Shown here: positions 1 through 64,000 of the stretch, piece after piece | How the letters are laid out: the number at the start of each line of letters is the position of its first letter | Position numbering within the stretch: the stretch's first letter is position 1 | From: Seleniivibrio woodruffii | GTDB taxonomy: Bacteria; Chrysiogenota; Deferribacteres; Deferribacterales; Geovibrionaceae | Direction of reading: 5' to 3' | NCBI RefSeq assembly: GCF_029267515.1 | Contig: NZ_JAJUIS010000004.1 | Span: 1-64,000, forward strand | Length of the DNA: 64,000 bases | Program-made: the position numbers and the translations under genes | The notes under the pieces: model-generated | Database searches by the model: none | Told to the model about the DNA's origin: nothing | What the model saw: the letters and a program-made list of their open reading frames with translations, nothing else

Positions 1-78
1 AAGATGATCATGAGGGACAAGATCATCAATATTCAGGTAAAGTTCCGTTTCAAATTGGTCTTCTGTTTCTTTAAGCAT
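1..78 (-). CDS. Transposase, N-terminal fragment (runs off window)
   Basis: The minus strand reads from an ATG at 78 to the window edge, giving 26 residues without a stop. They include the segment NIDDLVPHDHL, which resembles the start of IS1182-type DDE transposases (LDDLVPxDHLLRKI). An insertion sequence therefore probably extends leftwards out of the window. A near-perfect palindrome follows immediately upstream at 94-125. Family assignment rests on these few residues only, and whether the element is intact cannot be seen. Confidence 0.5.
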   Translation of the reverse strand, partial: MLKETEDQFETELYLNIDDLVPHDHL

Positions 79-93
79 TATATACAATAACAA

Positions 94-125
94 AAACCCC
101 ATGTATTTGCAATTACATGGGGTTT
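94..125. repeat. Perfect 12-bp inverted repeat upstream of transposase
   Basis: The arms AAACCCCATGTA (94-105) and TACATGGGGTTT (114-125) are exact reverse complements around an 8-nt loop that itself contains TTGCAA, so almost the whole stretch is palindromic. It lies 15 bases upstream of the transposase start and may be part of the element's end or a hairpin that blocks read-through into the transposase. Confidence 0.7.
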
Positions 126-137
126 GTCAACAAGCTG

Positions 138-161
138 AGGGAGCTTCGGCTCCCTTTTTTT
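138..161 (+). terminator. Rho-independent terminator with TTCG loop
   Basis: A perfect AGGGAGC/GCTCCCT stem closes a TTCG tetraloop and is followed by a T run, the textbook form of an intrinsic terminator on the plus strand. No plus-strand gene that it would end lies in the window, so it may have been separated from its gene by the adjacent insertion element, or it may insulate against it. Confidence 0.8.
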
Positions 162-171
162 ATATCCCAAT

Positions 172-215
172 ATAGACTGCTTCGTCGCGGATGCTCTTCG
201 CAGAGACAACAAAGT
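172..215. repeat. Partial copy of dispersed palindromic repeat
   Basis: The stretch AGACTGCTTCGTCGCGG followed by CTCTTCGCAGAGACAAC matches the vocabulary of the fuller repeats at 10735, 46043 and 49441 (GAGACTGC/GAGATTGC ends, TCGCGAGG-like core). Only half of the palindrome is recognisable. No gene is visible from here to the DUF3124 gene. Confidence 0.45.
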
Positions 216-365
216 AAAACGAAATAAACTGATGGTCAGACGCAAGCATTACAAGGATGTTTAACAGAGATGGCGGCGAGCATACACGAAGTATGTGAGG
301 ACGATTTTATTGAGGACAACCGAAATGCGACGGTTACGGGAAGCAGGATGCTCCGCGTATCACCG

Positions 366-812
366 TCAATCCCTTGAGAGGACAACACCGCGCGACGTAA
401 AGGATATCCCCTGTTGTGTCTTCGCACCTATCATAACGGATTCAATTACAGGATCGGTAACATCGGCGGATGATTTCCAGCGTACGATGAAACTTGCACC
501 GGAGCCGCCTGCTGTGTCTGACTCTTTAACGACGAAGCGGACGGATGAGAGCGGATTCAGATTTACAGCCTTAGGGATGTATCTTGAGATTAGTTTTCCG
601 TTGGAGCCGTAATAGTCGGCAGACATGATGGTCATGCGGTTTTTCATATCTGTGTTACGAATACTTATCGTCACCGCCAGCAGAAATGGTTTCTCCTGGT
701 CTCCTGTGTATATGTGCGAATAGACGGGCACATATACAACTGCGCCTTTATATGCGTATGCGGTCGCAGAGAACAGTACCGCGGACAGAATCAGTAAAAT
801 CGTTTTTCTCAT
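366..812 (-). CDS. DUF3124-family exported protein
   Basis: A 148-residue protein when started at the ATG at 812, which has GAGGTGG a few bases upstream. An earlier in-frame ATG would add 17 residues but has no ribosome-binding site. The N-terminus (MRKTILLILSAVLF) is a signal peptide ending near an Ala-x-Ala-like site, so the protein is probably periplasmic. The body, with VYVPVYSHIY near the start and a VRFVV...GSGASFIVRW core, matches the DUF3124 family, whose function is unknown. The gene stands alone, divergent from the chemoreceptor. Confidence 0.75.
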   Translation of the reverse strand: MRKTILLILSAVLFSATAYAYKGAVVYVPVYSHIYTGDQEKPFLLAVTISIRNTDMKNRMTIMSADYYGSNGKLISRYIPKAVNLNPLSSVRFVVKESDTAGGSGASFIVRWKSSADVTDPVIESVMIGAKTQQGISFTSRGVVLSRD

Positions 813-1067
813 GATCCACCTCAGAATATATAATAAGCGCAGATAATCTTTTTTTAAATACAAAAAATCATATGCGACAGGGCAATTGCGGTGTACATAT
901 TTTTAGTTATTTTTCATACAGATATATATTTAAAATGTTGAAAACATGAATTAATCATGCTACAAAAAATACTTAAAGAGTCTTATTAACTTCAATTACT
1001 AAACAAACTTTTATTTCAAAAAAAATAATTTAAAGATATAATTATAATAATGCTGAAGGAGAGCCTC

Positions 1068-2750
1068 ATGCTGAAATCTGTAAAAACAAAAATACTTCTG
1101 CTGGTCATGATTCCGCTTCTTGCTGTAACCTGCATCATCCTTTTCACTGTTTACAGAGACGTTAAAAACACAACCGAAGAACAAATTTCACTGGAACGCG
1201 AAAAGCTGATGAACAGCAAAAAAGAGGAATTAAAAAACAACGTGGACATAGCACTGACCGCTATGAACCCGCTTGTTAACCACAAAGAACTCACTCCTGA
1301 GCAATCACAGATGATGGCAAAGGCTATCCTTGAAAGCATACGTTTTGCAGGCGACGGCTACATATTCACATACACTTTCGACGGTACGGCACTGACTGTG
1401 GGTCCCAACAAGGCTATTGTCGGAAAGAACCTGATGGATTCAAAAGATGCCAACGGAGTATATTTTATCAAGGAAATGCTGGATAAGGCGAAAAGTGACG
1501 GAGGCGGCTATGTTGAATATATATGGCTGAAACCATCCGCCGGAAAAGACGTTCCGAAACTAAGCTATGCAACGAAGATTGACGCATGGAACTGGATGAT
1601 CGGTACCGGCGTATACATAGACGACATTGACGCTGCTGTTGCCAAACTTGAAGCCGAAGCCCAGACACGTATCAGAACCATGCTTCTCAGTATTTTCGGC
1701 ATCTCCTCCGTAGCGCTGGTAATTACTGTCGTCATTGCAATGCTGATGACCGGAAAAATGACAAAAGGGATCCAGACAGCGGCAGACGTTCTGCGCGAGA
1801 TAGCATCCGGTGAAGGAGATCTTACGAAACAACTCCCTGTAACATCCGACGATGAGGTGGGTCAGCTCTCGAAATATTTCAACCAGTTCATAAACAAGCT
1901 GCGGGACATAGTCACTACCGTTCAGGAGAACGCACAGTCCGTAGCATCAGGCAGCACGGAACTTGCCGCGGCAACGGAAGAACTTTCCATGACAATGAGC
2001 GATCAGGCGGCACAGGTCACAGGCGTTGCCTCCGCAACTGAGGAGATGAGCGCGTCTTCATCACTTATCAACGATAATCTCGACACCACACTTAAAGTTG
2101 CTAACGAAACTGCCAATAACACCAACGAAGGCAGCAAAATGCTCAATAAGGCTGTAAACGAGATACAGCAGATAAAGAACAAGGTGGACGAACTGGGAAC
2201 CACCATCAGAAACCTTGCTGACTCATCGCAGGAGATAAACGCCATTCTCAACGTTATAAGCGATATTGCAGACCAGACAAACCTGCTGGCTCTTAACGCA
2301 GCCATAGAAGCGGCAAGAGCGGGGGAACACGGGCGAGGATTCGCCGTTGTAGCCGACGAAGTCCGTAAACTGGCGGAGCGCACACAGAGCGCCACAGGCG
2401 AGATAAGCAGTATCATAGGCAACCTGCAGAAAGAATCGAACAGAGCCTCCGACGACATGGGGCTTGCGCTTGTGCAGGTTGATTCCGGCGTTAAGACCAT
2501 GCTCACAACAGCAACCTTCTTCGATAAGATAGTCTCTTCCGTCGACGAAATGAGCAATATGAACAACATGATTGAAACGTCCATCAAAGAACAGGTTCAG
2601 GCAATTGAGAATATCAACGACAACGCTCAGACCATTTCAACGGGCATTGAGCAGAGCACACACGCGCTGGCAGAGATAAGCAGAACTGTTTCCGACCTGG
2701 AAAAGCAGTCGGAAAACCTCATGGTGCTTATGGGGCAGTTTAAGGTATAG
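1068..2750 (+). CDS. Methyl-accepting chemotaxis protein, sCache type
   Basis: A transmembrane chemoreceptor of 560 residues. Order: first transmembrane helix (about residues 5-25), a periplasmic single-Cache domain ([10 protein letters not shown]...[10 protein letters not shown]-like pattern, seen as [13 protein letters not shown]), a second helix near residues 195-220, a HAMP domain, then the cytoplasmic signalling hairpin with the conserved tip ([19 protein letters not shown]). The start at 1068 is preferred over the ATG at 1050 because AAGGAG lies six bases before it. It signals to the CheA/CheW array, none of which is in this window. The sCache type usually binds small organic acids, but the ligand is unknown here. 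Confidence 0.9.
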
Positions 2751-2771
2751 AAAATCATCACTGCAAATTAA

Positions 2772-2801
2772 AAAAGGCGCATCCTTTCGGGTGCGCCTTT
2801 T
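2772..2801. terminator. Bidirectional terminator between chemoreceptor and htrA
   Basis: AAAAGGCGCA and TGCGCCTTTT form a 10-bp stem with A and T tracts on the two sides, placed between the convergent ends of the chemoreceptor gene and htrA. The hairpin can therefore end transcription from both sides. Confidence 0.85.
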
Positions 2802-2821
2802 CTGTTTATATGAGTGTTCTG

Positions 2822-4177
2822 TTACTCTTTGTCAAAAGCTATGAAGTTGCTTCTGCCGGATGCGTATATCTGCAATACGACAACACTTCCCTTGGGTATC
2901 TTGTTATATTTGGCAACAAACTCCGCTGTTGTTCTCACCTGTTCGCGGTTGATGGTGAGGATTATCATGCCGGGTCTGACACCCGCCTCGTATGCGTTGT
3001 TCTTTTCGTCAACGTTAAGAACCTTGACGCCGTATTTGAGGTTCAGTTTTGCCATTTCGCCTCTGTTCAGCGGCGCAACGGAGATTGTCGCTCCGGGGGT
3101 GCCCGCTGGCGCGTCCTCATCGTCCTGACCCTTTCTGACACCCAGCTTAACAGGTATTTTCAGCTCTTTTCTGTCGCGCAGGATATCAAGAGTAACGGTC
3201 TGACCGGGGCTGTATGAACCTATGAGCGTCACAAGGTCTTTGGAGTCGGAAACCTGCTGACCGTTGACCTTCAGGATAACGTCTCCTGCTTTAACGCCTG
3301 CTTTGTCTGCCGGATCATCCTTTGTAACATCAGCAACAAGAGCACCTTTGGCATCTTTCATGCCGAAGCCTTTGGCGAGTTTATCGTCCACTGCCTGAAT
3401 TGAAACACCAAGCCAGCCTCTCTTGACAGAGCCTTGTTTCAATTTGGGCAGGAGTTCTTTCAGCATGTTCACCGGAACTGCAAATCCGAGCCCCTGACCG
3501 GAGGGGATGATAGCCGTATTGATGGCAACAACCTGTCCGTCCATATTTATCAGGGGTCCGCCGGAGTTTCCGGGGTTAATGGATGCGTCGGTCTGCATAA
3601 AGTTGTCATAAGGGCTGCTGCCCAGCTCTCTTCCTTTGGCGCTGATTATACCCGCTGTGACAGTCCACTCAAGTCCGAGCGGGTTGCCGATGGCTATAAC
3701 CCAGTCGCCGATCTCCGCCTTGTTGGAATCACCAAGAGGCAGAGAAGAGAGCTTCACATTGCCTGGTTCGATTTTTATCAGCGCAAGGTCTGTAAGAGGA
3801 TCTCTGCCGACAACCTTAGCGGGGAATTTATGTTCATCGTTGAGCTTAACGATTATCTCGCTTGCGCCTTCGATAACGTGGTTATTCGTAACTATGAGAC
3901 CGTTGCTCTCAATGATGAAACCGGAGCCAAGGGAGCTTGTTTTATACTCTCTGGGCGTATTGGGAAGCATACCGCCGAAGTCGTCGCCGAAGAAACGTCT
4001 GAAAACGTCGTCGTTGATGGGCGGATGTGCAGATCTTTTCATAACTTTTGTAGTGGAGATGTTCACCACTGCGTCTTTGGTAGACTTATAGACCCCTGAA
4101 AACGATTCGGGAGTGCCCGCGGCGAACGCTGTCACCGTTGAAATAATAAACAAGGTCAGGATCAGGAATTTTTTCAT
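2822..4177 (-). CDS. htrA: Do-like serine endoprotease HtrA/DegP
   Basis: Periplasmic serine protease/chaperone of 451 residues that removes misfolded envelope proteins. It has a signal peptide (about residues 1-20) and a trypsin-like domain with the full catalytic triad: His100 in NNHV, Asp130 in TDLALIK and Ser205 in GNSGGP. Two PDZ domains follow (GDVILKVNGQ and a more diverged C-terminal one), the DegP/MucD arrangement. A strong GGAGGAATAAGT precedes the ATG. It is the last gene of the sigma, anti-sigma and RseB-like operon, two bases after the RseB-like gene, which fits a product induced by envelope stress. Confidence 0.93.
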   Translation of the reverse strand: MKKFLILTLFIISTVTAFAAGTPESFSGVYKSTKDAVVNISTTKVMKRSAHPPINDDVFRRFFGDDFGGMLPNTPREYKTSSLGSGFIIESNGLIVTNNHVIEGASEIIVKLNDEHKFPAKVVGRDPLTDLALIKIEPGNVKLSSLPLGDSNKAEIGDWVIAIGNPLGLEWTVTAGIISAKGRELGSSPYDNFMQTDASINPGNSGGPLINMDGQVVAINTAIIPSGQGLGFAVPVNMLKELLPKLKQGSVKRGWLGVSIQAVDDKLAKGFGMKDAKGALVADVTKDDPADKAGVKAGDVILKVNGQQVSDSKDLVTLIGSYSPGQTVTLDILRDRKELKIPVKLGVRKGQDDEDAPAGTPGATISVAPLNRGEMAKLNLKYGVKVLNVDEKNNAYEAGVRPGMIILTINREQVRTTAEFVAKYNKIPKGSVVVLQIYASGRSNFIAFDKE

Positions 4178-4179
4178 AC

Positions 4180-4890
4180 TTATTCCTCCAGTTTTGAGTA
4201 GTTTTCAATCATTGTCTGCATGGCGCTGTAGGGAATCGTTCCGACAACCGTAAAGAGGTCGTCGCCCTGTTTTTTGCGCATTACATAGTTTCCGTACACA
4301 ATTTTTTTACTTGCGGAAACTTCGCCTGAAACTCTCTTTCTGAATATTGAAAATCTGTTTATGCCGTCGGAAAGCATTATGTGCGACGTACCGTCTTTCA
4401 GCATTCTTTTGCCAACGACGCAGAACCCGATGTAACAGTGATTTGTCTTCTCGTGTTCGCCCTCCGCTGTAACCGGTTTTGCGGAAGAGTTCTCCGGCTC
4501 AAGAATAGTGAACGAGTACACCAGTTTTCCAGACGGATCGTACACGTCTTTGTGAACTACCTCGTTTGTGGAATCTACCATCAGCATATGTCTGAACCTG
4601 TCTGCGTTCTTGGGTTTCAGATCGTACTGCAGAACGTCCCTGCCCGCAAAGCGCATCGATACCGGCTGGGCTATATCGTAATATGCCCTGTCTATGTCGG
4701 TTATCTTAAACTGCTGGTTACGCATCTTTGATGCAAGATAGTTCAGAGTGGTGTTGTCCAGCCCAGCTTTTCCGCCCATAAAAGCGGTATAGGTGCTGTT
4801 GTCCACTGCCACTTTAAAATAAACCTGTTCGGCGGCGTAGATTTCGAAGGAAAGTATCAGGATACCGAAAAACAGGAAAAATCTGATCAT
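4180..4890 (-). CDS. MucB/RseB-like periplasmic regulator
   Basis: A 236-residue protein with a signal peptide (MIRFFLFFGILILSFEIYAA). Its C-terminal part (YGNYVMRKKQGDDLFTVVG) resembles the MucB/RseB C-terminal domain, and the position between the anti-sigma gene and htrA is the classic one for RseB. RseB proteins bind the anti-sigma factor in the periplasm and shield it from cleavage until they sense mislocalised lipoprotein or LPS. It is shorter than the roughly 320 residues of gammaproteobacterial RseB and the N-terminal half is diverged, so the assignment leans on context. It overlaps the upstream gene by four bases (ATGA). Confidence 0.7.
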   Translation of the reverse strand: MIRFFLFFGILILSFEIYAAEQVYFKVAVDNSTYTAFMGGKAGLDNTTLNYLASKMRNQQFKITDIDRAYYDIAQPVSMRFAGRDVLQYDLKPKNADRFRHMLMVDSTNEVVHKDVYDPSGKLVYSFTILEPENSSAKPVTAEGEHEKTNHCYIGFCVVGKRMLKDGTSHIMLSDGINRFSIFRKRVSGEVSASKKIVYGNYVMRKKQGDDLFTVVGTIPYSAMQTMIENYSKLEE

Positions 4891-5333
4891 TTCTTATAAT
4901 TTACAGTGGCGAGTGTCCCGTTGAAGTCCGCGACACCTGCGCCCACGTGCTCAATAACGTATTCTTCCAGCTTTTCATTGCCCGCAACCTGAGTTTCTTC
5001 GGTACCCATGGTCATGATAGCCGCAAAAGCCAGAACAAAAAGAGCCGCAACAGCCGCCGCAAAAACAGAGAATTTTTTATAGAACGAGCCTTTCTTTTTA
5101 ACAGGCTTTGCAGCTTTGGGCGCTATCATAGCCATAATGTTTTTGGAAAGGTCAATTTCCGCAGTTTTTTCATATGAAAGTTTCACCATATCTTTAAGGC
5201 GCAGTTCGTTTGTAAGCTCCGCGCGGCATGAAGGGCAAGCTGCGACGTGTCTTTCAACCGCCTGTCTCTCAAGAGAGGACGCCTCTTCGTCTATGTATGA
5301 TGAAATCAGTTTATGAAATTTGGTACATTCCAT
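4887..5333 (-). CDS. Zinc-finger anti-sigma factor (RseA/RsiW-like)
   Basis: A 148-residue membrane protein. The N-terminal zf-HC2 domain (HKLISSYIDEEA then HVAACPSC) carries the His-x3-Cys-x2-Cys zinc motif of anti-sigma domains. One transmembrane helix (FSVFAAAVAALFVLAF, about residues 88-108) leads into a short periplasmic tail. It is expected to hold the ECF sigma factor inactive at the membrane. Its start overlaps the end of the sigma gene by 23 bases, so the two are translationally coupled. Confidence 0.88.
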   Translation of the reverse strand: MECTKFHKLISSYIDEEASSLERQAVERHVAACPSCRAELTNELRLKDMVKLSYEKTAEIDLSKNIMAMIAPKAAKPVKKKGSFYKKFSVFAAAVAALFVLAFAAIMTMGTEETQVAGNEKLEEYVIEHVGAGVADFNGTLATVNYKK

Positions 5334-5886
5334 CTGCCAACCCCTGATTGATGAGTCTGTCTTTTATAATCTGTCTGGCGTTGAACAGCCTGCTGCGGAC
5401 AGTTCCCAGCGGTATGTTCATCATCTCGGCAATTTCTTCGTAGCTCATGTCCTCCACCTCGCGGAGAACAATGACAACACGGAGTTTGTCGGGGAGTGAG
5501 TCCACATAGTTTCTCACATATCTGTGGAGCTCTTCCTTCAGAGTGAGTTCTTCCGGACTTTCGCCGCTTCCGATGTTTTCGAAGAAACTTGTTTCGTCGT
5601 CCTCGGTCTCAACATCCATAACCCTTTTCTCTTTTTCGAAATGATTAAGGGCGATATTGAGTGCGATACGTTTCAGCCACGGATAGAATTGCTCTCTGTT
5701 TTTCAGAGAATCAAGTTTCATAAAGCCCTTCATAAAGGCTTCCTGAACAATGTCCTCTGCCAGCTCTCTGTTTTTCACCACGTTCATCGAAGTGGCGAAA
5801 AGTTTCGACTGATACTTGAGTATCAGCATTTCAAACGCCTGTGAATCGCCATCCAGCACTTTTTCGATAATTGCCGTATCTTTCAC
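5311..5886 (-). CDS. ECF RNA polymerase sigma factor, RpoE-like
   Basis: A 191-residue sigma-70-family factor with only regions 2 and 4. Region 2 shows EDIVQEAFMKGF and the -10-binding WLKRIALN segment; region 4 shows the helix-turn-helix YEEIAEMMNIPLGTVRSR. A GTG start at 5886 is chosen because GGAGG precedes it and because a sigma-E-type promoter lies so close upstream that a longer start (TTG at 5925) would be upstream of the likely transcript start. It heads the operon sigma, anti-sigma, RseB-like, HtrA. Confidence 0.9.
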   Translation of the reverse strand: MKDTAIIEKVLDGDSQAFEMLILKYQSKLFATSMNVVKNRELAEDIVQEAFMKGFMKLDSLKNREQFYPWLKRIALNIALNHFEKEKRVMDVETEDDETSFFENIGSGESPEELTLKEELHRYVRNYVDSLPDKLRVVIVLREVEDMSYEEIAEMMNIPLGTVRSRLFNARQIIKDRLINQGLADGMYQIS

Positions 5887-5909
5887 GTTTCCTCCGAATC
5901 TTATGGTTA

Positions 5910-5936
5910 TAAGACTGACCAACAATCTATAAGTTC
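5910..5936 (-). promoter_or_regulatory. Sigma-E-type autoregulatory promoter
   Basis: On the minus strand GAACTT (5931-5936) is followed after exactly 16 bases by TCTTA (5910-5914). This is one base from the known sigma-E consensus GAACTT-N16-TCTGA and sits 24 bases before the sigma-factor start codon. It predicts that the sigma factor drives its own operon. Confidence 0.75.
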
Positions 5937-6010
5937 AAACAAAAATATACAACTTTGCATTTAATTTTTAAAGACTAATTTCCCTTTTCCATAAAACACA
6001 CACAACATTT

Positions 6011-6796
6011 TCATACAAAAAAATCCAGCGACGGCATCTTTTTTATGCGCCCTATTTTATGCGCAAGGCTGAAATAGGTGAGCAATCCCTTAATATGGTT
6101 CTCGGAAAGGTCGTAGTTGATTATCTCCCAGTAATCGATAATCTGGTACGAGGTCAGCCCTTTCATCTGGTAATGGTCAATAAGAGATGCAAGATTACCC
6201 TTGCTGTCCTTTTTGATACGGGCAAGGAGCTTTACGAAATCCTCGGTCTCTTTGCGGTTTGCATCCGCAGTGTCCTTGCGGATTATCCACAGGGCAAAAA
6301 CGAACGGAAGACCGGTGAACTCTTTCCAGAGTTTGCCGAGGTCGTAAATATATTTGGACGTGTCGTTATAGTATCCGAAAAGCGCCGTATCGCCTATATA
6401 AACCTTTGCGGGCGCTTCCTTATTCTCTTTGGTGAATTCAGGGATTATGCCGTAGCGCTCCCGCATGAGTATCTCAAAAAGAACAACTGAGGTTCCCGAT
6501 TCTGATGTAAGATACACCTGCTTTCCTCCAAGCTCCTCAATTGGAACATCCGAGAACAGCAGAACACTCTTAACCTCATCGATGCTGCTTATTGAGATAT
6601 CGGGAATTATGTAGTAATTCTCAGGGTTTCTGCCGTATTCTATGCAGCTGCACGGCGAAAGGTCTATGACGCCTTCGCGGATTGCGGTGTTAAGGTATGA
6701 CGGCACGCCCTTTATGAGCTTAAAACCTTTCTCTTTTTCAAGGTGATGGAAAATAGGATATACGTTCGCGTAGTCAATCTGACCGATCCTAAGCAT
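6011..6796 (-). CDS. mqnA: Chorismate dehydratase MqnA (futalosine pathway)
   Basis: A 261-residue periplasmic-binding-fold enzyme that dehydrates chorismate to 3-enolpyruvylbenzoate, the first step of menaquinone synthesis via futalosine. The N-terminus (LRIGQIDYANVYPIF) and the SPCSCIEYG segment are typical of MqnA. The ATG at 6796 follows GGGGGAAA; in-frame codons further upstream only read through the trmL gene in another frame. It overlaps the end of trmL by eight bases and is the last gene of the proB to mqnA operon. Menaquinone use fits an anaerobically respiring cell. Confidence 0.88.
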   Translation of the reverse strand: MLRIGQIDYANVYPIFHHLEKEKGFKLIKGVPSYLNTAIREGVIDLSPCSCIEYGRNPENYYIIPDISISSIDEVKSVLLFSDVPIEELGGKQVYLTSESGTSVVLFEILMRERYGIIPEFTKENKEAPAKVYIGDTALFGYYNDTSKYIYDLGKLWKEFTGLPFVFALWIIRKDTADANRKETEDFVKLLARIKKDSKGNLASLIDHYQMKGLTSYQIIDYWEIINYDLSENHIKGLLTYFSLAHKIGRIKKMPSLDFFV

Positions 6797-7358
6797 AGGT
6801 TTCCCCCGTTTCAGGTCCCATCCAGTGTGCATCCAGCCCATCGAAATCCCTTCTGCGCAGAATATCGTAGCCCACCAGCGCCACAGCGTTTGAGAGGTTA
6901 AGGCTGCGCACCCTCCCCGTTGTGGGGATGCGGTACAGGTGCTCCGCATATCTCTCCTGCACGAAATCAGGCAGACCGCTGGTCTCCCGCCCGAAAATAA
7001 TCATAAGGTTCGGGTCTTCGTGGGGTATTTCAGTGTAGTTCTTCGTTCCGAATTTTGAAAGAAAGGCGTATGGATACTTTCCGATGGGATATTTTTCAAA
7101 AAAATTATCAAGCGTGTCGATGGTCTCAAGTTTCACATTCTTCCAGTAGTCAAGCCCTGCACGCTTTACATATTTATCGTCAAGGCTGAATCCCAGCTTT
7201 CCTGCAAGGATCAGCCTGCTGTCCGTCGCCACGCTGAAACGTCCGATATTCCCTGTATTCTGGGGAATTTCGGGTTCGAAAAGGACTATATTCAGCCCTG
7301 TGAATTTATCAGTCGTAGGGAATCTCCACTTTTTCGCATCCGCCCCAGATAGACTCAA
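6789..7358 (-). CDS. trmL: tRNA (cytidine-34-2'-O)-methyltransferase TrmL
   Basis: A SPOUT-fold (trefoil-knot) methyltransferase that modifies the wobble base of tRNA-Leu. The hallmark segments LNIVLFEPEIPQNTGNIGR, IIFGRETSGLP and LNLSNAVALV are present in order. The start is unclear. No ATG or GTG lies before the conserved core; the only standard codon is a TTG at 7358 deep inside rsfS and without a ribosome-binding site, while a CTG at 7295 would begin just before the core and after the rsfS stop. Coupled re-initiation after rsfS is likely. Confidence 0.85.
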   Translation of the reverse strand: MSLSGADAKKWRFPTTDKFTGLNIVLFEPEIPQNTGNIGRFSVATDSRLILAGKLGFSLDDKYVKRAGLDYWKNVKLETIDTLDNFFEKYPIGKYPYAFLSKFGTKNYTEIPHEDPNLMIIFGRETSGLPDFVQERYAEHLYRIPTTGRVRSLNLSNAVALVGYDILRRRDFDGLDAHWMGPETGETYA

Positions 7359-7656
7359 GATTGTAATATTGTCTCTCGTCCCTGCACATCAAATGCACCA
7401 TAACCTCGCCGAAATCAAGGCATATCCAGCGCGAGCGTCCCTGTCCCTCAACTGCGAAAGGACGGATGCTCTTCTCTTTCATCTTCTCCAGAACGTATTC
7501 CGCAATGGCGTTGACGTGCGGCTCGGAAGTCGCCGTGCCGATAACTATATAGTCCGAAATACTGCTCTTCGGCGCTATGTAGTAACATGCAACGTTCTCG
7601 GTCTTGCGATCGATCATCTCTTTCAGAATATCGTCCAGCAGAGCTGTTCTTGTCAT
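7309..7656 (-). CDS. rsfS: Ribosomal silencing factor RsfS
   Basis: A 115-residue Iojap/YbeB family protein that binds ribosomal protein L14 and blocks joining of the 30S and 50S subunits when nutrients are short. The segment ISDYIVIGTATSEPHV and the GRSRWICLDFGEVMVHL strand are characteristic. It overlaps nadD by four bases (ATGA), the usual nadD-rsfS arrangement. Confidence 0.92.
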   Translation of the reverse strand: MTRTALLDDILKEMIDRKTENVACYYIAPKSSISDYIVIGTATSEPHVNAIAEYVLEKMKEKSIRPFAVEGQGRSRWICLDFGEVMVHLMCRDERQYYNLESIWGGCEKVEIPYD

Positions 7657-8291
7657 TCTTTTCCCCTGTATAATCTGTTTTCGGCGATATATTCATAAAC
7701 ACCTTCAGGCAGATTTGCCCTCCGGTAGCTCTCTTCAAGGATACTGCGTATCTCCGTACTTGATATATCAACCTCCGGCATTCTGTATAATATTATTTTG
7801 CCGGATTTCTCGTCTTTATATTCATCCGCATCCACAACTCTGTCAAGAAGCGTCTGCGGAATAGTCTTCAAAAGGTCTTCAAAACTCATCGTGGATCTGC
7901 TGACCACGATGAAATTAACATAGTCGAAAAGCGCCCTGTATTCGTACCAGCTCCCTATAGAGGCGAAAATATCCGTTCCGCATGCAAAAAATATAGCGTC
8001 TTCTGGATATTCGCGTCTGAAATGCCGGAGAGTTTTAAGGGTAAAGGAGACCCCCTCCTCGTGTATCTCGAAATCGGAAACAATAAACCGTTCCCCAAGT
8101 CCCGCTGCAACAAGCTGAACCATTCTCAGACGCAGCTCAGGAGCTATCACACCTTCGGTTTTATGGGGCGGCACCTTCGACGGTACGAAGATCATCCTGT
8201 CCAGCGCAAAGCTGTCGGTGACGTTTTCCGCGAGAGCAAGATGTCCGACGTGTATGGGGTTAAACGTACCCCCGAAAAGCCCTATCCTCAC
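7653..8291 (-). CDS. nadD: Nicotinate-nucleotide adenylyltransferase NadD
   Basis: A 212-residue nucleotidyltransferase that joins nicotinate mononucleotide and ATP to make deamido-NAD. GGTFNPIHVGHL carries the (H/T)xGH nucleotidyl-transfer motif and the C-terminal VDISSTEIRS holds the ISSTxIR signature. It begins with GTG at 8291, overlapping the TAG stop of proA by one base. NAD synthesis genes also occur at 41 kb (nadA) and 21 kb (nadK). Confidence 0.93.
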   Translation of the reverse strand: MRIGLFGGTFNPIHVGHLALAENVTDSFALDRMIFVPSKVPPHKTEGVIAPELRLRMVQLVAAGLGERFIVSDFEIHEEGVSFTLKTLRHFRREYPEDAIFFACGTDIFASIGSWYEYRALFDYVNFIVVSRSTMSFEDLLKTIPQTLLDRVVDADEYKDEKSGKIILYRMPEVDISSTEIRSILEESYRRANLPEGVYEYIAENRLYRGKE

Positions 8292-9526
8292 TACTTTATC
8301 TGTCCGCTTCCGTAGATGCGGTATTTAGTGGTGGTAAGGTCATCGGCGCCCATAGGTCCGCGGCAGTGGAGCTTCTGTGTGCTGATTCCTATCTCCGCAC
8401 CAAGCCCGAATTCTCCTCCGTCCGTCCATCTTGTAGAGGCATTCACATAAACAGCGGCGGCATCCACCATGTCAAGGAACCTTTCGCTGTTGGTATAGTT
8501 TTCGGTCACAATACTTTCGGAGTGCTGTGAACCGTATTTATTTATGTGGTTAACCGCATCGTCCAGACCATCCACAACCTTTATGGAAAGGATGTAATCC
8601 AGATACTCGGTCTTCCAGTCCTCTTCCGTTGCGGAAACACACTTGATTATCTTCTGCGTCCTTTCGCATCCGCGCAGCTCAACATTGTATTCCGCGTATG
8701 CCTTTTCAAGCAGCGGCAGAATCTTCGAAGCGATATTCTGATGTATCAGAAGAGTTTCCATTGCATTGCAAACACCTACCCGCTGACATTTCGCATTAAC
8801 TGCGATGCTGACAGCCATGTCAGTGTCAGCCCATTCGTCGATGAAGACGTGGCAGATACCCGCATCATGCTTAACCAGCGGGATAAGACTGTGTTCCGTG
8901 CAGAACTTTATCAGGCTGTCGCCCCCTCTGGGAACCATGATGTCTATATAGTCCTTCGCCTTGAGCATTTCCATGACCACGGCGCGGTCTGTGTCCTCAA
9001 TAATGTTGACGGCAGCTTCAGGAAGTCCTGTCTCTTTGAGAGCGTCCTTCATGAGCCTGCCGAGGCATTTGTTCGAGTTTATCGCCTCTTTTCCGCCGCG
9101 CAGCACCGAAACATTGCCCGATTTAAGGCAGAGTGCGGCGGCGTCTATGGTAACGTTAGGGCGTGATTCAAATATTATGCCCACAACACCGAGCGGCACC
9201 TTCACTTTTGTTATATAAAGCCCGTTGGGTCGTCTGTAGCCTTCCACAACCTTGCCAACCGGGTCTGTCTGAGCCTTTATCTCGTTAACGGCAGTTATCA
9301 TCGCATCGATACGCTTGTCGTCGAGAATCAGCCTGTCTATCATCGCCTGTGAAAGTCCCGCTGATTTTGCGTATTCAATATCCTTTACGTTCTCCGCCTT
9401 GATAAGCTCACGGCTGCTGTCCAGCTTTAAGGCGACCGCCGCCAGTGCTTTATCCTTAATATCTGAGCGCTTGCTCATAAGTTCATATGAGGCATCTTTA
9501 GCGGCTTTCAGCATATTCTCAAGCAT
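8291..9526 (-). CDS. proA: Gamma-glutamyl phosphate reductase ProA
   Basis: A 411-residue aldehyde-dehydrogenase-fold enzyme that reduces gamma-glutamyl phosphate to glutamate semialdehyde with NADPH in proline synthesis. The active-site cysteine lies in RVGVCNAMETLL, and GIIFESRPNVT is a family hallmark. It follows proB by two bases and precedes nadD with a one-base overlap. Confidence 0.95.
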   Translation of the reverse strand: MLENMLKAAKDASYELMSKRSDIKDKALAAVALKLDSSRELIKAENVKDIEYAKSAGLSQAMIDRLILDDKRIDAMITAVNEIKAQTDPVGKVVEGYRRPNGLYITKVKVPLGVVGIIFESRPNVTIDAAALCLKSGNVSVLRGGKEAINSNKCLGRLMKDALKETGLPEAAVNIIEDTDRAVVMEMLKAKDYIDIMVPRGGDSLIKFCTEHSLIPLVKHDAGICHVFIDEWADTDMAVSIAVNAKCQRVGVCNAMETLLIHQNIASKILPLLEKAYAEYNVELRGCERTQKIIKCVSATEEDWKTEYLDYILSIKVVDGLDDAVNHINKYGSQHSESIVTENYTNSERFLDMVDAAAVYVNASTRWTDGGEFGLGAEIGISTQKLHCRGPMGADDLTTTKYRIYGSGQIK

Positions 9527-9528
9527 AA

Positions 9529-10671
9529 TCAGTCTCCGATGATGTTGATGACGACAAGGTCATCGCGGTGGATTATCTCGTCAGTAAACTTATAACCCAA
9601 AATATCAAATATGTCAGATGTTTTTTTACCTTTTATCCTGTTAAGGTCAAGGCTGTTGTATCTGACCTTCCCGCGGGCTATCTCTTTTCCGTCCTCATCG
9701 CAGACGGAAACCACGTCGCCCATCTCGAAATCCCCCTCAACGGAAACGACTCCGCCGGGAAGCAGTGACTTCTTTTTATGAATAAGGGCGTTCACAGCCC
9801 CATTGTCAAGTTTCAATATACCTGTGGCGCCTGCCGCATAGGCTATCCAGTGGTGACGGCGTGAGAGAGCGTCCTCTGTGTGGCTGAAATATGTACCGAT
9901 GTCTCCACCATGAAGGAAATCCAGCATTGCGCCGGGTTTGCGCCCGTTTATGATGCCCACGCAGCAGCCTGCGTCAAGGGCTTTTGAAGCGGCAGTGAGC
10001 TTGGATTTCATACCGCCCGTACCGACTCCGGAAACGGAACTGCCCGCGAGGCTGAAAAGCTCTTCGTTGATATATTTCACTTCGCCGATACGCTTTGCAT
10101 CTGGGTTGTTTGTGGGGTCGCTGTCGTAAAGTCCGTCAACGTCGGACATTATAAGCAGCATATCCGCACCGATAAGTCCGCCCACAAGAGCGGAAAGATT
10201 ATCGTTGTCGCTGAAATTCTCAATATATTTAAGTTCCTCGATAACAACCGAGTCGTTCTCATTTATAATAGGCACAACGCCCATCTCAAGCAGCCTGCGG
10301 ATGGTATATCTGGCGTTGAGATAACGTCGGCGGTTCGCGAAATCATCTTTTGTGATAAGTATCTGCGCCGGGATTACATTGTACTTTTCAAATTCCTTGT
10401 CGTAATACCATATAAGCCTTGCCTGCCCCACGGCGGCGCACGCCTGCCTGTCTATGATGTCTGTGGGACGGCTTTCAAAGCCCAGAATCTTAAATCCCGC
10501 GCCGACAGCACCGGAAGAAACTATTACAATGTTTTTGATCTGTTTTTTTATCTCGCATATCTGGCTGACAAAAGAGGAGAGAAATTCGAGATTTACCCCT
10601 TTGTCCTTTTGTGTGAGGATGTTGCTTCCGACCTTTACAACAAGTGTGTTTATACGGGGTAAGTTTCTCAT
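9529..10671 (-). CDS. proB: Glutamate 5-kinase ProB with PUA domain
   Basis: A 380-residue enzyme that phosphorylates glutamate, the first and feedback-regulated step of proline synthesis. The N-terminal amino-acid kinase domain shows LVVKVGSNIL, INENDSV and the GTGGMKSKL segment; a C-terminal PUA domain occupies about residues 280-365. The ribosome-binding site is weak. It is the first gene of proB-proA-nadD-rsfS-trmL-mqnA in this window. Confidence 0.95.
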   Translation of the reverse strand: MRNLPRINTLVVKVGSNILTQKDKGVNLEFLSSFVSQICEIKKQIKNIVIVSSGAVGAGFKILGFESRPTDIIDRQACAAVGQARLIWYYDKEFEKYNVIPAQILITKDDFANRRRYLNARYTIRRLLEMGVVPIINENDSVVIEELKYIENFSDNDNLSALVGGLIGADMLLIMSDVDGLYDSDPTNNPDAKRIGEVKYINEELFSLAGSSVSGVGTGGMKSKLTAASKALDAGCCVGIINGRKPGAMLDFLHGGDIGTYFSHTEDALSRRHHWIAYAAGATGILKLDNGAVNALIHKKKSLLPGGVVSVEGDFEMGDVVSVCDEDGKEIARGKVRYNSLDLNRIKGKKTSDIFDILGYKFTDEIIHRDDLVVINIIGD

Positions 10672-10734
10672 TTCAGTGAGCTGTCTCTATATACAGGCTG
10701 ACCTGTCAGGATTTATTTGTAAGATAGATGAAGG

Positions 10735-10820
10735 GAGATGAGACTGCTTAGGGACAAGCCCTCGCAGAGACAGCCATACGTCTTCGCGAGGAGCGCAGCG
10801 ACGCGGCGATCTCACATTCT
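10735..10820. repeat. Dispersed palindromic (REP-like) repeat, full copy
   Basis: Ends GAGATGAGACTGC and GCGGCGATCTCAC are imperfect inverted repeats, with an inner CTTCGCGAGGAGCGCAGCG core and the CGCAGAGACAGCC segment between. Related sequences occur at 172, 45629, 46043 and 49441, always between genes. Here it sits upstream of proB and beside the tRNA. Confidence 0.7.
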
Positions 10821-10857
10821 CAAGCCGTTTTCTTCTGTCTCTAAAACTTAAAAAAAA

Positions 10858-10933
10858 TGGCAGGGGTAGCAGGACTCGAACCCACAATACACTGGACCAA
10901 AACCAGATGCCTTACCAATTTGGCTATACCCCT
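10858..10933 (-). tRNA. tRNA-Gln (anticodon UUG)
   Basis: The minus strand folds as a cloverleaf of 76 nt. The acceptor stem pairs AGGGGTA with TACCCCT, followed by G and an encoded CCA. The D arm contains GCC and GGC, the anticodon stem TCTGG/CCAG(T) holds the loop TTTTGGT with anticodon TTG, and the T arm has the GGTTCGAGTCC loop region. It stands alone between the repeat and the Rrf2 gene. Confidence 0.93.
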
Positions 10934-11107
10934 GCAAAGCAGAGCGGAATTATTCCGTAAAACCCTGTGGATGTCAAGAACTTTTTTGAGATTTTTTTTA
11001 AGACCCGTTACCTCCGGCAAAAAGCATAAATTTCTTGCAAATAAGACGCTCCGAGGATATATTTATACAAATAGCATCTTATTAATATTATTCTCAAAGG
11101 AGACAAA

Positions 11108-11512
11108 ATGAAAGTCACCAGAGCCAGCGACTACGCCATAAGAGCGCTAATTCATATGGCGCACAAGCCCACCGGAACAACGTTCATGCGCTCCGAGCTA
11201 GCAACAGAATGCGACATACCCGACAGCTTTCTCGGCAAAATTCTTCAAAATCTTGCAAAATCTGAAATACTCTCTTCTGAACGCGGCAAAAAAGGCGGGT
11301 TCAAAATATCAAAAGACATCGCGCAAATCACAGTATACGACATTATCACCGCTATCGAAGGCGAACTCAGCCTTAACAAGTGCATTTTCGACGATGACTT
11401 CTGTAATCTCGTACACTCCTGTACAGCACATATCATGTGGACAGAGATTCAGGACAGTCTCATCAAAATGCTTAAAAGTTATACACTTGCAGGATTGGCT
11501 GAAAAATACTGA
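11108..11512 (+). CDS. Rrf2-family iron-sulfur transcriptional regulator
   Basis: A 134-residue winged-helix regulator (MKVTRASDYAIRALIHMA, then the recognition helix around IPDSFLGKILQNL). Three cysteines in CIFDDDFCNLVHSC followed by a His two residues later (CTAH) match the cluster-ligand pattern of IscR-like Rrf2 proteins, so it probably binds an Fe-S cluster and senses iron, oxygen or NO. The first Cys spacing is six rather than the five of IscR. AAGGAGAC precedes the ATG. The next gene is nrdJ, but a separate promoter is visible there, so direct regulation is only a possibility. Confidence 0.85.
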   Translation: MKVTRASDYAIRALIHMAHKPTGTTFMRSELATECDIPDSFLGKILQNLAKSEILSSERGKKGGFKISKDIAQITVYDIITAIEGELSLNKCIFDDDFCNLVHSCTAHIMWTEIQDSLIKMLKSYTLAGLAEKY

Positions 11513-11698
11513 AAACCAACAAGCTAAAAGTCTGTATCCAGCAGGGGTTTCGAACCTGAAAACAGAACGTCTAATTTTTAAACCCTTGCCTCCGCATAAC
11601 ATTGGTTGATTTTGATATTAGACATTTTATTATAAACATCAATGCCTTATCAATTCATCAATCACTTAGAGAAATTTACGACGTCGCATAAAACAGAC

Positions 11699-11727
11699 TT
11701 TACAAAGTTTTTAGTTGCATATAACAT
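11699..11727 (+). promoter_or_regulatory. Likely sigma-70 promoter of nrdJ
   Basis: TTTACA (11699-11704) and TAACAT (11722-11727) are separated by 17 bases and lie about 30 bases before the nrdJ start. The preceding stretch from 11513 holds no gene and no obvious structured RNA. Confidence 0.5.
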
Positions 11728-11758
11728 TACTCATTAAAAACAAAGAGCCGGAGGAAAT

Positions 11759-14068
11759 ATGAGTCTCAAGGACATCGAGAAAGCGCTTTCTCGTGAGCCG
11801 CTGTTAAGCCAAAATGCCATCACAGTTCTGGAAAAACGTTACCTGAAAAGGGATAACAACGGAAAACCGGCTGAAAAACCAATAGACATGTTCAGAAGAG
11901 TCGCTCTCAATATTGCAGAAGCCGACAAACTCTATGACAAAAATGCAGACCTTCTTGCCTCCGCAAAAGAATTTTACGACCAGATGGTCACTCTTAAATT
12001 CCTGCCCAACTCCCCGACCCTTATGAACGCCGGACGCGAGCTTCAACAGCTTGCCGCCTGTTTCGTTCTGCCGGTGGAAGACTCTCTGGAAGGAATTTTC
12101 GAAGCCGTTAAAAATACAGCTCTCATCCATAAATCAGGCGGCGGAACCGGATTCTCCTTCTCGCGCCTTCGTCCGAAAGACGACGTTGTAAAAACCACAA
12201 GGGGAGTGTCCAGCGGTCCCGTATCCTTTATGACCGTTTTTGACGCGGCAACCGAAACAATCAAACAGGGCGGAACCCGCAGAGGCGCAAACATGGGCAT
12301 CCTGCGCGTAGACCACCCCGACGTTATGGACTTCATATACGCAAAAGAGGACAAGACAAAGCTCACAAACTTTAACCTGTCCGTGGGCATTACAGAAAAA
12401 TTCATGCAGGCTGTCATAAACGACACCGAGTATGACCTTATAAACCCCAAAACAAAAGCACTCGCAGGCAAACTAAAAGCCAAAGAGGTTTTTGATAAGA
12501 TGGTTCAGCTCGCATGGGAAGGCGGCGACCCCGGTATCGTTTATCTGGACAGGATAAACGCCGAGAACCCCACACCCAAAGAGGGCGAAATGGAGAGCAC
12601 AAACCCCTGCGGCGAACAGCCTCTTCTGCCCTATGAATCATGCAACCTTGGCTCCATAAACCTCGGCAAATTCGTTAAAGACGGAAAAATAGACTGGGAA
12701 GACCTTGAAAAGACAATCGCCGTTGCCGTGCATTTCCTCGACAACGTAATAGATATGAATAAATACCCCATCCCGGAAATCGACAGACAGACCAAACGCA
12801 ACCGCAAGATAGGTCTGGGTCTCATGGGCTGGGCGGACATGCTGGCGCTGATGTGCATACCTTATAACTCTGACGAGGCAACCAGACTTGCGGAAGAGGT
12901 TATGAAGTTCATTCGCGACACAGGACGTGTGAAATCTGCCGAACTCGCAGTTATCAGAGGCGATTTCCCCACCTTCAAAGACAGCATTTACCCTGACAAA
13001 GGTTTCAAAAATATGCGTAACGCAACTATAACTACAGTTGCACCCACAGGAACCATCTCCATCATCGCCGGATGCTCCAGCGGTATCGAACCTTTCTTCG
13101 CAATCGCCTTCTACAGACAGGTAATGGACAACAACAAACTTGTTGAGGTCAGCCCCGTATTCAAGGATGTAGCAAAAAAGGAGGGATTCCTTACAGACGA
13201 ACTTCTTGAGCAGGTTGCCGAAACCGGTTCTCTGCACGGTGTGGATTCAGTGCCTGATAAGTGGCAGGATGCGTTTGTTACAGCCCACGACATAACCCCT
13301 TTCTGGCACACGAAAATGCAGGCTGCATTCCAGAAATACACCGATAACGCCGTCAGCAAAACAGTCAACTTCCCCAATGAAGCAACTGTTGACGATGTAC
13401 GCAAAACGTATCTGCTCTCATACAACCTCGGATGTAAGGGAACAACAATATACAGAGACGGAAGCCGCACAGGTCAGGTTCTCAACGTCGGGACAAAAGA
13501 CAAAGAGGCAAAAGAGGAAACCGTTTCACAGGAACCCTGTGTGTTCGCACCAAAACCCAGACCTAAAGTTCTGGTCGGGCGAACTGTTGAAATGATGACA
13601 GGCTGCGGAAAGCTCTATGTCACCATCAATCAGGACGAAACAGGCAAACCTTTCGAAGTGTTCACCAGCATGGGCAAAGCGGGCGGATGCGCCCAGAGCC
13701 AGTGCGAGGCAATCGGTCGCCTTATCTCCATAAACCTCAGAAGCGGCGGCGAACTTGACCGCGTTATAAAACAGCTCAAAGGAATCAGCTGCCACATGAG
13801 ATACGGTTTCGGACCAAACACAGTACTCAGCTGTTCCGATGCAGTTGGAAAAGCTCTTGAGCAGGCGATACGTGACAATACAGAAATAAAAGTCAGCGGC
13901 AAACAGGACGACAGCATCACTGTTGACAAGCTCCTTGAAAAGGCAGAGAAGGCCGAACAGGACGGAATCAAAGTGAAAAACGGCGCTTGCCCCGACTGCG
14001 GCGGTCCCGTTGAGCATGTGGAAGGCTGCGATATCTGTTACTCTTGCGGATATTCCCACTGTTCGTAA
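11759..14068 (+). CDS. nrdJ: Adenosylcobalamin-dependent ribonucleotide reductase (class II)
   Basis: A 769-residue enzyme that makes deoxyribonucleotides with a radical generated from adenosylcobalamin, so it needs B12 but not oxygen. The ribonucleotide reductase barrel shows the active-site NPCGEQPLLPYESCNLGSIN segment and PTGTISIIAGCSSGIEP. After it come a TSCPD domain (about residues 600-690, TSMGKAGGCAQSQCEAIGRL) and a C-terminal four-cysteine zinc-ribbon-like tail (CPDCGG...CDICYSCGY). The leader has AGCCGGAGG seven bases before ATG. The same window carries the B12-independent nrdD/nrdG under a cobalamin riboswitch and part of the corrin pathway. Confidence 0.95.
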   Translation: MSLKDIEKALSREPLLSQNAITVLEKRYLKRDNNGKPAEKPIDMFRRVALNIAEADKLYDKNADLLASAKEFYDQMVTLKFLPNSPTLMNAGRELQQLAACFVLPVEDSLEGIFEAVKNTALIHKSGGGTGFSFSRLRPKDDVVKTTRGVSSGPVSFMTVFDAATETIKQGGTRRGANMGILRVDHPDVMDFIYAKEDKTKLTNFNLSVGITEKFMQAVINDTEYDLINPKTKALAGKLKAKEVFDKMVQLAWEGGDPGIVYLDRINAENPTPKEGEMESTNPCGEQPLLPYESCNLGSINLGKFVKDGKIDWEDLEKTIAVAVHFLDNVIDMNKYPIPEIDRQTKRNRKIGLGLMGWADMLALMCIPYNSDEATRLAEEVMKFIRDTGRVKSAELAVIRGDFPTFKDSIYPDKGFKNMRNATITTVAPTGTISIIAGCSSGIEPFFAIAFYRQVMDNNKLVEVSPVFKDVAKKEGFLTDELLEQVAETGSLHGVDSVPDKWQDAFVTAHDITPFWHTKMQAAFQKYTDNAVSKTVNFPNEATVDDVRKTYLLSYNLGCKGTTIYRDGSRTGQVLNVGTKDKEAKEETVSQEPCVFAPKPRPKVLVGRTVEMMTGCGKLYVTINQDETGKPFEVFTSMGKAGGCAQSQCEAIGRLISINLRSGGELDRVIKQLKGISCHMRYGFGPNTVLSCSDAVGKALEQAIRDNTEIKVSGKQDDSITVDKLLEKAEKAEQDGIKVKNGACPDCGGPVEHVEGCDICYSCGYSHCS

Positions 14069-14103
14069 TCACGTTATCCCCACAAAATTTCCATTTATAA
14101 ACA

Positions 14104-14140
14104 AAGCCTCCGTATGCTAAGATACGGAGGCTTAATTTTT
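14104..14140 (+). terminator. Rho-independent terminator after nrdJ
   Basis: AAGCCTCCGTAT and ATACGGAGGCTT form a perfect 12-bp stem with a 6-nt loop, followed by AATTTTTT. It ends just before the glycosyltransferase ribosome-binding site. Confidence 0.9.
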
Positions 14141-14151
14141 TCGGGGAGACG

Positions 14152-15093
14152 ATGGAGAACGCAAAGGCGGACATACTCATATCCGCATACGGATCTGCAC
14201 ATTTCGAACAATGCCTTAGATCAGCGCTTAATCAGCGTATGGCTTCTTCTGTGATAGTCTGTGACAATTCCGGCAGCGACACGGTACACGAAACCGTGCT
14301 GAAATATGCCTGCGAAAAACTCTTCTACTTCAAACCGGAAAAGATACTTAGCCGCCACGCCTCGTGCGTACGCCTGCTGGATATGTCAAGTGCCCCATGG
14401 GTGCGCTTTCTGGAGGATTGCGAAATCCTCTCCGAAAACTCTCTGGAAAAACGTATAGAACAGTCTGACACCTTCGGCGGCATCTCCATGACCTTCTCTT
14501 CTTTTGTAACCATAACTCCGGACGGTAAAAAAGAGCGCACAAGCTACAACATGCCGGAATACATCAAAGGCACCGACTATCTTTTCAACGTCTTTGCGGA
14601 AGTCCCTTTTCTTCGTTTCACCAACATACTGATAAGAAGGGATATTGTAATGTCGGCACTGTTTCAGGGACTGCCTGAGAAACCTGACTGTTTTGCATCC
14701 GCAGCCGTGATACTTGCAATGGCGGAGGGCAACCTTGTCTATACGGCGGAGAGCCTTGTTCAAAGATATGAAACATCCTCAGAGGAAACATTGGACATTG
14801 AGTCTATGCTTGATGAAACCGAGTGTATAATAGATGTTATGAACTATGTTGAATCGGCAACAGGCGAGAAAAAAAGAGCGGCAAAACTCCGCAGGGAGCT
14901 GCTTTCATGTATATTTCGCCGCAATCTGCTCCTGCTTCTGGAAAAAAATCATTATGCCGATGCAAGGGAATATGTTTCCGAATCATTGCAGAACGACGGT
15001 ACATCGGTGACAAGCGGTCTGCTCCACCTGTCCGTTATATCTCATATACTCACCGCAATAATGCGAAGTCTTCGTATATACCGTAAAGGTTAG
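14152..15093 (+). CDS. Family 2-like glycosyltransferase
   Basis: A 313-residue cytoplasmic protein whose N-terminus (ADILISAYGSAHFEQCLRSAL, then VIVCDNSGSD) is a GT-A nucleotide-sugar-binding fold. EDCE near residue 85 could serve as the metal-binding acidic motif. The C-terminal half, about residues 190-313, is mostly helical and has no recognised domain. GGGGAGA precedes the ATG. Neighbouring GT4 and GT9 genes suggest a role in lipopolysaccharide or other surface glycan synthesis. Its 3' end overlaps the convergent GT4 gene by 44 bases. The donor and acceptor are unknown. Confidence 0.65.
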   Translation: MENAKADILISAYGSAHFEQCLRSALNQRMASSVIVCDNSGSDTVHETVLKYACEKLFYFKPEKILSRHASCVRLLDMSSAPWVRFLEDCEILSENSLEKRIEQSDTFGGISMTFSSFVTITPDGKKERTSYNMPEYIKGTDYLFNVFAEVPFLRFTNILIRRDIVMSALFQGLPEKPDCFASAAVILAMAEGNLVYTAESLVQRYETSSEETLDIESMLDETECIIDVMNYVESATGEKKRAAKLRRELLSCIFRRNLLLLLEKNHYADAREYVSESLQNDGTSVTSGLLHLSVISHILTAIMRSLRIYRKG

Positions 15094-16180
15094 AAAAGTA
15101 TCTTTCCCACGAATAGTTAACAGCGGTTATAGCAGAGCTTGCCCCTATGAGCGCCCTTGTGTGGGCATCGTTAAGAAGCGCAGTCGTCATCTCCGCCAAA
15201 GAGGATGCGTCAGAGCGTTCCATAATATATTTCCGCTCGTCCCCGCGCAGAACCTCTGAAAAACCTGTCATCTTTGAAGTTATCACAGGAACGCCACATG
15301 CCGCCGCCTCAAGAAGAGTCATTCCGAACTCTTCGATATGGGCGGGATGCAGCAGGATATCTATTGTTTTATAATAGTTTGCAATATCATCAACTGCGCC
15401 GACGGCTATCACCTGAATTTCAGGGTTAACCTCGTTTATGCGCCGTTTATAGTCTTCTATCTTGTCGTCTTTTCCTATAAGCAGGAGAGAAACGTATTTT
15501 GAAAGCTCTCTGTCCAGCATCCCCATAGCGTCTATAAGGACATCAACACCCCTTTTTAAGAGGTTTCCGGACGAGATGAATCCCAAAGCATATTTTCTTT
15601 CTATTCCGTGCCTTTCGCGGATGAGAACGGACGAACTTTTAACATCCGCAGTGTTGAATATATCCTTGTCATACCCCGGATAAAGCACGCGGACACGGCT
15701 TTTTTCCAGATTATATTTTTCAGTGAAATAGTCGCGCATCATTATGGAGTTGCAGATCAATACCTTAAACTTCTGCTCTGTGAGGATACGATCGTGTATC
15801 TGAAAAATGGGCGATTCTCGGAAGCCTTCGCCGCCCTTTATTATCCGGTGTTCAGCCTCAAGCATGTTGTGCATGAAAAGAACGTCCTGAAAAACAGTAT
15901 CGCCGTTGCCGATGGCAAGTCCTACGCCGTTTTTGCGGCAGAACTTTTCATACCCCTCGGCATATCCGCGCCTGCGTCTCTCTTTGCCCGGCAGAAGGGA
16001 AAAAAAGGTCTTAACGCTTATCCCGCTGCCGATAGCCTCTCTGTTGCATCTGGCGCAATAAAGGTAAATCTCATGCCCGGCTTCGCCGAAAATACGCATC
16101 TGCTCGGCTATAATGCGCGAAGCACCGTTGCGTCCCAGAATCTTTCTTTGTGCAAAAGCTATCCTCAAGCCGTCCCCCAT
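15050..16180 (-). CDS. Family 4 glycosyltransferase
   Basis: A 376-residue GT-B enzyme. The C-terminal nucleotide-sugar domain shows LHPAHIEEFGMTLLEAAACG, the E-x7-E motif of retaining GT4 transferases. The N-terminal half is the acceptor domain, starting LRIAFAQRKILGRNGASR. Such enzymes add sugars to LPS core, O-antigen or other glycans; the exact linkage cannot be told. It runs convergent with the GT2-like gene and overlaps it by 44 bases. The start at 16180 has only a weak ribosome-binding site. Confidence 0.85.
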   Translation of the reverse strand: MGDGLRIAFAQRKILGRNGASRIIAEQMRIFGEAGHEIYLYCARCNREAIGSGISVKTFFSLLPGKERRRRGYAEGYEKFCRKNGVGLAIGNGDTVFQDVLFMHNMLEAEHRIIKGGEGFRESPIFQIHDRILTEQKFKVLICNSIMMRDYFTEKYNLEKSRVRVLYPGYDKDIFNTADVKSSSVLIRERHGIERKYALGFISSGNLLKRGVDVLIDAMGMLDRELSKYVSLLLIGKDDKIEDYKRRINEVNPEIQVIAVGAVDDIANYYKTIDILLHPAHIEEFGMTLLEAAACGVPVITSKMTGFSEVLRGDERKYIMERSDASSLAEMTTALLNDAHTRALIGASSAITAVNYSWERYFSNLYGIYEDFALLR

Positions 16181-16244
16181 AATCTATACTGTTCATAATC
16201 TAACATAAAATTATTTTACACAAAACATCTTTTACCACTAAACA

Positions 16245-16273
16245 TTGATAAAAATGAACCGATACATTAGTAT
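16245..16273 (+). promoter_or_regulatory. Possible promoter of the 88-residue ORF
   Basis: TTGATA and TAGTAT are 17 bases apart and end 16 bases before the ATG at 16290, with AGAGGTG between. This supports the small ORF being a real, separately expressed gene. Confidence 0.45.
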
Positions 16274-16289
16274 ATAAAAACAGAGGTGC

Positions 16290-16556
16290 ATGATGAAACC
16301 TTCGATGGAATTCATGAGTAATGTTTGTTCCGTTCTGGGGCACATTAACAAGAATATTGAAGAAACCAAGATAGCCCTGTTGCTTGAAAAAAAACTTGAG
16401 CCGACAGGCGAAACATATAATCTTGTGCTGAAGGGTCAGAACGAGGCGGATGTTTTCACCCTTGCCAGCGACCTTACGGACGAGCAGCTTAAATGGTATG
16501 TTTTCGGTCTCGGCGACGGAATGGGACTTAAACCCGAAAAACTTGAAATCGCCTGA
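16290..16556 (+). CDS. Small conserved-looking protein of unknown function
   Basis: An 88-residue acidic, soluble protein with no recognised domain. An N-terminal helix-rich part (VCSVLGHINKNIEETKIALLLEK) is followed by a strand-like segment (YNLVLKGQNEADVFTLAS) and a helix, ending GLGDGMGLKPEKLEIA. It has its own promoter-like sequence and an AGAGGTG ribosome-binding site; ATG at 16290 or 16293 are equally possible. It stands between the GT4 and GT9 glycosyltransferase genes. No cysteines beyond one are seen, and no signal peptide. Confidence 0.65.
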   Translation: MMKPSMEFMSNVCSVLGHINKNIEETKIALLLEKKLEPTGETYNLVLKGQNEADVFTLASDLTDEQLKWYVFGLGDGMGLKPEKLEIA

Positions 16557-16633
16557 TGTTCCCGTAAACAACCGACCTTTTTCTCTTCATCTTTTTCAAT
16601 TCATCTGATATTCTCCTCTTCATCGGAGGCGGA

Positions 16634-17653
16634 ATGAGATTTCTTTTAATACAGCTTTACCAGACCGGAGACGTAGTGCTCACTACACATATCCCCAGAG
16701 AACTGAAAAAATATCATCCCGACGCGGAGATAGATTTTCTCACGTTTAAAGCGAACAGCTCTGTTGTTGAGAACAATCCCCACATAGACCGCATTCTCAC
16801 CACAGAGCGCAAGGGCGGCATAAAAGAGACGGCTCGTATCATCGCAGAAGTGCGTAAAAACAGATACGACGCTGTGCTGGACTTCCACAACAACCCGCGG
16901 ACGGCCTACATATCTTTTCTGAGCGGCGCTAAATATAAAGTCTGCTACGGAAACTCGCCCCGAAAATTTTTCTATAACACACCCTGCAAAATGTACGACG
17001 GCTGCCCCGGAGTGATAAAACTTTCGCTGACGGCGCCCTTTATAAAGGATTTTGACCCTGCGAACCTGAACGCAAAGCCGGAGGTTTTTCCTTCTGCCGG
17101 TGCGAGTGCCCGTGCAGATGAAATACTGAAATCGTTCGGCATAAAAGGTTCCGACTTTCTCGTAACCCTCTCCCCCACCCACAAAAGAGATACGAGACGC
17201 TGGAAGTTCGAACACTTTATGGACACAGCAGAATATCTGGTTAAACAGTACGGCGCGAAAGTCCTTCTGACCTACGGTCCCGGTGAAAAAGAATACATAA
17301 CCGACAGGACAGACACGCTGACGGAGAATATCTTTCTCATGCCGCAGACGAGCCTTTCAGAGTTCATAGCTGTACTCGGCAAAGCAAAGCTCCACATAGG
17401 CAACGATTCAGCACCGCACCACATAGCAACGGCGCAGAACGTACCGACCTTCATCGTGATAGGCTCAACATCACCCCATTGGGTTTTTCCCTCACCGCAG
17501 CACACCTACGCAAACGCAGGACTCGATTGCCAGCCGTGCCTGAAGAGCACCTGCCGCATTTCGCCGGACATACCCTGTATGTCGCAGTTCGGTTTTAAAG
17601 ATATTAAAGAGAAACTGGATGATTTTATACGGAAACAAATAAGCCGGTCATAA
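16634..17653 (+). CDS. Family 9 glycosyltransferase (LPS heptosyltransferase-like)
   Basis: A 339-residue GT-B protein with the GT9 start RFLLIQLYQTGDVVLTT and the donor-site segment LHIGNDSAPHHIATAQNVP, as in WaaC/WaaF/WaaQ. These enzymes add heptoses to the inner core of lipopolysaccharide on the cytoplasmic face of the inner membrane. Its Cys-rich C-terminal segment (CQPCLKSTCRISPDIPCM) is common in this family. GGAGGCGGA precedes the ATG. The stop codon lies inside the following terminator hairpin. Confidence 0.88.
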   Translation: MRFLLIQLYQTGDVVLTTHIPRELKKYHPDAEIDFLTFKANSSVVENNPHIDRILTTERKGGIKETARIIAEVRKNRYDAVLDFHNNPRTAYISFLSGAKYKVCYGNSPRKFFYNTPCKMYDGCPGVIKLSLTAPFIKDFDPANLNAKPEVFPSAGASARADEILKSFGIKGSDFLVTLSPTHKRDTRRWKFEHFMDTAEYLVKQYGAKVLLTYGPGEKEYITDRTDTLTENIFLMPQTSLSEFIAVLGKAKLHIGNDSAPHHIATAQNVPTFIVIGSTSPHWVFPSPQHTYANAGLDCQPCLKSTCRISPDIPCMSQFGFKDIKEKLDDFIRKQISRS

Positions 17654-17668
17654 GAACCGGCTTTTTTT
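17641..17668. terminator. Terminator overlapping the GT9 stop codon
   Basis: AAGCCGGT (17641-17648) pairs with ACCGGCTT (17656-17663), followed by a T run. The last codons and TAA of the GT9 gene lie within it. It separates two convergent genes. Confidence 0.85.
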
Positions 17669-17672
17669 ATAT

Positions 17673-18845
17673 CTACATCATACTTCCGTCACTGCGCATA
17701 TGCGTATCGCGAAGGAAACTGAAACGAACATCCCGTCCGTAAGCGTTGTTTATCTTTGCAACAAGGGGCTTTACAGTCTCTTTGAAAGCCGCCCTCTGCG
17801 CCCTTGGCAGTCTGAGGTTGGGCGATGTAAACGTCAGCGGATTAAGGAATTTACCGCCCTGCTTTATGCGGTAGTCAAGGTGCGGTCCCGAAGATATACC
17901 TGTGGAGCCGACATAGCCTATCACGTCACCCTGTGATATTCTGGAACCTTTTCTTATTTTTGCGAACTTTGAAAGGTGCAGATAAAGTGTCTCATAGCCG
18001 TTCAGGTGGCGTATTTTAACGTAATTGCCGTTGAACTGGTTGTATTCCCTGTTCAGCACAACACCGTCCGCGGTGGCGAGTATGGGAGTGCCGACGGGTG
18101 CGGCATAGTCAACGCCATGGTGGGGAAGGTATTTGTTAAGAACCGGATGAAGTCTTTTTCCTGTGTATGTTGATGAAATCCTTGTGAATTTAAGGGGTGC
18201 TTTAAGGAAGCCTTTTTTAAGTGATTTGCCGTCTGCGTCGTAATATCCTTTAACGCCGTTGTATTCATAGTACAGCGCGCGGAGGAATCTGCCCTGATTC
18301 ACGAAATCGGCGGCAAGGATTTTGCCGTAGCCGATAAACCTGTCCTTGGCAAATTTTTTCTCCACAAGAACCGAAAAGGTGTCACCCTTGCGCAGGGCAT
18401 GGAAAAAATCTATCTCCCACTCATATATGTCAGCCAGCATAAAAGCCAGTTCTATCCCCTCGCCTGCCTTGACCATGGCGTCGGTGAGACTGGATTCCAC
18501 AACACCGTGAGCAATAGCAGTAACAGTATGAACAGGGTGATTAGTTACCTTAATATCAAAATCGTCATTCAGCAGTTTAACGGAAATATCTGTAAGATTA
18601 TCCGGTGAAAGGGTTACAGATGCCGGGCTTATTTTGACGACGGTGCCGATGCGCAGTGTAAAATCCGGCACAAGCCTCTTTATCTCTTTTTCAAGATTAA
18701 GAATGGTTGCGGCGGACAATCTGTCGGAAAATATTGTGAAAAGGCTTTCGCCTGTCTGAATTTTATGTATTTTATCTGAAGCGTTTGCCGAAAAGACAGT
18801 AAAAACGAATAGCGCCGAAACCAGTAAGACCCTACGCAGAGACAT
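17673..18845 (-). CDS. M23-family peptidoglycan endopeptidase with OapA/LysM-like region
   Basis: A 390-residue exported protein. After the signal peptide (MSLRRVLLVSALFVF) comes a LysM/OapA-like region (HKIQTGESLFTIF), a middle Csd3-like domain, and the LytM metallopeptidase domain with zinc ligands in HHGVDYAAP, HL in YLHLSKF, and GPHLDYRI. It probably cuts peptide cross-links in peptidoglycan during growth, as in MepM or Csd3. The start at 18845 follows AGGAGGA; a longer frame upstream lacks one. It is the last gene of a twelve-gene run and overlaps dedA by 14 bases. Confidence 0.9.
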   Translation of the reverse strand: MSLRRVLLVSALFVFTVFSANASDKIHKIQTGESLFTIFSDRLSAATILNLEKEIKRLVPDFTLRIGTVVKISPASVTLSPDNLTDISVKLLNDDFDIKVTNHPVHTVTAIAHGVVESSLTDAMVKAGEGIELAFMLADIYEWEIDFFHALRKGDTFSVLVEKKFAKDRFIGYGKILAADFVNQGRFLRALYYEYNGVKGYYDADGKSLKKGFLKAPLKFTRISSTYTGKRLHPVLNKYLPHHGVDYAAPVGTPILATADGVVLNREYNQFNGNYVKIRHLNGYETLYLHLSKFAKIRKGSRISQGDVIGYVGSTGISSGPHLDYRIKQGGKFLNPLTFTSPNLRLPRAQRAAFKETVKPLVAKINNAYGRDVRFSFLRDTHMRSDGSMM

Positions 18846-19446
18846 TCTTCCTCCTTTTTCTGTGCCAGATGACATACAAAATAACAATAACAGTTAAGAC
18901 ACATAATGTAATTATAGTAATCGGATGTAAATTTGATTTGATTAGCTCAATATTATTTCCGACGAAATATCCGAGGATGGCAAGGATAACAACCCATATT
19001 CCTGCACCGAGTGAGGTGAAAAATATAAATTTGGGCATACTCATGCGGGCAAGTCCCGCAGGGAAGGAGATATATTGTCTGACAGCAGGGATGAGACGAC
19101 CGACGAAGGTGGTTATCTCCCCGTGCACTTTGAAATAGCTCTCCATCTTGTCCAGCCTCTCTACGGGCATAAAAAGATATCTGCCGTATTTGACCAGAAG
19201 CGCTCTGCCCATAAACACTGCAAGGTAATAATTCACCAGCGCGCCGATGATAGAACCTGTGATACCGCTTAAAACAACGAGATAAATATTCATTTTGCCC
19301 TGTGCAGCGAGATATCCGGCGGGCGGAACAACCACTTCGCTGGGGAATGGGACAAATGAACTTTCAAGAGTCATCATAATAACTATTCCGGCATAACCCA
19401 TGTCATGAACGGCATTCAGTACAAACTGTACAAAAGAATCAATCAT
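18832..19446 (-). CDS. DedA-family membrane protein
   Basis: A 204-residue integral membrane protein with the DedA hallmarks ESSFVPFPSEVVVPPAGYLA and GRLIPAVRQYISFPAGLARM. DedA proteins flip or transport lipid carriers such as undecaprenyl phosphate and matter for envelope integrity. The ATG at 19446 lies within the end of recN (AATGATTGA), with GAGGATATGGG as ribosome-binding site. Placement between recN and a cell-wall peptidase is consistent with an envelope function. Confidence 0.9.
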   Translation of the reverse strand: MIDSFVQFVLNAVHDMGYAGIVIMMTLESSFVPFPSEVVVPPAGYLAAQGKMNIYLVVLSGITGSIIGALVNYYLAVFMGRALLVKYGRYLFMPVERLDKMESYFKVHGEITTFVGRLIPAVRQYISFPAGLARMSMPKFIFFTSLGAGIWVVILAILGYFVGNNIELIKSNLHPITIITLCVLTVIVILYVIWHRKRRKNVSA

Positions 19447-21082
19447 TACCCATATCCTCAATCATTTCCTTTGCCTGTGCAACGGCGGACGGGGTATCGT
19501 TCCCCGCTATCATCTGCGCCAGCACGGCAAGTCTTTTATTCCCGTCTATCTCGTTTATCTCTGTTTTTGCAAGTCCTGTGTCCGCCGCCTTTGTGATGTG
19601 CAGATGTTTTCTGCCGGCACAGGCGACAACGGGCAGGTGGGTGATAACTATCACCTGTCTTGCATTCGCCACCTTTTTCAGCTTAACGGCGACCTGTTTT
19701 GCCGTTTTCCCGCTGATTCCGGTGTCGATTTCGTCAAAAACCAGAGTCTGCACCCTGTCTTTTTCGGCGAAAACCTCTTTCATAGCAAGCATGACGCGTG
19801 AAATCTCACCGCCGGAAGCCACTTTCTGTATTGGTCCCGGTTCAAAGCCTTTGTTGGTGCTGATGTGAAACTCCGCTTTCAGCCCTGCGGAAGCATCCAT
19901 ATCCTCCGTATTTTCAAATACCACTTTAAAGACAGAGTTTTTCAATTCAAGTTCATTTAAATTTTCAACTATGGAATTTTCAATGAAGTCTGCTGCTTTC
20001 CGCCTTGCGTCGTTGAGAACTTTCGCTTTTTTGTGCAGTTCTGCGCCTAGGGTTCCAAGCTCCTTTTCCAGTTTGTTCAGACTGTCCTCGGAAAAACCCA
20101 TTTCGTTCAGCCTGCCGCGCACCTTATCCGCAAATGCGTACACGTCCGAAAGCTCCGGTCCGTATTTTTTCATGAGGTTCTGGAGCTTGTATTTTCTGTC
20201 CACAAGCCTGTCCAACTCGTCAGGATCAGCCTCTGCGGCATCGGCAACGGATTCGACGTTCGCCATGATGTCGTTGAGCAGATATGTCAGCTCGGACAAC
20301 TGATCAGCCGCCTTACTGATTGTATCACTGTATTTTGATATACCGCTCAAAGCGGAAGCGGCGGAGGTTATAAGTTCGTATGCGTTAACTTCGCCGTCGC
20401 GGAGAAGTTGCAGAGATTTCGATGAATTATCAAGAATTTTCGTAAGATTGGTCAGGACGTTTATCCTGTCTTCAATCTTTGAATCCTCTTCAGGGTTTAT
20501 CTTCAGTTCGTCAATCTCGCCAAGCTGAAACTCAAGCATATCCTTTTCGCGAAGGAAGAGCTGTCTGTCAGATTTTATCTTCGCAATGCGGGAAACAAGC
20601 TCCCTGTATCTGCCGAAACATTCGGCATAGGCGTCTTTCGGTTCCTGCGGCACAAGGCTGTCTATGAAGCCCATGTGGGTTGCACTGTCTAAAAGCTGCT
20701 GGTGCTCATGCTGACCGTGAATGTCGCAGAAAGACGCAGTAAGCTCGCGCAGTTGTTCAACCGTCGCCATGCGCCCGTTGATGAATATCCTGTTCTTGCC
20801 CGTCTTGTCTATCTCGCGGCGGATGATGATTCCGTCTTCGGTCTCAAACTGTTCAGCAAGTTCCTTAGGCACGTCTGTTGCGCCGAGAAATTCAGCCTCG
20901 ACGGTTATCTTCTTTTCCGGGTCGCGGAAGAGCGTCCTGCTGAACCGCGAACCAAGAACGAGGCTCAATGCGCCTATAAATACCGATTTACCCGCTCCGG
21001 TCTCACCTGTTATGATATTCAGCCCGTCTGTGAACTCAACCGAAACAGCTTCTATCACGGAAAGGTTCTCAACCCTCAGCAT
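19439..21082 (-). CDS. recN: DNA repair protein RecN
   Basis: A 547-residue SMC-like ATPase used in double-strand break repair. Walker A (GETGAGKSVF) is near the N-terminus, then a long coiled coil with a hinge, then the signature SGGEISRVMLAMK and Walker B (TLVFDEIDTGISGKTAK). ATG at 21082 is chosen; a GTG nine bases earlier would overlap the end of nadK. It follows nadK and overlaps dedA by eight bases. Confidence 0.93.
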   Translation of the reverse strand: MLRVENLSVIEAVSVEFTDGLNIITGETGAGKSVFIGALSLVLGSRFSRTLFRDPEKKITVEAEFLGATDVPKELAEQFETEDGIIIRREIDKTGKNRIFINGRMATVEQLRELTASFCDIHGQHEHQQLLDSATHMGFIDSLVPQEPKDAYAECFGRYRELVSRIAKIKSDRQLFLREKDMLEFQLGEIDELKINPEEDSKIEDRINVLTNLTKILDNSSKSLQLLRDGEVNAYELITSAASALSGISKYSDTISKAADQLSELTYLLNDIMANVESVADAAEADPDELDRLVDRKYKLQNLMKKYGPELSDVYAFADKVRGRLNEMGFSEDSLNKLEKELGTLGAELHKKAKVLNDARRKAADFIENSIVENLNELELKNSVFKVVFENTEDMDASAGLKAEFHISTNKGFEPGPIQKVASGGEISRVMLAMKEVFAEKDRVQTLVFDEIDTGISGKTAKQVAVKLKKVANARQVIVITHLPVVACAGRKHLHITKAADTGLAKTEINEIDGNKRLAVLAQMIAGNDTPSAVAQAKEMIEDMGND

Positions 21083-21084
21083 AC

Positions 21085-21945
21085 TCAGCACTGTACACCG
21101 CCCCAGCCGAGCTTTTCGCGTATCAGCGCGTAATAGTTCTTGTCTTTCGGCACGATAAGCTGCGTATATGTGCTCGCTTTCTTCACTGTGATGGTCTTCT
21201 CCGTGTCAAGCTGGCGGTATATCTGCCCGTCATATGTGATTGATACCCGCTCGTTGCCCGTTTTTATGCGTATCTCAACTTCGCTGTCGTCGGAAATGAC
21301 TATAGGTCTGTTGGAAAGCCCCTGCGGGCATATTGGGGTTATTATCATTGATTCAAGACTGGGATGGACGATGGGACCGCCCGCTGCAAGGCTGTATGCG
21401 GTTGAACCTGTCGGTGTCGCAACGATAAGTCCGTCCGCTCTGTATTCGTTCACCAATACTTTGTTGATGTATAATGACATTTCGATGATTCGCGCAACGT
21501 CTGATTTGTTTATCACAAGATCGTTCAGCACGTCGATTTCGAGAACTTTTTCGTCATCTTCAAGAAGATGGGAATGGAGCTTCATCCGTCTTTCCAGCCT
21601 GTAATCGCCGTCCAGAACTGATTTCAGTGAATGGATGGCATCCGAAGCCCTTGTCTCCGTGAGAAAACCAAGCCTGCCAAGGTTTATCCCAAGGATAGGA
21701 GTCTCTTTCATACCAAGTATGCGTACGGCGGAAATCAGAGTTCCGTCGCCGCCAAGGACAATGACAAGATCGGATTTATCTTTTATCTCATTGTCGGTAT
21801 TATATTCTTTCTCGCCCAGCACCTCTGCCGTGCGTTTCTCTTTCAAAATGGTAACGCCGTGCTCTGTCAGAAATGTAATCATTTCCTCAAGAAGCGGGCG
21901 CACACGGTCACCGTGGGGTTTGGCGACTATAGCAATGGTTTTCAT
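21085..21945 (-). CDS. nadK: NAD kinase
   Basis: A 286-residue kinase that phosphorylates NAD to NADP. The motifs VLGGDGTLI, NLGRLGFLTE, NDLVI and PTGSTAYSLAAGGPI are all present in order. It begins inside the end of tlyA (38-base overlap), so the two genes are translationally coupled. Confidence 0.95.
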   Translation of the reverse strand: MKTIAIVAKPHGDRVRPLLEEMITFLTEHGVTILKEKRTAEVLGEKEYNTDNEIKDKSDLVIVLGGDGTLISAVRILGMKETPILGINLGRLGFLTETRASDAIHSLKSVLDGDYRLERRMKLHSHLLEDDEKVLEIDVLNDLVINKSDVARIIEMSLYINKVLVNEYRADGLIVATPTGSTAYSLAAGGPIVHPSLESMIITPICPQGLSNRPIVISDDSEVEIRIKTGNERVSITYDGQIYRQLDTEKTITVKKASTYTQLIVPKDKNYYALIREKLGWGGVQC

Positions 21946-22732
21946 ACACCACCCTGTTGACGATGCGTTCGGTATCCGTTTCGGCTAATTGAACATTGTA
22001 CCGAAAATACACGAGATATTCAATATTTCCTTTGGCGCCTTTTATTGGGGATGTGCACAGCCCGAAAAGACCGAATCCGTTCTCAGCGCCCCATGTAATT
22101 ACCTGCCTTATCACTCTTTCGTGGACAGACCTGTCAAAGACTATCCCACCCCTGCCCACCTCGTTCTTTTCCGCTTCAAACTGGGGTTTGATGAGAAAAA
22201 CTGCCTGCGAATCATCTTTGCAGAACTGCACACATGCGGGGATTATCTTTGAAAGGGAGATGAAAGACACGTCACAGACAAAGACGTCCGCCTTTGTGTT
22301 TACGGTTTCATATGGAATTGTTCTGAAATTTACCGCATCAAGAACAGTGACACGTTCGTCACGCGCCAGACGCGGATCCAACTGTCCTTTACCGGTATCC
22401 ACAGCAAAGACCTTCGCCGCACCAGCTTTAAGGACAACATCGGTGAAACCTCCTGTGGAGGCACCAATATCTATTACAGTCCTACCCTGAAAATCTATCT
22501 GAAATTCGTCCGCCGCCTTCTCAAGTTTCAGTCCGCCGCGGCTGGCAAATTTGTTATGTGCTTTAAGCCTTATAACGCTGTCCGCAGAAAAAAGCTGCCC
22601 CGGCTTGTCCACCCTGTGATCATCCGCCACGACAAGACCCGCCATGACATATCTTACCGCCTCTTCCGTGTTCTCCGCCAGTTCAAGCTGAACCAGAAGT
22701 ATATCGATACGTTCCTTTTTTTGCTTCTGCAT
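21908..22732 (-). CDS. tlyA: TlyA-family rRNA 2'-O-methyltransferase
   Basis: A 274-residue protein with an N-terminal S4 RNA-binding domain (RIDILLVQLELAENTEEA) and an FtsJ/RrmJ-fold methyltransferase domain. The SAM-binding segment is TVIDIGASTGGFTDV. TlyA methylates ribose of cytidines in 16S and/or 23S rRNA; some were first described as hemolysins. It follows dxs by two bases, a common pairing with dxs and nadK. Confidence 0.9.
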   Translation of the reverse strand: MQKQKKERIDILLVQLELAENTEEAVRYVMAGLVVADDHRVDKPGQLFSADSVIRLKAHNKFASRGGLKLEKAADEFQIDFQGRTVIDIGASTGGFTDVVLKAGAAKVFAVDTGKGQLDPRLARDERVTVLDAVNFRTIPYETVNTKADVFVCDVSFISLSKIIPACVQFCKDDSQAVFLIKPQFEAEKNEVGRGGIVFDRSVHERVIRQVITWGAENGFGLFGLCTSPIKGAKGNIEYLVYFRYNVQLAETDTERIVNRVVYENHCYSRQTPR

Positions 22733-22734
22733 TG

Positions 22735-24591
22735 TCAGAGATTTTTGGCGATATTGTCCAGAATACTTTCCGCATCAAGCTGTATGAGTTTTCTGAGGCT
22801 GTTGTGGTCGCCGTGTTCAACAAACAGATCGGGAATTCCGTGCTTGATTATTTTAACGAGTACGCCCTTCTCCATGAGAATATCGGCTATCTCGTCCCCT
22901 GCACCGCCTTTAACGCTGCCCTCTTCAACCGTCACAACCAGTTTCGCGCCGCGCGCCGCATCTGCTGTAATCTCTCTGTCCAGCGGTTTCAGGAAGCGGA
23001 TATTCACGAGCGTTGCGGCTGTGCCCCGCTCTGTAAGTGTCTGGTATACCTTGTAAGCCTCATCGAAGATGTGTCCGGCAGAGTAGATTACAACGTCCTT
23101 TCCGCCGCCGATTATCTCCGGTTTGCCAAGCTCAACAGGCGTAACGGGGATATCGTCGTAACTTCCCGCGCTGCCTCTGGCATAGCGTATGGAAACAGGC
23201 GTTTCCATCTTTTCGGCGATCCTGAGCATCGCTTCAAGCTCATGTCCGTCTTTCGGAAGCATAACTGTGAAATTGGGCACTATGCGCAGGTATGAAATAT
23301 CATATGCGCCATGGTGTGTGGGTCCATCCGCACCAACAAGCCCGCCCCTGTCCAGACAGAGGACAACGGGAAGATTCTGGAGCGCAACATCGTGAATTAT
23401 CTGATCGTATGCCCTCTGGGCAAACGTTGAATAGACTGCTACGAAAGGTTTTATTCCGGAAATAGCCATTCCGGCGGCGAATGTAACCGCGTGCTGCTCG
23501 GCTATACCAACATCGAAAACCCTGTCCGGAAATTTCGATTCCATAAGGTTAAGACCTGTGCCATCCTTCATGGCGGCGCTTATTGCAACTATACGCGGAT
23601 TCTTATCCGCCATGTCAGCCAGAGTCTCGCCAAATATGTCGGTGAAGGATTTTGCACCGCCAAGTTTAACCGACTTTCCGGTGGCGATATCGAACGACGC
23701 AACGCCGTGGAATTTTGAGGGGTTCTGTTCTGCCGGTCCGTATCCGTTGCCCTTGCGGGTCATAACGTGCACAAGAACCGGACCGTCAACGTTCTGGGCG
23801 TTTTCCAGAGCGCGGACAACTTCTTTTATCTTATGCCCCTGAACGGGTCCGACATAGCGAAGTCCAAGCTCCTCGAACAGGATTCCGGGGGTAAAAAATC
23901 CCACCATTCCCTCCTCCATCTTTTTGGCGAGGTGGAGAATGCGGTTGCCCAGAGGCTTTGTGGCAAGGTATTCCTGAACGTCCTTGCGCACCCTTGTATA
24001 GAATTTACCAGTCATCATGTTTGAAAGGTAATGTGAAAATCCGCCTACGTTGGGACTGATGGACATTTCATTGTCGTTCAGCACCACAATCATGTTCTTG
24101 TCCAGATGTCCGAGGTTGTTCAGCGCCTCAAATGCCATTCCGGCAGTCATTGCACCATCGCCGATAACGGAAACCACCTTTCTTTTACGTCCGGTAAGCT
24201 CATCGGCAACGTGCATACCAAGCCCTGCGGATATGGAAGTGCTGGTATGTCCCACGCCGAACGCGTCATATTTTGATTCGGATGGCTTTATGAACCCCGA
24301 TATGCCTTTATACTGGCGCAGGGAGCTGAATCTGTCTTTTCTGTCGGTGAGAATCTTATAGGCGTAAGACTGATGCCCCACGTCCCAGACAATGCGGTCG
24401 TTTTCAGGATCAAATACCTTCATCAGACCGATGGTAAGCTCCACAACGCCAAGGCTGGGAGCAAGGTGCCCGCCTGAAACCGCGCAGGTGTTTATTATTT
24501 TGTCCCGAACGTCCTGTGCAAGTTCTTCAAGCTGTTCATAGCTCAAAACTTTCAGATCGGTCGGCAGGTTCAGTCTGTCAAGCAGTGTCAT
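22735..24591 (-). CDS. dxs: 1-Deoxy-D-xylulose-5-phosphate synthase
   Basis: A 618-residue thiamine-diphosphate enzyme that condenses pyruvate and glyceraldehyde 3-phosphate, the first step of the non-mevalonate isoprenoid pathway. HQSYAYKILTDRKD, the TPP-binding stretch VIGDGAMTAGMAFEALNN and the transketolase segment FVAVYSTFAQRAYDQI are typical. It follows ispA by three bases, so early and middle isoprenoid genes are co-transcribed. Confidence 0.96.
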   Translation of the reverse strand: MTLLDRLNLPTDLKVLSYEQLEELAQDVRDKIINTCAVSGGHLAPSLGVVELTIGLMKVFDPENDRIVWDVGHQSYAYKILTDRKDRFSSLRQYKGISGFIKPSESKYDAFGVGHTSTSISAGLGMHVADELTGRKRKVVSVIGDGAMTAGMAFEALNNLGHLDKNMIVVLNDNEMSISPNVGGFSHYLSNMMTGKFYTRVRKDVQEYLATKPLGNRILHLAKKMEEGMVGFFTPGILFEELGLRYVGPVQGHKIKEVVRALENAQNVDGPVLVHVMTRKGNGYGPAEQNPSKFHGVASFDIATGKSVKLGGAKSFTDIFGETLADMADKNPRIVAISAAMKDGTGLNLMESKFPDRVFDVGIAEQHAVTFAAGMAISGIKPFVAVYSTFAQRAYDQIIHDVALQNLPVVLCLDRGGLVGADGPTHHGAYDISYLRIVPNFTVMLPKDGHELEAMLRIAEKMETPVSIRYARGSAGSYDDIPVTPVELGKPEIIGGGKDVVIYSAGHIFDEAYKVYQTLTERGTAATLVNIRFLKPLDREITADAARGAKLVVTVEEGSVKGGAGDEIADILMEKGVLVKIIKHGIPDLFVEHGDHNSLRKLIQLDAESILDNIAKNL

Positions 24592-24594
24592 ATA

Positions 24595-25494
24595 TCAGTT
24601 CTTTCTCTCAATTATATATTTCGCAATCTCACGGCACGGTTCCGCCGTACTCCCGTACACGGAAATAATTTGCAGAGCCTCTTCAATGAGAAGCTCAGCC
24701 CTGCGGTGTGAATCGTCTATGCCATGAACAGCCGGATAGGTGGCTTTGCCGTTTTCAACGTCGCTGCCCACGTCCTTTCCAAGCTCTTCGGTTGTGGACG
24801 TTATGTCCAATATGTCGTCAACTATTTGAAACGCCAGCCCGATGCGCATCCCGTATTCGTAAAGGCGCTTTTTGTCGTCTTCCGTGCCGAAACCGAGGAT
24901 AGCCCCAAGTTCACAGCTATATGCAAGGAGTCTTGACGTTTTATGGGTGTGGATGAAATCCACAGCAGCAGCGTCGAAGAAGCCTTTTTCCGCTTCCATA
25001 TCGGCTATCTGTCCGCCCACCATACCCTTGTCGCCTGTGGCATCGGCAAGTTTATACGCCGCTTCAAGCATCTGTTCCGGCGTAACGTCGGGGTTCAGCT
25101 CTTTATTGCACATTATCTCGAAAGCCTTTGTAAGAAGCGCGTCTCCGGCAAGAATGGCTGTCGCCTCGCCGAACACCTTATGGTTCGTGGGTTTGCCCCT
25201 GCGGAAGTCGTCGTCGTCCATGGCGGGGAGGTCGTCGTGTATCAGCGAATAGGTGTGGAGCATCTCCACAGCCGACGCGAAAGGAGTTACTTTGTCGAAG
25301 TAGCCCTCGAAAATTCCGTATGCGGAATAGACCAGCGCCGGACGGATACGCTTTCCGCCTGCAAAGAGGCTGTAACGCATTGCCTGCATAAGGTTTTTTG
25401 TATGCGGGTCATGGGGCTGCATATAGCCCTCGAAAAATTCCTCAACCTTGCCGCCCCAGAAACCGAGGTAGCCTTTCATATCAAAGCGGCTCAT
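24595..25494 (-). CDS. ispA: Polyprenyl (farnesyl/geranyl) diphosphate synthase
   Basis: A 299-residue prenyltransferase that builds C15 or C20 isoprenoid diphosphates. The first Asp-rich motif is DDLPAMDDDDFRRG, the second DDILD, and GGKRIRP binds the allylic substrate. ATG at 25494 has GGAGCAGTTTG upstream and lies within the xseB end (14-base overlap). Neighbours xseB and dxs form the standard xseB-ispA-dxs cassette. Confidence 0.93.
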   Translation of the reverse strand: MSRFDMKGYLGFWGGKVEEFFEGYMQPHDPHTKNLMQAMRYSLFAGGKRIRPALVYSAYGIFEGYFDKVTPFASAVEMLHTYSLIHDDLPAMDDDDFRRGKPTNHKVFGEATAILAGDALLTKAFEIMCNKELNPDVTPEQMLEAAYKLADATGDKGMVGGQIADMEAEKGFFDAAAVDFIHTHKTSRLLAYSCELGAILGFGTEDDKKRLYEYGMRIGLAFQIVDDILDITSTTEELGKDVGSDVENGKATYPAVHGIDDSHRRAELLIEEALQIISVYGSTAEPCREIAKYIIERKN

Positions 25495-25708
25495 CAAACT
25501 GCTCCGTTTTTACTTCGTCGCCATCCGCGGAAAGCACGCGGCTGACCTTTGATTCTATGTCGTCAAGCATTTTGCGGCACTCTTTGCCCAGCTTCATGCC
25601 CTCCTGAAACAGCTTGAGGTTTTCCTCAATGTCCACTTCGCCGCTTTCAAGGCGTTCGACAATAACTTCCAGTTTTTTCAGTTTATCTTCAAATTTTTCG
25701 CTGCTCAT
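25481..25708 (-). CDS. xseB: Exonuclease VII small subunit
   Basis: A 75-residue helical protein (FEDKLKKLEVIVERLESG, then LFQEGMKLGKECRKML) that forms exonuclease VII with XseA and degrades single-stranded DNA. It starts with ATG overlapping the bcp TGA stop by one base. The large subunit gene xseA is not in this window. Confidence 0.92.
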   Translation of the reverse strand: MSSEKFEDKLKKLEVIVERLESGEVDIEENLKLFQEGMKLGKECRKMLDDIESKVSRVLSADGDEVKTEQFDEPL

Positions 25709-26172
25709 CAAAGCACACACATCACTTTTTCCGCGTGCCCGTCAACCTTTACGTTGCGGAACGCTTTCTCAAGTTTCCCGTTTTCGTCTATGACAAACGT
25801 AGAGCGGATTATGCCCGTAACGGATTTTCCGTACATCTTTTTTTCGCCGTATGCACCGTATGCCGCGGCAACCGAGCGGTCGGGATCACTTAAAAGGAGG
25901 ATGCCGAGGGATTGTTTCTCTTTGAAATTCAGGTGACTTTTTATGCTGTCGGGGCTTACGCCGACTATGACTGCATTCTTTCCGCCGAACTCATCCTTAA
26001 CCTGTGTAAATGCAACGGCTTCTTTAGTGCAGCCGGATGTATTGTCTTTCGGATAGAAATACAGAACCAGTTTTTTTCCTTTGAATGATGAAAGTGTATA
26101 TGTGTTTCCGTCATCGCCTTCAAGGCTGAAATCAGGAGCCTGCATACCCTCTTCAGGGAGTTTTTCCGCCAT
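25708..26172 (-). CDS. bcp: Thiol peroxidase, Bcp/PrxQ type
   Basis: A 154-residue peroxiredoxin that reduces hydrogen peroxide and organic peroxides at the expense of thioredoxin. The peroxidatic cysteine is in DNTSGCTKEAVAF. The resolving cysteine found five residues later in many Bcp proteins (CTxxxC) is replaced by valine, so it may act as a one-Cys enzyme. ATG at 26172 is preferred, preceded by GGTGGGA. It overlaps rlmN by 20 bases. Confidence 0.9.
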   Translation of the reverse strand: MAEKLPEEGMQAPDFSLEGDDGNTYTLSSFKGKKLVLYFYPKDNTSGCTKEAVAFTQVKDEFGGKNAVIVGVSPDSIKSHLNFKEKQSLGILLLSDPDRSVAAAYGAYGEKKMYGKSVTGIIRSTFVIDENGKLEKAFRNVKVDGHAEKVMCVL

Positions 26173-27229
26173 CTTTCCCACCTTTTTTCGAATAGTTCGC
26201 CCGCAACTGACCGCAGGCGCCGTCGATGTCGCTTCCGAGGCTTTTTCTTATGAAAACGCCTATCCTGTTATTTATCAGATATTGCTGAAACTTTAAAGCA
26301 TCTTTTTGGTCAGGCGCTTTAAACTCCTTTTCAGCTCCCGCGTTGTACAATATAAGATTTACCTTGAGCCTATCAAGCCCTTTAAGAAGTTTCGCAAGAT
26401 TCTGTGCATCCTCGATGGTATCGTTGACCCCTTTCAGAAGGACGTATTCGATGGTCACGCTTTTGCGCTTCTGAATGGGCAGTTCTTTAAGGGTTTTGAC
26501 CAGCTCTGCGAGTGGAAATTTATTGGATATGGGCATGATGCCCTTTCTCTTTTCCTGAGTGGATGCGTTTATTGACACCGCAAGGTTTACAGGTGTGTCT
26601 ATGGAGAACAGTCTTTTTATGCTGTCCGTAACTCCGCAGGTGGAAACTGTTATCTTTCTGTGGGAAAATCCGTATCCGTTGTCGTCCAGAAGCACCTTGA
26701 GCGCCTCAAGTACGTTCTCTATGTTATCCAGCGGCTCGCCCATCCCCATAAAGACAAGATTGGTGAGCTTTTCATCCTGCTCAGAAAGTATTTCGTTCAG
26801 GCGTTTCACCTGTTTCAGTATCTCTCCGACGGTGAGGTTTCGTTTAAGCCCCATTGAAGCCGTGGAACAGAAGGTGCACCCCATGCGGCAGCCCACCTGT
26901 GAAGAGATGCAGGCGGTGTAGCGTTTGCCGTCGTTAAGGATGACCGATTCGATGTGTTCGCCGTCTTCCAGCCTGAAAAGCACCTTAACGGAGCCGTCCA
27001 GTTCCGAACGCTGAGCCTTTACAAGCTCCATCACGGTGAAAGCGGCGACTTCGCCAAGTTTCTGACGGATAACCGCGGAAAGATCTGTCATTTCGGCAAC
27101 GTTTTCGCTGCCTCTGTTGTGTATCCACTTATAAATCTGGTCGCCGCGGAACTTTTCAAAGCCCATGGACACGGCAAAATCTTTAAGTCCTTCCAGACAG
27201 TGGGAATCGATATAGAATTTTTCGGTCAA
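26153..27229 (-). CDS. rlmN: Dual-specificity RNA methyltransferase RlmN
   Basis: A 358-residue radical-SAM enzyme that makes 2-methyladenosine at position 2503 of 23S rRNA and 37 of some tRNAs. The cluster motif is CRMGCTFCSTASMGL (CxxxCxxC), and the second catalytic cysteine lies in DGACGQLRA near the C-terminus. It lies 14 bases after the STAS gene. Confidence 0.94.
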   Translation of the reverse strand: MTEKFYIDSHCLEGLKDFAVSMGFEKFRGDQIYKWIHNRGSENVAEMTDLSAVIRQKLGEVAAFTVMELVKAQRSELDGSVKVLFRLEDGEHIESVILNDGKRYTACISSQVGCRMGCTFCSTASMGLKRNLTVGEILKQVKRLNEILSEQDEKLTNLVFMGMGEPLDNIENVLEALKVLLDDNGYGFSHRKITVSTCGVTDSIKRLFSIDTPVNLAVSINASTQEKRKGIMPISNKFPLAELVKTLKELPIQKRKSVTIEYVLLKGVNDTIEDAQNLAKLLKGLDRLKVNLILYNAGAEKEFKAPDQKDALKFQQYLINNRIGVFIRKSLGSDIDGACGQLRANYSKKGGKDGGKTP

Positions 27230-27243
27230 GATATACCTTTTTT

Positions 27244-27588
27244 TCAGATGATGTAACGCATTGCGTCGTCGTTGGATTCGTGTATGTTAAAAAGACGGTT
27301 GAGGTTCGTACTTTTAAAAACCTTCATAATCTCTTCGTTGACGGCCGTAAGATACAGAGGTTTGTTGACCTCGCGCATATTTTTCAGTATCTGGATAAGC
27401 TCGCGCAGACCGCTGCTGTTAAGGTATGTCACTCTGGAGCAGTTAATGATAACAGCGTCGGAGGAATCGATGCCCGAACGGATATGGGTTTTCATTTCGT
27501 CCCCGTTATAGGAGTCGATCTCGTGCATCGGGTAGAGAACTTCAACATTCTTTTCGCCGAAAATGATCATTTCGCTGTTAAATGCCAT
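27244..27588 (-). CDS. STAS-domain anti-sigma-factor antagonist-like protein
   Basis: A 114-residue single STAS domain. The segment AVIINCSRVTYLNSSGLREL corresponds to the phosphorylated Ser region of SpoIIAA/RsbV (xSSG), so it may be switched by a serine kinase. No kinase or phosphatase partner is nearby. It sits between a PilZ gene and rlmN, suggesting a link to c-di-GMP or motility signalling rather than to a sigma factor here. Confidence 0.85.
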   Translation of the reverse strand: MAFNSEMIIFGEKNVEVLYPMHEIDSYNGDEMKTHIRSGIDSSDAVIINCSRVTYLNSSGLRELIQILKNMREVNKPLYLTAVNEEIMKVFKSTNLNRLFNIHESNDDAMRYII

Positions 27589-27599
27589 ATAAGCTCCTC

Positions 27600-28271
27600 C
27601 TAACCTAGCAGCTTCCGCTGTTCCACCTGACGCTTGAAAACGTATTTGATAACTCTGTCCCTGTCGGTCTGGTGAATGTCCACAAACTTAACGCCTATCT
27701 CAAACTTACCTTCTACAGCACGGCAGCGCATTACCTGCGCCTTCACCTGCTCCAGCTTCTCTATCTGTCCGAGAAAATATATATCTATTGTAGCATCCTT
27801 TGCAACGGGAATGTCGGTAAACATTTTAAGCCCGCCGCCGGACATATCGGCAACTTTTGCCTCAATGACCTTTTCCAGCCAAATATCGTCTTTTTTAACA
27901 GGCACAGCAGCCTTAACCGCAAGCCGCGTGTCCACACGGAAGAACGCCCGCAGTTCCTCGCGGAATACCGCATCGGGATAGGCTATCTTCAAAAGCATCA
28001 TAGCGCCGTTTTTCAGCCTGTCCAGAACAATGCTCTTGAAACTGAACCTGCCCATGTCCATCACATATGAGATGTGAAGGCGCGTATTCGGCGCAAGAGG
28101 AACAGTCCGTCCCTTGTCGGTGGGCATGGACACCATAATATGCTCTTTATGAGCAATATCCTCTATGCGGGAATCAAATATCCCTGCATGGTCCCCCACC
28201 TTCACCTCTATCAGCAGTTTCTGGTTTATAGATATAAATTTGTCAAACTTTACCAGTTTTTCCAATGCCAA
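27600..28271 (-). CDS. PilZ-domain c-di-GMP receptor, YcgR-like
   Basis: A 223-residue protein with an N-terminal YcgR-like beta domain and a C-terminal PilZ domain. The c-di-GMP-binding pattern is seen as FFRVDTRL (preceded by charged residues, RxxxR-type) and DMSGGGLKM (D/NxSxxG). YcgR proteins slow flagellar rotation when c-di-GMP is high. It is the first gene of the twelve-gene minus-strand run ending at 17673. Between it and pyrE (28272-28457) only an imperfect hairpin at 28408-28441 is seen. Confidence 0.85.
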   Translation of the reverse strand: MALEKLVKFDKFISINQKLLIEVKVGDHAGIFDSRIEDIAHKEHIMVSMPTDKGRTVPLAPNTRLHISYVMDMGRFSFKSIVLDRLKNGAMMLLKIAYPDAVFREELRAFFRVDTRLAVKAAVPVKKDDIWLEKVIEAKVADMSGGGLKMFTDIPVAKDATIDIYFLGQIEKLEQVKAQVMRCRAVEGKFEIGVKFVDIHQTDRDRVIKYVFKRQVEQRKLLG

Positions 28272-28457
28272 TATCCCCGGAATTGTGTTTCAACTGTACT
28301 TTCTTTAAAAGAGATGGATTATATCACAAAAATAATTTCGTAAAAATAAGAAATTTCTTAACACGCATAAAAACAGCTTCCGCTGATTTTTAAAAGAAAT
28401 GTACGGAACCGGAAATATACGCAGGACGCGCATACTTCCGGATGTTATTAACAATAA

Positions 28458-29033
28458 TTACTTAATATTCCTGCTGCCGGGTTTATAAGCAGGCGTTCCC
28501 TCTTTGCACATGGGGCAAACTGACGGATCGAACGTCTGAACGTCAAGCTGCACAAGCGGGATAAAAGACTGGTCAAAATGTGCCTTTCCTCCGCTTCTGT
28601 CTATAAGGCAGGTAACGGCGACAACCTCTCCGCCTGCGGCGGTGCAGGCGTCGATGCACTCCCTTGTTGATTTTCCGGTGGTTATAACATCCTCAGCCAG
28701 AAGCACCTTTTCGCCTTTCGCAATGGAAAATCCCCTGCGCAGCATCATAGTTCCGTCCACCCGTTCGGTGAACAGCGTACGCTTTTTCATCTGGCGCGCA
28801 AGCTCATATCCGAAGCGGATACCGCCGATGGCGGGGCTTACGACGACATCGAACTCAACGCCGGAGAGCTTTTTTACAAGCTCTGCTATGACAGCTTCAA
28901 CCTCATAGGGGTGCTGCATGATGAGTTCCGACTGAAGAAATTTATCGGAATGGAGACCGGAGGAAAGAAGAAAGTGCCCCTCCAGAAGTGCGTTGTGTTT
29001 TCTGTAAAGTTCCAGTACCTGCTCTGCGTTCAA
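28458..29033 (-). CDS. pyrE: Orotate phosphoribosyltransferase
   Basis: A 191-residue enzyme joining orotate and PRPP to give orotidine 5'-phosphate in pyrimidine synthesis. The PRPP loop is VLLAEDVITTGKSTRECI. The C-terminus carries a CPMC motif typical of a long-tail PyrE subgroup. It overlaps pyrF by four bases (ATGA), so consecutive pathway enzymes are coupled. Confidence 0.94.
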   Translation of the reverse strand: MNAEQVLELYRKHNALLEGHFLLSSGLHSDKFLQSELIMQHPYEVEAVIAELVKKLSGVEFDVVVSPAIGGIRFGYELARQMKKRTLFTERVDGTMMLRRGFSIAKGEKVLLAEDVITTGKSTRECIDACTAAGGEVVAVTCLIDRSGGKAHFDQSFIPLVQLDVQTFDPSVCPMCKEGTPAYKPGSRNIK

Positions 29034-29743
29034 TTCATTTCCTCCAATATTTTTAGCGCAGCCTGCGCAGGGTCTTTCGCCTGCGTGACAGGTCTGCCAA
29101 TAACTATATAATCAGTGCCCATATTTTTTGCGTCTTTCGGGGTTACTACCCTTTTCTGGTCGTCAACGGATGCCTCCGCAGGACGGATGCCGGGGGTTAC
29201 GGTTATGAAATTTCTGCCGAGGGTCTCTTTTATGAAAGGAGTCTCCTTCGCTGAGGAGACAACTCCGTCAAGCCCGCTCTGCTTCGCAAGAGAAGCCAGG
29301 TGCAGAACATAGTCCTTTGAGTTCTGAAACCCTATCTTCATGGACTGCATGTACTTTTCATCGAGACTGGTCAGGAGTGTAACTCCTATAAGCAGTGGTT
29401 TTCTGACGTTCGTCTTCGCGCAGTGCTCTGAAACGCGCTCCACAACGGAAGCCATCATCTCGCCGCCGCCCTGCGTGTGCATGTTCACCATGTCGGTCTC
29501 ATATTGCAGAGAAGCCAGTACCGCTGACACAACAGTGTTTTGAATATCGTGAAATTTCAGATCGAGAAAAATATTTTTATCTTTTTTCTTCAGGTATTCG
29601 ATAATGTTTTTGCCATCGGCAACAAACAGCTCAAGCCCTACCTTATACCATTTGACGGCGTCGCCCGTCATGTCTACAATGTTTTTTGCAGCATCTGCTC
29701 TGTCAAAATCCAGAGCTACTATCATTTCAGGTTTCATACTCAT
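29030..29743 (-). CDS. pyrF: Orotidine 5'-phosphate decarboxylase
   Basis: A 237-residue TIM-barrel enzyme converting OMP to UMP. MIVALDFDRADAA and the catalytic DLKFHDI are present, as is GTDYIVIGRPVT at the phosphate site. AGAGGATAA precedes the ATG. It is transcribed away from cbiD. Confidence 0.94.
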   Translation of the reverse strand: MSMKPEMIVALDFDRADAAKNIVDMTGDAVKWYKVGLELFVADGKNIIEYLKKKDKNIFLDLKFHDIQNTVVSAVLASLQYETDMVNMHTQGGGEMMASVVERVSEHCAKTNVRKPLLIGVTLLTSLDEKYMQSMKIGFQNSKDYVLHLASLAKQSGLDGVVSSAKETPFIKETLGRNFITVTPGIRPAEASVDDQKRVVTPKDAKNMGTDYIVIGRPVTQAKDPAQAALKILEEMN

Positions 29744-29792
29744 TTATCCTCTTGAAGACTGTAGCATATTTCTGGTATTTTTCAAGCATGTG

Positions 29793-29820
29793 TTGACACT
29801 TTTATTCGTTTATATAAAAT
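29793..29820 (+). promoter_or_regulatory. Strong sigma-70-type promoter of the cbi operon
   Basis: TTGACA and TAAAAT are separated by 16 bases, 38 bases before the cbiD TTG start. No cobalamin riboswitch is visible between them, so this operon seems not to be B12-repressed at its head. Confidence 0.65.
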
Positions 29821-29857
29821 TAGTAAACAGATTTAAATCAAACGGAGAATATCTTAA

Positions 29858-30835
29858 TTGAGAAATGGTTACACCACAGGAGCAACAGCCTGTGCCGCGG
29901 CGGTCGCATCGTGCGTCTTTAAATTGTCAAACCGTATTATAGAAACTGCCGATATACTTCTGCCCAACGGCACCCCTGCGCACATTCCGGTACACAGAGA
30001 CATCGATTTTTTCTATGGGGTGAAAGACGGAGGGGACGATGTTGATGTCACCCACGGCATGAGAATATATGCCGACTGCGTACTGAACGACACCGGAGAT
30101 ATCGAAGTAACAGGCGGTCAGGGCATAGGCATTGTCACAAAGAAAGGCTTGCAGGTGCCTGTCGGAAGATATGCCATCAATCCGGCACCTGAAAAAATGA
30201 TAAAAGAAAACCTGAAAAGGCTTCTGGGCGACAGGGGCGCAAAAGTGACAATATGGGCGCCGGACGGCGAACGCATAGCAAAAGAGACGTTCAATGAAAA
30301 GGTCGGTGTTGTGGGCGGAATATCCATAATCGGCACGACAGGAATTGTTACCCCTATGAGCGTGGAAGCCATAATAGAGACCATAAAATGCGAAACAGAC
30401 GTTGCGGCGGCGGAGCAAAAGGAGACAATATGCCTTACGCCGGGCAAGATAGGCGAAAAGCATTTCCTGAAAAAATATCCGCATATCTCTGTGATACTGA
30501 TGAGCAACTTTGCACACGAAGCCTTTGATTACGCCTCAAAAAAAGGTTTTAACAGATTATACGTCGCAGGGCATCCGGCAAAACTCTGTAAGATTCTGAT
30601 GGGTTATTACAACACCCATTCGAAGAACTCTCCCATGGCGACAGACTGGCTGGCGGACAGGCTGGAACTTAAAGAAAAATTCAATACCGTAGAGGAGATA
30701 CTGACCTCCGTCGATATCGACCTCTCCTTCCTCGCAGGAGAGCTTGCGGAAAAGATAGAAAAAGACTACGGTTTTGCACACGTTTCTGTTATCTTCTATG
30801 ACATGAACGGAGGGGAAAAAGGTGCAAGACTCTGA
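29858..30835 (+). CDS. cbiD: Cobalt-precorrin-5B C1-methyltransferase CbiD
   Basis: A 325-residue enzyme that methylates C1 of the corrin ring in the oxygen-independent B12 pathway. The N-terminal NGYTTGATACAAA motif is diagnostic. It starts with TTG after ACGGAGAA and overlaps cbiE by 14 bases. It heads cbiDEFGHJ. Confidence 0.93.
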   Translation: MRNGYTTGATACAAAVASCVFKLSNRIIETADILLPNGTPAHIPVHRDIDFFYGVKDGGDDVDVTHGMRIYADCVLNDTGDIEVTGGQGIGIVTKKGLQVPVGRYAINPAPEKMIKENLKRLLGDRGAKVTIWAPDGERIAKETFNEKVGVVGGISIIGTTGIVTPMSVEAIIETIKCETDVAAAEQKETICLTPGKIGEKHFLKKYPHISVILMSNFAHEAFDYASKKGFNRLYVAGHPAKLCKILMGYYNTHSKNSPMATDWLADRLELKEKFNTVEEILTSVDIDLSFLAGELAEKIEKDYGFAHVSVIFYDMNGGEKGARL

Positions 30836-31418
30836 AATAACAGTGATATCAGTGGGTCCCGGAGACCGTGACATGATAACCGTCAGGGGATTGAAAGCCA
30901 TTGAAGCACAGGACTTTATCATCGGAATGACCGACGCTGCGGAGACCTTCGCAAAGCACAAACCCCACTATGTTCCAGTCAACATGAAAACCGACTGCAT
31001 CAACTTCATAAAAGAGTGTCCTCACAGAAAGATAGGCGTTCTGGTATCAGGCGACGCGGGATTTTTCAGTCTCGCGCGGTTCGTTACGAAAGAGTTTGAA
31101 AACGTAACGGTCATTGCAGGCGTAAGCTCAATGTGCGCAGGATTTGCACTGCTGAAAAAGATGTGGTTCTCATACAGGTTCATGTCCGTTCACGGCAGAG
31201 AGCTTTTCGATGAATGTCCATCGGAATCGACGGTTATTCTTTGCGACGAAACCAACTCTCCCGACGCTATAATGAAAAAATTCCCTGAAATTACTGATAA
31301 ATTCAATTTTTACATCCTTTGCGACGTAAGTCTGCCCACTGAGACGGTCTATACGGAGCTGCAAGGCATTTACGGCACATCCAGAATCATTCTTGTGCTG
31401 GAGGAGAAGACAGCGTGA
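30822..31418 (+). CDS. cbiE: Cobalt-precorrin-7 C5-methyltransferase CbiE
   Basis: A 198-residue tetrapyrrole methylase (VISVGPGDRDMITVRGLKAI; VLVSGDAGFFSLA). CbiE adds the C5 methyl group. In many genomes it is fused to or followed by CbiT, which methylates C15 and decarboxylates; no CbiT is fused here or present in the window. It starts with GTG and overlaps both neighbours. Confidence 0.88.
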   Translation: MQDSEITVISVGPGDRDMITVRGLKAIEAQDFIIGMTDAAETFAKHKPHYVPVNMKTDCINFIKECPHRKIGVLVSGDAGFFSLARFVTKEFENVTVIAGVSSMCAGFALLKKMWFSYRFMSVHGRELFDECPSESTVILCDETNSPDAIMKKFPEITDKFNFYILCDVSLPTETVYTELQGIYGTSRIILVLEEKTA

Positions 31419-32158
31419 AAGTCTACTTTATAGGCGCTGGTCCCGGCGACGTGGAACTTATCACAGTTAAAGGCGCGAGGCTCATAGGCGAATGTCAGGT
31501 GGTCATATACGCCGGAAGCCTCGTCAACCCTGATATACTTAAATATGCTTCAGAAGATGCTGAAATATACGATTCGGCACCGCTGAATCTGGAGCAGATT
31601 GTTGAAATAATAAAAAAAGCGCATAAAGAGAATAAAAATGTAGCACGCGTCCACACAGGCGACCCGTCCCTTTACGGTGCGACGGGCGAGCAGATGGCGG
31701 AGCTTAACCGCCTCGGCATAGAATACGAAACCATCCCCGGTGTAACCAGCATGGCGGCATCCGCGGCGGCAGCGAATATTGAACTCACCATGCCGGAAGT
31801 GTCCCAGACTGTGACCATCACCCGCACCCCCGGCAGAACGCCTATGCCGGAAGAGGTTGAAAATATTGCGAAAGTGGGCGGCACCATAGCATTTTTCCTG
31901 TCGGCAGGACAGGGAGCATATATCACGAAAATACTGACGGAAAACGGGTGGAACGCCGACACACCCGTAGTGTTGGTGTACAGAGCGAGCTGGGAAGACC
32001 AGAAGATAGCCCGCTGCGTGCTTTACGACCTTGAAAAGACGCTGAAAAAGAACGGAATGACCAAGCAGACGATGATTCTGGTGGGAAAAGCACTGAACGG
32101 CAATCCCGAAAACTATTCAAAGCTGTACGACAGGGCTTTCAGCCATGAATACAGATAA
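31415..32158 (+). CDS. cbiF: Cobalt-precorrin-4 C11-methyltransferase CbiF
   Basis: A 247-residue SAM-dependent tetrapyrrole methylase with VYFIGAGPGDVELITVKGA, HTGDPSLYGATGEQM and the ITRTPGRTPMP segment specific to CbiF/CobM. GTG start overlapping the cbiE stop by four bases (GTGA). It adds the C11 methyl group. Confidence 0.94.
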   Translation: MKVYFIGAGPGDVELITVKGARLIGECQVVIYAGSLVNPDILKYASEDAEIYDSAPLNLEQIVEIIKKAHKENKNVARVHTGDPSLYGATGEQMAELNRLGIEYETIPGVTSMAASAAAANIELTMPEVSQTVTITRTPGRTPMPEEVENIAKVGGTIAFFLSAGQGAYITKILTENGWNADTPVVLVYRASWEDQKIARCVLYDLEKTLKKNGMTKQTMILVGKALNGNPENYSKLYDRAFSHEYR

Positions 32159-32930
32159 AATTGCCGTAATAGCCGTAACACAAAAGGGAGCGATACAGGC
32201 ACATTTTATCGCGGAAAGGCTCAAGGCTGATCTGTATCTTTCTGAAAAAATTTCAAGATATGATTCTATAACATATTCTTCATTAAAGGAATGTTTTGAA
32301 AAATTATTTGAAAATTATCACGGAATAATTGCCGTTATGGCACAGGGGATAGTCACCCGCATGGTGGCACCGCTTTTGGACAGTAAATATAAAGATCCGG
32401 CAGTTGTGGTTTGCGACGAGGTGGGCAGATACGCCATCAGCGCCCTTTCAGGGCATGAAGGCGGAGCGAACAGACTAGCCCACAGGGTTGCTTCAGTAAC
32501 GGGAGCAGTGCCCGTCATAACCACAGCAACGGAGGCAAATAAGCTCTTTATTGCAGGTGTCGGCTGCCGGAAAGGTGCGTCAAAAGAACAGATTATTTCC
32601 GCACTGACAGCGGCTTGCAGCGATGCAAAAATCGAACTTGCAGACCTGCGGCTGATCGCCTCCGCATGGGTGAAAGAGAACGAACAGGGGCTTCTGGACG
32701 CTGCGGAAGAGCTTGGCATTTATCTGCGGTTTCTGCCGGAGCATCTCTTCGATCATTGCCCTTACGAGGTTGAAGAGACAGCGGCTGCACGGCACATAGG
32801 CGTCCGCGCCGTAGCGGAGCCATGCGCACTTATGGCTGGCTTTAATACGAGTTTGATACTGAAAAAGACAATATACGAAAATGTTACGGTTGCAATTTCT
32901 AAGGAAATGACCAGATTTCTTTCGGAGTAA
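32145..32930 (+). CDS. cbiG: Cobalt-precorrin-5A hydrolase CbiG, short form
   Basis: A 261-residue protein that opens the ring lactone of cobalt-precorrin-5A and releases acetaldehyde. It has the N-terminal domain (ALSGHEGGANRLAHRVA) and the C-terminal domain (FIAGVGCRKGASKEQI; AGFNTSLI), joined almost directly. Salmonella CbiG is about 350 residues, so the middle domain seems absent. It overlaps cbiF by 14 bases. Confidence 0.88.
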   Translation: MNTDKIAVIAVTQKGAIQAHFIAERLKADLYLSEKISRYDSITYSSLKECFEKLFENYHGIIAVMAQGIVTRMVAPLLDSKYKDPAVVVCDEVGRYAISALSGHEGGANRLAHRVASVTGAVPVITTATEANKLFIAGVGCRKGASKEQIISALTAACSDAKIELADLRLIASAWVKENEQGLLDAAEELGIYLRFLPEHLFDHCPYEVEETAAARHIGVRAVAEPCALMAGFNTSLILKKTIYENVTVAISKEMTRFLSE

Positions 32931-32932
32931 CA

Positions 32933-33655
32933 ATGGGAAGAATATTTCTGACAGGCATAGGTCCCGACGGCAGAGAGACGATAACAGCACAGGCTGAACA
33001 CGCCATAAAAAGCTGCACCGCGGTCTGCGGGTACGATAAATACGTGGAGCAGGCGGCACACATCATACCCGCTGGCACATCCGTTTTCACCAGCGGAATG
33101 AAGGGCGAAGTTGAACGGACTGAAACGGCGGTCAGATACGCGAAAGAAGGACACGACGTTTGCCTCATATGCGGCGGAGACCCATCGCTTTACTCTCTGG
33201 CATCTCTGACATACCAGCTTGCAGACGATACCGTTGAAATCATCGTCATACCCGGTGTGACGGCGGCAATGGCAGCATCCGCGCTCCTCGGCGCACCAAT
33301 AGCTGACGACCTCGCTATAATCTCCATGTCCGACCTGCTGACCCCGTGGGAGGTCATACAAAAGCGCATTGATGCGGTGAACGTGGGCGACTTCGTAGCG
33401 GCGATTTACAACCCCAAAAGCATGAAACGCACGCAGCAGATAGAATATGCACTGAAAGCCTTCTACGAAGCCCGCGGAGACCTCATCACAGGAACTGTCA
33501 GGGACGCGTACAGGGAAAACCAGAGCGTAAAAATATCAAAGATATCGGATTTCGATTACGATTTCGTAAATATGTCGTCAATAGTCATTGTCGGATGCAG
33601 AAAAACCATAATCAAACAAGGAAAAATGATAACGCCTAGAGGGTATCCGGTTTGA
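32933..33655 (+). CDS. cbiH: Cobalt-precorrin-3 C17-methyltransferase CbiH
   Basis: A 240-residue tetrapyrrole methylase (IFLTGIGPDGRETITAQA; LICGGDPSLYSLAS; YNPKSMKRT) that methylates C17 and contracts the ring in the anaerobic pathway. It begins two bases after cbiG and overlaps cbiJ by four bases. Confidence 0.92.
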   Translation: MGRIFLTGIGPDGRETITAQAEHAIKSCTAVCGYDKYVEQAAHIIPAGTSVFTSGMKGEVERTETAVRYAKEGHDVCLICGGDPSLYSLASLTYQLADDTVEIIVIPGVTAAMAASALLGAPIADDLAIISMSDLLTPWEVIQKRIDAVNVGDFVAAIYNPKSMKRTQQIEYALKAFYEARGDLITGTVRDAYRENQSVKISKISDFDYDFVNMSSIVIVGCRKTIIKQGKMITPRGYPV

Positions 33656-34323
33656 AAACCCTTGTTCTCGGCGGCACATCCGACACCCGCGAATACTTAA
33701 AAACACTGGAAGGGAATTTCGTGGTTTCCGTTGCCACTCAGTACGGCTATGAAACCTTCTGTAAAGAGTTCCCCACCGTTCTGGTGCGGTTCGATGACGA
33801 AAGTATCATCTCATTCATCCGTGACCACGGTATAACGGCGATAGCCGACACAACCCATCCGTTCGCTAAGAACATAACCGCCCTCGCCCTGCGCACGGCT
33901 GAAAAACTGAATATTCCATACATCAACGCCATGCGGAGACCTAAACTTGAATCGGATTACGAACGGATACTCACTGTGGAATCATACGAAGAGGCTGCAA
34001 AACGTGCTGAGGAGTTCACATCTGTGCTGCTCACCATCGGTTCGAACAGGATAGACGCTTTCAAAGCCGTTCTGCCTAAATGCCACATCCGCATCCTGCC
34101 ATATGAAAAATCCATAGAGAAATGCAGACTGGCTGGCGCTGAATATAAGCAGATAATCGGGATGCAGGGTCCTTTTTCAGAGGAATTTAACATTGCGCTG
34201 ATGCGTGAGATAAAGGCTGATGCCCTTGTTACGAAACTTTCCGGTGATTCCGGCGGTCTGAAAGAGAAGATAAGCGCCTGTGAAAAACTGGATGCCGCCT
34301 GTATTATTATAACCTGCGGTTAG
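33652..34323 (+). CDS. cbiJ: Cobalt-precorrin-6A reductase CbiJ
   Basis: A 223-residue NAD(P)H-dependent reductase (LVLGGTSDTREYL; DTTHPFAKNIT; TKLSGDSGGLKEK) that reduces the corrin ring. It uses a TTG start inside the cbiH stop. It ends the operon, and its last four bases overlap the end of a convergent small gene. cbiA, cbiC, cbiL, cbiK/X and cbiT are not in this window. Confidence 0.92.
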   Translation: MKTLVLGGTSDTREYLKTLEGNFVVSVATQYGYETFCKEFPTVLVRFDDESIISFIRDHGITAIADTTHPFAKNITALALRTAEKLNIPYINAMRRPKLESDYERILTVESYEEAAKRAEEFTSVLLTIGSNRIDAFKAVLPKCHIRILPYEKSIEKCRLAGAEYKQIIGMQGPFSEEFNIALMREIKADALVTKLSGDSGGLKEKISACEKLDAACIIITCG

Positions 34324-34661
34324 CTGTTCTCCTGATTATCGCCGAGTGAACTTGTGAGCCTCAGAAGTTTGCGGCGCAGCATATTTTTTTTACGGACTAT
34401 ATTTCCGTTGTCTGTGCTTACAACATCCAGAAGTTTCAGCTTTTCGCATATTTCCTTTATTTTGTCCGCCGCCAGACCGACGCTGGGGGGTTTCCTGTCA
34501 AGAGACATAACGGTAATGTCATGGTCGTTCGCGGTGCGCACCGTGTCCTTTTCCAGGGAAAAAAAGAACTCGCTCATTTTGTAAAACGTGCTGAGTCTGT
34601 TAAGAAGTGCTATTCTGTCTTCAACAAACAGGCTCTGTCTGTCCTGCGGATTTATCACCAT
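34320..34661 (-). CDS. Unknown 113-residue protein at the end of the rnf operon
   Basis: No family recognised. It is a soluble, basic-ended protein with a central helix-turn-helix-like stretch (LAADKIKEICEKLKLLDVVSTDNGN) and a C-terminus rich in Lys/Arg/Leu. GGAGCGTA precedes its ATG. It lies 91 bases after rnfB on the same strand and its stop overlaps that of cbiJ. A small DNA- or RNA-binding role is possible, but only weakly suggested. Confidence 0.6.
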   Translation of the reverse strand: MVINPQDRQSLFVEDRIALLNRLSTFYKMSEFFFSLEKDTVRTANDHDITVMSLDRKPPSVGLAADKIKEICEKLKLLDVVSTDNGNIVRKKNMLRRKLLRLTSSLGDNQENS

Positions 34662-34752
34662 TACGCTCCAAGAACATAGCTGTATCGTGTGTTTTCATTG
34701 GCGTGAAAACACCTTTATTATTTATCGTCCTTTTTGCGCCGAATTTGAGTAA

Positions 34753-35541
34753 TTATTTCGTATAATTTCCGATTGCTTTCGTGGGGCACACAGCCGCACA
34801 CTCGCCGCAGACATTACACACTGAAGGGTCTATCTTCGCTAAGAAACTGTCCACATCTATAGCGCCGACAGGGCATTTTTTCTCGCACATCTTACAGCCT
34901 ATGCACCCGACACTGCAAGCCTTTTTCACTTCCGGTCCCTTGTCTTTCGACATACAGTTGACGACGATTGGCTTGTCTTCGGGAATAAGCGTTATGAGGT
35001 TTCTGGGGCAAGCCCTGACGCAAAGCCCGCAGGCGCAGCATTTTTCAGCGTTGACCACCGGAATACCGTTTTTGCCCATGTGCATGGCGTCGAATCCGCA
35101 AGCCTTGACACAGCTTCCTTCGCCCACACATCCGAAGGTGCAGAGTTTATTTCCTCCGCTTAAAAGAACTATGCTGTGGCAGTCTCTTGGACCGTAATAA
35201 TTGTATTTCTCAACGGCGTTTTCGCATCCGCCGCCGCATCTTACCCTTGCAACTTTTTTAACGCCGCTCTCCACGGTGATTCCGAGATATTCCGCTATCT
35301 GCTGAACCATCTCCCTGCTGCACACAGGGCAGGCGTTAACAGGTGCCTTGCCCGCAACGATTGCCTCTGCCAGAGCACCGCAGCCCGGATATCCGCATCC
35401 GCCGCAGTTTGCAGCAGGCAGCATATCGTTAACAGCGGCTATACGCCCGTCTTTTTCCACATGGAATTTTTTCGAGGCGTACATAAGCCCCAGTCCGGCT
35501 ATGAAACCGGTTACCGCCATGGTCAGAACTGCCGCTGTCAT
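34753..35541 (-). CDS. rnfB: Rnf complex subunit RnfB, multi-cluster ferredoxin form
   Basis: A 262-residue electron-entry subunit of the Rnf ion-pumping ferredoxin:NAD+ oxidoreductase. An N-terminal hydrophobic helix anchors it. A CGGCGYPGC domain and several ferredoxin motifs follow: CCACGLCVRACP, CIGCKMCEKKCP and CNVCGECAAVCP, plus a CVGEGSCVKAC segment. This is more than in gammaproteobacterial RnfB and resembles the long anaerobe form. It is the last core gene of the order rnfC-D-G-E-A-B. Confidence 0.93.
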   Translation of the reverse strand: MTAAVLTMAVTGFIAGLGLMYASKKFHVEKDGRIAAVNDMLPAANCGGCGYPGCGALAEAIVAGKAPVNACPVCSREMVQQIAEYLGITVESGVKKVARVRCGGGCENAVEKYNYYGPRDCHSIVLLSGGNKLCTFGCVGEGSCVKACGFDAMHMGKNGIPVVNAEKCCACGLCVRACPRNLITLIPEDKPIVVNCMSKDKGPEVKKACSVGCIGCKMCEKKCPVGAIDVDSFLAKIDPSVCNVCGECAAVCPTKAIGNYTK

Positions 35542-35542
35542 A

Positions 35543-36118
35543 TTACTTCACCAGTCCCGAAAAACCCATGAAAGCCAGCGCAAGAATGCCCGCCGTGATA
35601 AACGCTATGGGCAGTCCGCGGAAATAATACGGGATGTCGGAAAGCTCGATGCGTTCCCTGATCCCGGCAAAGAGCACAAGCGCCAGTGTGAAGCCCAATG
35701 CGGAACCTATTGTGAACACCAGCATATGCAGGAAATCAAAACCAGACTGAATATTAATAATTGCAGAACCGAGGATTGCGCAGTTTGTTGTTATCAGCGG
35801 AAGATATATACCCAGACTCTGATACAGGTCTGGGGAGGACTTCTCTATGACCATCTCAACGAACTGAACAAGTGCGGCTATCACCAGAATAAAGACTATC
35901 GTCTGTAAAAAGCCGACGTTGAACCTGTCCAGCACCGCGTACTGGATTATCCATGTGATGGCACCCGCGACGGTCATTACAAACGTAACAGCAAGCCCCA
36001 TTCCGACAGATGTTTCAACTTTTTTCGACACCCCGAAGAATGGACATGTGCCGAGAAAGCGTGCAAGAACAAAGTTATTAACAAGCACCGCACTGACAAA
36101 CAACAGAAAAAGGCTCAT
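35543..36118 (-). CDS. rnfA: Rnf complex membrane subunit RnfA
   Basis: A 191-residue six-helix membrane protein ([27 protein letters not shown]). RnfA and RnfE form a pseudo-symmetric pair that holds an Fe-S cluster in the membrane and forms the ion path; the cysteines in GTCPF and TNCAI are the expected ligands. It overlaps rnfE by four bases. Confidence 0.94.
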
Positions 36119-36726
36119 TGAACGCCCCCTCTGCCTATGCGTCTGCGCTCTTCAACGAAGTTGTTGAAAGCCATCATAAATCCGAGAACAATGAACGCAC
36201 CAGGAGGCAGAATAAGGAGTATTGCCGGACTGAAACCGCTTCCGAAAAGATTTATTCCGAACCAAGAGCCGCTGCCGAGCACTTCACGGATGCTGCCCAG
36301 CACAAAAAGAGTCAGTGTAAAGCCGAGTCCCGATCCGATACCGTCCAGAAGCGAATCGAAAACCCCGTTTTTGGATGCGAAACTCTCAGCCCTGCCAAGA
36401 ACTATGCAGTTCACAACGATAAGCGGGATAAAAAGACCCAAAATCTTGTGCAGGTCATGAAAATACGCGTTCATGGAGAGATCTATCAGTGTAACAAAGG
36501 TGGCGATTATCACAACATATGCAGGTATGCGCACCTTTGCAGGTATTATGTTTTTAACCAGAGCGACGGCAACGTTTGATCCCATAAGAACGCCCATCGT
36601 GGCAAGCCCCATCGCTATCCCGTTAATTGCTGAAGTGGTCACGGCGAGTGTCGGACAGAGCCCCAGAACCTGCTTCATTACGGGGTTGTTCTTAAAAATC
36701 CCTTCTGTAAGGATGGATAATTTCAT
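36115..36726 (-). CDS. rnfE: Rnf complex membrane subunit RnfE
   Basis: A 203-residue homologue of RnfA with six helices. [16 protein letters not shown] and [10 protein letters not shown] carry the paired membrane cysteines. It overlaps rnfG and rnfA by four bases each, consistent with tightly coupled synthesis of the complex. Confidence 0.94.
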
Positions 36727-37271
36727 TTTGCACCCCCGGCTTTGCCGATAACGGCAATGGCGGCTCTGACAGCTTCACAGACAGCTCTCGGTGATATTGT
36801 GGCACCGCTGAAACTGTCTATTTCGCCTCCGTCCTTCTTAACGGTTATATTTGAACCTGCGGTTTTGCCGATGAAGCTGTCCCGCCAGATCTTATCCTCT
36901 ATCTTGCTGCCGAGTCCTGGCGTTTCGGCATGACTTATAACCTCAACCCCCAGAACCTTACCCTCGGAAGACACGCCTACAAGTATCTTTATATTACCGG
37001 AATATCCTTTAGCTGTAACGCTTTCAACAGCATATCCGAAGGCCTGTCCGCCCTTCTTGCCTACATAAAGCGTTTTTCCTTCAATAGTCAGTGTATCCCT
37101 GTCCGGTTCGTTGTCAAATCCAGGCAGAACCGTTGTCAGCCCCTTTAAAAAGTCCTGACGCTCCGCATCAGCTATCTTCTGTTTTGTTGCGCCGTAAACG
37201 CCTGCCAGAAGCAGAGCCGCAAGGGCGGAAATAACAGTGAGCACCACCACCATCTTCAGCGGGTTATTCAT
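36723..37271 (-). CDS. rnfG: Rnf complex flavoprotein subunit RnfG
   Basis: A 182-residue protein with one N-terminal helix and a periplasmic FMN-binding domain. SFSGATISPRAV holds the SGAT motif whose threonine carries covalent FMN. The upstream segment HAETPGLGSKI is also typical of RnfG/NqrC. Confidence 0.94.
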   Translation of the reverse strand: MNNPLKMVVVLTVISALAALLLAGVYGATKQKIADAERQDFLKGLTTVLPGFDNEPDRDTLTIEGKTLYVGKKGGQAFGYAVESVTAKGYSGNIKILVGVSSEGKVLGVEVISHAETPGLGSKIEDKIWRDSFIGKTAGSNITVKKDGGEIDSFSGATISPRAVCEAVRAAIAVIGKAGGAK

Positions 37272-38260
37272 TTCTTCACCTCGCCGAACGACAGCGGGCG
37301 CATGTATTTATCCAGCAGAGGAACGAATGCGTTCATTATGAGCACGGCAAAACCAGTGCCCTCAGGATAACTTCCGTATATTCTGATAACCCCTGCGATA
37401 AGCCCGCAGCCTATTCCGAATACTATCTGCGCTCGCTTTATAACAGGCGAGGTAACGTAGTCGGTCGCCATGAAAAAAGCCGCAAGCATCGCCCCGCCGC
37501 TGATTATGTGCAGAAACGGATCGATGGTGCGCTGTGGATTTATCAGCCAGATTATTCCGGTGAACACAAACAGGGTGCCGAGAAACGATACGGGAATGTG
37601 CCATGAAATAATCTTTCTGTTCATCATAAAGAGTCCGCCGATAAGAACGAAAATTGCACCGTCGCCGCCCATGCAGCCGCTTACGTTTCCGATGAGCTGA
37701 TCGGTATAGGTGGCAAGGTTCGCAGTAACAACGTGCCCATGGGCTATGAGGTCTGATTTCAGAGTTCCGAGAGGCGTTGCGGAACTTACCGTATCAAAAA
37801 GAAAACCGTGGATTACGGGGGAAGGTCTCACCCATGAAGTCATTTCCACAGGCCACGCTATTAAAAGGAAAACACGAGCAACCAGAGCCGGGTTGAACGG
37901 ATTCTGTCCCAGTCCGCCGTAGACCTGTTTGGAAACGACTATCGCCACAAACGAACCCACAAGCATAGTCCACCACGGAGCGGCTGCGGGCATGTTCATT
38001 GCAAGCAGAAGCCCTGTAAGAAGGGCGGAATTATCCTTAATAGCTATTGGTCTGCCGGATATCTTATCAAAAAGATACTCGAACCCTACACAGAAAAGAG
38101 CCGTCAGCACATAACCTTTAACAGCGTAATAACCGTAATACCATATTGAATTCGCGATTATGGGAAGCATAGCGATTATAACGGTCATCATCACCTTATT
38201 GGTGGTTTCAGGGTGTCTGTCGTGGGGTGAAAATGTCACCAGAAACTTTCTGTCAGGCAT
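37268..38260 (-). CDS. rnfD: Rnf complex membrane flavoprotein RnfD
   Basis: A 330-residue membrane protein related to NqrB. SSATPLGT contains the threonine expected to bind FMN. GQNPFNPALVARV and the C-terminal EGTGFAVLIMNAFVPLLDKY are family hallmarks. It overlaps rnfC and rnfG by a few bases. Confidence 0.94.
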   Translation of the reverse strand: MPDRKFLVTFSPHDRHPETTNKVMMTVIIAMLPIIANSIWYYGYYAVKGYVLTALFCVGFEYLFDKISGRPIAIKDNSALLTGLLLAMNMPAAAPWWTMLVGSFVAIVVSKQVYGGLGQNPFNPALVARVFLLIAWPVEMTSWVRPSPVIHGFLFDTVSSATPLGTLKSDLIAHGHVVTANLATYTDQLIGNVSGCMGGDGAIFVLIGGLFMMNRKIISWHIPVSFLGTLFVFTGIIWLINPQRTIDPFLHIISGGAMLAAFFMATDYVTSPVIKRAQIVFGIGCGLIAGVIRIYGSYPEGTGFAVLIMNAFVPLLDKYMRPLSFGEVKK

Positions 38261-39560
38261 TTTTCGCCCCTCTCTCCTTTATAATCTGCATTATGTGGCG
38301 TTTAGAAGTTTTAAAACCGCCCACCAGAGTCCTTCTGGACGGGCATACATAGGAGCAGCAGCCGCATTCTATGCAGTTCAGCACATGGTGCTGTTCAAGT
38401 TCTTCATACATCTCCCTTTTCACGAATCTGTCCATAATGGACGGCACAAGAAGCATGGGGCACGCATCCACACAGCGCCCGCAACGTATACACGGATATT
38501 TCGTGAGGTCAGGCATATCCTCTTCGCGGTAAACGACTATTCCGCTGGTACCCTTCATAACAGGCGTTTCTACGGATGTCACAGCCATACCCATCATAGG
38601 TCCGCCCATAACTATCTTTTTCGGCACACCGAGGAACCCGCCGCAAGCCTCTATAAGCGAAAGAATTGGTGTTCCCATCCGCACGCGGAGGTTTTTCGGG
38701 GTGACAACAGCACCTGTAACTGTTACGATACGCTCGAATAGCGGTTTTCTCTCGTAAAAAGCCTCGTAAACTGCGGCTGCCGTGCCGACGTTGTGGACTA
38801 TCACGCCCACTTCAACAGGTAGTTTACCCTCAGGCACAACCCTGTTCAGACAAGACTTAATAAGCTGCTTTTCACCGCCCTGCGGATACTTCACATAAAG
38901 AGGCACAAGCTCGAAACCATACTCACGCCCGTATCTTTTAAAAAGCTGTATAGCGTCGGGCTTGTTCTTCTCTATCCCTATTATTAGGTTCTTAATGTTA
39001 AGTTTTTCTTTGATGAGCACCGCGCCCTTTATAACCTTGAGCGGTTCTTCAAGCATGATGCGATGGTCGCATGTAAGATAAGGTTCGCACTCGGCGCCGT
39101 TTATAAGCAGCGTGTCCACCTCTTTCGGCGGTGACAGCTTAACGTGTGTGGGAAAGGTCGCTCCGCCCATACCCGTTATGCCAGCTCTCTGTATGATTTG
39201 CTGGAAACTTCCTTCGTCTGAAACAGGCTCGTAATTGTCGTTCGTTTCGTCCGCCTCAATTACTATACCCTCCATCCGCCCCGCCATGGGGTGAACGACA
39301 TGGGATATTGAAACAATTTTACCGTTCACAGGGCTATGGATTGCGGCGCTTATAAACCCGCCCGCCTCCGCAACAAGCTCACCTGTCTTAACCTGTTGAT
39401 TTTTCGCAGCCACAGGCTTTGCAGGTGCGCCGATATGCTGTGAAAGGGGAAGATAGAACTTGTCGCCTACCCTTACAGGCAGAGTTTCTGTTGGTTTTCC
39501 GCTGGTAGAGGATTTGTTGTAGTCCGGGTGGATTCCGCCCTTAAACCCGAAAAAAGGCAT
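38253..39560 (-). CDS. rnfC: Rnf complex NADH-binding subunit RnfC
   Basis: A 435-residue peripheral subunit with a flavin/NADH-binding domain (GMGGATFPTHVKL; INGAECEPYLTCDHR) and two [4Fe-4S] motifs, CIRCGRCVDACP and CIECGCCSYVCP. It exchanges electrons with NAD. The start overlaps the stop of the dCMP deaminase gene by one base, so the rnf genes are transcribed with rpiB and the deaminase. Confidence 0.95.
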   Translation of the reverse strand: MPFFGFKGGIHPDYNKSSTSGKPTETLPVRVGDKFYLPLSQHIGAPAKPVAAKNQQVKTGELVAEAGGFISAAIHSPVNGKIVSISHVVHPMAGRMEGIVIEADETNDNYEPVSDEGSFQQIIQRAGITGMGGATFPTHVKLSPPKEVDTLLINGAECEPYLTCDHRIMLEEPLKVIKGAVLIKEKLNIKNLIIGIEKNKPDAIQLFKRYGREYGFELVPLYVKYPQGGEKQLIKSCLNRVVPEGKLPVEVGVIVHNVGTAAAVYEAFYERKPLFERIVTVTGAVVTPKNLRVRMGTPILSLIEACGGFLGVPKKIVMGGPMMGMAVTSVETPVMKGTSGIVVYREEDMPDLTKYPCIRCGRCVDACPMLLVPSIMDRFVKREMYEELEQHHVLNCIECGCCSYVCPSRRTLVGGFKTSKRHIMQIIKERGAKNA

Positions 39561-40024
39561 TAAATTTTTCCTTTTTCGTATTTTATAAGCTGAACCCGCT
39601 TTTCATAAAGCATCTCATCCGCCAGCGGGTCGCTGTATCCCTGCTCGTAAATGACCTTTTCTATCCCTGCGTTGCATATCATTTTCGCGCAGATGGAGCA
39701 GGGTTTCGTGTTGCAGTAAATTACTGAGCCTTTGATGCTTATACCGTGATAAGCCGCCTGGATGATCGCGTTCTGCTCCGCGTGGAGCCCTCGGCATATC
39801 TCGTGGCGCTCACCGGAAGGCACTTTAAGCTGCTCTCTGAGACACCCGGTGACAGCGCAGTGGGCAATTCCGCTGGGAACGCCGTTGTAACCTGTGGCAA
39901 GTATGTGATGGTCTTTAACAATGACTGCTCCCACCTGCCTTCTCAGACATGTCGAGCGCTGTTTCACCAGATTTGTCATTTCAATAAAATATTCGTCCCA
40001 TGAAGGTCTTTCAGTTTTGCTCAT
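39560..40024 (-). CDS. Deoxycytidylate (dCMP) deaminase, ComEB-type
   Basis: A 154-residue zinc enzyme that turns dCMP into dUMP for thymidylate synthesis. LHAEQNAI gives His and the catalytic Glu, and PCSICAKMI gives the two zinc cysteines. It lies one base after rpiB and one base before rnfC. An RNA-editing-type deaminase is less likely given the length and the N-terminal motif [12 protein letters not shown]. Confidence 0.9.
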
Positions 40025-40025
40025 C

Positions 40026-40478
40026 TCAGCACCAGCTGTCTTTAGCGAGTTCGTCTATTTTGTCGATGCGTCTCTGGTGTCTGCCGCCCTCAAACTCAGT
40101 GTTGAGGAACAGATCCACCATGTCCGCAGCTCTTTCTATGGTGGTGATGCGCCCGCCGAGCGCCATTATGTTTGCATCGTTGTGCAGACGGCACATCTTC
40201 GCCGTGTATGTGTCGAAACAGAGCGCACAGCGTATGCCTTTGAATTTGTTTGCAGAAATTGAGATGCCTATGCCGGAACCGCACATGATTATGGCACAGT
40301 CGGCTTTTTTGTCCAGCACCGCTTTTGCGGCTGCTGCGCCGAAGTCGGGATAGTCAACGGATACTTCAGAGTCGGTTCCAAGATCCAGAATCTCGTAACC
40401 TTTTGATGTAAGATAGTTTTTGATTTCAGTTTTAAGACCGAATCCGCCGTGATCGGACGCAAGTGCTACACGTTTCAA
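40026..40478 (-). CDS. rpiB: Ribose-5-phosphate isomerase B
   Basis: A 150-residue enzyme interconverting ribose 5-phosphate and ribulose 5-phosphate. [11 protein letters not shown], the catalytic cysteine in MCGSGIG and [14 protein letters not shown] are typical. It opens the operon that continues into the deaminase and rnf genes. Confidence 0.94.
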
Positions 40479-40558
40479 ATTACACCTCGAATCAATAGTA
40501 ACGGCTTAAAGAACAATATCAGATTTTCCAATATAATGAAAGCCTATATTTAAAAACC

Positions 40559-41467
40559 CTATTCGTTTCTGGGAATGGCGAGCATACGTTCAATGCAGGT
40601 CACCGCTTTTTTCGCAACGTCCTTATCGACAGTGATAACGTTGCCCATGTTTAAAAGGCACTCATAAACATCTTTCAGAGTGGTCTTTTTCATGTTTTTA
40701 CAGGTGAATCCCTCGTATGCGAACAGGAAGGTTTTGTCCGGATTTTCAAGCCTGAGCCTGTAGCCCACGCCGGTTTCCGTTGCGATGATAAATTTCTTCG
40801 CAGGGTTTGTTTTGCAGTAGGTATATATGCCCGAAGTGGAGCAGACATGGTCTGCAATGTCCACCACAGCGGGCGGGCATTCCGGATGTGCGACAACGAC
40901 TGCATCGGGATTTTCACGGCGCAGCTGCTGTATCTCAGGTACTGTGACACGGTTATGGATGGGGCAGAAGCCGGGATAGAGGATTATCTCTTTATCTGTA
41001 AACCTCTGGACGTAGTTTCCGAGGTTTTTGTCGGGGACAAAGAGTATCTTATCAGACTGTATGCTTTTAATGACGTTGACAGCGTTGCCGGACGTGCAGC
41101 AGAGGTCGCTCTGCGCCTTGACTTCGGCGGTGGAGTTCACATAGCAGACGGTGACGGCTCCTGGGTGCTGCGCCTTGAATTCGGCTAGTTTTTCACCCGT
41201 TATCATGTCCGCCATGGGACATCCAGCGTCAAGTCTGGGCAGAAGGACAGTCTTTTCCGGTGCGAGCATATGGGCGGTCTCCGCCATGAAATGTACGCCG
41301 CAGAAAACAATGACCTTGTTTGAGGTCTTTGCAGCCTCAATGGACAGTCCGAGTGAATCCCCTGTGATGTCCGCTATTTCCTGAATTTCATCTATCTGGT
41401 AGTTATGGGCGAGGATAACTGCATCCCGCTCCTTCGCAAGCCTTTTAATCTCCGCTTTGTAGTCCAT
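40559..41467 (-). CDS. nadA: Quinolinate synthase NadA
   Basis: A 302-residue [4Fe-4S] enzyme that condenses iminoaspartate and dihydroxyacetone phosphate in NAD synthesis. AHNYQIDEIQ, GVHFMAETA, HPECPPAVV and the CSTSG segment are characteristic, with cysteines spaced as cluster ligands. It is the last gene of rarA-fau-rny-ymdB-nadA. nadB and nadC are not in the window. Confidence 0.94.
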   Translation of the reverse strand: MDYKAEIKRLAKERDAVILAHNYQIDEIQEIADITGDSLGLSIEAAKTSNKVIVFCGVHFMAETAHMLAPEKTVLLPRLDAGCPMADMITGEKLAEFKAQHPGAVTVCYVNSTAEVKAQSDLCCTSGNAVNVIKSIQSDKILFVPDKNLGNYVQRFTDKEIILYPGFCPIHNRVTVPEIQQLRRENPDAVVVAHPECPPAVVDIADHVCSTSGIYTYCKTNPAKKFIIATETGVGYRLRLENPDKTFLFAYEGFTCKNMKKTTLKDVYECLLNMGNVITVDKDVAKKAVTCIERMLAIPRNE

Positions 41468-41468
41468 A

Positions 41469-42242
41469 TCAGTCTCCCGATGTGATGCATACTGTTGAAA
41501 AACCAGTGACCTTCAGGTCGCTTCCGTACTCGAAAACCAAGGCATTAAACAATATTTTACCCCGCTTTTCAACCTCAAATTTGCGCGGCATACCCGTCAG
41601 AAACCTTTCTATAGGTGCGTATTTTTCCATTCCTATGACAGAGTTGAGTGCACCGCACATTCCTGTGTCGGTGAGGTAAAGGGTGCCTTTGGGGAGCAGG
41701 CGTTCATCATTGGTCTGAACGTGGGTGTGGGTTCCGGCAACGGCTCCTGCGCGCCCGTCGGCATAAAGCCCGAACGCTGTCTTTTCGCTGGTCGCCTCCG
41801 CATGGAAATCCACGAAAACGAACCCTTCGGCATCTTCCATTATTTTATCAAATTTGCGGAAAGGGCAGTCGGAAAGCCCCATGAAGATGCGCCCTATAAG
41901 GTTTACGCAGGTGAATTTTTCGCCGTTCTTCTCAATAGTTATACTGCCTCTGCCCGGCACTCCTTCCGGCATGTTCGCGGGACGGATGAGCCTGTCCATC
42001 TTATCGATGGACTTCTCCACCTCTTTGTTGTCCCAGACGTGATTGCCTGTGGTGAGAATGTCGATGTCGAGCCGCATAAGCTCTTCATATACAGCATAGG
42101 AAATGCCGAAACCGCCAGAGGAGTTTTCGGCATTTGCAATGATGATATCCGGTTTATATTCTGCCCGGACGGCGGGCAGAAAGGTTTGAACCGCCTTTCT
42201 GCCTGTGCGCCCGATAATATCTCCGATATGGAGGACTTTCAC
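41469..42242 (-). CDS. ymdB: YmdB-family metallophosphoesterase
   Basis: A 257-residue phosphoesterase active on 2',3'-cyclic nucleotides in Bacillus. Metal ligands appear in [36 protein letters not shown] and GTHTHVQT. It overlaps rny by four bases, the usual rny-ymdB pairing, so a role in RNA turnover or signalling is likely. Confidence 0.92.
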
Positions 42243-43798
42243 TTTGCGTATCCGACCGCTCTGGATTCGCGGATAACGGTCACTTTTATCTGACCGGGAT
42301 ATGTCAGCTCGTCCTCTATCTGTTTTGAAATGTCTTTGGACAGCGTAACCAGTCTTTCATCGTTAACCTTTTCGGGTTCAACGATGATTCTGACCTCGCG
42401 TCCCGCCTGAATAGCGTAGGATTTACTTACGCCGTCAAAACCGCCTGCGATTGTTTCAAGGTTTTCAAGACGCTTGATGTAGCTTTCCAGAACTTCGCGT
42501 CTCGCACCGGGGCGTGAAGCGGAGATTGCATCCGCCGCCTGAACAAGGACAGCCTCGATACATTTGAACTCCTCTTCGCCGTGGTGGGAAGCTATCGCGT
42601 TGATAACTCTCCAGTCCTCTTTGTGCTTTTTAGCGACTTCAACACCGATTTCAGTGTGTGAGCCTTCAGCTTCATAGTCGATCGCTTTACCGATATCGTG
42701 GAGAAGTCCCGCACGTTTTGCTATCTTCTCGTTAAGTCCGAGTTCGGCAGCCATCAGACCTGTTATCTTGGCAACCTCAATTGAGTGACCGAGAACGTTC
42801 TGACCGTAGGAAGTTCTGTATTTCAGCCTGCCCAGCAGCCTTGTGATGTCCTTGCTGACGTTGTGCAGACCAAGGTTGAAAAGGGCTTCCTCGCCCACTT
42901 CGAGAACGTGTTTTTCAAGTTCCTCTTTCGCCTTGTTGTAAATCTCCTCGATGCGCGCTGGGTGGATACGTCCGTCGGACACAAGCCTTTCCAGCGTCAT
43001 TTTGGCAATCTCTCTGCGGAAAGGGTCATAGGACGAAAGGATAACCGCTTCCGGTGTGTCGTCAACGATTATGTCAACGCCTGTAACGCTTTCAAACGTG
43101 CGGATGTTACGTCCTTCACGTCCGATGATACGTCCTTTCATCTCGTCGGAGGGGAGCGCTACAACTGTAACGGTTATCTCCGAAATGTATTCCGGTGCGC
43201 AGCGCTGGATGGCTGTGGAGATTATGCTTCTTGCCTTTTTGTCGGCTTCTGTCTTTGTCTCCTCTTCCAGTTCGCGCAGTGTTCTTGCGGCTTCAAGTTT
43301 CGCGTCGTCAACCATCTGTGCGATAAGCATCTGTTTGGCTTCCTCGCTGGTCATGTTTGCGATCTTTTCGGTTTCGAAGATGATATTCTGTTTCATCTCG
43401 TTGATGCGTTCTTTTGTCGCCTCAATCTCTTTCAGGCGTCTGTCATATTCCGCATCTTTCTGTACGAAGGATTCCTCTTTTTTCTCAAGGGATTCCATTT
43501 TCTTGTCAACCGCCTCTTCCTTCTGGAAGATGCGTTTTTCCTGAACTTTCAGGTCGTTGCGCTTCTCGCGCACTTCTCTTTCGATTTCTGCTTTGCCTTT
43601 GTTAACAATATCTTTTGCTTCGAGTTTGGACTCCTTAATGATGTCGTCGCCCTCTCTCTTCGCTCTGCTGATAATGTCCTCAGCGGTTTTGTTCAGTTTC
43701 AGATTTTCAGCGTCATTTCTTTTTTTCTGCCAGAACATTCCGAAAAATGCTCCGATAACAGCTCCGGCTACCACCAGAAGGTAATAAACTATACCCAT
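42239..43798 (-). CDS. rny: Ribonuclease Y
   Basis: A 519-residue membrane-anchored endoribonuclease that starts mRNA decay. An N-terminal helix ([18 protein letters not shown]) leads to a long coiled coil (about residues 25-190), a KH RNA-binding domain and an HD domain with [13 protein letters not shown]. It overlaps fau by one base and ymdB by four. Confidence 0.96.
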
Positions 43799-44343
43799 CA
43801 GCTGTTCCTCCTGTATATATCAGTTTCGGTGACGAGCACATCACATGGGATGTCGTGGGGTTCGGCTTCGATGCTGTCGAAAAGCTGACATTCGAAAGCC
43901 AGCCCCGCGGCAATCCTGATTTTGCCCGCCGCAAGGAGCCTGTCATAATAACCTTTGCCCCAGCCCACCCGCACAAGCCTTCTGTCGAAGGCAACGCCGG
44001 GCACCGCGGCAACGTCTATGGATTCGTAATCGGTACATCCGGCAGGCTCGCAAATTCCGTATGCACCGCAGATAAGGCTGTTTTCACCTTTATAAAGCCC
44101 AAGCTCTATACCGCCCCCTCGGACACGGGGCAGATAAACCGCCTTTTTCATACCGTATAAGATGCTTATAAGCGCCGTCGTATCGACCTCGCCTTTAAAG
44201 CCCGCATACAGCAGAAAACTATCAAACTCCGAGAACTCCGCCAAAAACCGCTCCGTTATCTTCAGAGAAGCAGCCCCCGCATATGCCGCATCAAGATTGT
44301 TTCTGCGCTCAAGCGCCTCACATCGCGCCTTTGCCTTTTCCAT
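43798..44343 (-). CDS. 5-Formyltetrahydrofolate cyclo-ligase
   Basis: A 181-residue enzyme that returns 5-formyl-THF to 5,10-methenyl-THF. The ATP-binding loop is [16 protein letters not shown] at 44343 has AAGG upstream; an earlier ATG lacks a good site. Its location near zapA and a 6S RNA mirrors the zapA-ssrS-ygfA order of enterobacteria, here with rarA between. Confidence 0.88.
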
Positions 44344-45550
44344 AAACCTTAACTCCGGCATGGAGTTTTTTCAGCCTGTCGGCTATTTTGCTTTCAAATC
44401 CAGCGTCGGACGGGTCATAAAAGACTTTGTCCGTCGCGCCGTATTCCTGTTTAACAAACCCGCCGTGGTCAAATGGATAAATATATCCCTGTCCGTTTGT
44501 CCTCAATGGTTCCGGAACCACCGGCGCGTTCTCTTCGAGATACTCTTTAACCCTGTGCATCGACATATAGCTGCGGTTGCTCTTGGGGCAGCCTGCAAGG
44601 AATGTCACAACATGGGCGAGGATAATATCCCCTTCCGGTCTGCCCACTGCCATGAAGTTTTCATAGCCCGCGTGTGCAAACAGCACCGCATCGGGAAAGG
44701 CACTGCCTACGTCCTCCGACGCGCTTATAAGCAGTCTGCGGAAGATTGCCTCCGGCTCCATACCGCTTTTAAGGAGCGAAAAAGCCCACAAAAGCGCGGA
44801 ATCGGGGTCTGTTCCCCTTATGCTTTTGATCATCGCCGAAAGCATATTATAATGCTCGTCGGTGTTATATCTTCCGGAAGCCGTGTGCTGCGCAGCCTCT
44901 TTAACATTGAGGTGCAGAACGTCATCCGTAAACCTGCCGCCTATGGCGGAAAGCTCAAGAAGACTGTAAAAACGTCGTCCGTCGCCGTCCGCCGCCTGAA
45001 CGAGCCTGTCGAAGTCCTCGTCAGTTATAACGGCGTCAACGGCGTTATACCGCTTTTTAAAATACTCGCACGCCTTCGCGAACATCTGCGCAAATGCCGC
45101 ACGGTCAAGTCTATGAAGTTCAAAGACAAAACTGCGCGAACGCAGAGGGTGTATTAAATTGTGATAGGGGTTTTCCGTGGAAGCTCCGATCAGCTTTGCG
45201 TGTCCGGAATCTATCAGTCCGAGAAGCAGCACCTGCTGGCTTTTGTTGAACCTGTGCAGTTCATCCAGAAAGACCAGCGTTTTGCCTCTGGTTCCCGCAG
45301 ACTCCATAACCTGCTTGATTTCCGCCGCGCCCGCCGTGGCCGCGTGGAGACTGACAAAGGGCATCTGCAAATGGTTTCCGATTATTTCTGCCAAGGTGGT
45401 TTTGCCTGTGCCGGGTGGACCGATAAGAATGATCGAGTCAAACCCGCCGTCTTCTGCCATCTTTCGAAATACGGAATCTGCACCCAACAGATGATTCTGT
45501 CCGGCTATATCGTCAAAGACCTTAGGTCTTAACTCTTCCAGTATTCTCAT
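44318..45550 (-). CDS. rarA: Replication-associated recombination protein RarA (MgsA)
   Basis: A 410-residue AAA+ ATPase of the RarA/WRNIP1 family that acts at stalled replication forks. Walker A is GPPGTGKTTL, Walker B LVFLDELHRF, and the C-terminal tetramerisation region contains ASEDVGSAFPDAV and the KSNRSYMSM segment. It opens the five-gene operon to nadA. It has the leading position and no clear ribosome-binding overlap upstream. Confidence 0.93.
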   Translation of the reverse strand: MRILEELRPKVFDDIAGQNHLLGADSVFRKMAEDGGFDSIILIGPPGTGKTTLAEIIGNHLQMPFVSLHAATAGAAEIKQVMESAGTRGKTLVFLDELHRFNKSQQVLLLGLIDSGHAKLIGASTENPYHNLIHPLRSRSFVFELHRLDRAAFAQMFAKACEYFKKRYNAVDAVITDEDFDRLVQAADGDGRRFYSLLELSAIGGRFTDDVLHLNVKEAAQHTASGRYNTDEHYNMLSAMIKSIRGTDPDSALLWAFSLLKSGMEPEAIFRRLLISASEDVGSAFPDAVLFAHAGYENFMAVGRPEGDIILAHVVTFLAGCPKSNRSYMSMHRVKEYLEENAPVVPEPLRTNGQGYIYPFDHGGFVKQEYGATDKVFYDPSDAGFESKIADRLKKLHAGVKVYGKGKGAM

Positions 45551-45604
45551 TTATATATAAACCCCTAACGGGCGGTAAAAAACCTTTAAACTCTGTCGGT
45601 TACT

Positions 45605-45720
45605 AAACGCATCAGCTTTACGGCTGCCGAGACTGCTTCAGGCTGAATCCTTTGCGAGGTTCACAGCGATGAGGCGGTGCCGTTTTCATATCACTTTGCC
45701 GCCAAACAAAAGATGCGTTC
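45605..45720. repeat. Structured intergenic element containing REP-like core
   Basis: AACGCATC (45606-45613) is the reverse complement of GATGCGTT (45712-45719), and ACGGC (45620-45624) of GCCGT (45689-45693), so the stretch can fold into one long stem. Inside lies GAGACTGCTTC and GATGAGGCGG, which match the dispersed repeat family. The element lies upstream of rarA and downstream of the 6S RNA. No ORF is present here. Confidence 0.5.
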
Positions 45721-45807
45721 GTACCTCTTTGGTTATTATATTAGCACATCATTGAAAATGAGCAATGATATGTTTAACAAAAAAACTATCGTTCGTTAAA
45801 AAAGTAC

Positions 45808-45995
45808 AAAAAAGCCCCCGCTTATGCCGTAAGCATATTCCAATTGTAGCCCTGTAACATCAGGGCGGAGGAATCACGACGCATCAGGCTTCCTGCTGCA
45901 AGGCAGGCTTGCACACCGCAATCAGTATCATCCCCCTTTTCTGGAGTGTTGGCTCCAATTTTCATATGAAACACGAACACAGCAGGGGCATCTTT
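45808..45995 (-). ncRNA. ssrS: 6S RNA (SsrS)
   Basis: The minus-strand transcript of about 188 nt folds as expected for 6S RNA, which mimics an open promoter and binds the sigma-70 holoenzyme. The 5' GCCCCTGCT pairs with 3' AGCGGGGGC, closing the molecule, followed by six T residues. Between are segments matching conserved 6S positions: TGTTCGTG and TTTCATA near the 5' end, GAAGCCTGATGCGTCGTGAT on the 3' side, and CCCTGATGTTACAGGG. It lies downstream of zapA, its classical location. A -10-like TAGAAT occurs just upstream. Ends are approximate. Confidence 0.85.
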
Positions 45996-46042
45996 AGACT
46001 TTTTACATTCTATTTTGTAAATAAATAACATCGTGTCATTTA

Positions 46043-46130
46043 ATGAGATTGCCGCGTCAGCCTATCGTCTTCTTTGCAATGACAATAATTTACGTCTTCG
46101 CGAGAAGCGCAGCGCCGAAGCGGTCTCATC
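46043..46130. repeat. Dispersed palindromic (REP-like) repeat, full copy
   Basis: Begins ATGAGATTGCCGC and ends GAAGCGGTCTCAT as imperfect inverted ends, with TCTTCGCGAGAAGCGCAGCG inside. It matches the copy at 10735 in order and length. It lies between zapA and the 6S RNA. Confidence 0.7.
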
Positions 46131-46183
46131 TTTTTTCAGGTTTGTCAGCAACCTATATAATAACATCCTGTCATTTTCAATTT

Positions 46184-46447
46184 TCAAACATCCGCCTTCC
46201 GCAGAAGGTCGTCAAGGATAGCGTCCGCGGCAACCGCCGCCTCTTTCAGATCAAGATATTGTGCCGATATCGTAAGAGCCGCCATAACGGCGAGTTTTTG
46301 CGTGTCCAGCACGTTCACCTTGTTCTTTATCTCATTCATACGGTTCTGCAAAAGCTCCGTGGCTCTGTCCACAAAGTCTTTATCGCGGTCCGTAACCAGA
46401 GGATACTGTAAACCGTTTATGTTGACCTTATGCTCGTAGACAGGCAC
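46184..46447 (-). CDS. zapA: Cell division protein ZapA
   Basis: An 87-residue FtsZ-ring stabiliser. The N-terminal strand-helix (YEHKVNINGLQYPLVTDRD) and the helical tail with VMAALTISAQYLDLKE match ZapA. It is 18 bases after the ZapB-like gene and upstream of 6S RNA. Confidence 0.88.
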   Translation of the reverse strand: MPVYEHKVNINGLQYPLVTDRDKDFVDRATELLQNRMNEIKNKVNVLDTQKLAVMAALTISAQYLDLKEAAVAADAILDDLLRKADV

Positions 46448-46465
46448 CTTTGCACCCCCGCAGCT

Positions 46466-46657
46466 TTATAGTCTGCCGATAAGATTTTCGATGCGCTCGC
46501 GCACCGCTTCTTTCTGTTCCAAAAGGTGACGGTTGTCATCTTTCAGACGGATATTTTCAGCCTCAAGGAGGGAACATCTGTCCTTTTCCTTCTTCAGCTC
46601 AGCTACCAGATTGTCTATTCTGCTGCTTAAAACATCCAGTTTCTCAAGAAGTTCCAT
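46466..46657 (-). CDS. zapB: ZapB-like coiled-coil division protein
   Basis: A 63-residue protein that is almost entirely coiled coil (LDVLSSRIDNLVAELKK then LLEAENIRLKDDNRHLLEQ). Size and pairing with zapA fit ZapB, which bridges ZapA to MatP. The ATG at 46657 has no Shine-Dalgarno; a promoter placed so that transcription would begin at or near the ATG raises the chance of a leaderless message. Confidence 0.75.
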   Translation of the reverse strand: MELLEKLDVLSSRIDNLVAELKKEKDRCSLLEAENIRLKDDNRHLLEQKEAVRERIENLIGRL

Positions 46658-46663
46658 GGAACC

Positions 46664-46692
46664 TAATTACATCATTTATACACAGTTGTCAA
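46664..46692 (-). promoter_or_regulatory. Promoter of zapB-zapA
   Basis: On the minus strand TTGACA and TAATTA are 17 bases apart. The -10 ends only six bases before the zapB ATG. Confidence 0.5.
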
Positions 46693-46762
46693 TAAATTAG
46701 AATAGAACCAATCGGTACAGATTTTTGTAGACCTACACTTAAACCGATGCTAAAATTCATCC

Positions 46763-48160
46763 ATGAGAAACATATTTACTTTAATCCTTATCATACTGAC
46801 AGTAGCGCTTGCTGTGTCCTATTCCGTAAATTTTTACACAGGGAAAAAGCCGACGGAACTTCCCGTTCAGATATCCGAGCTTCCTAAATCTGCGGCTCCC
46901 GCCTTTCAGATACCGGACACGGATCTCAGCCTTCTGCCGGAAGAACCGGACATGGCGAACACAGACGTGTACACACGCGTTAACGACCTTGAAAAATCAA
47001 TCAGCGCAAAACTTTCAATAATTGCGCGCTCATCCAACAATAAAGAGGTGATAGCAAGGATAGATCAGCTCAGCAAACAGCTTGAGAACGATGTCACCCT
47101 TGTACTCGCCGCAGTAAATAAAAAAGAGCAGTGGTACAGAAACGAGTTTTATCAGGTACTTGCAGGACTTCTGGCAGTTTTTGTACTGTTCACTGCAATA
47201 ATGATAATGGGCTATGTCAGCCTGAAAAAATTTGTGGCGCAAAGCCTCATGATTCGCGGCATCAAACCCGCGACCGTTTCGGCGGAGGATGCGGAAAATC
47301 CCGTACTTGCCGCAGTAGGGGCGGTTGCGGCGAAACTCGCAGTCAAGATTGGCGACAACAGATACCTTTTCGATGCTGATAAGGCTGTGCGGCTGACCAC
47401 AGTTCAGAAAAATATCCTCTCCGAGATAACCGACGAACTTCTGTTTCTGGACAAGGCGGGCAGCAAACTCTCGCCGGAAGAGCTTTATCTGCTTGGGGTG
47501 GAAAGACTCAACGAAAAGAATTATACTGAGGCAAACGCCCTGTTCGAGCATATCAAAAAAGACGATCCGGAATTTGCCGCCGCATGGTATATGACCGGAT
47601 ATATCGCATATCTCAACAAAAAATACGATATCGCCGCTGAAAATCTTGCGAAGGCGTGCGTAATCGAGCCTGAAAACGACACATTCCAGTCAACCTACGG
47701 AAGCACCTGTCTGAGATTAAAAAGGTACTCCGAAGCCGCCGCCGCCCTTGAAAAAGCGGCAACCATAAAGCCTGACGACGCGGCAGTATGGAACAACCTT
47801 GCACACGCTTATATAGTTTCCGGTGAAACTGAAAAAGCTGCCGAGGCTTTCAGAAAAGCCGCTGACCTCAAACCGGATTTCCACGAAGCACTCCATAACC
47901 TCGGACTGGCGCTGGGCAGGCTGAACAGGCAGGAGGAGGCGCTTGCCGCCTTTGAAAAAGCTATCGCCGCAAAGCCCGACAAACACGAATCCATGTACAA
48001 CGCTGCATGTCTCTACGCTATCCTTGGCAAACGTGAAGGCGCACTGAAAAACCTGAAAAAAGCGATAGAACTTTCACCTGAATACGCGAAGAAAGCACGC
48101 ACCGACAAAGACTTCGAAAGTTTTGCCAACGATGCCGAGTTTAAAGCAATAGCAGGATAA
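46763..48160 (+). CDS. Membrane-anchored TPR protein
   Basis: A 465-residue protein with an N-terminal transmembrane helix (residues 4-22), a short coiled region, a second helix (about 131-152, VLAGLLAVFVLFTAIMIMG), and about five tetratricopeptide repeats from residue 245 to 440 (for example AAVWNNLAHAYIVSGETEKA). The repeats would be cytoplasmic if the segment between helices is periplasmic. TPR arrays serve as protein-binding scaffolds; the partner is unknown. It ends four bases before the dGTPase gene. Confidence 0.8.
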   Translation: MRNIFTLILIILTVALAVSYSVNFYTGKKPTELPVQISELPKSAAPAFQIPDTDLSLLPEEPDMANTDVYTRVNDLEKSISAKLSIIARSSNNKEVIARIDQLSKQLENDVTLVLAAVNKKEQWYRNEFYQVLAGLLAVFVLFTAIMIMGYVSLKKFVAQSLMIRGIKPATVSAEDAENPVLAAVGAVAAKLAVKIGDNRYLFDADKAVRLTTVQKNILSEITDELLFLDKAGSKLSPEELYLLGVERLNEKNYTEANALFEHIKKDDPEFAAAWYMTGYIAYLNKKYDIAAENLAKACVIEPENDTFQSTYGSTCLRLKRYSEAAAALEKAATIKPDDAAVWNNLAHAYIVSGETEKAAEAFRKAADLKPDFHEALHNLGLALGRLNRQEEALAAFEKAIAAKPDKHESMYNAACLYAILGKREGALKNLKKAIELSPEYAKKARTDKDFESFANDAEFKAIAG

Positions 48161-48163
48161 TGT

Positions 48164-49438
48164 ATGCAGTGGGAAAAACTGCTCAACTATAACAGACTGA
48201 ACGAACACGAAAGGGAGTTCGATGAAGCGCGGAACCCTTTCAGCATCGATTTTGACCGTATAATCTTCTCCGATTCATTCCGCAGACTCGACCGCAAGAC
48301 GCAGGTTCACCCAATGCGCAGCAATGACAACGTACACTCGCGGCTCCCCCACAGCCTTGAGGTATCATGCGTGGGCAGAAGCCTCGGAACGCTGGTCGGC
48401 GCACAGATTAAAGACCTTCCCGCACATATGAACCCCGACCGCGTGGGACAGATAGTTCAGGCGGCATGTCTCGCACACGACATAGGCAACCCGCCTTTCG
48501 GTCACATGGGTGAAACCATCATCGGAAGCTGGTTTGAAGAGCACGGGGCTAAATATTTCGATGCTGTTAAACCGGAACTTCAATCTGACTTTATCCACTT
48601 CGAAGGCAACGCACAGGCATTCCGCATTATGACACGGCTTGCCATGTACCGAGACAACGGCGGACTGCGACCAACCTATGCCGTTATCGCTGCTATGATG
48701 AAATATCCGTGGATTTATCAGGAAAATATCAAAAAATTCTGCTGTTTCTCAAGCGAACGGGAAATACTTGACGATATAGCAGCAAAAGCCGGACTTGAGG
48801 GTGCGGACGGCATGTATAAGCGCCATCCCCTCGCCTATCTCTCCGAAGCGGCTGACGATATCTGTTACAGCATCATCGACCTTGAAGACGCATACGAAAT
48901 GGGCATCCTGCGGTTCACGGAAGTTAAGGAAATACTCAACGCCATCTGTGAATTACCCGAACAGAAACTCGAAGGCAAATCACCTAAAGAGAGCATGGAA
49001 TACATGCGCGCCATCGCCATAAACAAATGCGTGGGCGCAGTGGTTAATGAATTTTTTGCTAATTACGAAGCTATTATGGATGGTACTCTGCATTACAAGC
49101 ACAATCTGCTGGAAAACTCAGCTTACAAAGAGCCGATATCTCAGGCAAAAAAGACAGGCAACGATGTCATCTACCAGAACAGGCGCAAGCTGATGCTTGA
49201 AGTGGGCGCATACAACGTAATGGGAATACTGCTGGAAACCTTCTGCGATGCGGCTTTCGAATACGTTTCTGCGGATAAACCCAAAGATAAGACACAACAT
49301 ATTATAAAGATAATGGGCGACCATGCACCGTCCAAAAAAGACGATGTTTTCACGGCTCTGCACAGGGTCACAGATTATATTTCCGGAATGACAGACAATT
49401 ACGCAACAGAGAAGGCAAGGCAGATTACCGGAATCTGA
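48164..49438 (+). CDS. dgt: Deoxyguanosinetriphosphate triphosphohydrolase-like protein
   Basis: A 424-residue HD-domain enzyme that splits dNTPs to deoxynucleoside and tripolyphosphate. The metal site residues are His in RLPHSLEV and the HD pair in AHDIGNPPFGH; FSDSFRRLDRKTQV is the N-terminal hallmark of the family. It may balance dNTP pools together with the two nucleotide reductases and dCMP deaminase in the window. Substrate preference cannot be read from sequence. Confidence 0.92.
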   Translation: MQWEKLLNYNRLNEHEREFDEARNPFSIDFDRIIFSDSFRRLDRKTQVHPMRSNDNVHSRLPHSLEVSCVGRSLGTLVGAQIKDLPAHMNPDRVGQIVQAACLAHDIGNPPFGHMGETIIGSWFEEHGAKYFDAVKPELQSDFIHFEGNAQAFRIMTRLAMYRDNGGLRPTYAVIAAMMKYPWIYQENIKKFCCFSSEREILDDIAAKAGLEGADGMYKRHPLAYLSEAADDICYSIIDLEDAYEMGILRFTEVKEILNAICELPEQKLEGKSPKESMEYMRAIAINKCVGAVVNEFFANYEAIMDGTLHYKHNLLENSAYKEPISQAKKTGNDVIYQNRRKLMLEVGAYNVMGILLETFCDAAFEYVSADKPKDKTQHIIKIMGDHAPSKKDDVFTALHRVTDYISGMTDNYATEKARQITGI

Positions 49439-49440
49439 AT

Positions 49441-49495
49441 TGAGACTGCCACGCTTCGCGGGGAGTGCCGGCGACGCGGCAATCTGTTCCCACAG
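49441..49495. repeat. Short copy of dispersed palindromic repeat
   Basis: GAGACTGCCACGCTTCGCG at one side and CGACGCGGCAATCTG at the other repeat the ends of the REP-like family, with the middle missing. It fills the gap between the convergent dgt and nrdG genes and may act as a terminator-like hairpin. Confidence 0.6.
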
Positions 49496-49498
49496 GCT

Positions 49499-50176
49499 CT
49501 AACGAACCATAACATTCTCAACGTATTTTTCAATCAGCCTGACAGCGCCCGCCTTATCAAATATCTCCGGTTTATAAGACTTATCCAGCATCCTCATATC
49601 CCTGATCGTCTGGATGTACAGCGGCGCATCGCCGATATATTCTGCAACGGCAATGACATCCGCCTCGGCAGGCATCTTCCACATGGTATGACGCACCTCG
49701 AACGGAACACCGGAGATTTTAAGCGCTTCAATTGTCTTATAGAATGAGTCCTGTTTATGTGGCGTTCTCGCGATACTTTTAAGGTCTTCCGCCGAAAACG
49801 ATTTCAGATCGACAGCAACGTAGTCTGCCAGCCCAGCGTCAAGTATCTTCGCCAGTTTAACGGGCAGAAACCCGTTGGTATCCAGCTTGACCGCAAGACC
49901 TCTTGCCTTTAAATCCCCCAGAAACAGATTAAGGTTTTTGGAAAAAAGAGGCTCGCCGCCAGTTACGGCGACGGCCTCAATATCCTTACCATTCAGGTAG
50001 TTAAGGAATTCATCCAGCTTATTAGACCCTTTTCTGCCCACCGCGAGGGATGGATTGTGGCAATATCTGCACCGCAGGTTGCACCCGTGGGTGAACGCTA
50101 TGGAGGCTATCTTCCCCGGGTATTCCACAAGGCTCACATGCTGATAGTCCGCAAGAAAAAAATCGTATGCCATCAT
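49499..50176 (-). CDS. nrdG: Anaerobic ribonucleotide reductase activase NrdG
   Basis: A 225-residue radical-SAM enzyme with the CxxxCxxC cluster motif in CNLRCRYCH. It uses SAM to make the glycyl radical on NrdD; here the glycine lies on the separate 55-residue protein encoded immediately upstream. GGEPLF and the DTNGFLPVKL segment are typical of the activase group. The ATG at 50176 overlaps the stop of the upstream gene by one base (TAATG). Confidence 0.93.
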   Translation of the reverse strand: MMAYDFFLADYQHVSLVEYPGKIASIAFTHGCNLRCRYCHNPSLAVGRKGSNKLDEFLNYLNGKDIEAVAVTGGEPLFSKNLNLFLGDLKARGLAVKLDTNGFLPVKLAKILDAGLADYVAVDLKSFSAEDLKSIARTPHKQDSFYKTIEALKISGVPFEVRHTMWKMPAEADVIAVAEYIGDAPLYIQTIRDMRMLDKSYKPEIFDKAGAVRLIEKYVENVMVR

Positions 50177-50343
50177 TATTTAACCTGAAAGGTCTCTCTG
50201 TGTTCAAATTCCTCTTTTTTGCCCTCGTTCCACTGTTTAACGGGGCTGTGGTATCCCACAACGCGGCTGTATACGTCACAGGGCGTTCCCTTCACGTTGT
50301 CCAGCTCTGTTTCCAGCTTTTGCAGTTCTTCTTTCTTATCCAT
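50176..50343 (-). CDS. Stand-alone glycyl-radical domain of class III ribonucleotide reductase
   Basis: A 55-residue protein, too short for most gene callers. Residues 1-18 form a charged helix with leucines at 7, 10 and 14 (KKEELQKLETELDNV). Residues 22-55 match the C-terminal glycyl-radical segment that NrdD normally carries: CDVYSRVVGYHSPV, then QWNEGKKEEF; Gly30 in RVVGY is the expected radical site. The gene starts with ATG inside the end of nrdD (8-base overlap). AGGAGG lies seven bases before the ATG, inside nrdD codons, so this is an organised split rather than a sequencing frameshift. It presumably docks on NrdD and is activated by NrdG. Confidence 0.88.
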   Translation of the reverse strand: MDKKEELQKLETELDNVKGTPCDVYSRVVGYHSPVKQWNEGKKEEFEHRETFQVK

Positions 50344-52387
50344 TTGATACCTCCTGTTCTATCTCATTTTTAAGTCTTTCAATCTGAAGACTTAACTCGT
50401 GTTTTCTGTCCTCTTCGCACAGCGGACATTCCCTGTGTTCGCCCTTGATATATCCGTGGACGGGGCAGACAGAGAAGGTCGGTGTTATGGTTATATAGGG
50501 CATGGCATAGCTGCCCGTGATGTTTTCCAGCAGCTTAGACACGGTTTCGGGTCTGTCCACAGCTTCGCCGAGGAAGACGTGGAAAACCGTTCCGCCCGTA
50601 TAGAGAGGCTGAAGTTTATCCTGATGGGACAGCGCCTTGAAAAGGTCTCTGGTCTGTTCCACCGGAAGCTGTGTCGAGTTGGTGTAATAGGGTCGCTCCG
50701 CCGAACCGGATGTCACGATATCGCTGAAATCGGCGAAATCCTTTTTCGCAAGCCTGTACGAAGTGCCTTCGGCTGGTGTCGCCTCAAGGTTGTAAAGCAT
50801 GTCGTCCTCGTCCTGAAAATCTGCGAGTCTATCACGCATGAAGTTCAGCACCTTAACGGAGAACTCAAGCCCCTGCGGGTTCATGATGTCCACACCGAGG
50901 AAGTTCAGCAGACATTCGTTCATGCCTATTATGCCGATAGTGTTGAAATGGTTCTTCCAGTATTGACCGTTGCGCTCGTAAATATCCGACAGATAGTGCT
51001 TCGAATAGGGATAAAGCCCGTTTGCGGTCAGTTTTTCCAGTGATTTTCTCTTTATCTTCAAGCCCTCTCTGGCAAGCTCCATGAGGTTAGTCAGCTTATC
51101 GAAAAACTCCGCTTCATTACCCGCCGTATAGCCTATTCTGGGCAGATTTATGGTAACGACACCTATCGAGCCTGTCAGAGGATTAGCGCCGAACAGACCG
51201 CCGCCCCGTTTGCGAAGCTCTCTGTTGTCCAGCCTCAGGCGGCAGCACATACTCCTTGCGTCGTCGGGGCTCATGTCACTGTTTACGAAGTTCGCGAAAT
51301 ACGGAGTACCGTATTTTGCGGTTATTTTCATAAGGTCAGTGACTATGGGGTTATTCCAGTCGAAATTCTTATCGACGTTATAGGTGGGAATGGGAAAGGT
51401 GAACACCCTGCCCTTTGCGTCGCCCTCCTGCATAACCTCGATGAATGCGCGGTTGAACATGAACAGCTCTTCCTGAAACTCGCCGTAGGTACGCTCCTGC
51501 GGAACGCCGCCTATTATGACCGCCTCGTCACGAAAGGCTTTCGGAACGTATAAGTCCATGGTCAGGTTAGTGAAAGGGGTCTGGAAGCCCACACGGGTGG
51601 GTACGTTCAGGTTGAATATAAACTCCTGCATAGCCTGTTTCACCTCGGCGTATGTCAGGTCGTCATAAGCTATGAACGGCGCAAGGAGCGTATCGAAGTT
51701 TGAAAACGCCTGTGCCCCCGCCGCTTCACCCTGAAGGGTGTAGAAAAAGTTGACTATCTGCCCCATTGCGGAGCGGAGATGTTTGGGCGGTTTGCTCTCA
51801 ACTTTACCGTGTACGCCGCCGAAACCGCGCACCAGCAGGTCTTTCAGATCCCATCCGCAGCAGTACACAGCCAGAAGACCGAGATCGTGTATGTGATATT
51901 CGCCGTTGACGTGCGCCTGCTGTACGTTCTGGGGATATATCTTGTTCAGCCAGTATTTAGCTGTTATCTTTGAAGAAATGTAGTTGTTAAGTCCTTGCAG
52001 GGCATAGGTTGTGTTGCTGTTTTCATTGACGCGCCAGTCGCTTCCGCCCAGATACTCCTCAACGATGGACTCAAGTCCGCCGAACGCCTCTTTAAAATCG
52101 CGCATCTCGGCTCTCTGCTTCCTGTAAAGGATATAGGCTTTTGCGGTTTTCGCGTGTCCCTGCTCAATGAGCACCTTTTCAACTTCGTCCTGAATCTCTT
52201 CAACGGACACGGTGCCGTAATGACCGTATTTGTCGGTGATGTTCCGGCAGACCTTTATGGACAGCGCGGAAGAGGTATTTCTGTCCGTTCCGCCCACAGC
52301 CTTTGCCGCCTTATAGATAGCGTTTGCTATGCGCTCCGCGTCAAACGGAACGAAACGCCCGTCGCGCTTGCTCACCTTTTCTATCAT
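50336..52387 (-). CDS. nrdD: Anaerobic ribonucleoside-triphosphate reductase large chain lacking glycyl-radical domain
   Basis: A 683-residue class III reductase chain. An N-terminal ATP-cone (about residues 3-95, SKRDGRFVPFDAERIANAI) senses ATP/dATP. The barrel includes NGEYHIHDL, the YCCGWDL segment and MCCRLRLDNREL around the active site. The C-terminus has the metal motif CPVHGY...CPLC, then ends in a helix (LSLQIERLKNEIEQEV) instead of the RVxGY segment found in ordinary NrdD. That segment is encoded next door. Translation starts at ATG 52387 after AAGGAGG, which a riboswitch-linked hairpin can cover. It makes dNTPs without oxygen or B12. Confidence 0.93.
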   Translation of the reverse strand: MIEKVSKRDGRFVPFDAERIANAIYKAAKAVGGTDRNTSSALSIKVCRNITDKYGHYGTVSVEEIQDEVEKVLIEQGHAKTAKAYILYRKQRAEMRDFKEAFGGLESIVEEYLGGSDWRVNENSNTTYALQGLNNYISSKITAKYWLNKIYPQNVQQAHVNGEYHIHDLGLLAVYCCGWDLKDLLVRGFGGVHGKVESKPPKHLRSAMGQIVNFFYTLQGEAAGAQAFSNFDTLLAPFIAYDDLTYAEVKQAMQEFIFNLNVPTRVGFQTPFTNLTMDLYVPKAFRDEAVIIGGVPQERTYGEFQEELFMFNRAFIEVMQEGDAKGRVFTFPIPTYNVDKNFDWNNPIVTDLMKITAKYGTPYFANFVNSDMSPDDARSMCCRLRLDNRELRKRGGGLFGANPLTGSIGVVTINLPRIGYTAGNEAEFFDKLTNLMELAREGLKIKRKSLEKLTANGLYPYSKHYLSDIYERNGQYWKNHFNTIGIIGMNECLLNFLGVDIMNPQGLEFSVKVLNFMRDRLADFQDEDDMLYNLEATPAEGTSYRLAKKDFADFSDIVTSGSAERPYYTNSTQLPVEQTRDLFKALSHQDKLQPLYTGGTVFHVFLGEAVDRPETVSKLLENITGSYAMPYITITPTFSVCPVHGYIKGEHRECPLCEEDRKHELSLQIERLKNEIEQEVSNG

Positions 52388-52391
52388 GTTT

Positions 52392-52423
52392 CCTCCTTAT
52401 TGCGCTCCGGACGCAACAGGAGG
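52392..52423 (-). promoter_or_regulatory. Shine-Dalgarno-sequestering hairpin of nrdD
   Basis: On the minus strand CCTCCTGTTGCG and CGCAATAAGGAGG pair around a TCCGGAG loop. The 3' arm is the ribosome-binding site of nrdD. It lies between the cobalamin aptamer and the start codon, so it is the likely expression platform for translational control. Confidence 0.75.
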
Positions 52424-52499
52424 TGGAAAATATCACGCTATTTGAAAGTAGACTGGTATTATATGAATGATTTGTGGTCATCCATCCCTCCGCTGGTTT

Positions 52500-52662
52500 G
52501 TCCGGGGCAGGTATCCTGACTCTCCATCAGCCTACTCTCCTCGTCTTCCCGCTTTCGCAGTGACAAAATGAGGATTTCGTCCGGATTACAGTTGCGGGGG
52601 CAGTGCCGGATTTTAACCGGACTTCCCTGAATCCCGATAGATTATTCTGGCATAATCAGACC
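52500..52662 (-). promoter_or_regulatory. Cobalamin riboswitch upstream of nrdD
   Basis: The minus strand contains the conserved aptamer core in order: CAGGGAAGTCCGG, AATCCGGCACTGCCCCCGC followed by AACTGTAA, and the 3' B12 box AGTCAGGATACCTGCC. This is the signature of the cobalamin aptamer. When B12 is present it should block expression of the B12-independent reductase operon, leaving B12-dependent NrdJ to supply dNTPs. Exact ends are uncertain because the 5' part is short. Confidence 0.92.
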
Positions 52663-52673
52663 AATTATGTCAA
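52644..52673 (-). promoter_or_regulatory. Possible promoter of the nrdD riboswitch transcript
   Basis: On the minus strand a perfect TTGACA (52668-52673) is followed after 18 bases by CAGAAT (52644-52649). Transcription would begin about where the conserved aptamer starts. Confidence 0.45.
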
Positions 52674-52702
52674 ATGATTTTACATATAAAAGCGCGGGTG
52701 CG

Positions 52703-52810
52703 TCAGATAACCTTAACGGTGTCGGCTATCTCGTCGAAAAGCCTTTCGGCTATGCGTGCGGTTCTGAATATGCAGAATGTGGCGGCGGCAAGAAAAAATA
52801 TAAAGGACAT
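52703..52810 (-). CDS. Candidate 35-residue membrane peptide
   Basis: An ATG at 52810 with GAGGTGACGAC before it opens a 35-codon frame. The product has a hydrophobic N-terminal half (MSFIFFLAAATFCIF) and an amphipathic charged tail (RTARIAERLFDEIAD), the typical form of a small single-pass membrane protein. It lies just upstream of the nrdD promoter on the same strand. It is not a known family to me; the good ribosome-binding site is the main support. Confidence 0.45.
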   Translation of the reverse strand: MSFIFFLAAATFCIFRTARIAERLFDEIADTVKVI

Positions 52811-52907
52811 GTCGTCACCTCGTTATTTTTCCATAATCTATAACCCCTCTGACATAAAACTTTCCGCAATTTGTCAGGTTTCCGTAATATTTTCATGTAA
52901 AAAAAAG

Positions 52908-52939
52908 TGTTTGCCAAACATGGCTTATGGCTATATTAA
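52908..52939 (+). promoter_or_regulatory. Promoter with palindromic operator for the SBP-GTPase-ABC cluster
   Basis: TTGCCA (52911-52916) and TATTAA (52934-52939) are 17 bases apart. The palindrome TGTTTGCCAAACA (52908-52920) covers the -35 element, suggesting repression by a dimeric regulator. About 75 bases of leader follow before the first gene, including a small CCGC-TTCC-GCGG hairpin near the ribosome-binding site. Confidence 0.5.
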
Positions 52940-53013
52940 TTAAAGTATCTTTTGTGGGGAAAGGATATAAGAAATCAAACGTGCCCGCTTCCGCGGACTT
53001 ACGGAGGAATATT

Positions 53014-54273
53014 ATGCCCCTTGTCACCCCGGCAATGACCCTTTCGGAGGTCATTTCAACTTATCCCGACACGCGTTCCATCTTTATATCAAACGGACTC
53101 TCCGTTGAGCAGAACAACCACGTCTTCATGACGGCGCTCACCGTTGAATCATTTATGAAGCTGCGCAGCATCAACCCCGAAATCTTTATGAAACTGCTGA
53201 ACGAGACTGCGGAAAGCTGTTCGCAGGTGAAAATCCTCTACACCGACGAAACCCCGGCGGTGCGCACGGATTTTCTCGGATACGTCGTGTGTCCCTTCAA
53301 ACACCTCTTTAAAGAGGCTTTCGAAAGCACACTCAACGACCACTATGAAAAAACCGGTGAAAAGCTCGTCAGCTTCGTGCCCATGGGCTGCGGCGGTCCC
53401 GACCCGTACGAATATATATGGGACACCGAAAACATTGACGAACTGCCCGACGCAATAGCCTCTCTGGGCTTCGGCGCATACTGGCGCAAACCCTTCCGTG
53501 AAAGGTTCCTCGACACCGGACTGTTCAAAGCGGTCGAAACAAAACCCTATATCGAAGAGTTCAAAGAGCTCAAAGACCCGCTGGGTCAGTACACAGTCTA
53601 TTCGTTCTCCGCATATGTCATGCTCATAGACCACAAAAAACTGGGCGACCTCCCCGTGCCTGAGCGATGGATTGACCTTGCTAACCCCATATACAAAGAC
53701 AACATCATCGTGAGCGGCAGCGAGGACGAGATTAACGAAGTGCTCCTCATGCACATCTATAAGGACGGCGGCGAGGAAGCCGTTAAAAGCATGGCGGGCA
53801 ACATAAAGGACACATGGCACGCGTCCCAGATGGCGAAAGCCGCGGGAAGCAGCATGAAGGATGGCGCGGCGGTTTACGTTCTGGCGTGGTTCTTCGCGGA
53901 CACATGCCCCAACACGGACAACATATCCATCGTATTCCCCGAAGAGGGCGCGCTGGTCAGCCCCATGTATCTCATGGTTAAGGCGGACAAAGAGGAGCGC
54001 ATGAAACCCGTTACGGATTTCATGACCGGAGCCGTCATGGGCGGGATATCGTCTTCCGCGAAGTTCCCCTCGACATGCCCGGACGTGCCGAACGTTCTGC
54101 CGGAAGGCACAAAACTTAAATGGTTCGGCTGGGATTTCGTCCGTGAACACGACATGAAGGTATTCTCCGATGAGCTGAACGCACGCTTCGCCAAATACCG
54201 CAAGGCGGCAGGCTCCATCAGCAGACACAGTTCGCACGGTAAAAAGAAATTTCAGGTACTGGTGAACAGATAA
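53014..54273 (+). CDS. Cytoplasmic substrate-binding-protein-like protein with ScdA/DUF1858-like N-terminus
   Basis: A 419-residue protein. Residues 1-70 (MTLSEVISTYPDTRSIFISNGL...) resemble the small DUF1858/ScdA_N helical domain. The rest has the fold signature of iron/polyamine ABC substrate-binding proteins (FVPMGCGG; WIDLANPIYKDNIIVSG; YLMVKADKE). There is no signal peptide or lipobox, so it should stay in the cytoplasm, which is unusual for this fold. The ATG at 53014 follows CGGAGGAATATT; a longer frame upstream runs over the promoter. It abuts the GTPase gene (no gap), pointing to a joint function. Ligand unknown. Confidence 0.75.
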   Translation: MPLVTPAMTLSEVISTYPDTRSIFISNGLSVEQNNHVFMTALTVESFMKLRSINPEIFMKLLNETAESCSQVKILYTDETPAVRTDFLGYVVCPFKHLFKEAFESTLNDHYEKTGEKLVSFVPMGCGGPDPYEYIWDTENIDELPDAIASLGFGAYWRKPFRERFLDTGLFKAVETKPYIEEFKELKDPLGQYTVYSFSAYVMLIDHKKLGDLPVPERWIDLANPIYKDNIIVSGSEDEINEVLLMHIYKDGGEEAVKSMAGNIKDTWHASQMAKAAGSSMKDGAAVYVLAWFFADTCPNTDNISIVFPEEGALVSPMYLMVKADKEERMKPVTDFMTGAVMGGISSSAKFPSTCPDVPNVLPEGTKLKWFGWDFVREHDMKVFSDELNARFAKYRKAAGSISRHSSHGKKKFQVLVNR

Positions 54274-54981
54274 ATGAAACTTGTAACAGTGGCGGGACCG
54301 CCCTCTGCGGGCAAGACCGCCGTAATAATAAAAACCGCTGTACATCTTAAAAAGATATATTCGAAAATAGGCGTCGTGAAATTCGACTGCCTCTCAACGT
54401 CCGACCACCTGCTCTACAAAAAGGCTGGCATATCCGTCGTGACAGGTCTGTCGGGCAACCTATGCCCCGACCACTACTTCGTCAGCAACATCGACGACTG
54501 CCTCCAGTGGGCGAAAAAGAAAGGATTCGACATGCTCATAAGCGAGAGCGCCGGACTCTGCAACAGGTGCAGCCCACACATAAAGGAGATACCCGCGGTA
54601 TGCGTTATCGACTGCCTCGCAGGAGCTGAAACCCCAAAAAAAATAGGACCCATGCTGCGCTATGCGGACACAGTCGCCGTTACAAAAGGCGATATAGTTT
54701 CTCAGGCGGAGCGGGAGGTCTTTTCGTTCCGTGTGCGTCAGGCAAACCCCAAGGCATCGGTAATCTTCGTGAACGGCATAACCGGACAGGGCGCATATGA
54801 CCTCTCACATGCTTTTTCCAAAGCCACCGATGTTGACAGTCTCGAAGGCGCTAAACTCCGCTTCTCCGTGCCCGCGGCAATCTGCCCCTACTGCGTGGGT
54901 GAAATGACCATAGGTACAGACCACCAGAAGGGCAACGTCAAAAAGATGGTATTCAAAGAAGTGGAAGAGGCGGCCGTATGA
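54274..54981 (+). CDS. HypB/UreG-like SIMIBI GTPase with Cys pairs
   Basis: A 235-residue P-loop protein. Walker A is GPPSAGKT (residues 8-15). SESAGLCNRCSPH aligns with the ESxGN region of HypB and UreG, but with a CxxC inserted. TKGD stands where these GTPases have NKxD for guanine recognition. Near the C-terminus ICPYCVGEM is a second CxxC. HypB and UreG deliver nickel to apo-enzymes, so a metal or cluster delivery role is a fair guess. The gene starts immediately after the substrate-binding-like gene stop and overlaps the ABC gene by four bases. Confidence 0.75.
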   Translation: MKLVTVAGPPSAGKTAVIIKTAVHLKKIYSKIGVVKFDCLSTSDHLLYKKAGISVVTGLSGNLCPDHYFVSNIDDCLQWAKKKGFDMLISESAGLCNRCSPHIKEIPAVCVIDCLAGAETPKKIGPMLRYADTVAVTKGDIVSQAEREVFSFRVRQANPKASVIFVNGITGQGAYDLSHAFSKATDVDSLEGAKLRFSVPAAICPYCVGEMTIGTDHQKGNVKKMVFKEVEEAAV

Positions 54982-55994
54982 CGGAACTTATGAACACCCC
55001 CGTAGCGGTGATTGCGGAAGAGCACCCCTACTGCATGGACTATTTCCGCTCTGTCGGTGTTTCCATTGCCGACACGGAACTGACACCGAGAGAGATAATA
55101 GACGCGCTGGACAACGAAGCCCTTGAAGATAAAGGATTTTCCAAAGAACAGATATCATCCCATTTCATAGAGTTTTTAAAACAGGCGGCGATGCTTAAAA
55201 GCACGGCTGAGCGCTCCGTGCACAGCGTCACCATAGTCGGCGGATTCGATAAATCCGGCACGCCCGAAAATTTCGAACTGATACTGAAACCGGGCGACAT
55301 AGTGTGCATCGTAGGCACCACAGGTTCAGGAAAGAGCCGTCTGCTGGCGGACATAGAATGTTTCGCCCAGAAGGACACCCCCACCGGACGCACTGTTATG
55401 GTTAACGGAAAGATACTGGACGGCGAGGACAGATTCCGGCTTGAGAACAAGCTGGTGGCGCAGCTCTCCCAAAATATGAACTTCGTCGTGGATATGAGCG
55501 TCGGCGAGTTCATCGCCATGCACGCAGCAAGCCGCATGATACCCGACATCGAGGCAACTGTTGAGGCTGTGATAACCTGCGCAAACGAGCTTGCAGGGGA
55601 AACCTTCACATACGAAACCGCACTTACACAGCTTTCCGGCGGTCAGTCCCGTGCCCTTATGATAGCGGACACAGCTATGCTCAGTTCCTCCCCCATAGTT
55701 CTCATCGACGAGATTGAGAACGCGGGAGTGGACAGGCGAAAAGCCCTTGAACTGCTTGTCAAAGAAGAAAAAATAGTTCTGATGTCCACCCACGACCCCA
55801 TTCTTGCATTGATGGGCAACAGAAGACTTGCCATCCATAACGGCGGCGTTAAAAAAGTGATAGAGACCGACAGGGAGGAACTTGCTGGGCTTGAGATTCT
55901 GCAATGCGTAGACGAAAAACTGATGCAGCTTCGCACGATGCTGCGTGCAGGAGAAAAAATTTCTCTGGATATGAAGAAATTTTTCGAACTATAG
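54978..55994 (+). CDS. Soluble ABC-type ATPase with N-terminal ScdA-like extension
   Basis: A 338-residue protein. Residues 1-75 form a helical extension (HPYCMDYFRSVGVSI) reminiscent of ScdA_N. Then comes an ABC ATPase domain with Walker A GTTGSGKS (113-120), signature LSGGQSRALMI, Walker B IVLIDEIENAG and the His switch in STHDP. No permease gene is near and no membrane helix is present, so it is not an ordinary importer ATPase. With the two upstream genes it forms a compact three-gene unit. Confidence 0.78.
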   Translation: MTELMNTPVAVIAEEHPYCMDYFRSVGVSIADTELTPREIIDALDNEALEDKGFSKEQISSHFIEFLKQAAMLKSTAERSVHSVTIVGGFDKSGTPENFELILKPGDIVCIVGTTGSGKSRLLADIECFAQKDTPTGRTVMVNGKILDGEDRFRLENKLVAQLSQNMNFVVDMSVGEFIAMHAASRMIPDIEATVEAVITCANELAGETFTYETALTQLSGGQSRALMIADTAMLSSSPIVLIDEIENAGVDRRKALELLVKEEKIVLMSTHDPILALMGNRRLAIHNGGVKKVIETDREELAGLEILQCVDEKLMQLRTMLRAGEKISLDMKKFFEL

Positions 55995-56049
55995 TTCCCG
56001 AAATCTGGTAGGATATTATATGTAGATATATCACTTATCGGAGTATATT

Positions 56050-58410
56050 TTGGCAAGATCTGTCTTATCCGGAATAATTTTTGCGCTGCTGCTCTTCTCC
56101 TCCGCCATTGCACAGGACAGGCAGAAGGTTACACTCCAGTTGAAATGGACCCATGCGTTCCAGTTCGCCGGATATTACGCCGCGAAAGAGAAGGGCTTTT
56201 ACGACGACGCCGGACTGGACGTCACCATAAAAGAGGCGCAGCCGGAATCGGACGTCATAGGCGAGGTTTTAAGCGGAAAGGCGCAGTTCGGAGTGGGAAC
56301 AAACAGCCTTCTGCTCGCCAGACAGAACGGTCAGCCCGTAGTTGTTCTTGCCGTAATATTCCAACATTCCCCGCTGGTCATTCTGACTCTTCAGGATGAA
56401 AAGAGGCTCAAGACCATCCATGACCTCCCCGGCAAAAAGGTCATGTTCGAAAGACAGTCCGAAGAGCTTATAGCTTATCTTCAGCGGGAGAAGATTTCAC
56501 CAGGAGACCTCCGGTTTATCCCGCATACCTTTGACACCCGCGACCTCATCGACAGACGGGTGGACGCAATCTCCGCATACGTCACCAACGAGACTTATTA
56601 TCTCGAAAAAGAGCACATACCCTATCAGGTGTTTGACCCCAGAGCCGCCGGAATAGACTTTTACGGTGACAACCTCTTCACATCAGAATACATGATAAAC
56701 ACTGATCCTGACACAGTTGCCGCCTTCCGCAGCGCCTCCCTTAAAGGCTGGTACTACGCCATGACCCACAAAGAGGAGATAGCCGACGTTATATTAAATA
56801 AATATTCATCAAAACACCCGAAAGACTTCTATCTTCATGAAGCAAAAGAGATGGACGAAATGCTGAAACCGGAACTGGTTGAAATAGGCTATATGAACCC
56901 GGGAAGGTGGGAACACATAGCCGGAGTGTACAAAAGCCTCGGTATGCTTAAACCGGATTTCAGCTTCGACGGATTTCTCTATTCTGAAAAAATTAAGGAA
57001 AAAACCTCATTTTTAAGCAGACTGACAATACCTGTTCTTATCCTGATAGCATTAGGACTTGTGTTCTATATCTTTCTCCTATTTAAAAGAATGAAAAAAA
57101 ACCGCAGCCAGAACGAGCAGATAAACCACGAGCTGTCCGAGGCACAGGAGCAGTACAAGACATTAGTGGAAAACTCCACCGCCGCAATCTACATGCTTAA
57201 AGGCACGAAAATAGTGACCGCAAACACGGCAATTGCCGAGATTACCGGATACCAGCGGGAAGAGCTTCTGCATATGGAGGAATTCGAGTTCATACATCCC
57301 GACTACCGCGAAATTGCAAAAGAAAGAACCCGTGCAAGAGCAAGGGGTGAAAACGTACCCGACCGCTATGAAATGAAGATACGGAAAAAGAACGGCGAAA
57401 CCAGATGGATAGACCATTCCGGCAGAACGATACAGTATAAGGGCGAAACCTACGTCATAGGCACAGCCATAGACATCACCGAAACAAAAATGATGCGCGA
57501 CGCGCTTAAAATCAGCGAAGAACGTCACAGGCTCCTTGCGGAAAACTGCTCGGATGTTATCTGGACAATGGATATCAACGGCAGGCTGACATACGCAAGC
57601 CCTTCTGTCAAAAAGATGCGCGGCTACACGCCGGAAGAGGTCATGGCAATGTCGCTGGATCAGGTGCTGATGCCGGATTCACGGCTTATAGTTAACGAAG
57701 GGCTGAAAGTTCTGAAGGAATGTATTGCAAAAGGGGTTCCGTTCCCCGGCTTCCGTGCGGATCTGGAACAGCCCTGCAAAGACGGATCTACAATCTGGGT
57801 CGATGTGAACGTTACCGGACTGTACAGCGAAAAGAATGATTTTATCGGACTGCTCGGAGTCACAAGGGACATAACCCAGCGCAGGCACTATGAAGCCAGC
57901 ATAGCGGAACTTAAAAAATATGACCGCATAACGGGGCTGCCGAAAAGAGAGTTTTTCATATCCAGACTGGAAGACGAAATAGAGGCGGCAAAACTGGTCA
58001 ACGCTTGCGGAGCGGTGATAATAGCAGATATTGACGGTTCCAGGATGATAAACGCCGAATACGGATTCAGCACAGGAGACGCATTGCTCAGGAAAGCCGC
58101 GGAGAGGATAAAGCTCTCAGAAGAAAATATCGTATGCAGACTCGCCGGAGATGAGTTTGCAGTCCTGCTGCCGAGAGTTGCGGATGAAAAAGACCTGTTT
58201 GAAAAGGCGGAAAAAATAAGAATATTGTTCAGTGAGCCATTTCATACCGGCGAACGGGATATATCGGTGACTGCAAGCGTTGGGGCGGCAATATTTCCAG
58301 AATACGGTTCAGACGAATCCGTACTAATAAAAAATGCACAGAAAGCCCTTATCCATGCGAAAAAGGAGGGACGTAACATCACGGTCATTTTCCGTTCTGA
58401 TATTGCCTGA
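56050..58410 (+). CDS. NMT1/THI5-like sensor with PAS-PAS-GGDEF output
   Basis: A 786-residue membrane protein. A signal peptide and a periplasmic NMT1/THI5-like binding domain ([23 protein letters not shown]; about residues 25-310) are followed by a transmembrane helix (about 320-342), two PAS domains and a diguanylate cyclase domain. The GGDEF motif reads AGDEF ([11 protein letters not shown]); other AGDEF proteins can be active, so activity is uncertain. Such binding domains take pyrimidines, sulfonates or nitrate-like ligands. It starts with TTG after GGAG. It lies 55 bases after the ABC gene and ends overlapping the convergent histidine kinase gene by 26 bases. Confidence 0.85.
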
Positions 58411-61399
58411 AATATTCCTCCAGAAGCGCGGATGATTCCTTATACTCCTCAATTATAAGTTTTGCCATCTCTCCGCCTACGAATTTCTCAGTATTCTTCA
58501 GCATACTCTGGGCGTCGCCGCATAGCTGCGAAAGCCTCATACAGCCCATCGAGGCGCTGCCTGATTTCAGTGAATGGACGGCCATCAGCATCTGCGCATT
58601 ATCCTTGCCCTGCACTGCGGTTATCATATCTTTGATGTATTGTTCGCTGGTATGCAGATAGGTTGTTACAAACTCCTGCAGAAGCGGCATATTATCACCA
58701 AGCATCGCAGCAAGTTTGTCAAATGACGCTCTGTCAAACGAATCTATATCTGTGTGCACTGGCCCGGCAATTTCCTTTTTCGCTGTGACCATTGGCGTTA
58801 TCCATCTGGAAATGGCTTCAACCGCCTCGTCTTCGTTAAAAGGCTTGCTGATATAATCATCCATTCCAGCGCTTATACACGTCTCCCTGTCGCCCTGCAT
58901 GGCGTTTGCAGTCATGGCGATTATCGGGACTCTGGGTGTTTTTTTGGCACGTTCAATATTACGGATAACCTCCGTAGCCTGATATCCGTCCATAACCGGC
59001 ATAAGGCAGTCCATCAGAATCAGGTCGAAACCGCCTCCCGCGGCAATATCAACAGCCTGTTTGCCATTGTCTGCAAAAACACACTCGCTGCCCCATATTC
59101 TGAGATATATTGTGATAACCTGACGGTTTATTTCATTGTCTTCAACAACAAGAACCCTGTATCCAGCGAAAATACCGTCATATGCACTGCGTTTTTTTTC
59201 CATTGCTCCGGAAGACCTGCTCTCCTTCACCTCTGAGATCAGCTTTTCATCGAAAACAGGCTTGGTCATAACAGAAAAACGCATGTAATCTATGTTTTCA
59301 AAGGGAAGATGTGAATCCGCACCGTCCTCAAGCAGTATGTAACGGACACCGCTCATATGAAAACTATTATGCCGCTCGTTTATATCTTTGCTGAAAAACA
59401 GTTCCGCATCGGCAATGACCACAAATTCGCCGTTTTCGCGGGTAAATGTATCCAGAAGATACTTTCCGTGATATTTCGCTCCGCATTCCGTAAGGCATCT
59501 TATTACCCACCGCTCCTGTGAAGAGCATTTCAGCATTGTCTGGAAAGTAATATTAGAAAGGTCTAAACGGACGCTGACCACATTTGACTTTCTGTCCGCA
59601 GGCTGTGTGAACCAGAAGGTACACCCGCGCTCTTCGTTATTATAAAAACCTATCTCGCCGCCAAGTTCCTCCACAACGGATTTGCATATGGAAAGTCCAA
59701 GCCCTGTTCCGCCGTATTTCCCTGTCGATATGCCCGCCTGCGAAAACGGACGGAAGATTTCCTGCGCCTTCTCCTCCGGTATGCCGATACCTGTGTCGGA
59801 AATGCGGAAAACGATCATTGATGTTTCCGGCGAATAGCTGATTTTCAGAGTGATACATCCCTTATCGGTAAATTTAAGCGAATTGCCTATGAGATTGACA
59901 AGAATCTGTCCGAACCACATTTTATCGGAGACGATAGCCTCTGGCAGATTATCTTCATAATCCACAACAAGCTCAAGTCCCTTGGCATATGCAGAAACCC
60001 CCAGCATACAGATTATGCCGTCAACTTCGTCCCGAATTTTTACAGGCTCCCTGTTAACGTGCATCTTCCCTGCCTCTATCTTTGAAAAATCAAGGATATT
60101 GTTCACAATACCAAGCAAAAGCCTGCCCGACCTTTTCAGTATCTCCACCTGATCGCGTATCCTGTCAGGTATATCCTGTTTCATTATTATGTCGGATATG
60201 CCTATGATGCCGTTCATGGGTGTGCGTATCTCGTGGCTCATGTTTGCAAGGAACTCACTCTTCGCCCTGTTCGCAAGTTCAGCCTCAACCTTTGCGGCTA
60301 TAAGTTCGTTCGTCCTCTGGTCTATTATGTCCATAAACATACGCGAGCCGTATTTCCATGCCGCATAACAACCCATTACAACCAGCACATACGCTGCAAC
60401 GGCATAAGCCAGTATCATATTATTATTTTGTCTGAATTTGGCGTAAAGAGCTGTTATATCCTTTCTTATGACAACGTATCCGGCAGGTTCATCCTTTTTA
60501 TCGCGTATTGACTGATAATCGTAAAACGGAAAAGCGCTTATGTAATAAACGCCGCTTCCGTCCTGCAAGATTCTTGGTTTGTCGCGTTTAAATATATTGT
60601 ATTCTGGATTTTTCTCTATTTCGTCCTGAACGATGCTTGTAGTGGTGTTCTCAACTATATATCCGTTCACCGGGGAGGTTTCGTTCAGCTTGTTTATGTA
60701 CTGGTACTGCCACATAGTATGCTGCAGCTTTGAAACGGAAAGATACACCGCAAGATCAGCTGAAAGTGAGTCTTTAAGGGTTTTAAGAATAGTATCAAAC
60801 GATGAACAGACCTCCAGAGCACCTATATGAACAGGCTGACCGCCCGACTGTGTGTAGAAGAAAGGAACAACTCCGCGTATTCCGGCTTCAACCCTTCCGA
60901 CCTCAAAACCATTTTTAGGACTTTGCGAGGAATTGGTATCTTCAATGCTCAGGCGCACTCCGCGCAGGTCGTCGCCATAGTTTCCAGGTTTATGCATTCG
61001 AAGGAATGAAGTTGCACCGCCGGGCATAAAAAAATGGAGCTGAGTAATGCCGTATGTACCGTGAAGCTGGTTCCAGCCGTCGCTTATATGATCGTAAAGC
61101 TGTTCGCGGTATTTACTTTCAAGCTCCTCATCACCCGTCTGAGCAGCTTTAACACCTTTATAGAAAAGTTTCTGTGTCGTACTGTCTGCCGCTATGAAAG
61201 CGGCTATCTCCTGCATATACCTTGCAGAAAAATCCATACTGGACGTAAACATCTGTTCCGCTGATTTCGTTTCACTGCCTATTTCACGCAGAAGTCCGTC
61301 TTTTGAAATATAATAACTGAAACATACAAATATTATATCTATTAGAAATAGAAGAAAGAGAGCGGCCGCGAGCCACTTTCCAGATGGAAACCTGTTCAT
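58385..61399 (-). CDS. Hybrid sensor histidine kinase with receiver and HPt domains
   Basis: A 1004-residue membrane kinase. Order: transmembrane helix (about 8-30), large periplasmic sensor region (about 31-325), second helix ([18 protein letters not shown]), HisKA domain with the phosphorylated His in [11 protein letters not shown], HATPase with DTGIGIP and GGTGLGLSI, a degenerate receiver-like stretch, a complete receiver ([22 protein letters not shown]), and an HPt domain with [13 protein letters not shown]. This is the BarA/ArcB-like phosphorelay form. ATG at 61399 has AGG nine bases upstream. No cognate response regulator is in the window. Confidence 0.9.
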
Positions 61400-61518
61400 C
61401 AGACAAACCTGCATTTTAAATAAATATTAAACAATAAAACCACCGCAACTGTCATTTGTCAACGGCAATAACCCTGACAAACAAGCGTTTGTGAAAAATG
61501 CACACCGATAATTTAAAT

Positions 61519-61755
61519 TTAATCGACCATAGGGTTTGACTGCGTTTCTTTTTTTACTTTCGTTTCTTTTCCGAAAATGAGGTAGATAATTATAGCGAGA
61601 AAGTTGAAGGCTATAACGGCGATTATCCATACTATTTTTGTTGCTCCGTCTTTGAAATCCGAGCGTATTATATCTACTATGGTCCAGATGAAAAGCACGG
61701 CCGCTGCAAGACCGAAAACCAGAAACGCAAGGGTGATAAGACCGAAACCAATCAT
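61519..61755 (-). CDS. Small two-helix membrane protein, PLDc_N-like
   Basis: A 78-residue protein with two transmembrane helices (FGLITLAFLVFGLAAAVLF, then IVWIIAVIAFNFLAIIIYL) linked by WTIVDIIRSDFKDGATK, the pattern of the PLDc_N/phospholipase-D-nuclease N-terminal family of small membrane proteins. The tail is charged. The ATG at 61755 follows AAAAGGAGAGAAAGA; a start 24 bases earlier lacks a site. Function unknown. Confidence 0.75.
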   Translation of the reverse strand: MIGFGLITLAFLVFGLAAAVLFIWTIVDIIRSDFKDGATKIVWIIAVIAFNFLAIIIYLIFGKETKVKKETQSNPMVD

Positions 61756-61845
61756 TCTTTCTCTCCTTTTTTTATTCATTATAAATATTTTTTCTTAATT
61801 ATCAATGCAAATTAAATCATGGAGAAAATTTCACAAAGTTATATA

Positions 61846-61884
61846 TTGACTAAATGACCGAACGGTCATATTGTTGACCAGTCA
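61846..61884 (+). promoter_or_regulatory. Promoter with TetR-type operator
   Basis: TTGACT (61846-61851) and TATTGT (61869-61874) are separated by 17 bases, and the 16-bp palindrome ATGACCGAACGGTCAT (61854-61869) fills the spacer. A second weaker palindrome TGACCAGTCA lies at 61875-61884. A dimeric repressor bound here would block RNA polymerase directly. Confidence 0.75.
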
Positions 61885-61914
61885 GACCCCAAACATTTGT
61901 TTAACGGAGAAAAA

Positions 61915-62502
61915 GTGAATACCATTTCAAAGAAAAAAAAGATGATGGACGAAATGATGAAGAAAGAGATCGTGGAATCCGTGCTCTCTCTCATAGATAA
62001 AAATGCGCCCATCACCATGGAGGTGGTGGCAAAGCACTCCGGAGTGGCAAAGGGAACTCTTTACAATTATTTTGCCAATAAGGAGGAGCTTTTCCATTAT
62101 GTTCATAATGAGTTCGTAGAACCCTTCACAGCGGAAAAGATGCGTATATTCAGTTCAGACAGAGACCCAATGGCAAGTCTCTGCGAATTTCTGGACTATA
62201 CGTTTGAATCTTTTGAACGTGTTAACAAATATTTTGCTTTCATGCAGAAATACCGCACCGTGGAGGAAGATATCATCGAAAAGAACGAAATGATCATCAA
62301 ACCACTTACAGAGACCATTAAACGTGGAATCGACAACGGACAGATAGTTGAAGCGGATCCGCTCGTGCTTGCCGAGATGATATGGGGAACTATTATAGGC
62401 ACTTTCCAGTCTGTAATGTGTCAGGGTATCGAAAACTATGACATGGAAAAGATGAAACAGGATGTTATCAGGCTGCTCAAAAGGCTCCTGATTGTAGAAT
62501 AA
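61915..62502 (+). CDS. TetR-family repressor of the RND efflux operon
   Basis: A 195-residue regulator. The DNA-binding helix-turn-helix is in ITMEVVAKHSGVAKGTLYNYFANKEELF, the TetR hallmark region. The rest is the helical ligand-binding and dimerisation domain. GTG at 61915 follows GGAG by five bases. The palindrome in its own promoter and the following efflux genes indicate autorepression and drug-responsive control of the pump. Confidence 0.88.
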   Translation: MNTISKKKKMMDEMMKKEIVESVLSLIDKNAPITMEVVAKHSGVAKGTLYNYFANKEELFHYVHNEFVEPFTAEKMRIFSSDRDPMASLCEFLDYTFESFERVNKYFAFMQKYRTVEEDIIEKNEMIIKPLTETIKRGIDNGQIVEADPLVLAEMIWGTIIGTFQSVMCQGIENYDMEKMKQDVIRLLKRLLIVE

Positions 62503-62525
62503 ATCTGATTTTTGAGGAAAAAGCG

Positions 62526-63653
62526 ATGAAAAACAAGGTATTATTCGCCGTCGCCGCATTAGCTATCGTTGTTATTGCAGCTGCGTACTGGATGACAAAA
62601 AAACCTGCCGCTCAGCAGGGTCAGGCAGGTGCAATGCCTCCGACAGAGGTAACGGTTATCACTGCCGCACCGGAGACAGTTTCTGTAAGCAAAGAACTTC
62701 CCGGAAGAACATCCGCATTCCGCGTGGCGCAGATACGCCCGCAGGTTTCCGGAATCATACTCAAAAGAATGTTCACTGAGGGGGGAAACGTAAAAGAGGG
62801 TCAGCAGCTTTATCAGATAGACCCGGCACCCTATCAGGCAGCTTATGACAGCGCCGTGGCGGCACTTCAGAAAGCAGAAGCTAACATTATGTCAGTTAGA
62901 GCTAAAGCTGAAAGATATGCAGAGCTTGTTAAGGCAGGAGCCGTCAGCAAACAGGACTATGACGACGCAGCAGCCGCACTTGCACAGGCAAAGGCAGATA
63001 TCGCGGTGGCAAAGGCATCCGTTGCTCAGGCTGAGATCAATCTCAGATATACAAAGGTACTCTCCCCCGTTTCGGGACGCGTTGGTAAATCTTCCGTAAC
63101 CGAAGGCGCACTGGTGACTGCGAATCAGGCGGATGCGCTGGCGACGGTTCAGCAGCTTGACCGCATTTACGTTGACGTAACCCAATCTGCTGAAGAGGTC
63201 ATGAACCTTAAAAACACTATGGGCAGCACTCCCCCTGTGGAGCTTGTATTTGAAAACGGACAGGCGTTCAAACTCCTTGGACACCTTCAGTTTTCCGATG
63301 TAACCGTTGACGAATCCACAGGTATGGTTGAGCTTCGCGCTCTTTTTGACAACCCGAACATGGACATACTCCCCGGACTTTTTGTCCACGCAAGACTCGT
63401 TCAGTCAAAAGTTGAAAACGCTATACTGATTCCTCAGCAGTCTGTTGTCCGCAATGCAGACGGCAGCACCATAGTTTTCAAGGTCGGCAAGGACAACGTA
63501 ATCAACCCTGCACCGGTTAAGGTTTCATCTGTCGTGGGCGATAAATGGCTCGTTGACAGCGGCATTGCGGCAGGCGACGTGGTCATGGTCGAAGGACTTA
63601 TGAAAGTTCAGCCCGGCGCGACAGTGAAAACCGTTCCATATGAAAAGAAATAA
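62526..63653 (+). CDS. RND efflux periplasmic adaptor (AcrA/MexA type)
   Basis: A 375-residue membrane-fusion protein with an N-terminal anchor helix (no lipobox Cys). The lipoyl half-motifs GGNVKEGQQLYQIDP and LSPVSGRVGKSSVTEG flank a coiled-coil hairpin (about residues 100-160). It links the inner-membrane pump to an outer-membrane channel. GAGGAAAAAGCG precedes the ATG. No tolC-like gene is seen before the window ends. Confidence 0.93.
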   Translation: MKNKVLFAVAALAIVVIAAAYWMTKKPAAQQGQAGAMPPTEVTVITAAPETVSVSKELPGRTSAFRVAQIRPQVSGIILKRMFTEGGNVKEGQQLYQIDPAPYQAAYDSAVAALQKAEANIMSVRAKAERYAELVKAGAVSKQDYDDAAAALAQAKADIAVAKASVAQAEINLRYTKVLSPVSGRVGKSSVTEGALVTANQADALATVQQLDRIYVDVTQSAEEVMNLKNTMGSTPPVELVFENGQAFKLLGHLQFSDVTVDESTGMVELRALFDNPNMDILPGLFVHARLVQSKVENAILIPQQSVVRNADGSTIVFKVGKDNVINPAPVKVSSVVGDKWLVDSGIAAGDVVMVEGLMKVQPGATVKTVPYEKK

Positions 63654-63664
63654 GGATTGAATAG

Positions 63665-64000
63665 ATGTCAAGATTCTTCATAGACCGCCCAGTCTTTGCA
63701 TGGGTGATTGCTATCGTAATTATGCTTGGGGGTATCCTGGCGATAGAAACACTGCCCATAGAGCAGTATCCCCGCATAGCCCCGCCCTCTGTCGAGATAC
63801 GCGCCTACTACCCCGGTGCGTCAGCGGAAGCGCTTGAAAACAGCGTTACCCAGGTTATCGAACAGAAACTGACGGGTATCGACTATCTGCGTTATTTCTC
63901 TTCTGCCAGCGACTCCACAGGTAACGTGACCATAACACTTACTTTCGAGCCGGAGGCAGACCCGGATATTGCGCAGGTTCAGGTACAGAACAAACTCCAG
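63665..64000 (+). CDS. RND efflux transporter (AcrB type), N-terminal part
   Basis: ATG at 63665 follows AAGGATTGAATAG; 112 codons run to the window edge. The start [16 protein letters not shown] and the [15 protein letters not shown] segment are diagnostic of HAE1-family drug pumps such as AcrB/MexB, which export drugs using the proton gradient. It is the third gene of the TetR-adaptor-pump operon. Confidence 0.95.

Follow-up and report, generated by a model that had tools for sequence, protein, structure and literature searches.

A class III ribonucleotide reductase of Seleniivibrio woodruffii whose catalytic chain and glycyl-radical segment are encoded by separate genes

In the 64,000-nucleotide stretch of the Seleniivibrio woodruffii genome analysed here (the window), open reading frames and family profiles assign the catalytic chain and the glycyl-radical segment of a class III ribonucleotide reductase (RNR) to two separate genes. 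Taken as a whole, the locus is very probably best explained by a class III RNR made as two proteins, one being the catalytic chain and the other carrying the glycyl-radical loop, and the best reading of the sequences for the Seleniivibrio lineage would be an obligate two-chain enzyme made of NrdD and a 55-residue peptide.

The layout (Table 1) bears out most of what a preliminary description had proposed. The nrdD frame indeed ends past the CPVHGY...CPLC motif and a helix (C-terminus ...CPVHGYIKGEHRECPLCEEDRKHELSLQIERLKNEIEQEVSNG), the RVVGY segment is a distinct frame with its own ATG, sharing with nrdD the 8 bases ATGGATAA (50336-50343), and nrdG follows directly, overlapping the stop codon of the peptide gene by one base, with the peptide gene sitting between nrdD and nrdG. 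The AGGAGG described upstream of the ATG is also present, at a spacing of six bases and not of seven. A search for AGGAGGTATCAAATGGATAA that tolerated up to two mismatches hit the window a single time and gave no hit in 100 shuffles. Furthermore, the Pfam NRDD profile is itself divided between the two products, positions 1-532 falling on NrdD and 532-562 on the peptide, both above the curated cut-off. Searched with profiles, the whole genome gave the same division and contained a single NrdD barrel and a single radical segment, a further copy of either not being found.

Table 1. Features of the split class III RNR locus and its surroundings in the window
Feature	Position	Strand	Evidence or remark
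nrdJ, B12-dependent class II RNR, the cell's other RNR	11759-14068	+	NF006417, 1203.3 bits (cut-off 961)
nrdG, radical-SAM activase, NrdG2 type	49499-50176	-	TIGR02495, 142.9 bits (cut-off 131.15)
Separate glycyl-radical peptide gene	50176-50343	-	55 aa; overlaps nrdD by 8 nt
SRVVGY motif, peptide residues 26-31; predicted radical glycine 30	50251-50268	-	alignment
nrdD, class III RNR catalytic chain (ATP-cone, barrel, zinc-type motif), without glycyl-radical loop	50336-52387	-	683 aa
NrdD C-terminal helix, residues 655-681; candidate docking helix	50345-50425	-	structure model
AGGAGG, ribosome-binding site of the peptide gene, within the nrdD end	50350-50355	-	six bases before ATG
Zinc-type motif CPVHGY...CPLC, NrdD residues 641-657	50417-50467	-	sequence
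Finger-loop MCCR motif, NrdD residues 380-383; candidate radical cysteines	51239-51250	-	alignment
ATP-cone, NrdD residues 4-93	52109-52378	-	PF03477, 79.6 bits
Cobalamin riboswitch RF00174, directly upstream of nrdD	52492-52680	-	cmscan, 89.9 bits (gathering score 31.5)

The catalytic chain belongs to the NRDD barrel family (PF13597, 609.7 bits; PRK08270, 1032.5 bits, cut-off 548), and its predicted model matches class III RNR structures in fold comparison. Among the features that define a class III RNR, the barrel and an NrdG partner as the next gene are present, and the radical glycine lies on the separate peptide instead of on the catalytic chain. Across 37 aligned NrdDs the finger-loop MCCR, a region poorly modelled in the structure prediction, is invariant, as are C641, H644 and C654 of the zinc-type motif, C657 being nearly so; a similar motif, SCCR, is given for T. 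maritima NrdD in part of PMC4493059. The tail at residues 655-681 is predicted to be helical (pLDDT of 84-90 per block as far as residue 680). In the peptide, S26, R27, G30, P34, N39, K42, E45 and R49 are invariant among 38 aligned separate peptides. At E values up to 1 it matches NRDD only in Pfam, and a PDB sequence search with its 55 residues returned a single chance match (E 0.5).

The frames at the junction are one base apart, as could be expected if a normal nrdD had been interrupted by a recent frameshift mutation or by a mistake in sequencing or assembly. The relatives, however, leave this explanation with practically no probability. The same split is found in the four other genomes of the genus (L095, L096, L097 and L100), so that the single-base error joining the two frames, with which the preliminary description had reckoned, is excluded; moreover, among the 25 Deferribacterota genomes in which the barrel match extends as far as the C-terminal part, 24 have the segment apart and one, G001, is fused. 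In this comparison, L099 and L104 escaped the motif pattern and were counted from profile matches. The segment also keeps its own start and is under purifying selection (pN/pS 0.01/0.29, 0.04/0.65 and 0.14/0.59 against three relatives). A frame-broken fused NrdD does exist in G928 (L269); unlike in the split, the break there precedes the zinc motif, which remains in frame with the loop.

On a wider scale, 35 of 80 related NrdD loci are split, 41 are fused, two are fused with an extra copy and two are undecided, one at a contig edge and one without a segment. Split loci occur in relatives of many phyla, as named in contig titles, and the idea of two chains for one class III RNR is in this way supported at the gene level both here and in relatives. 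Splitting is rare in some groups, a phylum sample around Halanaerobium having a short frame in just 3 of 48 strong matches. In two genomes with a loop-less NrdD, G078 (L033) and G077 (L027, at a contig edge), a search of the genome did not find a radical segment; these two loci bear no split or fused label in the tree, a quick one with SH-aLRT support only.

In RF2, an internal Shine-Dalgarno sequence serves +1 shifting, and the 8-base overlap with AGGAGG just upstream might suggest programmed +1 frameshifting here, yielding some fused NrdD. This is nonetheless very unlikely, relative frame and spacing differing across 49 split loci: all three relative frames are represented (21, 15 and 13 loci), the genes overlap in 14, and gaps exceed 150 nt in nine. 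In Halanaerobiales, moreover, an nrdG-like ORF, judged by eye, lies between nrdD and the segment. Because the relative frames vary and this nrdG-like gene intervenes, the split is not generally a frameshift. A Shine-Dalgarno-like string, by pattern match, stands ahead of the chosen start in 40 of the 49 loci and is missing from nine. An intron or intein separating two exons that are joined later deserves mention, as some phage nrdD genes are interrupted by introns and inteins (parts of PMC3653736 and PMC12363816) and large inserts are seen elsewhere in nrdD of four split relatives (L281, L282, L283 and L286). Nevertheless, we give it next to no credence: the genes of the window overlap and therefore leave no room for an intervening element, and no intron family reached its gathering score, whether in the window or at 18 related loci.

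Another possibility is that the peptide is only a spare, the loop-less NrdD being in decay or powered otherwise. It draws on 11 genomes in which a complete NrdD is accompanied by a stand-alone radical segment, an extra copy that Seleniivibrio does not have. Against it, conservation of the barrel is high (identity per column averaging 64% across the 37 NrdDs), and another source of the loop was found neither in the Seleniivibrio genome nor in 27 of 30 genomes with a barrel and a separate segment; we accordingly hold a mere spare to be improbable. With a single barrel and a single segment in the genome, the peptide looks like a required part of a two-chain enzyme rather than a spare. Speaking against the two-chain reading, the presence of NrdJ means that this cell might survive with an inactive NrdD as long as B12 is available.

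Beyond the two genes themselves, we infer a radical, a docking of the chains and, in some genomes, a swapping of the segment. The peptide would be translated by coupled re-initiation at the AGGAGG-ATG; in the Seleniivibrio lineage it would dock to NrdD through a pair of helices, its RVVGY loop entering the barrel; NrdG would make the radical on glycine 30, from which it would move to an MCCR finger-loop cysteine for catalysis. The heptad-like helices noted earlier on both pieces at the break are present as sequence, and helical tails of NrdD and peptide occur together in one clade; Halanaerobiales and others have the split without such helices. The helix pair is limited to that clade, and what is seen is therefore co-occurrence and not repeated co-evolution; helix docking would fit the co-occurring tails without constituting a general rule.

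Under the control of the cobalamin riboswitch, the operon would stand in for NrdJ without requiring B12. A search of 18 related loci found RF00174 at 14 of them, and nrdJ is the sole PF02867 match in the genome. Parts of PMC545781 describe a B12 riboswitch on nrdDG, encoding a B12-independent RNR, in Desulfovibrio vulgaris and Desulfuromonas, whose genomes also have NrdJ. The arrangement in Seleniivibrio resembles theirs in having a B12 element ahead of a B12-independent RNR and NrdJ in the same genome, and differs in that their NrdDG is treated there as ordinary, a split going unmentioned in those parts.

With the loop on a 6-kDa chain of its own, the cell could exchange a damaged radical segment without having to make NrdD anew. 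The suggestion that it is possibly swappable finds no support in Seleniivibrio, with its single segment; elsewhere it gains support from the 11 genomes and from viral records. Stand-alone segments beside a complete NrdD are spare-part candidates, and the best reading for these other cases would be a swappable radical cartridge of NrdD descent, similar to GrcA/YfiD. G163 and G108 were dropped as spare-part cases, each having two complete NrdDs.

In viral records, the radical segment is the sole NrdD-family match in 48 of 50 searched, the archaeal virus ANMV-1 included, and such stand-alone viral genes may be read as spare parts. Of 80 viral loci, 67 are short and 11 "long", among the latter L216, cut at a contig start; L246 was left out of the short ones, its ORF having been mis-picked. 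Among phage records, the segment is found in ANMV-1 and in a few gut-phage contigs that lack annotation, and a Desulfobacterota-type peptide query had no match. In viral scans a Bacillota-type peptide reached three loci and a Desulfobacterota-type one none, single-sequence queries reaching close kin only. Against PHROGs, three of nine peptides had no match and six had weak ones (E 1.8e-6 to 0.0094), mostly to the end of NrdD families, one also matching phrog_4132, a 179-aa family of unknown function (E 0.0037); with matches so weak or absent, viral peptides are easily overlooked. The model of a viral zinc-ribbon peptide is weak (pLDDT 69.4, falling below 50 at residues 85-96, where the radical loop lies), and searching it against the PDB gave no match at E 0.001 or better. 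We lean slightly towards a wider view of the NrdD radical segment as a mobile cartridge, an obligate subunit or a spare in cells, of which viruses of anaerobes would carry just a copy of ~40-150 aa, loading the host NrdD barrel through the host NrdG and keeping up or taking over the dNTP supply for the cost of a single very small gene.

If these readings are right, a two-chain class III RNR exists in many anaerobes, and its radical loop could thus be added, removed or labelled at will, making loop entry into the barrel and activase access to the loop directly testable. Stand-alone copies, in turn, would be candidate spare parts for another glycyl-radical enzyme besides pyruvate formate-lyase, and the viral ones a very small means for viruses of anaerobes to influence host DNA-precursor supply. 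In the open-access literature searched, a description of a separately encoded NrdD radical segment was not found; none appears in the parts covered of PMC4390871, PMC11528403, PMC9669993, PMC9531940, PMC8683613, PMC11226230, PMC4493059, PMC4372165, PMC12363816, PMC2795772, PMC545781, PMC3019208, PMC3653736 and PMC12288474.

Several known systems stand close to the one described here. With the class III RNR NrdD of PRK08270, TIGR02487 and Pfam NRDD it shares barrel, ATP-cone, finger loop, zinc-type motif, NrdG partner and radical-loop sequence, whereas these family profiles have the loop on the same chain and not on a separate protein. GrcA/YfiD and the viral T4 Y06I, which serve pyruvate formate-lyase, are likewise small proteins with a replaceable glycyl-radical segment, but they belong to PF01228 and to another enzyme, while the peptide of the window is of NRDD type and a sole copy, not an extra one. 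The earlier comparison with GrcA/YfiD thus holds for anatomy and fails for descent: a PF01228 (Gly_radical) match was not found in the Seleniivibrio genome, and a PFL-type GrcA identity of the peptide was rejected. As stated in part of PMC8683613, the validated spare parts are the two of pyruvate formate-lyase only, others being a possibility. Finally, RNR catalytic parts are also borne on two chains in the split class II NrdJa/NrdJb (part of PMC9669993) and in a phage NrdA that functions although a homing endonuclease interrupts it (part of PMC3653736); these, however, are RNRs of other classes, without a glycyl radical.

In the window, the class III ribonucleotide reductase is encoded in two pieces, a catalytic NrdD barrel and, as its own gene between nrdD and nrdG, a 55-residue glycyl-radical peptide with G30 as the predicted radical glycine. 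The two genes overlap by ATGGATAA, AGGAGG lies six bases upstream of the peptide's ATG, and the Pfam NRDD profile is divided, with positions 1-532 on NrdD and 532-562 on the peptide. The arrangement, overlap and AGGAGG reported in the preliminary description are confirmed. The closest NrdDs among the matches listed are from Deferribacterota (L007, 99% identity; L003, from Seleniivibrio, 96%), and a search of the window's genome found neither a second NrdD nor a PFL-type radical domain.

Features of the reductase locus and of other parts of the window
Feature	Position	Strand	Remark
Cobalamin riboswitch	52492-52680	minus	first in row before nrdD
nrdD	50336-52387	minus	
Glycyl-radical peptide gene	50176-50343	minus	55 aa; between nrdD and nrdG
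nrdG	49499-50176	minus	
B12-dependent class II RNR (NrdJ)	11759-14068		same window as nrdD
6S RNA (RF00013)	45811-45991	minus	83.8 bits
Three neighbouring ORFs (448, 235, 338 aa)	52927-55994	plus	beyond riboswitch; by eye, substrate-binding-like protein, HypB-like GTPase, ABC-type ATPase

A sequence error breaking one gene in two was considered and rejected as the cause of the split. In the Deferribacterota phylum sample NRDD was matched in 28/50 genomes, and in 25 of these the barrel match extends to the C-terminal part; 24 of the 25 have the radical segment as a match of its own and one, G001, has it fused, the separation being confirmed in the sequence of the barrel loci except L099 and L104 (genomes G030 and G031). 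The other three comprise G016, which ends at a contig end, G048, with the segment alone, and G024, under the cut-off. More widely, one-genome-per-species contigs gave 454 NrdD loci, and the best 80 of them, which are not a random sample, include 41 fused, 35 split, two fused with an extra segment, one at a contig edge and one without segment.

Frameshifting as a general cause is likewise rejected. Among 49 split loci (the 35 plus 14 further Deferribacterota, some sharing a species), the peptide occupies all three frames relative to nrdD (21, 15 and 13 loci), and the spacing varies from overlap (14) through at most 150 nt (26) to farther (9); an nrdG-like ORF, recognized by eye, even separates the two genes in Halanaerobium, Orenia and Halothermothrix. 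A Shine-Dalgarno-like string precedes the peptide start in 40/49. The window peptide differs from three relatives by 0.01/0.29, 0.04/0.65 and 0.14/0.59 non-synonymous/synonymous differences per site, counts which include first codons overlapping nrdD. Altogether, the separate segment in relatives, the varying frames and the mostly synonymous differences support the two-chain reading proposed earlier. Between the close relatives L085 and L086, the nrdD-peptide gap is 519 nt vs 20 nt.

Whether the peptide is the sole source of the radical loop was addressed in 30 genomes searched whole via their loci (25 split, two with an extra copy, two undecided, one fused), each of which has one barrel. Separate segments are matches of their own in 25/30, with two in G064; in G061 and G066 barrel and segment form a single match reading through stop codons, G079 is fused, and the search returned no segment in G077 and G078. 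The latter, a Nanohalarchaeota genome whose NrdD (L033) lacks the loop and whose contig is uncut near nrdD, counts against the peptide as loop source, unless the genome is incomplete. In 20 further regions, 18 have a barrel with an adjoining separate segment, L292 consists of a segment standing alone, and L293 has segment and nrdG, with no barrel match in the region examined. In the split-type loci L281, L282, L283 and L286, gaps of ~0.4-1.1 kb, perhaps inteins, break up the barrel matches around residue 221, 269 or 381.

The frequency of the split was estimated with a profile built from separate peptides, and hence biased toward them, counting segments with E < 1e-14 and an open frame < 200 aa. 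Short-frame segments account for 35/67 in the phylum of L081 (Moraniibacteriota/Patescibacteria, 286 genomes; a further two segments sit in frames of 231 and 355 aa), 4/9 in that of L029 (Chloroflexota, 251), 3/48 in that of L031 (Halanaerobium, 149) and 17/67 in that of L045 (Desulfuromonas, 247), the last excluding G928, a frame-broken fused NrdD, and including G1033, separate by sequence. The sequence was inspected for 27 of the 35 and all 17.

As candidate spare parts, stand-alone segments above the cut-off also accompany an NrdD that is complete, spanning profile 1-560 or 1-562 and free of internal stops, in 11 genomes: G050, G051, G359, G696, G880, G912, G1017, G941, G524, G488 and G462; these were picked by seeking such cases among the matches of the whole-genome and phylum searches above, so no frequency derives from them. 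The G359 segment is of zinc-ribbon type and adjoins nrdD. Of the two segments in G462, one probably belongs to a prophage and is no cellular spare, since it adjoins an ORF that by eye resembles a phage-type DNA polymerase and is identical to the segment on viral contig L275. One genome of the Patescibacteria sample, G163, has at L268 a row made up of two complete NrdDs and an nrdG-like ORF.

Viral contigs scanned with the peptide alignment, a query biased toward separate peptides, gave among the best 80 of 554 loci, several of them near-copies, 67 short-ORF segments and 10 long NrdD frames (one more cut at the contig start, one without motif, one a mis-picked ORF). Fifty records, 49 of these loci plus the archaeal virus ANMV-1, were searched whole: stand-alone segments are the sole NRDD matches in 48/50, counts that apply to records as given, as viral contigs may be fragments; G395 has barrel and separate segment, and G393 is fused. 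ANMV-1 is described as a complete genome, and its gene labelled as this reductase is 144 aa. NrdG2 exceeds the cut-off in 1/49 (G395), with weaker matches in G366, G370 and G394, the model being narrow (it reaches its cut-off in 2/14 control genomes), so that other NrdG types could go undetected. Terminase, portal, head, connector or tail proteins neighbour the segment in 7/8 sampled loci. A Deferribacterota-like helix occurs on five distinct viral peptides, one of which shares 90% identity with a Halanaerobium peptide across 40 residues, and the CHDC...KC..C zinc-ribbon form is common to viral contigs, ANMV-1 and Patescibacteria. We infer that these viruses may provide the radical loop for the NrdD of their hosts. 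The 35.9-kb viral record G407 (L240) has two stand-alone segments and no barrel match in the whole-record search. In the Deferribacterota MAG G048, a zinc-ribbon segment (L273) adjoins a terminase-small-subunit-like gene (by eye), near a GIY-YIG-like ORF; this locus is perhaps a provirus or viral contig.

As for the working of a two-chain enzyme, the ATP-cone is present, and the MCCR finger loop and zinc-type motif are fully or almost fully conserved across 37 sequences; judged from these motifs, NrdD retains the class III enzyme's needs except the glycine. Its model (pLDDT 82.1, pTM 0.75) matches class III structures with E 4e-31 to 2e-20 and TM-score 0.57-0.66; next to the finger loop, at residues 385-407, the pLDDT drops under 50. 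S26, R27, G30, P34, N39, K42, E45 and R49 are invariant in 38 aligned separate peptides. By analogy with class III biochemistry, the peptide would dock to NrdD, NrdG would form the radical on it, and the radical would pass to a finger-loop cysteine of NrdD. PMC11226230 describes a mobile radical domain that takes on order in the active monomer only, and this lends plausibility to a domain that can be separated. Inspected by eye, the NrdD tails of the Deferribacterota clade and of three kin (L011, L012, L058) resemble a charged helix, modelled as such for the window's NrdD alone, and the peptides start with a matching helix; the pattern search recovers the pair in 24/49 split loci, missing L093 of this set and finding none outside it, and confinement to one clade favours at most a lineage-specific docking.

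Seven changes are needed to place the split and fused states on a rapidly built tree of 94 barrels, two of them forced by well-supported branches. Deferribacterota and kin form a single split clade (24 rows, SH-aLRT 98), and Moraniibacteriota with a Patescibacteria MAG another clade (100) of two fused-plus-extra and two split members, which we read as intermediate; on this reading the extra copy would have preceded loss of the built-in loop.

No description of a separately encoded NrdD radical segment was found in searches of open-access literature. The riboswitch, present in 14/18 related loci searched, fits an operon that would be used at low B12, the same use proposed in PMC545781 for nrdDG of Desulfuromonas under B12 shortage. 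Finally, a preprint (PMC12363816) reports that a gut jumbo-phage nrdD lies in pieces and gives no splicing evidence between its 230-aa and 91-aa fragments, which may be an unrecognised case of split NrdD.
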